NCBI GenBank assembly: GCA_937961455.1
Contig: CALGNN010000036.1
Coordinates: forward strand, 1 to 33,805
DNA from: an uncultured Saprospiraceae bacterium
Lineage (GTDB): Bacteria; Bacteroidota; Bacteroidia; Chitinophagales; Saprospiraceae
Direction of reading: 5' to 3'
Length of the DNA stretch: 33,805 nt
Shown one piece after another: positions 1 through 33,805 of the stretch. The position numbers and the translations under genes are program-made. How positions within the stretch are numbered: the first letter of the stretch is position 1; each line of letters starts with the position of its first letter. The notes under the pieces are model-generated. The model worked only from the letters and a program-made list of their open reading frames with translations. It did no database searches and was not told where the DNA came from.

Positions 1-260
1 GATGAAGAGACAGAGAAAACAGCTTCATTTTCCGCATAAAATTCTATCGTTAATTCTTCAGCATCAACAGTTTTAAACTTTCGCACTAAGCCCTCAAAAA
101 CAAAGAAAGATGTACTTGGAATGGCTCCTTCCCTAAGTAATAATGTACCCTTTTTGAATTCTTTGATAGAATTCAATTTAGCTATCTCTTCTTGCTCTTC
201 CTTTGTCAGGCGAATAAAAGTCTGCGGTGAGGGAATTTTATTATTGATCGGATTTTCCAT
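1..260 (-). CDS. Crp/Fnr-family transcriptional regulator, N-terminal part (cut by window edge)
   Basis: The reverse strand reads an open frame from an ATG at 260 to the window edge, giving 86 complete codons. The protein begins MENPINNKIPSPQTF and continues with an effector-domain-like beta-roll pattern: KKGTLLLREGAIPSTSFFVF, then EGLVRKF, then EELTIEFYAENEAVFS. This spacing is typical of the cyclic-nucleotide-binding-like domain in Bacteroidota Crp/Fnr regulators, in which the phrase 'EG.vR.f' is common. The DNA-binding helix-turn-helix would lie outside the window, so family assignment rests on the N-terminal half only. It is divergent from rlmF across about 210 bases. Effector and targets cannot be told from what is visible. 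Confidence 0.75.
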   Translation of the reverse strand, partial: MENPINNKIPSPQTFIRLTKEEQEEIAKLNSIKEFKKGTLLLREGAIPSTSFFVFEGLVRKFKTVDAEELTIEFYAENEAVFSVSS

Positions 261-474
261 GTGTTATTTTCCAAATACAAGTTACTTTAAATCAATCGAT
301 AAGGCAATTTACAAAGTCCTCTGATTTTATTCTTAGACAAATTAAAATCGAATACACTACTAATGAAAATGAATACGGTTCCTTAGTGAATTTAAAAACA
401 AGCTTAACTTATAAGTATGGTAAGATTTCATATTGCTGTACTGCAAAGCAAATAATTATCTAATTTTACACGCA

Positions 475-1416
475 ATGTCGGGAAAAGAAAAAAAGAAGCT
501 ACATAAAAGAAACAGAAATCTTCATAGATATAATTTAGAAGCACTACAAGTGCTCGTACCCGAACTGAAAGAATATTGTACCATCAATAAAGCAGGAAAC
601 CCTTCTATTAACTTTTCTCATCCCTTGGCCGTCAGATATTTAAATAAAGCCATTTTACGACATTACTACGAAATCGCGTATTGGGAGTTTCCAGAAGAAA
701 ATTTATGCCCCGCCATTCCTGGAAGAGCAGATTATATTCATTACATGGCAGATTTATTAACTCAAGAAAATCATGGAAAGCTATCCAAAAATATTACTTG
801 TTTAGATATAGGAATTGGAGCCAGTGCTATTTATCCCATTATAGGCGTGGTTGAATATGATTGGAATTTTATAGGCTCTGATATTGATCCTGCTGCCATT
901 GAAAATGCCAAGAAGATTGTATCATCAAATGCCATTTTAAAAACTAAAATTTCTTGTAGGCTTCAAACTAATCCAAAAGAATTGCTCAATGGAATTATCA
1001 AAGAGTCTGATCACATCGATTTATGTATATCTAACCCTCCTTTTCATGCCTCTCTAAAAGATGCCGAAAAAGCTACACAACGCAAGAATAGAAATCTTCA
1101 TGGAAACAGAACCCTGGCTCAATCAAAAAACTTTTCTGGAAATTTGAACGAACTCGTTTTTGAGGGAGGAGAATTGGGTTTCATAAAACAACTCATTTAT
1201 GAAAGTCAAAAATATTCAAAACGCATATTTTGGTTTACGAGTCTCGTCTCCAAAGAAGAAAATTTATTCAAAATTTATCAAGCCTTAGAAAAGCAAAAAG
1301 TCAATCAAATAGAAACCATTGAAATGGCTACTGGAAATAAAATCAGTAGAATTGTAGCTTGGACCTATTTAAACGAGACGGACAGAAAAAATTGGAGAAC
1401 AAATCATTGGATGTAA
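475..1416 (+). CDS. rlmF: 23S rRNA (adenine(1618)-N(6))-methyltransferase RlmF
   Basis: This SAM-dependent enzyme methylates N6 of A1618 (E. coli numbering) in 23S rRNA. I start it at the ATG at 475, giving 313 residues against about 308 for E. coli RlmF; an in-frame TTG at 433 would add 14 residues that do not resemble the family. Visible features are a basic N-terminus (KEKKKLHKRN), the family segment CPAIPGRADYIH (residues 78-89), the SAM-binding loop CLDIGIGAS (109-117), and the N6-adenine methylase catalytic motif NPPFHAS (187-193). The following gene starts 22 bases later on the same strand, so co-transcription is possible though the functions are unrelated. Confidence 0.93.
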   Translation: MSGKEKKKLHKRNRNLHRYNLEALQVLVPELKEYCTINKAGNPSINFSHPLAVRYLNKAILRHYYEIAYWEFPEENLCPAIPGRADYIHYMADLLTQENHGKLSKNITCLDIGIGASAIYPIIGVVEYDWNFIGSDIDPAAIENAKKIVSSNAILKTKISCRLQTNPKELLNGIIKESDHIDLCISNPPFHASLKDAEKATQRKNRNLHGNRTLAQSKNFSGNLNELVFEGGELGFIKQLIYESQKYSKRIFWFTSLVSKEENLFKIYQALEKQKVNQIETIEMATGNKISRIVAWTYLNETDRKNWRTNHWM

Positions 1417-1438
1417 TCAAAGCAACATGGTATTTAAA

Positions 1439-2737
1439 ATGAAAAAACTCTTTGTACTCTTCCTATTTTCATGGAACATTGTAACAGCTCAAATTAGCGT
1501 AGAGCTAGTCGGGAGTCTCCCAGAAGCTGTTGCTAACAATGCAGTTTGTGAAGGGTTTATTAATAATGAAGCCTACCTGTTTTCTTTCGGTGGAATTGAT
1601 GCTACTAAACAATTTGATGGGATTCATTTAAAATCTTTTAGGTACAACATTGAGACTGGTGAAGCTATTCAGCTTGCTGACCTTCCTGATACTATGGGTA
1701 AAATTGCGGCAGGTGCATCTCGGATTGGTAACATCATTTATATTGCTGGAGGATATCATGTCTTCCCCAATGGTTCTGAAATTTCGTCTAACAAAATGCA
1801 TCGTTACGATATTGAAAACGATGTCTTTTTATCTGATGGAGCAGATATACCAATTCCTATCGACGATCATATTCAAGCAGTATGGAAAGACAGCCTAATT
1901 TTTATTGCAACAGGGTGGAGCAATTCTGGTAATGTTCCTAATGTACAAATCTATAATCCCACTACTGACGAATGGCTCGTAGGTGATCCGATGCCTAACT
2001 TTGGACCCTACATGTCCTTTGGTGCATCTGGAACCATACTAAATGATACGTTATACTTTTTTGGTGGAGCTACTTCAGAAGCAGGATTTGGACCTCAAAG
2101 CAGGCTTCGTATTGGAGCTATCAATCCCACTAATCCTACTGAGATAGCATGGTCCATCTCCACACCTTCCGAACCAACAACTGGATACAGATCAGCTTCT
2201 ATCAATTACGATGGCAAACTTTATTGGATTGGAGGAAGCTATAATACGTACAATTACAATGGCGTAGCTTATGATGGTTCAGGAGGTGTTCCATTGAACA
2301 ATAGGATTCTTTGGATCTCCCCCAATCAATTATTTTGGTCTGAAACCAAGTTTGATGAGATTCCAATGGATCTGAGAGGTATAGCGGAAATAAGTGATAG
2401 ACATAAATATATTGCTGGAGGTATGATAGAAAATCAAGTAGTCACAGATAAAATTTATAAAATCACATTCAATGAAAATGTAAACACGCTAGATCCATCT
2501 CAAGAAAATTTTGAAATCCTAATAGGTCCCAATCCATTTCAGCAAGAACTACTGATTTACAATCTAGAAGAGAAAATACTGCATATGCGTATTTATGATT
2601 CTGTAGGAAAAGAAATGCATACTCAGTTATTAACAAGAGGGTATCATATCATAGAATTATCGAATTTAGTGGATGGCTTGTATTATGTGCAAATAGAAAA
2701 TAAAATGTTTCAAAAAGTTATCAGACAAAATAAATAG
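1439..2737 (+). CDS. Secreted kelch-repeat protein with T9SS sorting domain
   Basis: The protein is 432 residues from the second of two in-frame ATGs. The ATG at 1427 would add MVFK, but the signal peptide MKKLFVLFLFSWNIVTAQ begins cleanly at 1439. The body holds several kelch-like blades, recognisable from the double-glycine strands FSFGGI, YIAGGY, YFFGGA, YWIGGS and YIAGGM, each followed by an aromatic plus 'YN/YD' strand, so a beta-propeller is expected. The last 75 or so residues (GPNPF, then MRIYDSVGKEMH, then LVDGLYYVQIENK) form a type A T9SS C-terminal sorting domain, implying export across the outer membrane and cell-surface attachment or release. No catalytic motif was seen; a binding or structural role is the simplest guess. 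It lies 22 bases after rlmF. Confidence 0.85.
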   Translation: MKKLFVLFLFSWNIVTAQISVELVGSLPEAVANNAVCEGFINNEAYLFSFGGIDATKQFDGIHLKSFRYNIETGEAIQLADLPDTMGKIAAGASRIGNIIYIAGGYHVFPNGSEISSNKMHRYDIENDVFLSDGADIPIPIDDHIQAVWKDSLIFIATGWSNSGNVPNVQIYNPTTDEWLVGDPMPNFGPYMSFGASGTILNDTLYFFGGATSEAGFGPQSRLRIGAINPTNPTEIAWSISTPSEPTTGYRSASINYDGKLYWIGGSYNTYNYNGVAYDGSGGVPLNNRILWISPNQLFWSETKFDEIPMDLRGIAEISDRHKYIAGGMIENQVVTDKIYKITFNENVNTLDPSQENFEILIGPNPFQQELLIYNLEEKILHMRIYDSVGKEMHTQLLTRGYHIIELSNLVDGLYYVQIENKMFQKVIRQNK

Positions 2738-2758
2738 TTATTTCTAAATCAAGTAATA

Positions 2759-3142
2759 TTGAATAGATCAGAAACCTTACATAAATTAAGACCCAAGCTT
2801 CATTTTGAAATTGAAGCAAAAACAGAACTTGAGAAGTTCCAAAATCAAACACTCCGTCCTATTTTAAAATTTCAGCATGACTTAACACTAGAACATTTAC
2901 ATGCAAGTAGATTCAAACTTGATAAATACAAGATCGAATCAAAGACTTTCCATGCAGCTTTGAAAAAGTTTATGTCAAATGACCTCAGCTTTAGGAATAT
3001 ATTGATTGGTACCATTTGCGGTTTGATGTCAATCGAAGAGTTTCAATTTTATTCCAATCACAAAGCTGAACTAACTAAAAGAATGCTCAGCATGCAACTG
3101 CAGCGATATATGGATACATTTTTTAAAAATTCCAATGAATAA
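2759..3142 (+). CDS. Conserved hypothetical small protein, TTG start
   Basis: I do not recognise a functional domain. The frame encodes 127 residues from a TTG at 2759; no ATG or GTG lies between that and the previous gene's stop. The sequence is basic, mostly helical by composition, and lacks a signal peptide or membrane segment. The segment ELEKFQNQTLRPILKFQHDL resembles an N-terminal signature I associate with short uncharacterised Bacteroidota proteins, but I cannot name the family. The last 8 bases overlap the start of the downstream glycoside hydrolase gene, so translation of the two may be coupled. It is probably cytoplasmic. Confidence 0.65.
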   Translation: MNRSETLHKLRPKLHFEIEAKTELEKFQNQTLRPILKFQHDLTLEHLHASRFKLDKYKIESKTFHAALKKFMSNDLSFRNILIGTICGLMSIEEFQFYSNHKAELTKRMLSMQLQRYMDTFFKNSNE

Positions 3143-4442
3143 ACACAGGCAAAATATTTACATATTGATATGGTCCTTATTTGTTTTGATCGCATTAAAG
3201 CAAGAATCATTTGGGCAATCATTATGCAATCGCGTTGGCATTTCTAATGGTTGGATGCTTCATATGAATGATAATGAAGTCAATCAAATTACAGCAGCTT
3301 GTTCTGCTACTTCAGCCTTGTATTTTCGAACAGACTTTGCTTGGTCTGATGTTCAGTGGAATGGCGATGATGAATGGAATTGGAGCAATATCGATCGTGT
3401 TTTACAATCTGCATTGTCACAGGATTTAGAGCTCATTGCCATACTGGATTATTTTCCACCGTGGGCTAATATTGAGACTGACACGAGCTATTGGTTTAAT
3501 TATGTTTATCAAGCAGGATTAAGATACATTCCGCAAGGTGTAGCTATATGGGAAATGTGGAATGAGCCGAATCTACAGAATTTTTTCCCTGACCCAAATG
3601 TTGAAGATTATGTAAAAAGAATACTGAAGCCTGGAGCAAATGCCATTCGAAAAGCTGCAAAAGAACTAAACGCCCAAGTGACAGTGCTTACAGGAGGCTT
3701 AGCTCCAGCAGCCTCTGATGGCACCAACATTTCTCAATTAGACTTTGTCACTGAAATGTATCATTATGATGCTCAAAACTATTTTGATGGCCTAGGACAG
3801 CATCCATATTGCTGGCCATTAGATCCAAGCATTCTCGATGACTTCAATTGGTTTTTAAAAACTCAAGAACTTTACAATGTTATGCAAGCTAATGGTGATG
3901 GACATAAACTTATCTGGGGAACAGAATTGGGATGGCCCACACACGATGCAAACCAAAATGGAGTAACGATCTTTGATCAGGCGATCTACTTGACTAAGGC
4001 TTATGATATTTGGAATGCCTGGAATTGGACAGGCCCTCTTATCTGGTATGCTTATAATGATGCAGGTACAGATTTGAATAATCCAGAAGATCACTTTGGT
4101 CTCACCGATCATCAATTTAATGCAAAACCTTCTTTGGACTCGTTTATAGTTGTTACCAATGAATGTGCTGGAAATTTATCTACAAAGCTGCATTACACAG
4201 ATCAACTTACAGGTATTCATTTATTTCCAAATCCTGTTAAAGACCAATTTACAATTAATGGTTTGCCCCTATTTAATACCATTAAAATCATTGACATTAA
4301 TGGAAATGTATACCACAATTATATCAATGCAAGCAGAAGCTTAAGTGTAAACATTCAGGACTTGCCAAGCGGAATATATTTTATATTAATTGAGCAAGAA
4401 GGTAATAACCAAACGAATTTCAAAAAGATTTTGAAAGAATAA
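3135..4442 (+). CDS. Secreted clan-A glycoside hydrolase (GH39/PslG-like) with T9SS sorting domain
   Basis: The 435-residue protein has an N-terminal signal (residues 1-28, ending ESFGQ), a TIM-barrel glycosidase body and a C-terminal T9SS sorting domain (about 360-435: LFPNPV, IKIIDINGNVYH, LPSGIYFILIE). Catalytic candidates are the acid/base E144 in EMWNEPN and the nucleophile E264 in WGTELGWPT, the usual beta-4 and beta-7 pair of clan GH-A. The combination of WNEPN and TELGWPT recalls the PslG/GH39-like group that cuts exopolysaccharide, but the substrate cannot be read from sequence. Export to the cell surface or medium is expected. The ATG overlaps the preceding gene by 8 bases. Confidence 0.82.
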   Translation: MNKHRQNIYILIWSLFVLIALKQESFGQSLCNRVGISNGWMLHMNDNEVNQITAACSATSALYFRTDFAWSDVQWNGDDEWNWSNIDRVLQSALSQDLELIAILDYFPPWANIETDTSYWFNYVYQAGLRYIPQGVAIWEMWNEPNLQNFFPDPNVEDYVKRILKPGANAIRKAAKELNAQVTVLTGGLAPAASDGTNISQLDFVTEMYHYDAQNYFDGLGQHPYCWPLDPSILDDFNWFLKTQELYNVMQANGDGHKLIWGTELGWPTHDANQNGVTIFDQAIYLTKAYDIWNAWNWTGPLIWYAYNDAGTDLNNPEDHFGLTDHQFNAKPSLDSFIVVTNECAGNLSTKLHYTDQLTGIHLFPNPVKDQFTINGLPLFNTIKIIDINGNVYHNYINASRSLSVNIQDLPSGIYFILIEQEGNNQTNFKKILKE

Positions 4443-4510
4443 AACATACTAAATTTAAAGTTTGCGAGTTTATTAAAGGACATTTATCACTAAAAATTAA
4501 AACCACTAAT

Positions 4511-5170
4511 ATGAGGCTCTTATTCATAGTGTGCCTAGTTCTCATCCTCCCTCAACTTGCAAATGCTCAAAAAGAAATTCAACTTGATATCAATTTTATT
4601 GAACAGATGAGATTTACAGAACAAGAAAATTTATTAGAGCAAAAACTGCACTGCGTTTTCTTGTATAATAAAACACTTGAAGACTTCGGCAAAAAAGATT
4701 TTATTACCTGCACTTTAGAAGATGACAAATTTGGCTTTCATTATAAGGGCGCACCATTAAACAATTTTTTCAACCCAAAAGAAGGGCACAATAGCCCCAT
4801 TGTAATTCGAGGTAAGTATACTGCGCATTCATTTTTACTTTCGTTTTATACCTACCTTGAAGACGATCGTTTTTACAAATTCAATTTAATTAGAAAAGAT
4901 GGTGGGGATTTTGCGATTCATAGCAATTATAAAAATGGGATGTATGATGGAGCCTATATTGAAAAATACTTATCCGCAGAAACTACAACAAGTGGAAACT
5001 ATACCCAGATAGATAGTTTCTATTTGGATACTATAGAAACATTCGACCCAAATACTTATGAATCAAATTTAAGCATTACAGAGAAAGAAAAAATTTCCGT
5101 AAAATGTGGAATATGGAAATACGCAACAGAAGATGGTGACAAAATAAAAGTCTATCAAAAATGTAATTAG
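4511..5170 (+). CDS. Secreted protein of unknown function, possible MORN-like C-terminus
   Basis: The 219-residue product has a clear signal peptide (MRLLFIVCLVLILPQLANAQ) and no membrane anchor, lipobox or T9SS domain, so it is probably periplasmic. The middle is beta-rich. Toward the C-terminus, GMYDGAYIEKY (143-153), SGNYTQ (161-166) and KCGIWKYATEDGD (198-210) resemble degenerate YwqK/MORN-type repeats ('G.Y.G...Y', 'G.W.YY..DG'). That likeness is weak. Four mature-region cysteines (positions 48, 67, 199 and 218) could form disulfides. It sits 68 bases after the glycoside hydrolase and 25 bases before a membrane protein of unknown function, which may be a partner. Confidence 0.7.
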   Translation: MRLLFIVCLVLILPQLANAQKEIQLDINFIEQMRFTEQENLLEQKLHCVFLYNKTLEDFGKKDFITCTLEDDKFGFHYKGAPLNNFFNPKEGHNSPIVIRGKYTAHSFLLSFYTYLEDDRFYKFNLIRKDGGDFAIHSNYKNGMYDGAYIEKYLSAETTTSGNYTQIDSFYLDTIETFDPNTYESNLSITEKEKISVKCGIWKYATEDGDKIKVYQKCN

Positions 5171-5195
5171 GCTTATTTCTCAAAGCATATTTATC

Positions 5196-6086
5196 ATGGA
5201 TTTTTCAACGAGAAACTTTATAGCATTTATCATTTTCATCATGCTATTGCTTTTCGGTCTTTGTCTAAGTATTTTAATTAATACCCCTTCCAAAATTGAT
5301 CTCCATATTGATGCAAAACATTCTGCAGGGAAGATATCAAGTTTGATTTTTAATGAGAATGATATACAATTCTCTCTTGATGATGATTTTTCAAAGGCCT
5401 TTTATAAAGCACTTTCTAAAAAAGCGCTTCATAGTTTACAAACTCAAATCTATAAAAATGCGGAGGTCAATGTTTATTACAATCAAGACCGGCAAGAGGA
5501 ACATTTACTCCATATTGTTCAATTAGAAAAAGATGATGAGGTGCTTATTTCTAAAAATCTCATTGAGCAAAAAAACAGTCACACTCGAATGTTTACTATG
5601 ATTTTTGGAGTATTAGGACTAACTATCTGTTGTTTATTATTATTTGGCAAATTCCAAATTGCTAGCATCTTGCAAAGAAAAAACCCAAATGATGGGATTA
5701 GCTTCCCTGCCCTCTTCCAAAAGAAGAATATGGCTGCTGCATGCTATACGGATCCATTCCTAATAGCAGATCGGAGATTAGCAAAACAAGTATATCAAAA
5801 CTGCCAGTTTATTGATGCTAAAGGAAAACGCCATTATGTAAAATCGGTGCATGAAGACAGTAAGCTATTACTATTGTCCAGTATGCAAAAAATTGGAGCG
5901 ATGATGAAATTCAAACCAAGCTATGAAAAACCTTCAGAGCAAGTTTCATTCGAAGAACTTAAGGGAATTATTGAAATTGAACTCAAAAAGTATCGTGGAG
6001 AAAGACATGGCAAAACAAAAGAAGAATATGCTCTAGCAATTCGTAATGCTAAAGACTATAGGGATTTAATAATGATATTGAATTGA
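5196..6086 (+). CDS. Two-pass membrane protein of unknown function
   Basis: No known family was recognised. The 296-residue protein has two hydrophobic segments, about residues 8-28 and 132-150, with about 100 polar residues between them. The C-terminal 145 residues are basic and follow GKF after the second segment, so the likely topology has the middle domain outside the inner membrane and both ends in the cytoplasm. The cytoplasmic part includes KFKPSYEKPSEQVSFEELKG and a Lys/Arg-rich tail. It is convergent with ywbE (12 bases between stop codons) and follows the secreted unknown gene by 25 bases, which suggests the two are expressed together. Confidence 0.7.
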   Translation: MDFSTRNFIAFIIFIMLLLFGLCLSILINTPSKIDLHIDAKHSAGKISSLIFNENDIQFSLDDDFSKAFYKALSKKALHSLQTQIYKNAEVNVYYNQDRQEEHLLHIVQLEKDDEVLISKNLIEQKNSHTRMFTMIFGVLGLTICCLLLFGKFQIASILQRKNPNDGISFPALFQKKNMAAACYTDPFLIADRRLAKQVYQNCQFIDAKGKRHYVKSVHEDSKLLLLSSMQKIGAMMKFKPSYEKPSEQVSFEELKGIIEIELKKYRGERHGKTKEEYALAIRNAKDYRDLIMILN

Positions 6087-6093
6087 TAAAATT

Positions 6094-6108
6094 AGACTTT
6101 AAAAGTCT
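6094..6108. terminator. Weak candidate bidirectional terminator at a convergent junction
   Basis: AGACTT (6094-6099) and AAGTCT (6103-6108) form a 6-bp stem with a three-base loop between the convergent stops of the membrane-protein gene and ywbE. On the reverse strand it is followed by AATTTTATC, a poor T-tract. The stem overlaps the ywbE stop codon, so this is only a candidate. Confidence 0.3.
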
Positions 6109-6305
6109 TCGTCTGGATGTATCTCCTTCACACGACCAACTTCACCAGTATCCAGTTTTACTTTTATTCCATGAGGATGGAATTTCGCATTCGTCAAAAT
6201 ACGTTTCACTAATCCTTCTGTTAACTCGCCACTTCTTTGATTTTGCTTTTCTACAATAGAAACCAATTGATCTACGGCTACGTCAGCGCGTTTTCGACCA
6301 TCCAT
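6099..6305 (-). CDS. ywbE: YwbE family protein (DUF2196)
   Basis: The 68-residue product matches the small YwbE family (DUF2196), whose members run about 60-70 residues. Diagnostic segments are KQNQRSGELTEGLVKRILTN, HPHGIKVKL and GEVGRVKEI. The family is widespread in bacteria, and its function is not established. It ends the carA-eno-divIC-sucD-ywbE run, starting 22 bases after sucD. The protein is predicted soluble and mostly beta, with a KOW-like 'HGIKV.L..G..GRV' pattern, so nucleic-acid binding is a reasonable but unproven idea. Confidence 0.88.
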   Translation of the reverse strand: MDGRKRADVAVDQLVSIVEKQNQRSGELTEGLVKRILTNAKFHPHGIKVKLDTGEVGRVKEIHPDEDF

Positions 6306-6327
6306 TTTGCAACAATGTTTTTAGCTA

Positions 6328-7200
6328 TTATTTTCCGAGGACCTCAGCCATTTTTTTACCAATCTCGGCTGGAGATTCTACTACATGAATACCGCATTCT
6401 GCCATGATTTTCATTTTGGCTTCTGCAGTATCTTCGGCTCCTCCTACTATGGCACCAGCATGCCCCATGGTTCTACCTTTTGGTGCAGTTTGTCCTGCAA
6501 TAAAACCCACAACAGGTTTTGTACCATGTTCTTTAACCCATTTAGCTGCATCGGCTTCCATGCTCCCTCCAATCTCTCCTATCATTACGATGCCTTCTGT
6601 GTCAGGATCATTCATAAGCATTTCTACTGCATCTTTTGTAGTGGTACCAGGAATTGGATCACCACCAATTCCGATACAAGTAGACTGACCCATACCAGCC
6701 TTTGTAACTTGATCGACTGCCTCATAAGTTAGGGTTCCTGATCTTGAAACAATCCCAATTTTTCCCGGGTTATGTATAAATCCTGGCATGATACCTACCT
6801 TAGCTTCTCCTGGTGTTATGACACCAGGACAGTTAGGTCCAACCAATCGAACATCTCGATCCTTGATGTAGCTTTTTACCTTTACCATATCTTGTACAGG
6901 AATACCTTCTGTAATACAAATGATAATTTTTATACCGGCATCTGAAGCCTCCATGATGGCATCTGCGGCAAATGGAGGTGGCACGAATATAATAGTGGTA
7001 TCAGCAGCTACTTCTTTGACCGCTTGTGCAACCGTATTAAATACTGGGACACCTAGATGTTCTTGCCCTCCTTTACCTGGTGTAACACCACCTACTACTG
7101 GAGTACCATATTCAATCATTTGACCGGCATGGAAAGATCCTTCCTTTCCAGTGATTCCTTGTACAATGATTTTCGAATTCTTATTTACTAATACACTCAT
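6328..7200 (-). CDS. sucD: Succinate-CoA ligase (ADP/GDP-forming) subunit alpha
   Basis: SucD pairs with SucC to interconvert succinyl-CoA and succinate in the TCA cycle with substrate-level phosphorylation. The 290-residue length matches E. coli SucD (289). The N-terminal CoA-binding fold shows [12 protein letters not shown] (13-24), followed by GPNCPG (121-126), the ligase region SRSGTLTYE (152-160), and the phosphohistidine in GHAGA (H247). The start codon overlaps the divIC stop by one base (TAATG), which suggests coupled translation. sucC is not in the window, so the two subunits are encoded apart here. Confidence 0.97.
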
Positions 7201-7514
7201 TATTCTTCGTTTACTATGATAAAGACGTCTTCGTTTTCCTTGTGCATATAAAAACGCTCTCTAGCATATTTTTCTTTATTTAATTCAAGATCCTTTTTTT
7301 CTAATCTTGCTGCAACAGTCATTTCTTTGTAATCGATAATTTCTTGTTTAATATTTTCTACTGAATGGTGCAATTCCCATTGCGTTCGTGCATTGTGTTT
7401 ATCGAAAAACAATACCCAAACCAAAAAAAATAAAACACTTGTCGTATACTTATTAAGCCATTTCAGGGATCGAAAAGAAGCATACACTTGCTTCATGATA
7501 GATAGCTTTGACAT
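7200..7514 (-). CDS. FtsB/DivIC-like septum formation initiator protein
   Basis: This 104-residue bitopic membrane protein has a short basic cytoplasmic N-terminus, one membrane segment (about 24-38, [15 protein letters not shown]) and a charged helical region likely to form a coiled coil (about 45-80). It ends with [20 protein letters not shown], where the pattern 'R..Y.mhk..E.vf.i' is characteristic of the DivIC/FtsB family. FtsB-type proteins bridge FtsL and FtsQ in the divisome. It lies between eno (37 bases upstream) and sucD (1-base overlap), a placement next to eno also common for FtsB in other bacteria. Confidence 0.85.
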
Positions 7515-7551
7515 GTTACTTTTAGTTTTCTTACGTTAAAATTAGTCAATT

Positions 7552-9941
<2,390 letters not shown>

Positions 9942-9960
9942 TAAGATTATTCTGTTTGTA

Positions 9961-9968
9961 CAAATATA
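9961..9968 (-). promoter_or_regulatory. Bacteroidota -7 promoter element for carA
   Basis: The reverse strand reads TATATTTG, an exact match to the Bacteroidota -7 consensus TAnnTTTG, 19 bases before the carA start. No TTTG or TTG is found at the usual 19-21 base distance upstream, so only half of a promoter is recognisable. The predicted 5' untranslated region would be very short, about 12-15 bases. Confidence 0.45.
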
Positions 9969-10033
9969 AACTTATTCTAATATATTATTGGATTGTCTGG
10001 GTGCATTTTTACAATGTAAGTCAAACTTATTCT
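9968..10033. repeat. 11-bp direct repeat upstream of carA
   Basis: AAACTTATTCT occurs at 9968-9978 and again at 10023-10033, 55 bases apart, in the space between the ribosomal terminator and carA. The near copy touches the -7 element. Two copies in an otherwise short promoter region could be binding sites for a regulator, but chance in AT-rich DNA is possible. Confidence 0.35.
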
Positions 10034-10072
10034 TAGCGGGTTACACTTGAAAGTATGAGAATAGTTAAATAG

Positions 10073-10111
10073 AAAAAAAAAATAAGCCTGAGTGATTAAC
10101 TCAAGCTTATT
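10073..10111 (-). terminator. Intrinsic terminator of the ribosomal protein cluster
   Basis: On the reverse strand an arm AATAAGC, one mismatch, then TGAGT pairs with ACTCA and GCTTATT around a five-base loop (forward arms 10081-10093 and 10099-10111). A run of eight further T residues follows (10080-10073), extending the TT of the stem. It lies about 50 bases past the rplQ stop and is the only strong terminator between rpsL and carA. Confidence 0.88.
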
Positions 10112-10161
10112 GGATTATTTTTTGTTCAAAAACTAGATCGAGAATAATTTCCCTATGGAGT

Positions 10162-10671
10162 TTATTCTTCTTCGTCTTTAACTACAGCTTTAGCTGTTGC
10201 AGCCGCAGCTGTCGCAGTAGCTGCTGCATCAGATGATTTCTTTCTTCCTCTTCTAGTTCGTTTCTTACCAGATGCTTTACCAGCACCTTCAGCTTTCAAT
10301 TTCAACATGACTTCATTGTAATCTACAAACTCAATCATTGCCATTTCTGCTCCATCACCTTGACGGAAACCCGTTTTAATGATTCTAAGGTATCCACCAG
10401 GTCTATCTCCTATTTTTGGTGCAACTTCAGTGAAAAGTTCGTTGACCGCATGTTTGTTTTGAAGATAACGGAATACAACTCTTCGTGAATGCGTAGAATT
10501 GGTTTTAGATTTCGTAATCAATGGCTCTACATGTGTTCTCAAAGCTTTCGCTTTAGCTAGAGTCGTGTTAATTCGCTTTTCTAAAATCAGTGCGTTGGAT
10601 AGATTTTTTAGAAGGGCAACTCTTGCGCCTCTTTTTCTACCGAGATGGTTATGTTTCTTACCGTGTCTCAT
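10162..10671 (-). CDS. rplQ: 50S ribosomal protein L17 (bL17) with Ala/Lys-rich tail
   Basis: L17 sits near the peptide exit tunnel rim of the large subunit. The N-terminal [20 protein letters not shown] and the later [21 protein letters not shown]-type core are unmistakable. At 169 residues it is longer than the roughly 120-residue core. The last 40 or so residues are a low-complexity extension, [10 protein letters not shown] followed by an Ala/Thr-rich stretch and an acidic end. It is the last gene of the cluster, 59 bases after rpoA and just before the terminator. Confidence 0.97.
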
Positions 10672-10730
10672 GTTATTAATTGATTAGCTTCGCAACACTT
10701 TAAAGTAATTGCAGGTTTATAAATTTATAT

Positions 10731-11729
10731 TTAGTCCTCGTCTAATTTATACTTAGAAAGGTCCATTCCAAATGTCAAATCTTTATTTTGAAGTAATTCT
10801 TCAATCTCTACTAATGACTTCTTACCAAAGTTTCTAAACTTCAATAATTCATGCATATCGTACTTCACTAATTCTCCAAGGGTATTGATTTTTGCTGCTT
10901 TCAAACAGTTGTAAGCTCTCACAGAAAGGTCTAAATCTTCCAAAGAAGTCTTTAGTAATTTTCTCATATGTAAGATGTGCTCATCAACTACATTTTCTTC
11001 TCTAGAAGCTGCATCATCAAAAGTGATATTTTCGTCAGTGATCAACATTAAATGTTGGATCATTATCCTAGAAGCTTCTTTGATAGCCTCCTCAGGATGG
11101 ATCGTACCATCTGTTGAAATATCTATTGTTAATTTTTCGTAATCTGTTCTTTGACCTACTCTGGTATTTGATACATTGTAGGCTACCTTTTTAATTGGTG
11201 TATAAATTGCATCGATAGGAATAACTCCAATTGGTGCATCTTTATAAACCACTTCATCAGCAGGCACATAACCTCGTCCTTTTGTAACGGTAAGCTCCAT
11301 CTCCAAGTTTACGGAAGGCTCCATTCTTGCAATAACAAGATCTGGATTCATCACTTTAAATACATTGGTATGTGCTTCAATATCTCCTGCAAGGAATTCT
11401 GATTTACCTGAGATGGTTAGGTATACTTTTTCTTCTTTGAGATCTCCATCTTCAAGCGCAGATTTAAGTCTTGCTTGCTTAAGATTTAAGATGATATCAA
11501 CAACATCCTCAATCACACCTTTGATGGTAGAAAATTCATGATCTACACCTGCAATTCTAATAGCAGAAATAGCGTAACCCTCTAAAGACGATAGTAAAAC
11601 TCTTCTTAATGAATTACCTACTGTCTGACCGAATCCTGGCTCAAGAGGTTTAAATTCAAAAGTACCTTCAAAGTCATTTGCTTTTTGAAGTATTATCTTA
11701 TCTGGTTTCTGAAAATTTAAGATACTCAT
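10731..11729 (-). CDS. rpoA: DNA-directed RNA polymerase subunit alpha
   Basis: RpoA dimerises to scaffold assembly of RNA polymerase and its C-terminal domain contacts activators and upstream DNA. The 332-residue length is typical. The N-terminal domain shows FEFKPLEPGFGQTVGNSLRR (about 23-42) and GYVPADE; the C-terminal domain (about 255-332) shows LDLSVRAYNCLKAAKINTLG and LLKFRNFGKKSLVEI, the two helix-hairpin-helix-like elements. It lies between rpsD (50 bases) and rplQ (59 bases), the normal alpha-operon order. Confidence 0.98.
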   Translation of the reverse strand: MSILNFQKPDKIILQKANDFEGTFEFKPLEPGFGQTVGNSLRRVLLSSLEGYAISAIRIAGVDHEFSTIKGVIEDVVDIILNLKQARLKSALEDGDLKEEKVYLTISGKSEFLAGDIEAHTNVFKVMNPDLVIARMEPSVNLEMELTVTKGRGYVPADEVVYKDAPIGVIPIDAIYTPIKKVAYNVSNTRVGQRTDYEKLTIDISTDGTIHPEEAIKEASRIMIQHLMLITDENITFDDAASREENVVDEHILHMRKLLKTSLEDLDLSVRAYNCLKAAKINTLGELVKYDMHELLKFRNFGKKSLVEIEELLQNKDLTFGMDLSKYKLDED

Positions 11730-11779
11730 AAGGGCACTATGGTTTGTAAGATGAACTTAATGATAAATAAAAAGGCTTA

Positions 11780-12391
11780 CTACTTAGAATATAATTCTAC
11801 GATAAGCTGCTCATTGATCTTTTCAGGGATTGAGCTTCTTTCTGGGTAATCAAGGAATTTACCTTCAGCCTTATCAGCATTCCATTCCAACCAAGCAAAG
11901 TCTCTAACATCTCCTTTGTTTGCAATTGAATGTCTAACGACTTCCATGTTTCTTGATTTACCTCTTACGGCAATAATATCACCAGGCTTAATTTGACTTG
12001 AAGGCACATTGGTAACAACACCATTAAGAATGATATGTTTATGAGAAACCAATTGTCTTGCTGCTCTTCTGGTTGGAGCAATACCAAGTCTGTATACGAT
12101 ATTATCGAGACGTGCTTCTAATAGTTGAAGTAAAACTTCACCTGTTACACCTTTTTTAGAACTCGCCTTAGCGAATAGATTTCTAAACTGGCGTTCTAGA
12201 ACACCATAAGTGTATTTAGCTTTTTGCTTTTCCATTAATTGGCTAGAGTAATCAGAAGCTTGTTTCCTTCTTCTTGAATTACCATGCTGACCTGGACGAT
12301 ATTTTCTTTTTTCAAAGGCTTTGTCGTATCCAAAGATTGCTTCGCCTAGGGCTCTAGCTTTTTTAGTTGTGGGACCTGTGTACCTTGCCAT
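11780..12391 (-). CDS. rpsD: 30S ribosomal protein S4 (uS4)
   Basis: S4 nucleates 30S assembly by binding 16S rRNA near the five-way junction. The 203-residue protein begins MARYTGP and has the S4 RNA-binding domain at [17 protein letters not shown], then [17 protein letters not shown]. The N-terminal region lacks a zinc-binding cysteine cluster, so it is the zinc-free form. It follows rpsK by 15 bases. S4 is the autoregulator of the alpha operon in E. coli; nothing here shows whether that holds in this organism. Confidence 0.98.
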
Positions 12392-12406
12392 TCGCTATAG
12401 TCTTTT

Positions 12407-12793
12407 TTAAACTCTTCTTCTTTTTGGAGGTCTGCATCCATTATGTGGAATAGGCGTAACATCCAATATTTTTGTAATTTTTATTCCGCTTCCATCAACT
12501 GCTCTAATTGCAGCTTCTCTTCCAGAACCTGGTCCTTTCACATATACTGTTGCTGAACGCATCCCTGCATCATAAGCTGTCGCGGCTGCACTTGAAGCTG
12601 CTACTTGAGCTGCATAAGGGGTATTCTTTTTTGATCCTCTAAATCCTGCTTTACCAGCTGAAGCCCAAGATATCACCTGTCCTTGCTTGTTGGTCAAGGA
12701 TATGATAATATTGTTGAAACTCGCCTTAATGTAAACCAATCCGTTTGGATCAATTTTGACTTTTCTTTTTTTAACTTTTCTTGACTTGGCCAT
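12407..12793 (-). CDS. rpsK: 30S ribosomal protein S11 (uS11)
   Basis: S11 forms part of the small-subunit platform near the mRNA exit. The 128-residue protein has the family core [38 protein letters not shown] and the C-terminal signature [20 protein letters not shown], then [12 protein letters not shown]. The N-terminus is strongly basic. It sits between rpsM and rpsD with 15-base gaps on both sides. Confidence 0.98.
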
Positions 12794-12808
12794 AAGTTTT
12801 CAAGTATA

Positions 12809-13186
12809 TTATTTAGTAGCTTTCTTTTTGTTTGCTACAGTTTTCTTCTTTCCTTTTCTTGTTCTAGCGTTGGTCTGCGTTCGCTGTCCTCTTAGAGGTA
12901 AACCTTTTCTGTGTCTTAACCCTCTGTAACATCCAATATCCATCAATCGCTTGATATTGGTTTGCACTTCTGATCTTAACTCTCCTTCTACTTTATATTC
13001 GTCTTGGATCAATTGAGTAATTTCCAATACATTGGCATCTGTCCAATCATTCACCTTAATATGTTTATCGATATTAAGTCTATCCAATATTTCTGCAGAT
13101 TTGGATCTTCCGATGCCAAATATGTAGGTAAGAGATATAAGTCCTCTTTTATTCTTTGGTAAATCTACGCCTGATATTCGAGCCAT
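12809..13186 (-). CDS. rpsM: 30S ribosomal protein S13 (uS13)
   Basis: S13 lies in the 30S head and contacts the P-site tRNA and L5 across the subunit bridge. The 125-residue protein shows [33 protein letters not shown], and the C-terminal [20 protein letters not shown] that marks the family, then a lysine-rich end. It starts 3 bases after rpmJ. Confidence 0.98.
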
Positions 13187-13189
13187 GGT

Positions 13190-13306
13190 CTAACCTTGTC
13201 TTTGTTTAAATTTTGGATTCTTTTTATTGATCACATATATTTTTCCCTTGCGTCTTACAATCTTGCAATCGCTGGTTCTTTTCTTTACTGATGCTCTTAC
13301 TTTCAT
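13190..13306 (-). CDS. rpmJ: 50S ribosomal protein L36 (bL36), zinc-free form
   Basis: This 38-residue gene is easily missed because of its size. Reading the reverse strand from the ATG at 13306 gives [20 protein letters not shown] and then [18 protein letters not shown] with a TAG stop. Only one cysteine remains (C14), so the four-ligand zinc ribbon of the classic L36 is absent; this is the cysteine-poor form. It lies 2 bases after infA and 3 before rpsM, the standard infA-rpmJ-rpsM order. Confidence 0.96.
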
Positions 13307-13308
13307 AA

Positions 13309-13527
13309 TTACTTGTATCTATAAGTTATCCTTCCCCTCGTCAAATCATAAGGAGACATTTCCACTGCAACTTTATCTCCTGGTAAGATTTTGATATAAT
13401 TCATTCTCATCTTACCTGAGATGGTAGCCACGATTAAATGTCCATTTTCCAACCTCACACGGAACATTGCATTTGACAATGCTTCATCAATGATTCCGTC
13501 TTGTTTAATTAACTCTTGTTTCGCCAT
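13309..13527 (-). CDS. infA: Translation initiation factor IF-1
   Basis: IF-1 binds the 30S A site during initiation. The 72-residue OB-fold protein shows the family phrases [37 protein letters not shown] and [18 protein letters not shown]. It lies between map (24 bases) and rpmJ (2 bases), as expected within the spc-alpha region. Confidence 0.98.
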
Positions 13528-13551
13528 TTTTTAAAATAGGAGTGCAAATAT

Positions 13552-14367
13552 CTAACTTTTTAGTGATATTTCAATGAGTTCGGGGTTATTTTTAATTGCT
13601 GTTTCTATTCCCGCATGATCTGATAAAATATCCGCTTTATCTTTTCTTACAGCAATGGTATGTTCATAGTGCGCAGATGGCTTTCCATCTTTCGTTATTA
13701 TTGTCCAATTATCTTTTGCCGTTTTCACTGATTTGCTACCTAAATTCACCATCGGCTCTATAGCTATAACCAATCCTTCTTTCAAAAGTGGCCCTCTTCC
13801 TCTGCTTCCATAATTAGGCACTTCTGGTCCTTCGTGCAAGTTTCTTCCAATCCCGTGCCCGACCAATTCTCTTACAACTCCGTAACCTTTGCTTTTTTCT
13901 GTGTGATCTTGAATGGCAAAACTTATATCTCCCAATCGATTACCAGCAACTGCTTGTTCAATCCCTTTATATAATGATTCTTTTGTATTAACCAAGAGCT
14001 CTAAGGTATCATCGTCAATAGTGCCAATAGCAAAAGTGTATGCGGCATCTCCAAAAAATTCATCCCAATACACACCACAATCAATGGAAACGATATCTCC
14101 ATTTTTAAAAATATAATCTGAAGGAATGCCATGCACTACTTCATCATTTTTAGAAATGCAAAGGGTCGCAGGAAAATCTCTATATCCTTTGAATCCTGGA
14201 GCTGCTCCGTGATCTCTTATAAATGCCTCAGCGATTTGATCAAGTTCAGTTCCTGAAATTCCATCTTTCAAATGACTGGCAACTTCTGTTAAAGTCGCAC
14301 AAACCAATAAACATGATTTTCTTATCAGTTCAATTTCAGAATCAGTCTTATAGTATACTGTGGCCAT
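13552..14367 (-). CDS. map: Type I methionine aminopeptidase
   Basis: MAP removes the initiator methionine from new proteins. The 271-residue enzyme carries all five metal ligands: D96 (SIDCG), D107 (GDAAYT), H171 (GHGIG), E204 (AIEPM) and E235 (HYEHTIAV), plus the substrate-site H79 (VVHGIP). The N-terminus is short with no extra domain. It sits between secY (18 bases) and infA (24 bases). Confidence 0.97.
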   Translation of the reverse strand: MATVYYKTDSEIELIRKSCLLVCATLTEVASHLKDGISGTELDQIAEAFIRDHGAAPGFKGYRDFPATLCISKNDEVVHGIPSDYIFKNGDIVSIDCGVYWDEFFGDAAYTFAIGTIDDDTLELLVNTKESLYKGIEQAVAGNRLGDISFAIQDHTEKSKGYGVVRELVGHGIGRNLHEGPEVPNYGSRGRGPLLKEGLVIAIEPMVNLGSKSVKTAKDNWTIITKDGKPSAHYEHTIAVRKDKADILSDHAGIETAIKNNPELIEISLKS

Positions 14368-14385
14368 TGGGTAGATCCAAATAAA

Positions 14386-15765
14386 TTACATATTTGAACC
14401 AATGGTCTGCATACCTCCTGTTCTTCCTTTTAACTTTCCTGTCTTAGTAAGTCCGTCATATTTTCTCATCAGTAGATGGCTTTCTATCTGCTGAAGTGTG
14501 TCAATTACAACGCCCACGAGAATCAATAAAGAAGTTCCTCCAAAGAAAATCGCGAAACCTTGATTCACACCAAAGAAATATGCAATGGCTGGAACAATCG
14601 TAATGAGTCCTAAGAATATAGATCCTGGAAGGGTTACTCTTGTTGTTGTTGAATCAATAAATTCGGCTGTATTTTTACCTGGTTTAATACCAGGAATAAA
14701 TGCATTTTGTCTTTTTAGATATTCCGCATATTGCTGCGGGTTTACCAATAGTGCAGTATATATATAGGTAAATATTACTACCAAAAAGAAGGCTATTACT
14801 GAGGATATAAATGAAAATGGATCCATAAGCTGCTGAATCCATGGGCTTGCTGCTACATCAGAACCTTGATTTGCGTAATATCCTGCAATACCTGCTGGCA
14901 CAAACATAATCGCTTGTGCAAAGATGATAGGCATTACTCCTGCCGCATTCACTTTCAATGGAATGTAATCTCTATTTCCTTGTGATGGGACTGAAGCTGA
15001 ACCACGTCCAACCATTCTTTTTGCAAATTGAATAGGAATTCTTCTAACACCTTGAATAATAAGAACCGTTACAAGTGTAATCGCAAAGAATGCGGCAAAT
15101 TTTAGAATTAATAAAAACAATCCTCCTCCAGCAGCCGAGAATGCAGACTGAATCTCAAAGATAATTCCAGTTGGTAATGCGGCAATGATACCAATCATGA
15201 TCAATAAAGAAATACCGTTTCCGATACCTTTATCAGTTATTCTTTCACCCAACCACATGGCAAAAATAGTTCCTGTGGATAGTATGATGATATTTGAAAA
15301 CCAGAAGATACCTTGATCAATATTTGGTGAAACTGCATTGATTTGAAAAAGGTAAGATAAATAAGCTCCACCTTGAACTAAGGTGATCGCCAATGTCAAT
15401 AATCTCGTAATCTGTGTAAGTTTTTTTCTTCCAGACTCTCCTTCTTTCGTTTGAAGTTTTTGAAAATAAGGAACTGCAAATCCAAGCAATTGAATGATAA
15501 TGGATGCAGTAATATAAGGCATGATACCAAGGGCAAAGACGGCTGCATTGTTGAATGCACCACCCGTAAACAAATTGATTAGACCTAATAAGTCATTTCC
15601 TCCTTGCGCAGCCGCAGCTTCTTCTAGAGCTGTTGGCATTACACCAGGTAAAACAACATATGATCCAAATCTATAAATCGCAAGAATACCTAGGGTAAAG
15701 AGGATACGTTCTCTTAGTTCTTTTATTTTCCAGATATTCTTTAAGGTATCAATAAATCTTTTCAT
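14386..15765 (-). CDS. secY: Protein translocase subunit SecY
   Basis: SecY is the channel of the Sec translocon and here serves the signal-peptide proteins in this window. The 459-residue protein has about ten membrane segments. Family markers are the N-terminal KELRERILFTLGILAIYRFG, ALGIMPYITASIIIQLL, GIGNGISLLI and the cytoplasmic loop PGIKPGKNTAEFI. It lies 9 bases after rplO, so its expression is tied to ribosomal proteins. Confidence 0.98.
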   Translation of the reverse strand: MKRFIDTLKNIWKIKELRERILFTLGILAIYRFGSYVVLPGVMPTALEEAAAAQGGNDLLGLINLFTGGAFNNAAVFALGIMPYITASIIIQLLGFAVPYFQKLQTKEGESGRKKLTQITRLLTLAITLVQGGAYLSYLFQINAVSPNIDQGIFWFSNIIILSTGTIFAMWLGERITDKGIGNGISLLIMIGIIAALPTGIIFEIQSAFSAAGGGLFLLILKFAAFFAITLVTVLIIQGVRRIPIQFAKRMVGRGSASVPSQGNRDYIPLKVNAAGVMPIIFAQAIMFVPAGIAGYYANQGSDVAASPWIQQLMDPFSFISSVIAFFLVVIFTYIYTALLVNPQQYAEYLKRQNAFIPGIKPGKNTAEFIDSTTTRVTLPGSIFLGLITIVPAIAYFFGVNQGFAIFFGGTSLLILVGVVIDTLQQIESHLLMRKYDGLTKTGKLKGRTGGMQTIGSNM

Positions 15766-15774
15766 CTTCGATTT

Positions 15775-16221
15775 TTATACAAGAGTGATTGCACCGCCTT
15801 TTGCTTCGACAGCATTTTTAGCATTTTCTGAGCAAGCATGAGCTTCAACAGAAATTCCTTTAGTTAGTTCACCATTTGCAAGAATCTTAACTCTGTCCGT
15901 TTTACGAACAATTCGTCTTTCTCTTAGGGCTTCAAGGGTAATATTATCAAGATTATATTTATCTGCAATTTCACTTAAGTTACTTAAGTTGATTGCAACA
16001 TATGGCACTCGATTTCTGCTAGTAAAACCTCTTTTAGGAAGTCTCATTTGCAAAGGCATTTGTCCACCTTCAAAGTTTCTTTTTCTGCTCCATCCTGATC
16101 TTGACTTGGCTCCTTTGTGACCTCTTGTAGAAGTACCGCCTTTTCCGGATCCTTGTCCACGACCGATTCTTTTTGCAGCCTTAGTGGCTCCTTTTGCTGG
16201 CTTTAATGTGTGTAAATTCAT
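15775..16221 (-). CDS. rplO: 50S ribosomal protein L15 (uL15)
   Basis: L15 is a late-assembly protein of the 50S subunit. The 148-residue protein shows the glycine/arginine-rich extended N-terminus GRGQGSGKGGTSTRGHKGAK and RNFEGGQMPLQMRLPKRGF, then a C-terminal globular part ending AKNAVEAKGGAITLV. It starts 2 bases after rpmD and ends 9 bases before secY. Confidence 0.98.
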   Translation of the reverse strand: MNLHTLKPAKGATKAAKRIGRGQGSGKGGTSTRGHKGAKSRSGWSRKRNFEGGQMPLQMRLPKRGFTSRNRVPYVAINLSNLSEIADKYNLDNITLEALRERRIVRKTDRVKILANGELTKGISVEAHACSENAKNAVEAKGGAITLV

Positions 16222-16223
16222 AT

Positions 16224-16403
16224 CTAGAGTTCTTCTACTTTAACCAAATGTTGTACTTTATTGACCATTCCTATTATCTGAGGAGATGTATCATGTTCCA
16301 CTGAATGGTTGATTTTTCTCAAACCCAAAGCTTCCAAGGTAGCTTTTTGCCTTTTGGAGCGATCTATGGAACTTTTAACCTGCGTAATCTTAATCTTACC
16401 CAT
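16224..16403 (-). CDS. rpmD: 50S ribosomal protein L30 (uL30)
   Basis: This 59-residue gene sits in the apparent gap between rpsE and rplO. Reading from the ATG at 16403 gives MGKIKITQVKSSIDRSKRQK, then ATLEALGLRKINHSVEHD and a C-terminal IIGMVNKVQHLVKVEEL with a TAG stop. The pattern 'K.tqvkS.I.r...qk.tl.aLGLrki' defines bacterial L30. It starts 12 bases after rpsE and ends 2 bases before rplO. Confidence 0.97.
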   Translation of the reverse strand: MGKIKITQVKSSIDRSKRQKATLEALGLRKINHSVEHDTSPQIIGMVNKVQHLVKVEEL

Positions 16404-16415
16404 TCTTTGAATATT

Positions 16416-16934
16416 TTATCCGTTAAATACTTTGTCTAAAGACCTTCCTCTAATCTTAGCAATCAAAAGAGGGCTTCTCAATTTTGTTAAGGCATCAACC
16501 GTAGCTTTCACCACGTTATGAGGATTTGAAGATCCCATTGATTTTGCCAATACATTTTGAACACCTGCAATCTCTAATACTGCTCTCATCGCACCACCTG
16601 CAATTACACCTGTACCATCCGTTGCTGGTTTGATGAATACTCTTCCTGCCCCATATTTACCTTTCTGAGCATGAGGAATTGTACCTTTATAAATAGGAAC
16701 TTTTATCAGGTTTTTCTTAGCGACATCTTCTGCCTTAGCAATAGCTTCTGATACATCTCTAGCTTTACCTAAACCATGACCGAGTGTGCCATTTCCATCT
16801 CCTACAACAACAATTGCAGAGAAACTAAATGTTCTACCCCCTTTAGTAACTTTCGCCACACGGTTTAAGTTAACCAATTTGGTCTTTAATTCAATTTCTG
16901 TGGGTTTTACCCTTTTTACATTTCCTTTTGCCAT
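16416..16934 (-). CDS. rpsE: 30S ribosomal protein S5 (uS5)
   Basis: S5 lines the mRNA entry site and influences decoding accuracy. The 172-residue protein has the N-terminal RNA-binding motif [20 protein letters not shown], the loop [14 protein letters not shown], and the C-terminal [20 protein letters not shown]. It lies 6 bases after rplR. Confidence 0.98.
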
Positions 16935-16940
16935 AAGATC

Positions 16941-17282
16941 TTAAAATTTTAGGCCTGCTTCTCTGGCCCCATCAGCTAATGCTTTGACTCTTCCGTGATA
17001 TAAATAACCGGCACGGTCAAATACAACCTGCTCGATGTTCATTCCTTTTATTTTGGCTCCAATAGCTTTACCTACTTCGGTAGCTTGATCTTGTTTTGTT
17101 CCGTTAATTCCATTTGAATTAGCTGAACAAAGCGTCACACCATTAACATCATCAATTAATTGTGCGTAGATAGATTTGTTGCTACGGTAAACACAAAGCC
17201 TTGGTCTACTAGGAGTACCTTTAAACTTCCTCCTAATACGCATGTGAATTTTCTTTCTTTTCTGAGCTTTACTAAGTGCCAT
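16941..17282 (-). CDS. rplR: 50S ribosomal protein L18 (uL18)
   Basis: L18 binds 5S rRNA together with L5. The 113-residue protein shows [20 protein letters not shown], then [11 protein letters not shown] and the C-terminal [20 protein letters not shown]. It lies between rplF (7 bases) and rpsE (6 bases) in standard spc order. Confidence 0.98.
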
Positions 17283-17289
17283 GTTAAAT

Positions 17290-17844
17290 TTATTTTGCTG
17301 CTGTTTTACCAGCTTTTCTTCTTACTTCTTCACCTTTATATCTGATCCCTTTTCCTTTGTAAGGTTCTGGTTTTCTAAAAGATCTAATTTTAGCTGCTAT
17401 CTGACCTACCAGCTGCTTATCGATTCCTTCGATTTTTATGTAAGGATTACTACCCTTTTCCATTTTGGTCTCAAGAGACAATTCATCTGGAATGTAAAAC
17501 ATAATTGGGTGAGAATATCCAACACTAATTTCTAGCAGATTTCCTGTATTATTCACACGGTAACCTACACCAATCATCTCCAATTCTTTAGTGAATCCAT
17601 CACTGACACCAACTACCATATTATTTATCAGTGTACGATAAAGACCATGCATGGCTTTATGTCTCTGCTGATCTGTAGGTCTTTTAACTTCAAGCACCCC
17701 ATCCTCAATTTCAACAGATAAATCTGGATCAATTTGTTGCGACAATTCGCCTTTAGGTCCTTTAACCGTTACCAAGTTGTTATCAGCAACTTTAATTTCT
17801 ATTCCCGAAGGAATACTTATGGGTGATTTTCCTGTTCTAGACAT
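17290..17844 (-). CDS. rplF: 50S ribosomal protein L6 (uL6)
   Basis: L6 lies at the base of the L7/L12 stalk near the sarcin-ricin loop. The 184-residue protein has the two-repeat L6 fold, with [17 protein letters not shown] and [12 protein letters not shown] in the first half and the C-terminal signature [20 protein letters not shown]. It lies 13 bases after rpsH. Confidence 0.98.
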
Positions 17845-17857
17845 TTTCTGCTATTTA

Positions 17858-18262
17858 TTAATAAACATAACAGAGGACTTCGCCTCCAACATTAGTAGAC
17901 CGAGCTTTCTTATCTGTCATCAAACCTTGTGAGGTTGACACGATTGCTATTCCCAATCCATTTATAATTCTAGGTATTTCAGTTGATTTGAAATATTTTC
18001 TCAATCCTGGTTTACTGATTCTACCCATCTTTCTGATAACCGGAGTACGGGTGCCAGGAAGATATTTCAATGCAATTTTAATTACTCCTTGTCCGTGATG
18101 ACCATCTTCAAATTTATACTTCAGGATATATCCCTGATCGTATAAAATTTCAGTGATGGCTTTCTTTGTGTTTGAGGCTGGTATCTCGACCATTCTGTGA
18201 CCCGCTTGTTGTGCGTTTCTTATCCTCGTTAAGTAATCTCCTATTGAATCTGAACTTGCCAT
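17858..18262 (-). CDS. rpsH: 30S ribosomal protein S8 (uS8)
   Basis: S8 binds the central domain of 16S rRNA; in E. coli it also represses the spc operon by binding the rplE region. The 134-residue protein shows [18 protein letters not shown] at the start and the C-terminal signature [20 protein letters not shown], then GGEVLCYVY. It lies 23 bases after rpsN. I did not identify an S8-binding mimic near rplE. Confidence 0.98.
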
Positions 18263-18285
18263 ATATCTATAATATCAATATCGTT

Positions 18286-18555
18286 TTACCAACTGGCTTT
18301 TGTAATCCCTGGAATTTTACCTTCCAAAGCCATGGTTCTAAATGCATTTCTACAAATACCAAATTTTCTCATATAACCCTTCGGTCTTCCAGTTAACTGG
18401 CATCTATTTTTTAATCTAACAGATGATGAATTCTTTGGCAATTTATCCAACTCATCCCATTTTCCTTCCTTCTTCAATTGTGCACGTAAGTCTGCATATT
18501 TTGCAACCATACGTTCTCTTTTTGCTTGTCTGGCGATAACTGATTTCTTAGCCAT
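18286..18555 (-). CDS. rpsN: 30S ribosomal protein S14 (uS14), zinc-free form
   Basis: S14 lies in the 30S head. The 89-residue protein begins [20 protein letters not shown] and ends with the family phrase [20 protein letters not shown], then [18 protein letters not shown]. The length and the absence of a CxxC pair mark it as the longer, zinc-independent type. It starts 2 bases after rplE. Confidence 0.98.
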
Positions 18556-18557
18556 AA

Positions 18558-19124
18558 TTAATTTTCATTTTGATTTTGATTCTTAAAAGGCATACCCATA
18601 GCTTTCAATAATGCTAAGGCTTCTCTATCGGTATTCGCAGTTGTAACAATCGTTATATCCATTCCAGTGATCTTTGGTATTTTATCAAGATCAATCTCTG
18701 GAAAAATGATTTGCTCTGTTATTCCCATAGAGTAATTTCCTTTACCGTCAAAACTTTTATCATTGATACCTCTAAAATCTCTTACCCTTGGTAAGGCAAT
18801 CGAAATCAGACGGTCTAAAAATTCATACATCATGGTATCTCTCAATGTCACTCTTGCTCCAATCGGCATCCCTTCACGTAACTTAAAGTTCGACACTGAT
18901 TTTGATGCTATAGTTGACACAGCCTTTTGGCCTGAGATCATAGTCAATTCTGACAAGGCATTATCAACTACTTTTTTGTCTTGAGTAGCATCTCCTAAAC
19001 CTTGGTTGATACATATTTTGTCAATACGCGGTACTTGCATAATTGAACTGTACTCAAATTCTTCTTTGAGTTTCTGTACTACTGTATCTCTGTAGTGTGC
19101 TTTTAATCGTGGTGCGTAATCCAT
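18558..19124 (-). CDS. rplE: 50S ribosomal protein L5 (uL5)
   Basis: L5 binds 5S rRNA and forms a bridge with S13. The 188-residue protein shows [44 protein letters not shown] and [16 protein letters not shown]. The ATG overlaps the rplX stop codon by one base (TAATG), suggesting translational coupling. Confidence 0.98.
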
Positions 19125-19453
19125 TAACTAATAATTTCGCCGGTTTTTTTAGAATATCTCTGCAATTTCCCTTTTTCATCTTTCTTCCTCCCGATTCTGG
19201 TAGCATCTCCACTTTTAGGATCTATAACCATTAAGTTTGAAATATGAATAGGTGCTGGCATATCGCTGATACCTCCTGGATTTTCTCCAGTGGGTTTTCT
19301 ATGCTTTTTTACCATATTCACATCTTCAACAATGGCGCGGTAAGTTCCAGGAATTACCTCAGTAACTTTTCCTTTCTCACCTTTACTGTTGCCAGAGATC
19401 ACTACCACTTGATCTCCTTTTTTAACATGTATTTTCTTTACTAATCTTTTCAT
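19124..19453 (-). CDS. rplX: 50S ribosomal protein L24 (uL24)
   Basis: L24 helps start 50S assembly. The 109-residue protein has the KOW motif [20 protein letters not shown] near the N-terminus and the family phrase [14 protein letters not shown], followed by [20 protein letters not shown]. It follows rplN by 10 bases and overlaps rplE by one base. Confidence 0.98.
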
Positions 19454-19463
19454 GAGTTCTTTT

Positions 19464-19829
19464 TTAAAGCACTTCCGGAGCTAATGAAACAATCCTCATA
19501 TATTCTTTTTCTCTGAGCTCTCTGGCTACAGGTCCAAAAATTCTGGTTCCTCTTGGTTCTCCAGCTTCAGTTAAAAGGACTACTGCGTTATCGTCAAAAC
19601 GAATGTATGAACCATCATTTCTTCTGATTTCTTTTTTCGTTCTTACCACTACCGCTTTTGAAACGGTTCCTTTTTTAACCCCTCCTGGAGAAGCTTCTTT
19701 AACGGTTACTACGATGGTGTCACCAACATGTGCATATCTTCTTCTCGTACCTCCAAGTACTTTTATACAAAGTACTTTTTTCGCACCACTGTTATCGGCT
19801 ACATTTAATCTGGATTCTGTTTGTATCAT
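19464..19829 (-). CDS. rplN: 50S ribosomal protein L14 (uL14)
   Basis: L14 lies at the subunit interface. The 121-residue protein starts [20 protein letters not shown] and contains [15 protein letters not shown] and [20 protein letters not shown]. Length and ends match the family closely. It follows rpsQ by 7 bases. Confidence 0.98.
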
Positions 19830-19836
19830 ATCCTAT

Positions 19837-20106
19837 TTATCTAGCTCTTTCAATTATTTCTACCAGCTTCCACTTTTTATTTTTACTAAGCGGTCTGGAT
19901 TCAATTATTTTTACCACATCTCCTTCATTGGCATCATTCTGCTCATCATGAGCCATGAATTTTTTAGATTTTTTCATAATCTTTCCGTAGATCGGGTGTT
20001 TCATTTTCCTTTCTACAAGAACGGTTATGGTTTTCTCTGCTTTGGAGCTAGTCACTAGACCTACTCTTTGCTTCCGATTTTTGACTTTTGTTTGATTTTC
20101 AGTCAT
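19837..20106 (-). CDS. rpsQ: 30S ribosomal protein S17 (uS17)
   Basis: S17 is a primary 16S rRNA-binding protein with an OB fold. The 89-residue protein shows [20 protein letters not shown], then [20 protein letters not shown] and [20 protein letters not shown]. It lies 5 bases after rpmC and 7 before rplN. Confidence 0.98.
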
Positions 20107-20111
20107 TGTAC

Positions 20112-20369
20112 TTATCTTTTGCGTCTAGCGACAATTTTTGTTCGTTTGCTCAATTGTTCTTCTGTCATAGCACCTAATTCTCTCTGTCTTATAGCAGTTT
20201 TAAGACGTGCGATATCTCTTCTTTCTTCTCTGATCACAAGTGGATTATCCAATCCTTTGACAGCATGATCAAAAAGTACTTTTCGATATTGTTCTTCTCT
20301 TGTGGATAACTCTTGAGTTAGTTCCTCAATGGACAATTCCTGTAATTCTAAATGTTTCTTTGATGCCAT
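20112..20369 (-). CDS. rpmC: 50S ribosomal protein L29 (uL29), slightly long
   Basis: L29 sits by the peptide exit tunnel near the docking site for SRP and trigger factor. The protein has a helical-hairpin core: [20 protein letters not shown] and then [20 protein letters not shown]. At 85 residues it is longer than the usual 60-70, through a short N-terminal addition and a basic tail ([12 protein letters not shown]). It lies 3 bases after rplP. Confidence 0.96.
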
Positions 20370-20372
20370 AAC

Positions 20373-20795
20373 TTATGATTCTACGTAATCTCTTCTTATT
20401 ACAGTTTTAGTTTTCACTGGTAATTTTTGAGCTGCTAATCTCAGAGCTTCATGTGCTACCGCAGGACTCACACCATCTAATTCAAACATGATTCTTCCGG
20501 GCTTCACAACTGCAACATAATGATCCAATGCTCCCTTACCTTTTCCCATCCTTACCTCTTGAGGCTTGGCAGTAATAGGTTTGTCTGGAAATATTCTAAT
20601 CCAAACGGATCCCTCTCTTTTCATGTGCCTTGTCATTGCAATCCTTGCTGATTCAATCTGACGATTGGTAATGAAGGCATGCTCCATTGATTTCAATCCA
20701 AAGGAACCAAAAGACACGGTACTACCACGGTGAGCTAAACCACGGTTACGGCCTTTTTGCATCTTTCGATATTTCGTTCTTTTTGGTTGTAACAT
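20373..20795 (-). CDS. rplP: 50S ribosomal protein L16 (uL16)
   Basis: L16 organises the A-site region of the 50S subunit. The 140-residue protein begins [20 protein letters not shown] and has the signature phrases [20 protein letters not shown] and [20 protein letters not shown]. It is preceded by a 72-base gap, large for this cluster, which holds a possible internal promoter element. Confidence 0.98.
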
Positions 20796-20839
20796 TTTCT
20801 CTTTCTTTTAAATTTCTAACATGGGTCAAAAAAGGAGCA

Positions 20840-20847
20840 CAAAAGTA
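20840..20847 (-). promoter_or_regulatory. Possible internal -7 promoter element before rplP
   Basis: The reverse strand reads TACTTTTG, an exact TAnnTTTG match, about 44 bases before the rplP ATG in the 72-base rpsC-rplP gap. No -33 TTTG lies at the right distance. The gap is the second longest in the cluster, which is the only supporting context. Confidence 0.3.
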
Positions 20848-20867
20848 CTTGTTTTTTCCCTTATTAA

Positions 20868-21575
20868 TTAATTTCTTTTCATGTTTCTACGTCCTCTTCC
20901 TCCGCCTTTCTCTTTGTTAGAAACACCAACATTTGGACTTAAGTCTCTCTTACCTAGGACTTCTCCTTTACACAACCACACTTTAACTCCAATCTTCCCG
21001 TATACGGTTTGTGCTTCTTTTAAAGAATAATCTATATCTGCTCTAAAAGTATGAAGTGGTGTTCTACCATCTTTATATTCTTCAGAACGTGCCATCTCTG
21101 CTCCATTCAATCTACCAGAAATTCTCACCTTGATTCCCTCTGCTCCTGCTCTCATGCTGGACTGAATAGACATTTTGATCGCTCTTCTGTAATTGATTCT
21201 TGCTTCAATTTGCTTTGCAATAGATTCAGCTACAATGGCTGCATCTAATTCAGGCTTTCTGATTTCAACAATGTTGATTTGCACATCAGTACCCGTCAAT
21301 TTTTTCAACTCCTCTTTAATTCTATCAACTTCAGAACCACCTTTACCAATAATAATACCTGGACGTGAGGTATGACAAGTCACTGTAATTCTTTTGAGCG
21401 TACGCTCAATTACCATCCTTGCAATTCCGCCTTTTTGGATACGGGCTCTTAGGTAGGTACGAATCTTTTCGTCTTGTACGACTTTTCTAGCAAAATCTTT
21501 GCCACCGAACCAGTTGGATTCCCAACCTTTAATGATTCCAAGTCTATTGCCTATAGGATGTGTTTTTTGTCCCAT
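20868..21575 (-). CDS. rpsC: 30S ribosomal protein S3 (uS3)
   Basis: S3 forms part of the mRNA entry channel. The 235-residue protein begins [20 protein letters not shown] and has the KH domain loop [20 protein letters not shown], then the C-terminal domain with [15 protein letters not shown] and [15 protein letters not shown]. It ends in a basic Gly/Arg-rich tail. It lies 23 bases after rplV. Confidence 0.98.
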
Positions 21576-21598
21576 ATTCTTTTATTAGGTTTTATTAT

Positions 21599-21997
21599 TT
21601 ATTCTTCTTCAAATGCGCCTGTTGCTGCTGTATTAGCACCTTCAGGTAAGGGTTTTTTATTATCTATAACTAGTGTTACATGATTAGATCTTTTTCTGAT
21701 CCTGTGAGCTCTTCCATGAGGAGCTGGTCTGAATCTTTTTAGTTGAAATCCACCATCAACAAAAGCTTCTTTGATGTACAAGTCAAAATCTTCTGCATTC
21801 TCTATGTAACCAGTTTTATTTTCCCAGTTTGCGATTGCTGATAATAATAACTTTTCCACCCATGCTGAGGCTTCCTTTTTGTTAAATTTCAAAAGATTCA
21901 GTGCATCATCAACACCTTTCCCTCTTATCTGATCCACAGTCAATCTCATTTTACGAGCTGACATTGGACAATTTTTTAATCTGGCTTTTGCTTCCAT
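21599..21997 (-). CDS. rplV: 50S ribosomal protein L22 (uL22) with acidic tail
   Basis: L22 extends a loop into the peptide exit tunnel. The 132-residue protein shows [19 protein letters not shown] and the tunnel-loop and C-terminal region [20 protein letters not shown], then HVTLVID. The final 20 or so residues ([19 protein letters not shown]) are an Ala/Glu-rich extension beyond the usual end of about 110 residues. It lies 25 bases after rpsS. Confidence 0.97.
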
Positions 21998-22022
21998 AAC
22001 TTATAGCTTTATCGCTTTAAAA

Positions 22023-22286
22023 TTATCTATTTCCTGAGTGACCTTTAAATTGGCGCGTGGGACTAAATTCCCCCAATTTATGGCCTACCATATTTTCTGT
22101 TACAAATACAGGCACAAAGGTTTTTCCATTGTGTACTGCTATCGTCTCACCTACCATATCTGGAATGATCATTGACGATCGTGACCAAGTTTTAATCACA
22201 GATTTTTTTGATGAATCTTTAGCCTTTTCCAACTTTCTCAAAAGCTTGTGATAAACGTAAGGGCCTTTTTTAATAGATCTTGCCAT
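22023..22286 (-). CDS. rpsS: 30S ribosomal protein S19 (uS19)
   Basis: S19 pairs with S13 in the 30S head. The 87-residue protein begins [20 protein letters not shown] and has the signature [20 protein letters not shown], then [20 protein letters not shown]. It lies 6 bases after rplB. Confidence 0.98.
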
Positions 22287-22292
22287 AGCGTA

Positions 22293-23129
22293 CTATTTCT
22301 TATTTTTTTTCTTCCTTTTTGTGATAATAAGCTGTGTGCTGTGCTTCTTATTGTTTCGCGTCTTTTGACCTTTAGCCATAACACCGGTTCTTGAACGTGG
22401 ATGCCCCCCAGAAGCTCTTCCTTCACCACCACCCATCGGGTGATCCACTGGATTCATCGCAACCCCTCTTACTCTTGGTCTTTTTCCTAACCATCTGCTT
22501 CTACCAGCTTTTCCACTTACTTGCAATCCATGGTCTCCGTTGGAGGTAATTCCTATGGTTGCTTTACAAGTCAAAAGTATCTTTCTAACCTCACCTGATG
22601 GCATCTTAACGATGGCATACTTTCCTTCTCTTCCCATAAGTACTCCATAATTTCCAGCACTTCTCGCCAAGACTGCTCCTCTACCAGGTGTCATCTCAAT
22701 CGCATGTATGTTAGATCCTAATGGAATATCAGATAGATATAATTGATTGCCAACATCTGGTGTTGCATTTTTTCCAGACATTACTTTATCTCCTACTTTG
22801 ATACCGTTTGGTGCAATGATGTATGCTTTTTGACCATCATCATATTCAACGAGTGAAATGAAAGCAGATCTATTTGGATCATACTCAATCGTCAATACAG
22901 TTGCAGCTACATCTTCTTTATTTCTTTTGAAATCAATAACACGGTATCTTCTTTTGTGACCACCACCTCTGTTACGGACAGTCATTTTACCGGAATTATT
23001 TCTTCCACCGCTTTTCGTAAGCTTTTCCAAAAGTGGCTTGTGAGGCTTATCAGTTGTAAGCGTGGAATAATCCATTCCTACTTTTCCTCTCAAACCCGGA
23101 GTAATTGGTTTAAACTTTTTAACTGGCAT
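22293..23129 (-). CDS. rplB: 50S ribosomal protein L2 (uL2)
   Basis: L2 is needed for subunit association and the peptidyl transferase centre. The 278-residue protein shows [20 protein letters not shown], the SH3-like and OB domains, and the highly conserved [20 protein letters not shown] near the C-terminus, where the conserved histidine HPMGGG lies. It follows rplW by 11 bases. Confidence 0.98.
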
Positions 23130-23140
23130 CTTCCTAAGTT

Positions 23141-23437
23141 TTAAATATCAGTGAAGAAATCAATTTCTTCTCCTGGTGCTAGTGTAACAATCGCCTTCTT
23201 ATAAGAAGAAACTGAACCTTTAACCACTCCGGATTTGGTGTTTCTACTTTTCTGCTTAGATGGCATTACTATCGTATTCACTTTGGCAACAGATACTGAA
23301 TACAATTTATCAATTGCTTGTTTTATTTCAATTTTATTCGCTTTCCGATCCACAATGAAGCTGTACTTATTGTGATTCTCTGTTAGCATTTCAGCTTTCT
23401 CAGATATGATCGGTTTTATTAATACTCTTTTGGCCAT
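23141..23437 (-). CDS. rplW: 50S ribosomal protein L23 (uL23)
   Basis: L23 lies at the tunnel exit and docks trigger factor and SRP. The 98-residue protein shows [13 protein letters not shown], then [20 protein letters not shown] and [15 protein letters not shown]. It lies 6 bases after rplD and 11 before rplB. Confidence 0.98.
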
Positions 23438-23443
23438 AATATC

Positions 23444-24076
23444 TTATTTAGATCCAAAGGTTTCTTCAATCGTTTTAACAGAACTCTCTGACAATACCAG
23501 TTTATTGGCATTCAGAATAGCATAAGTATGAAGGTCTTTAGCATTCATCACTTTAGACTTCTTCAAGTTTTTAGATGACAGATATAAGGTCTTATCATAA
23601 TCAGCTGTCACCAAAAGTGTCTTAGCATCAGACATATCAAGATTGCTGAGGACATTTCCTAATTGACTGCTCTTAGGAGCATCAAAAGTAAAGTCTTCAA
23701 TGACTACGATATCTCCATTAGCTATTTTGTCAGACAAAGCAGACTTTCTAGCTAAGCTCTTCACTTTCTTGTTCAATTTGATGTGGTACTTTCTTGGACG
23801 TGGTCCAAAAATTCTACCACCACCTCTAAACAATGGGTTTTTGATATCACCTGCTCTGGCTGTACCCGTTCCTTTCTGCTTCTTAATCTTTCTAGTTGAG
23901 CCTTTAATCTCTCCTCTTTCTTTAGCTTTATGGGTACCTGTTCTTTGATTATTTCTAAACTGCTTTACAGCCAACCATACGGCATGCTCATTTGGCTCAA
24001 CACCAAATATGTCATCAGGAAGTTCTACTGATCTTCCAGTGGATTTGCCTTCTATATTTAATACATCTAATTTCAT
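23444..24076 (-). CDS. rplD: 50S ribosomal protein L4 (uL4)
   Basis: L4 lines the exit tunnel, and in E. coli it also represses the S10 operon. I start it at the ATG at 24076 (MKLDVLNIEGKSTGR, 210 residues). A TTG two codons upstream at 24082 is less likely because MKL-type starts are usual for this family. The tunnel loop lies near RSTRKIKKQKGTGTARAGD-like residues in the middle, with the conserved GGRIFGPRPRKYHIKLNKKV. It starts 6 bases after the rplC stop. Confidence 0.97.
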   Translation of the reverse strand: MKLDVLNIEGKSTGRSVELPDDIFGVEPNEHAVWLAVKQFRNNQRTGTHKAKERGEIKGSTRKIKKQKGTGTARAGDIKNPLFRGGGRIFGPRPRKYHIKLNKKVKSLARKSALSDKIANGDIVVIEDFTFDAPKSSQLGNVLSNLDMSDAKTLLVTADYDKTLYLSSKNLKKSKVMNAKDLHTYAILNANKLVLSESSVKTIEETFGSK

Positions 24077-24082
24077 TTCCAA

Positions 24083-24763
24083 TTACTTTTCAATGATTAC
24101 GATGGCACCTTTATGACCAGGAACAGCTCCTTTAATCAATACAAGGTGTTTATCTTGTAAAATTTTTACTACTTGAAGGTTTTGCATCTTAATACGATTA
24201 CCTCCTGTTCTTCCACCCATTCGCATTCCTTTAAATACTTTTGCTGGGTAAGAAGCTGCACCAATAGATCCAGGAGCTCTCTGACGGTTGTGCTGACCGT
24301 GTGTCGCATCATTTACTCCTTTAAAGCCGTGTCTTTTGACAACACCTTGAAAACCTTTTCCTTTAGAAGTTCCAATAACGTTCACTACATCTCCTTCCTT
24401 AAAAACTTCAGATACAGAAATTAAATCTCCTAATTTCTTAGCTAGACCTTCTCCTTCAGCAGGTGCTTCCTCACCTTCAGCAGCTGGGCTTACCAAACTG
24501 GTTGGATCAAAATCTCTGAATTCAATGATCTTTTGTTTAGGACCTGTTCCAGCTTTTTCTAGATGGCCCATTAAACCCTGACTAAGATTTTTAGCTTTTC
24601 TTTCGCCATAGGCTAATTGAAAAGCATTATAACCATCGGATTCCTCAGTTTTCATTTGAGTAATCACGTTTGGCTTTGCTTCTATGACCGTGCATGAAAC
24701 GTTTTTTCCATTTTCTAAATGGATGCTGGTCATTCCTACTTTCTTTCCTATTATTCCGTTCAC
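24083..24763 (-). CDS. rplC: 50S ribosomal protein L3 (uL3) with acidic insertion
   Basis: L3 nucleates 50S assembly and reaches the peptidyl transferase centre. The 226-residue protein begins [20 protein letters not shown] and has the conserved [19 protein letters not shown] (131-149) and [20 protein letters not shown]. Between EFRDFD and ISVSEVF (about 87-115) it carries roughly 17 more residues than E. coli L3, rich in Ala, Glu and Gly. It is preceded by the longest gap of the cluster (102 bases). Confidence 0.97.
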
Positions 24764-24813
24764 TCTTTATATGTTTAAGTGTTCGTAATTTATTTTAAAG
24801 CGTCTAATTTATG

Positions 24814-24884
24814 TTCGACTCCATCTTGAGGTCGAAAAAAATTAAAAGATAATCTTGATTATTTATCAGGTTAGTTTAACCTGA
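24814..24884 (-). other. Hairpin-rich rpsJ-rplC junction (possible RNA regulatory element)
   Basis: Three potential hairpins follow one another in the transcript direction. The first is a perfect 8-bp stem with a three-base loop, TCAGGTTA/TAACCTGA (24884-24866), covering the last rpsJ codons and its TGA stop. The second is ATAAT/ATTAT with a CAAG loop (24862-24849), followed on the reverse strand by CTTTTAATTTTTTT. The third is TTCGAC/GTCGAA (24836-24814), with an optional inner CTC/GAG pairing. The second plus its T-tract resembles a weak terminator or attenuator. No other junction in the cluster is this structured. Confidence 0.4.
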
Positions 24885-25174
24885 ATGTCCACACCAGAAG
24901 GGAGCTCTAACTTGGAGAGCGCGTCTACCGTTTTTTGTGTTGGTGTGTAAATCTCGATAAGTCTTTTATGTGTTCTTAACTGAAACTGCTCACGAGATTT
25001 CTTATTTACGTGCGGTGATCGCAAAACGGTAAATACTTCTTTCTCAGTGGGCAGCGGAATCGGGCCGGTAATAACCGCGCCACTATTACGCACAGTCTTC
25101 ACAATCTTCTCAGTTGACTTGTCAACCAAGTTGTGATCGTAAGAGCGTAATTTGATTCTTATTTTCTGATTCAT
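24866..25174 (-). CDS. rpsJ: 30S ribosomal protein S10 (uS10)
   Basis: S10 is part of the 30S head and also the NusE partner in antitermination. The 102-residue protein shows [40 protein letters not shown] and [20 protein letters not shown]. It follows fusA by only 24 bases; the tuf gene that often lies between them in other phyla is absent. Its stop codon lies inside a strong hairpin. Confidence 0.98.
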
Positions 25175-25198
25175 TACCCAGTTTATTGTTATATAATA

Positions 25199-27337
25199 TT
25201 ATACTTTAACTTCTCCTTTAGCTTTTTCAATCACTTCTTTAGCAATCGCATTTGGCGCAGCTGCGTAGTGTGAAAATTCCATTGTTGAACTTGCTCTACC
25301 TGATGTGATGGTTCTTAAATCCGTCACATAACCAAACATCTCAGACAAAGGCACAGTTGCCTGAATGGCAATGGCTCCACCTGTTCTTGTTTCTTGTCCA
25401 GTAGGCAATCCTCTTCTTCTATTTAAATCTCCAATTACATTTCCTGTAAACTCATCTGGTGTTACTACCTCCAATTTCATAATTGGCTCAAGTAAAACAG
25501 GCTTACATGAAGGAGCTGCTGCTCTAAAACCTTCTTTAGCAGCCAATTCAAATGCAATAGGTTTAGAATCTACTGCGTGAGTGGCTCCATCATAAAGACG
25601 AACTTTCATGCTATCCATTCCATAACCTGCAAGAATTCCATTGCCCATCATGGCTTTAAACCCTTTGATTACACTTGGGAAATATTCTTTAGGAACAGAT
25701 CCTCCTCTAATTTCATTCACAAATTGTAAGGTATCTTTTCCTGATTTAAAATCTTCTGATTCTAAAAACTCTTCATCTGCAGGACCTAATTCAAATTGAA
25801 TTTGTGCAAATAATCCAGATCCACCTGATTGTTTCTTAAGACGTTCAGTATGATCTTTAGACATGGTAAGTGCTTCTTTGTAGGTAACCTGTGGCTGCCC
25901 TTGATTACACTCAACTTTAAATTCTCTTTTGAGTCTATCCACGATGATCTCAAGGTGTAACTCTCCCATACCACTAATGATGGTTTGGTTTGTATCCTCA
26001 TCAAATCTCACCTTAAACGTAGGATCTTCCTCTGCCAATTTAGCTAGAGCCATTCCTAATTTATCAACATCTTTTTGCGTCTTAGGCTCAACTGCAACTC
26101 CAATTACTGGATCAGGGAAAGACATACTTTCCAAGATGATTGGCTTATCTAAGGAAGATAATGTATCCCCAGTTCTTAGATCTTTAAAACCTACACCTGC
26201 TGCGATATCACCTGCCTCAACACTTTCCATTGGAATTTGCTTGTCGGCATGCATTTGATATATACGTGATATACGCTCTTTCTTCCCTGTTCTATTATTT
26301 AATATATATGAACCTGCATCAAGCGTACCTGAATACACTCTGAAATAGGCTAGTCTACCAACATAAGGATCGGTAGCAATTTTAAAAGCTAAGGCTGAGA
26401 AAGGCTCGTCAGCATCAGGCTTTCTAATTTCAGTTTGCTCAGTATCAGGATTTGTTCCTTCAATACCTTCTATATCAAGTGGTGATGGCAAAAATGCACA
26501 AACAGCATCAAGCATTGCCTGCACACCTTTATTTTTAAAAGCGGTACCACACATCATAGGTACTAAGCTCATATCACATACTGCTGCTCTAATCGCTTTT
26601 CTCATCTCATCCGCTGTGATAGAATTAGGATCTTCAAAGTATTTCTCCATTAAGGACTCGTCATACTCTGCCAAAGATTCTAATAGTTTTTCTTTCCACT
26701 CATCAACATCTCCTTGCAATTCTGCAGGTATATCGATGGTTTCGTAGGTCATACCCATGTCGTGCTCATTCCAAATGATAGCTTCATTTGTAATAAGATC
26801 TATAACACCTCTGAAATCCTCTTCAGCTCCAATTGGAACTTGGATAGGAATGGCATTTGCACCTAGTTTTTCTCTAACGTCATTTACAACATTAAAGAAA
26901 TCTGCACCTGAACGATCCATTTTATTAACGAATCCAATTCTAGGTACTTTATATCTATCTGCTTGCCTCCAAACAGTTTCTGATTGTGGTTCAACTCCTG
27001 AAACAGCACAGAATAAGGCTACAGTTCCATCAAGAATTCTTAATGATCTTTCTACCTCAACAGTAAAATCAACGTGACCCGGAGTATCAATGATATTAAC
27101 TACGTAAGACTCATCTTTCCAATTCCACTCAGTCTTAGTTGCAGCAGAAGTAATGGTAATACCTCTTTCTTGCTCTTGCTCCATGTGATCCATTGTAGCA
27201 GCACCATCGTGTACTTCTCCAATTTTGTGAGTCTTTCCTGTGTAGTATAATACACGCTCGGTAGTGGTTGTTTTTCCAGCATCAATGTGAGCTGCAATTC
27301 CAATATTTCGCGTTTTACTTAAATCCTTTTTTGCCAT
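25199..27337 (-). CDS. fusA: Elongation factor G
   Basis: EF-G is the GTPase that drives translocation and, with RRF, ribosome recycling. The 712-residue protein has the GTP-binding motifs AHIDAGKT (16-23), RGITIT (58-63), DTPGH (84-88) and NKMD (138-141), then the EF-G domains II-V with [20 protein letters not shown] and [14 protein letters not shown] near the C-terminus. The length is normal. It lies between rpsG (27 bases) and rpsJ (24 bases). Confidence 0.98.
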
Positions 27338-27364
27338 TTCTACTAACTACTATAATATTATTAC

Positions 27365-27832
27365 TTAAACTCTAAAGTGTGCGAATGCCCTGTTTGATTC
27401 AGCCATTCTATGAGTATCTTCTTTTCTTTTCACTGCCGCACCTTCACCTTTTGAAGCTGCTATTACTTCATTTGCCAATTTATCAGCAAATCCTTTTCCA
27501 GATCTTTCTCTGGCAAATCTGATCAACCATTTCATTCCAATAGAAGTTTTTCTTTTCCCAGGAATCTGTGTTGGTATCTGAAAAGTAGCACCACCAATTC
27601 TTCTTGATCTTACTTCTACTTGAGGAGTTGCATTAGATAAAGCCTTTTTCCATAACTCATGTTCATCCTCTCCCGTTTTTTCTTTTACAATATCCATTGC
27701 ATCATAAAAAAGTTTGAATGCTGTCCCTTTACCACCTGCTAACATAATATTATTAACAAATTGAGTAACTAAAGTATCCTGATATCTAGGATCAGGTGCA
27801 ACAAATCTAATTTTAGGCTTTCTTTTCCGCAT
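27365..27832 (-). CDS. rpsG: 30S ribosomal protein S7 (uS7)
   Basis: S7 nucleates assembly of the 30S head and contacts E-site tRNA. The 155-residue protein begins MRKRKPKIRFVAPDPRYQDT and shows LVTQFVNNIMLAGGKGTAF, then RSRRIGGATFQIPTQIPGKR and a C-terminal RKEDTHRMAESNRAFAHFRV. It lies 9 bases after rpsL. In E. coli S7 represses the str operon at the rpsL-rpsG gap; this 9-base gap leaves no room for that site. Confidence 0.98.
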   Translation of the reverse strand: MRKRKPKIRFVAPDPRYQDTLVTQFVNNIMLAGGKGTAFKLFYDAMDIVKEKTGEDEHELWKKALSNATPQVEVRSRRIGGATFQIPTQIPGKRKTSIGMKWLIRFARERSGKGFADKLANEVIAASKGEGAAVKRKEDTHRMAESNRAFAHFRV

Positions 27833-27841
27833 CTTAACTAA

Positions 27842-28216
27842 TTATGATTTTGGTCTTTTTGTACCGTATTTTGATCTACTTTGTAATCTATCTGTAACAC
27901 CCGCTGTATCTAAAGCACCTCTTACGATGGTATATCTTACACCCGGTAAGTCTTTCACCCTTCCTCCTCTTATCAATACAATAGAGTGTTCTTGCAAATT
28001 GTGACCTTCTCCTGGAATGTAGGCAATCACCTCTATCCCATTAGTCAACCTCACCTTAGCTACCTTTCTCAAAGCTGAATTAGGTTTCTTAGGTGTTGTG
28101 GTATAAACTCTGGTACAAACGCCTCGCTTTTGTGGACTTCCTTCAAGCGCACGTGATTTGCTTTTTTGGATGATCCTTTTCCGTCCTTTATTTACCAACT
28201 GATTTATAGTAGGCAT
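27842..28216 (-). CDS. rpsL: 30S ribosomal protein S12 (uS12)
   Basis: S12 sits at the decoding centre. The 124-residue protein shows [20 protein letters not shown], the conserved loop [20 protein letters not shown] (41-60) and [18 protein letters not shown]. The lysines of the TPKKPN and GRVKDLPG loops, where streptomycin-resistance substitutions arise in other bacteria, are unchanged. It is the first gene of the ribosomal cluster, with a near-consensus promoter about 93 bases upstream. Confidence 0.98.
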
Positions 28217-28265
28217 ATCTACTTTTTATATTTTAAATTTGCAATTGTACATCTAAATAAAATTT

Positions 28266-28303
28266 CTTTTCTAGAAGGAGCTATTGATACCTTCGTCGAA
28301 AAG
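28266..28303 (-). promoter_or_regulatory. Hairpin at the predicted 5' end of the rpsL transcript
   Basis: On the reverse strand CTTTTC (28303-28298) pairs with GAAAAG (28271-28266), and inside it GAAGG (28294-28290) pairs with CCTTC (28278-28274). The helices are separated by a 3x2 internal loop and closed by an 11-base loop. It begins within a few bases of the transcription start expected from the promoter. It could stabilise the mRNA or be bound by a regulator such as a ribosomal protein; neither is shown. Confidence 0.45.
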
Positions 28304-28308
28304 AGCTG

Positions 28309-28339
28309 CAAAGATAGAATTAATTATCATCTTACCAAA
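28309..28339 (-). promoter_or_regulatory. Bacteroidota housekeeping promoter of the str-S10-spc-alpha cluster
   Basis: The reverse strand reads TTTG (28339-28336), 19 bases, then TATCTTTG (28316-28309). Both boxes and the spacing match the Bacteroidota primary sigma consensus TTTG-N19-TAnnTTTG exactly. Transcription should start a few bases downstream, near 28303-28305, giving a leader of nearly 90 bases before rpsL. Confidence 0.85.
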
Positions 28340-28487
28340 GCCATTTTTTCATTAAATCATTAAAAGTTTCAAAAGATTTTCACATGAAAAAAAAAGCTTT
28401 TTATGGAATTATATTTTGTATTAAGTGGTTATGACAGTTAATCTCCAATTACAATTGAAATTTTAGCAAACAGAAAACCGCTTATTA

Positions 28488-28937
28488 GTGAAACTCCACA
28501 TTCGTAAAGCTAAAAAGAGAGATTTACCGTCTATTTATCAATTGGTTGCAGAACTAGCAAAATATGAAAAGGCTGAAGATCAGCTTACGGCAACTCTTGA
28601 CGATTATATAATGGACTTTGAAAAAGGCTCATTTGAATGTATCGTAGCAGAAAAAGTTGATTCCATAATTGGAATGGCGCTTTATTATGGCACCTATTCG
28701 ACCTGGAAAGGAAGAATGCTTTATCTCGAAGATTTTGTCGTTGAAGAAAAATATCGAGGTTCAGGTGTTGGCAAAATGATATTCAGCAAACTTCTTGAAG
28801 AAGCCCGTAGAAAAGAATACCGTCTAATTAAGTGGCAGGTCTTGGACTGGAATCAGCCTGCAATTAATTTCTATGAAAAGTATGAAGTCCACACAGACAA
28901 AGAATGGTGGAATATGAAAATTTTCTTGAACACATAG
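28488..28937 (+). CDS. GNAT-family N-acetyltransferase, SAT1/thialysine-acetyltransferase-like
   Basis: The 149-residue protein starts at a GTG (28488) that gives the usual GNAT opening KLHIRKAKKRDL. It has YLEDFVV (79-85), the acetyl-CoA pyrophosphate loop KYRGSGVGK (88-96), and the C-terminal WNQPAINFYEK (121-131). The combination 'YLEDF.V...YRG.G.G' with 'W N.PaI.FY' is that of spermidine/spermine and thialysine N-acetyltransferases, so an amine side chain is the likely acceptor; the exact substrate is open. It is divergent from rpsL and convergent with the polyprenyl synthase gene. Confidence 0.85.
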   Translation: MKLHIRKAKKRDLPSIYQLVAELAKYEKAEDQLTATLDDYIMDFEKGSFECIVAEKVDSIIGMALYYGTYSTWKGRMLYLEDFVVEEKYRGSGVGKMIFSKLLEEARRKEYRLIKWQVLDWNQPAINFYEKYEVHTDKEWWNMKIFLNT

Positions 28938-28940
28938 ATA

Positions 28941-28979
28941 AGCTGGTATTCCTTTAATAGCTTCTTTTTAATACTAGCT
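28941..28979. repeat. Imperfect inverted repeat at a convergent junction
   Basis: AGCTGGTATT (28941-28950) and AATACTAGCT (28970-28979) can pair over 10 bp with one G-T wobble around a 19-base loop, between the GNAT stop and the 3' end of the polyprenyl synthase gene. No T-tract follows on either strand, so it is not a standard terminator, though it may mark the convergent transcript ends. Confidence 0.3.
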
Positions 28980-29937
28980 CATGAAACTGTTGAAGTTCTA
29001 ATTTTGATTTTTCGTTTAAATTTAATTCTTTGATACAATTCATGGCTTTTTGAGCAAATTCCTTTCCAAGGGTTTTAGCCGAGGATAATGCTTCTGTTTC
29101 AATAAATATAGATTTCACTTCTTCAACATGCTGCGCAATTCCCTTACCAGTTACATTATCAAGTTCTTTCGCATAATAATCCAAAAGCTTTTTCTTTTCC
29201 TTTTTTAATGCAAGGAGATACAAGATGGTTTTCTTCTTTTGGATAATATCTCCTCCTACTTTTTTCCCAAATGTTTCAGGATCGCCAAAGCTGTCTAAGA
29301 TATCATCATCTATCTGAAAAGCAATCCCAAGATTCACGCCGTAGTCAAAAAGTAATTGTGCGTCTTTTTCAGGCGCCCCATTGATTATTGCACCCATTTT
29401 AAAAGCTGCGCCTAAGAGGACAGCTGTCTTATTCTTGATCATAGTGATGTAGTCCAAAATTGGAACTTCACTTTGCGTCTCAAAATTCATATCCATTTGC
29501 TGACCTTCACAAACAAGCTTTGCGATATCAGCCATGATTTTTTGCAAGTTAAATGAGACTGATTGATTTGATATTTTTTGAAGTATTCTGAAAACTTCAA
29601 CCAGCATTACATCTCCTGCCAAGATGGCTGTTGGTATTCCATATTTAATATGAGTTGCTTCTTTCGCTCTTCTTTTATCCGCCTCATCCATGATATCATC
29701 ATGAACGAGAGAAAAATTGTGAAACATTTCAATTGAGTGGGCTACAATAAGTGCATCATCCATATTAGAATCATACAAATGAGAACCAAGCAAAGCTGCT
29801 ATTGGCCTAAATCGTTTTCCTCCAATTCCAAGTATATAATTAGCTGGATCATACAAGTTTTGTGGATCACCTACTAAAGCGTGATTTTCAAGATATTCAC
29901 AGAATTGTTTATAAAATTTTCCTACAAGCTCCATCAT
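28954..29937 (-). CDS. Polyprenyl (probably geranylgeranyl/farnesyl) diphosphate synthase
   Basis: This trans-prenyltransferase condenses isopentenyl diphosphate onto allylic diphosphates. The 327-residue protein has GKRFRP (40-45), the first aspartate-rich motif DDIMD (80-84) followed by RR, the GDV segment near 108-110, and the second motif DDDILD (210-215). A phenylalanine (F75) lies five residues before the first motif; in archaeal-type synthases a bulky residue there limits the product to about C20, so a short chain is more likely than a quinone side chain. That is inference. The start could be either of two adjacent ATGs (29937 or 29934). It is divergent from the amidohydrolase across 40 bases. 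Confidence 0.88.
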   Translation of the reverse strand: MMELVGKFYKQFCEYLENHALVGDPQNLYDPANYILGIGGKRFRPIAALLGSHLYDSNMDDALIVAHSIEMFHNFSLVHDDIMDEADKRRAKEATHIKYGIPTAILAGDVMLVEVFRILQKISNQSVSFNLQKIMADIAKLVCEGQQMDMNFETQSEVPILDYITMIKNKTAVLLGAAFKMGAIINGAPEKDAQLLFDYGVNLGIAFQIDDDILDSFGDPETFGKKVGGDIIQKKKTILYLLALKKEKKKLLDYYAKELDNVTGKGIAQHVEEVKSIFIETEALSSAKTLGKEFAQKAMNCIKELNLNEKSKLELQQFHELVLKRSY

Positions 29938-29977
29938 TTGCTAAATTACTATATAATCCAATAGTCAAACTTAAAAA

Positions 29978-31690
29978 ATGCTTAAACCGTCACTCACATA
30001 TATTTGTTTAACAATTCTTCTCTTATTTAATTCTTGCAGCTCGGAAGAATCCATTGATCTGATCATCATAAACGGTCATATTGAAACCATGGATGAAGAT
30101 GCTACAGTTTTCGAAGCGCTGGCTGTTGATGATGGAGTAATTATTTATTTAGGTGAAAATCAAGGCGCGTTAGATTTGAAGACTGCATCCACTCAAGTAA
30201 TTGATGCAAAGGACCAGTTTGTAATGCCTGGCTTTATAGAAGGTCACGGGCACTTTTCTGGACTGGGAAGTAGTTTGATGAATTTGAATTTTTTGAAATC
30301 GAAAAATTGGAATGAAATTGTTAAAGCTGTTGAAGAAAAAGTACAAACTGCTGAAGAGGGTGAATGGATTATTGGACGTGGTTGGCATCAGGAAAAATGG
30401 GATGAAGCTCTTGCGAATGAAGTTCATGGGTACCCTTATCATGATGCTTTATCAAAAATTTCTCCTAACAATCCTGTGATGTTAACCCATGCGAGTGGAC
30501 ATGGTTTATTTGCAAATGAAAATGCCATGAAACTTTCAGGGATTAGTAAAGAAACTGGAAATCCAGTCGGAGGAGAAATTGTAAGAGGACCTGAAGGAGA
30601 AGCGATCGGCATGTTTGAAGAGCGAGCTATGGTGCTCATTAGAGCAAAATACCAGGAGTATATTAACAGCCTTTCACAGGAAGATTTAACTGATAGGTGG
30701 TATGAAGGCATAGAGAAAGCTATGGAAGAATGTATCTCAAATGGAATAACTTCTTTTCAAGATGCAGGATCGAGCTACACAGAAATAGAACGCTATACAG
30801 ACATGGCCAATGATGGAGATTTGGACTTAAGACTTTATGCAATGCTGCGACATAATTCTGAAACCATGGAAGGAAATTTATCAGGTTTCCCAATCATTAA
30901 TGAAGGAGATGGTTTTTTCACTTGTCGAGCCATTAAAACTGAACTGGATGGAGCACTTGGATCTTATGGGGCTTGGTTGTTAAAACAATATAGTGACAAG
31001 CAAAACTTCCATGGCCAAAATACTACGAGCATTGAAGAGATGAATAAAATTGCTGATCTATGTATTAAACACGACATGCAACTTTGTGTTCATGCCATTG
31101 GTGATCGTGCGAACAGAGAAGTATTGGATGTTGTGGAAGAAAAATATGCTGTCCATGGAGCAGACAAAGATCGCCGGTGGAGAATTGAACATGCACAGCA
31201 TTTACACCCAGAAGACATTCCGAGATTTAAAGAATTGGATGTAATAGCTTCGATGCAAGGTGTTCATTGCACATCGGATGCACCCTTCGTGACAAAGAGA
31301 CTTGGTAAATTGCGAGCCATGCAAGGTGCCTATGCATGGAGATCACTTCTTGACGCTGGCGCAGTAGTAATGAATGGCACTGATGCTCCTGTAGAAGATG
31401 TGAATCCTTTAGAAAGCTTTTATGCTACTGTAACAAGAACCAGATCTGACAATGGATTTGAATTTTTCCCAGAGCAAAGCCTTTCCAGGCGTGAAGCCCT
31501 TCATTCTTATACGCTTGCTAATGCGTATGGAGCGTTTGAAGAAAAACAAAAAGGTTCTTTAGAGCTTGGCAAATATGCGGACATAACCATATTAGATAAA
31601 AACTTAATAAGTTGTTCAGCTCCTGAAATTCTTGACGCTCGTGTCCAATATACCATCATTGATGGCAAAATAAAATACCAAAAAAATTGA
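29978..31690 (+). CDS. YtcJ-like amidohydrolase, predicted lipoprotein
   Basis: The 570-residue protein is a metal-dependent hydrolase of the amidohydrolase_3 (YtcJ-like) group. Metal-site candidates are H90 and H92 (EGHGHF), K320 (IKTELDG, the carbamylated lysine position), H372 (VHAIGDRAN), H405 (IEHAQHL) and D469 (GTDAPV). The N-terminus LTILLLFNSC is a lipoprotein signal with C20, and the next residues SSEES are polar and acidic, as in surface-exported Bacteroidota lipoproteins. Substrate is unknown; the family acts on amides, N-acyl or cyclic compounds. A 421-base gap follows it. Confidence 0.88.
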   Translation: MLKPSLTYICLTILLLFNSCSSEESIDLIIINGHIETMDEDATVFEALAVDDGVIIYLGENQGALDLKTASTQVIDAKDQFVMPGFIEGHGHFSGLGSSLMNLNFLKSKNWNEIVKAVEEKVQTAEEGEWIIGRGWHQEKWDEALANEVHGYPYHDALSKISPNNPVMLTHASGHGLFANENAMKLSGISKETGNPVGGEIVRGPEGEAIGMFEERAMVLIRAKYQEYINSLSQEDLTDRWYEGIEKAMEECISNGITSFQDAGSSYTEIERYTDMANDGDLDLRLYAMLRHNSETMEGNLSGFPIINEGDGFFTCRAIKTELDGALGSYGAWLLKQYSDKQNFHGQNTTSIEEMNKIADLCIKHDMQLCVHAIGDRANREVLDVVEEKYAVHGADKDRRWRIEHAQHLHPEDIPRFKELDVIASMQGVHCTSDAPFVTKRLGKLRAMQGAYAWRSLLDAGAVVMNGTDAPVEDVNPLESFYATVTRTRSDNGFEFFPEQSLSRREALHSYTLANAYGAFEEKQKGSLELGKYADITILDKNLISCSAPEILDARVQYTIIDGKIKYQKN

Positions 31691-32046
31691 GTAAAGAAAT
31701 ATTAAAATAGCTTGTTTTATCATCTGGCAAAACCAAGTATCTAGTTTTACCGAAAATGGGTTTGAAACTGTGGCATCCACTTATTGTAACGTCTAATAAT
31801 TGGAATCAAAAGGTTTGTCGCTCAAAAATAATACTACAATATAATTTCAAGCTTCACTCATTTTTTCCAAGTAAAAACAAGGCTGGTTATTGAATTTGAA
31901 ATTGTAATAATTTCTATTCATTAGATTTCAATTTTTTGCAGAGGGTTTATGTGTACTCTTAGAAATACTACTAAGACGTTATGTTTTATGCGTGTCATTC
32001 TAAGCCATACCATAACTATGAAACTTTATAGAAGAGCCCTTTGTAT

Positions 32047-32084
32047 GGGGCATACTTTTGATTGTGTAGTATGTCCCTTTTTTT
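32047..32084 (+). terminator. Intrinsic terminator-like hairpin upstream of the SRPBCC gene
   Basis: GGGGCATAC (32047-32055) pairs with GTATGTCCC (32069-32077), nine base pairs including one G-U, around a 13-base loop, and seven T residues follow at once (32078-32084). This is a textbook terminator shape for the forward strand. It lies 357 bases past the amidohydrolase stop and only 28 bases before the next start codon, so it may end an unseen small RNA or act as an attenuator. Confidence 0.7.
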
Positions 32085-32091
32085 ATATTTG
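32061..32091 (+). promoter_or_regulatory. Bacteroidota-type promoter for the SRPBCC-desaturase pair
   Basis: ATTG (32061-32064), a 19-base spacer and TATATTTG (32084-32091) give a full -7 match and a -33 TTG core. The start codon is 20 bases after the -7 box, the same layout as at carA. The -33 box falls in the loop of the terminator-like hairpin and the -7 box overlaps its T-tract, so the inverted repeat could equally be an operator. Confidence 0.6.
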
Positions 32092-32111
32092 ATCCTCAAA
32101 TAAATTTTCTT

Positions 32112-32513
32112 TTGGAAAAAGTCAACATAATCAGCACAATAGGGGGTCCCATAAAAGAAGTAATGTTTTATTTTTCGAATTTAGATGCCTATGCTGAATT
32201 GCATCCAATAATTTATTCCAATCAAACAATTGGAACTAATAAATACTTAATTAGAGAAAGAGCGTTATATATATTACCTATTTCCTATAAAGTTGATGTG
32301 AGTATCAATCAGAAGACGATTAGGTATTTTGCTCGACCTATTGGAATACTAGATTTAGAGATTATTTATAACTTTACATCAGCTAATGAAGTCGAAACAA
32401 AGATTGAAGAGACCATTAGTATTCGTGGTTTCTATTTATTTAGAAAACTTTTGGCTTGGTATATAAAACCCATACATCTAGAACTTCTTGAAAATTTAAA
32501 GAAAAAATTTTAA
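32112..32513 (+). CDS. SRPBCC-like (START/polyketide-cyclase fold) protein, TTG start
   Basis: The 133-residue protein has the order expected of a small SRPBCC lipid- or ligand-binding protein: an opening strand EKVNIISTIGGPIKEVMFYF, where 'ap...v...l.d' is typical, a central set of strands, and a long C-terminal helix (PIHLELLENLKKKF). Identity rests on pattern, not on a catalytic motif. I use TTG at 32112 because no ATG lies between an in-frame stop at 32067 and that point and the -7 box sits 20 bases upstream. It precedes the desaturase gene by 28 bases and is probably co-transcribed with it. Confidence 0.65.
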   Translation: MEKVNIISTIGGPIKEVMFYFSNLDAYAELHPIIYSNQTIGTNKYLIRERALYILPISYKVDVSINQKTIRYFARPIGILDLEIIYNFTSANEVETKIEETISIRGFYLFRKLLAWYIKPIHLELLENLKKKF

Positions 32514-32541
32514 CGTAACATTTGCAGAATTGGTTTAAGAA

Positions 32542-33612
32542 ATGATCGAATCGAATAAAAGTAAGTTTAGCAAAATAGATCAGGAGATTAAAGAGTCCCT
32601 TAAGAATTGGAAAGAGATTTTAGCAAAGTATCAACAACCAGATAACAAAAGGGCTGTTGGGCAGATTATATCTACATTTGTGCCATATGTGAGCCTTTGG
32701 GTTTTAATGTATTTCAGCTTAAGATGGTCTATACTTTTGACTATTGCCTTAGCTATAATCAATGCATTTTTTCTTGTAAGGATTTTTATCATTCAGCACG
32801 ATTGTGGACATCAGTCATTTTTTAAATCTAAGAAGCTAAATAATACGATTGGATTTATTTGCAGTTTCTTTAGTACCATTCCATATAAATACTGGGCTAA
32901 AGTCCATAATCACCATCATGGCCATAATGGTATGTTAGAAGAAGAGCACAGAGATGTTGGAGACATTCCTACACTAACTGTCAATGAATATAGAGCCGCC
33001 AAATGGTATGGAAAATTAGCTTATAGAATTTGGAGATTTCCTGTGGTTACTTTCATTATAGCGCCGATTTATTATTTTATCATTAGCAATCGATTTCCAT
33101 TTTTCAATTTCAAAACTTGGAAAAACATCAAATGGATTCAGCTCAGAAATAATCTAGCAATAGCCGCTGTCTATACCTTACTTGCAGTTTTGATTGGATG
33201 GAAAAAATTCTTGTTGATCCAATTTTCATTGGTAGTATTATTTGGAATCATTGCTTTCTGGTTTTTCTATGTACAACACCAACATGAATTTTCTTACAAG
33301 CACTGGAAGAAGAATTGGTCATTTTTAATTTCTGCAATAAGAGGTGCAACCTTTTATAAGTTGCCTAAAGTATTCCATTGGTTGACTGGAAATATTGGAT
33401 ATCATCATGTGCATCATTTAAATAGCCTTATACCAAATTACAATTTGGCAAGAGCTGTTAAAGAAAATGAGATTCTAAACAAGTACGTTACAAAAGTTAC
33501 ATTTTTAGAAAGTCTTAAAATGATGTTTCACAATCTTTGGGATGAGGAACTAGAAAAAATGGTATCATTCTCAGAATACTACCGTAACGAAAAAATGCGA
33601 ATGGCAGCTTAA
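32542..33612 (+). CDS. Membrane fatty acid desaturase (acyl-lipid type)
   Basis: This di-iron membrane enzyme introduces double bonds into acyl chains. The 356-residue protein has the three histidine boxes HDCGH (86-90), HNHHH (122-126) and HHVHH (288-292), with an extra QHQHE (245-249), and hydrophobic segments around 44-58, 63-84, 100-113, 168-181, 205-219 and 224-243. The box pattern is that of the delta-12/omega-6-like acyl-lipid group, but regioselectivity cannot be read. It follows the SRPBCC-like gene by 28 bases. Desaturases usually adjust membrane fluidity, which would fit temperature or lipid control at the upstream hairpin; that link is speculation. Confidence 0.92.
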   Translation: MIESNKSKFSKIDQEIKESLKNWKEILAKYQQPDNKRAVGQIISTFVPYVSLWVLMYFSLRWSILLTIALAIINAFFLVRIFIIQHDCGHQSFFKSKKLNNTIGFICSFFSTIPYKYWAKVHNHHHGHNGMLEEEHRDVGDIPTLTVNEYRAAKWYGKLAYRIWRFPVVTFIIAPIYYFIISNRFPFFNFKTWKNIKWIQLRNNLAIAAVYTLLAVLIGWKKFLLIQFSLVVLFGIIAFWFFYVQHQHEFSYKHWKKNWSFLISAIRGATFYKLPKVFHWLTGNIGYHHVHHLNSLIPNYNLARAVKENEILNKYVTKVTFLESLKMMFHNLWDEELEKMVSFSEYYRNEKMRMAA

Positions 33613-33627
33613 AACTTAAGCGCTTTT
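33607..33627 (+). terminator. Weak candidate terminator after the desaturase gene
   Basis: GCTTAA (33607-33612) and TTAAGC (33616-33621) form a 6-bp stem with an AAC loop, followed by GCTTTTATT. The left arm covers the desaturase stop codon and the T-tract is short, so termination efficiency is uncertain. Confidence 0.4.
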
Positions 33628-33631
33628 ATTC

Positions 33632-33805
33632 TTAGTTAATTATTATTTTTTTGCTCATAACACAATCTGGTGTATCTAGGACTAGTATGTATAGACCTGG
33701 ATAAAATTCAGTTAATTCTAGCATGCCTTGCGCTGTACCTTTACTTATTAAATTTCCACTTAGATCAAAAAGAAAAAAGTCAGATTCCTGGTTTAATTTA
33801 ATGCT
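33632..33805 (-). CDS. T9SS-exported protein, C-terminal sorting domain only (cut by window edge)
   Basis: The reverse strand is open from the window edge to a TAA at 33632, giving 57 codons. The visible sequence is QESDFFLFDLSGNLISKG, then GMLELTEFYPGLYILVLDTP and finally MSKKIIIN. The pattern 'f.lfDlsGnli..g', 'l....pGlYil.l', 'kkiii' is the end of a type A T9SS sorting domain. The rest of the protein lies to the right of the window, so its function is unknown. It is convergent with the desaturase gene. Confidence 0.82.
   Translation of the reverse strand, partial: SIKLNQESDFFLFDLSGNLISKGTAQGMLELTEFYPGLYILVLDTPDCVMSKKIIIN

Follow-up and report, generated by a model that had tools for sequence, protein, structure and literature searches.

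What occupies the 421 bases of + strand DNA between an amidohydrolase gene and a gene for an SRPBCC-like protein in an uncultured member of the Saprospiraceae, a family of bacteria from sludge and the sea that are uncultured? This gap had been read as having the architecture of an attenuator, and the answer that we have reached is a different one. We think it probable, from the modelled structure and the motifs at its edges, that the gap holds an independent small RNA gene at about 31934-32084, and that the terminator of this gene shares DNA with the promoter of the following SRPBCC-desaturase gene pair. Such a gene is of a known kind, of which this is a new example, and the layout is an ordinary one for bacteria.

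Which genes surround the locus?

The stretch of DNA that we analysed, called the window here, is 33,805 nt long and makes up one of the 250 contigs of a 4.6-Mb genome. The upstream neighbour of the folded RNA is the amidohydrolase gene (29978-31690, + strand; PF07969, E 9e-93), and downstream, also on the + strand, come the gene for the SRPBCC-like protein (32112-32513, 133 aa, with a TTG start) and that for a fatty acid desaturase (32542-33612; PF00487, E 5.5e-29). The SRPBCC-like protein has no Pfam match of its own and was assigned via its homologues; all three that were tested match Polyketide_cyc2, each below the cut-off, and two of the three match COXG (one at E 4e-4, below the cut-off, and one at E 7e-6, above it). 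It is a divergent protein, with homologues in 12 of 397 other genomes of the family at 24-31% identity. The desaturase scores 330.8 bits against the NCBIfam model for Delta(5) desaturase DesA, below the cut-off of 500, and its closest named relatives, with identity of up to 69%, come from Saprospiraceae metagenome-assembled genomes. No tRNA or tmRNA was found in the window, and searches of plasmid and phage collections for signs of a mobile origin gave no match.

The pairing of these two genes was not found elsewhere when the loci of both were compared, within the sensitivity limit of tblastn. Among 346 frames lying up to 1500 nt upstream of the desaturase at 99 loci (not all of them with the full 1500 nt available, and some places present in duplicate, once from each of two collections), none resembled the SRPBCC-like protein at E up to 10; tblastn for an SRPBCC gene upstream of the desaturase gave nothing at E up to 0.01, in a test that missed 4 of 12 known SRPBCC loci; and no desaturase was detected within about 1.5 kb of those 12 loci. 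The surroundings of the desaturase vary. A SpoU-type methylase relative lies on the same strand at five of 80 named loci (L035, L036, L037, L041, L042) and an rpoC relative is nearby at four of the 80 (L062, L065, L066, L092), and in the window the rpsL, rpsG and EF-G genes are found about 4 kb from the desaturase. At two further loci a distant amidohydrolase, with about 25% identity to that of the window, stands immediately 5' of the desaturase (L079 1229-2902, L083 1234-2907).

Where does transcription end, and where does it begin again?

At the 3' side of the gap there is an intrinsic terminator (32047-32084, + strand), in which a 10-pair stem joins 32047-32056 to 32068-32077 with one G-U pair and is followed by T7; its energy is -14.9 kcal/mol and its pair probabilities are 0.97-1.0. 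A generic terminator scan did not list this hairpin at 32047-32077, because its 11-nt loop exceeds the limit of the scan, and listed instead the weaker GCCC/GGGC hairpin at 32036-32051. Sharing DNA with the terminator is the promoter of the SRPBCC-desaturase pair (32062-32091, + strand), composed of TTG at 32062-32064, a spacing of 19 and the box TATATTTG at 32084-32091, an exact match to TAnnTTTG, as expected of a Bacteroidetes sigma-A promoter. Its -33 core, spacer and box coincide with the loop, the 3' arm and the last T of the terminator, an overlap that the initial annotation had pointed out and that we confirm.

How good is this promoter? In a genome sample of 589 kb (41 stretches, the window included, with 253 upstream regions), TTG-N18-21-TAnnTTTG occurs 11 times in the upstream regions, as against 2.2 times in shuffles and three times on the reverse strand, a five-fold enrichment. 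Six of these 11 motifs end 4-20 bases 5' of a gene, and the present one ends 20 bases before its gene. It is also, by our own definition, the sole full promoter on the same strand to overlap any of the 43 intergenic terminators in the 589-kb sample. In Flavobacterium psychrophilum the TAnnTTTG box is reported to lie at -12 to -5 (PMC9723704), from which we predict a start at about 32096 and, for the SRPBCC-like gene, a leader of 16 nt. The box TACTTTTG at 32053-32060 is also an exact match and lacks a TTG 15-23 bases ahead of it. The promoter motif, with a spacing of 17-22, is found upstream of the desaturase at six of 97 loci, two of the six being the same place.

What does the RNA look like?

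The candidate small RNA gene, about 150 nt long (31934-32084, + strand) and with a GC content of 35%, sits between the frames that end at 31690 and start at 32112, and is overlapped by short mechanical frames only. One of these, a 47-codon frame at 31949-32092, begins near the 5' end of the RNA and continues through the terminator, and bears no sign of being a gene. In the best fold, at -45.6 kcal/mol, most of the RNA forms a closed branched domain (31937-32045, + strand), made up of a closing stem (31937-31948 with 32034-32045), a long arm (31949-32013) and a hairpin (32016-32031), and the terminator at 32047-32084 follows directly 3' of it. Nine pairs of the closing stem (31938-31946) have probabilities of 0.97-1.0, and the innermost two have 0.66 and 0.40.

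This fold of the whole RNA, which is missing from the initial annotation, exceeds what chance would give. None of 200 shuffles was as stable, with a z score of -5.25 from one start and -5.22 from another (the latter for 31934-32084), and smaller sets of 20-40 shuffles gave z of -4.1 to -4.3 for the same stretch; the domain without its terminator (31938-32046) still has a z of -3.81. The reverse strand reaches -30.3 kcal/mol with a z of -2.84, a weaker fold, in keeping with the + strand being the RNA and with a real contribution of its G-U pairs. The 5' edge is sharp, and the energy drops in strength from -44.5 to -28.6 kcal/mol when the start is shifted from 31938 to 31952.

The fold is unusual, not unique. 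In a composition-corrected scan, one of 2244 windows of the same length was as extreme, nearby scan windows that miss the exact edges of the feature fell outside the 25 most extreme, and the upstream domain ranks sixth of 42 sample terminators when each is given its best start. The most extreme fold in the scan of the whole window lies elsewhere, at 10058-10204 on the - strand, and looks like an ordinary strong terminator; it contains the terminator at 10082-10110, behind the ribosomal protein L17 gene and before a carbamoyl-phosphate synthase small subunit gene that has a TATATTTG box ahead of it.

Is it an attenuator?

The reading of the locus as an attenuator began with four short segments that alternate in their complementarity, and here the initial annotation was accurate in its particulars. 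The segments CCATAC (32005-32010), GTATGG (32043-32048), CATAC (32051-32055) and GTATG (32069-32073) are exactly where it placed them, GCCC and GGGC do lie at 32036-32039 and 32048-32051, and the 16-codon frame at 31981-32031 (+ strand) reads MFYACHSKPYHNYETL*, with three Tyr and two His codons, so that the segments, the frame and the terminator of an attenuator are all present. The architecture itself finds no support. When the terminator arm was kept and the 72 nt upstream were shuffled, an equivalent four-segment pattern arose in 89 of 5000 trials, and in 253 of 5000 when the shuffled stretch was 112 nt; across the genome sample the pattern is seen at three of 42 terminators, the present one included. 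It is near chance level, and the alternation does not clearly go beyond it.

The energies point the same way. Forcing segments 2 and 3 to pair gives -27.6 kcal/mol, 18 worse than the best fold, and forcing segments 1 and 2 to pair gives -29.4 kcal/mol, 16 worse, and in the best fold a different domain takes up segment 1 together with the 5' part of segment 2. The antiterminator alone amounts to -2.5 kcal/mol, against -14.9 for the terminator. The codon richness of a leader peptide is likewise lacking, the three Tyr and two His codons being scattered with no run, and the frame, which we reject as a leader peptide, has its ATG in and beside an apical loop of the folded RNA. The downstream genes, SRPBCC-like and desaturase, are unconnected with the supply of Tyr or His, and a full promoter for them stands 3' of the terminator arm. 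On the energies and the background counts we have rejected the attenuator as a candidate, and a leader-peptide translation attenuator using the 16-codon frame keeps in our estimate almost no chance of being right. There is a lesson here for annotators, which is that alternating short complementary segments in AT-rich DNA need both an energy test and a background count before an attenuator is called.

Is it a gene of its own?

The 5' edge is where a separate gene would have to declare itself, and a weak promoter-like site, TTG-N17-TAGATTTC (31902-31929, + strand), does lie ahead of it. The site predicts a start near 31934, which is 3 nt 5' of the outermost pair of the fold, and it is suggestive only, with one mismatch in its box (31922-31929) and a short 17-nt spacer. 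Between 31690 and 32111 ten near-consensus boxes agree with TAnnTTTG at 5 or more of its 6 defined positions, and only two of them, at 31922 and 32084, have a TTG at 17-21. The frequency of boxes of at least this quality that have a TTG so placed is 0.00146 per upstream base, and the chance of finding one within five positions of the edge is about 0.7% by our own arithmetic, before allowing for the choices made. We infer that the promoters at 32062-32091 and 31902-31929 are used and that the RNA accumulates.

The main competitor of a separate gene is a long 3' UTR, in which the hairpin would simply serve to terminate the amidohydrolase gene, or the domain would be an RNA released from the 3' end of its mRNA by cleavage. 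The RNA is indeed on the same strand as the amidohydrolase, neither terminator scan lists another + strand terminator between that gene and 32036, no strong promoter stands 5' of 31934, and some terminators in the sample sit 149-530 nt behind a same-strand gene. However, among the 32 sample terminators that lie behind a same-strand gene, the usual distance is 25-55 nt (21 terminators, with 3 nearer and 8 farther, at 82-530 nt), and the stem of the present one starts 357 nt past the last base of the amidohydrolase gene, with 356 bases between, making it the third farthest of the 32. Distance from the gene is, alone, weak evidence for a separate transcript; the sharp 5' edge of the fold and the promoter-like site that fits it also argue against the 3' UTR, which we judge unlikely. 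A riboswitch-like leader, with 31937-32045 sensing something and its closing stem competing with the terminator, is a more intricate proposal. It draws on GCCCU (32036-32040), which pairs either in the closing stem or with GGGGC (32047-32051), two mutually exclusive states of which the latter would open the terminator. The GCCC/GGGC pairing alone is worth -9.1 kcal/mol, and the best fold for a transcript ending at 32062 uses it (-31.0), but in the full-length RNA the state that contains it reaches -35.2 and falls 10.4 kcal/mol short of the best fold. The full promoter for the genes would moreover sit 3' of the switch, and the RNA has no Rfam riboswitch match and no relatives, all of which makes the riboswitch improbable in our eyes.

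We have also considered this competition for GCCC/GGGC between closing stem and terminator arm as the working part of a new, lineage-specific sensor RNA, and rate that as very improbable. Were it true, the hairpin would either end the transcript before a built-in second promoter or permit it to run into the SRPBCC-desaturase genes, which would thus be expressed by two routes, under the control of the RNA or directly. There is finally the palindrome, which might act in DNA as an operator, with a regulator binding the inverted repeat at 32047-32077 that spans the -33 core and spacer. The repeat does overlap the promoter, but it includes a G-T step that pairs in RNA and not in DNA and has the T7 run on one side, and CATACT-N5-15-AGTATG is found at five places in the genome as against two for the reversed control, every spacing being different. 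We see only a slim chance for the operator, and an operator family was rejected as a candidate because the repeat was not found again in the genome at this spacing. The initial annotation had itself offered two alternatives to its attenuator; one of them, a small RNA whose 3' end adjoins a promoter, has turned out the best supported, and the other, the operator palindrome, has gained little support.

How might the locus work, and why would it matter?

If the RNA is a gene of its own, RNA polymerase would start near 31934 and the transcript would fold into one closed branched domain at 31937-32045, after which the hairpin and T-run at 32047-32084 would end both the small RNA and any transcript arriving from the amidohydrolase gene. 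The SRPBCC-desaturase pair would be transcribed from its own promoter, with a start at about 32096, the last T of the terminator lying a dozen bases ahead of this next expected start. As for what the RNA might do, our guess, by analogy, is base-pairing with mRNAs made elsewhere, because this is the commonest role of such RNAs. There is no sign of pairing with the neighbouring genes, whose starts, by simple duplex energy, rank 435 (SRPBCC), 324 (desaturase) and 362 (amidohydrolase) of 457. A separate RNA gene, if real, would add a previously unrecognised small RNA gene in the Saprospiraceae, and would furnish an example of tight packing of terminator and promoter, the last T and the expected start being just those 12 bases apart.

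Does the RNA have relatives?

No convincing relative of the RNA was found, and its structure is one computed from a single sequence. A DNA search of 59 other relatives, none from the genus of the window organism, gave two short matches (G044 and G005) at 31838-31892, outside the RNA; both fall inside unrelated open frames or at their ends. Over 397 other genomes of the family, with two candidates scored per genome only, there were 14 matches at E up to 0.01 per genome, where about 4 would be expected at face value; they are 20-65 bases long, and 11 of them fall in the AT-rich terminator/promoter part. A covariance model, R1, built from the single sequence and scoring 182 bits against itself, found matches at E up to 1 in three of the 397 when the filters were strict and in one of 35 others when they were laxer, and no score outside itself was above 24.8 bits. 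The match in G001 is without the closing stem, and those in G285 (19.9 bits) and G375 (19.6 bits) align the terminator, have a closing stem of other sequence and skip the interior. Nothing credible came from R1 on 63 and 69 further loci, the first set (11 amidohydrolase, 12 SRPBCC and 40 of 109 desaturase loci) giving one match at E 5 and the remaining 69 desaturase loci one at E 0.66. No Rfam family reached its gathering threshold across the window, and in 31690-32542 there were three sub-threshold matches at E up to 10, none of them a riboswitch. That no relatives were found counts little against an RNA gene, because in Bacteroides thetaiotaomicron 27 of 49 high-confidence intergenic sRNAs were strain-specific (PMC7366714).

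The two weak R1 matches in G285 and G375 led to a conserved RNA-like element in four genomes of the Saprospiraceae genus g85, an element that is not a named family (L159 1498-1632, L158 1498-1632 and L197 1498-1640 on the - strand; L198 1496-1636 on the + strand). Upstream of it stands TTTGGCAYANGCTTTG, continuing as TTTGC in three of the four, a motif that we take to resemble the sigma-54 promoter consensus. The element consists, in order, of a closing stem, a small hairpin, invariant CCCCCC and TACGGGG, which could form a pseudoknot, and a terminator in which one pair, judged by eye, is changed on both sides. Beyond the element, L158 and L159 have a Fapy glycosylase gene on the opposite strand, and L159 has an FBPase gene before the element. 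Nothing in Rfam matched the element above threshold. Its own model, R2, has weaker matches in five other genera, the best being G080 at 35.6 bits, found no match in the genome of the window at E up to 0.1, and gives the present feature 14.6 bits, with E 0.17 in a search of 48 kb. The element and the present RNA are alike in having a closing stem directly 5' of a terminator of similar sequence, and match weakly in both directions, at chance level (19.6-19.9 bits one way and 14.6 the other); the element differs in being shorter, in its interior and in the promoter-like motif upstream. We claim no kinship between them.

How does it compare with known systems?

Attenuators of the trp and his type combine a short frame, alternating complementary segments and a terminator before genes for amino acid biosynthesis. 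The present site resembles them in its short frame, its alternating segments and a terminator ahead of genes, and departs from them in having no codon run, a weak antiterminator, a promoter past the terminator arm and genes of unrelated function. Riboswitches that terminate transcription place a closed branched domain directly before the terminator, and the present RNA shares with them such a domain at its terminator and a possible competition between closing stem and terminator arm; unlike them, it matches no known aptamer, has no conservation that we could find and is followed by a promoter that would bypass the switch.

Closer parallels come from within the phylum. In Flavobacterium psychrophilum, in whose phylum TAnnTTTG promoters dominate, the independent transcribed region Rfp18 is reported to be a folded small RNA, as is predicted for the present one; Rfp18 has been measured and is conserved outside its species, whereas the present RNA is predicted and was not found elsewhere (PMC9723704). 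The sRNAs of B. thetaiotaomicron belong to another family of the phylum, and several of them are reported to have extended unfolded regions (PMC7366714), in contrast to the present RNA, which is predicted and compactly folded in its model. Like the present RNA, however, they are intergenic and end in an intrinsic terminator, and the GC content that they have on average, 35% (PMC7366714), is also that of this single RNA.
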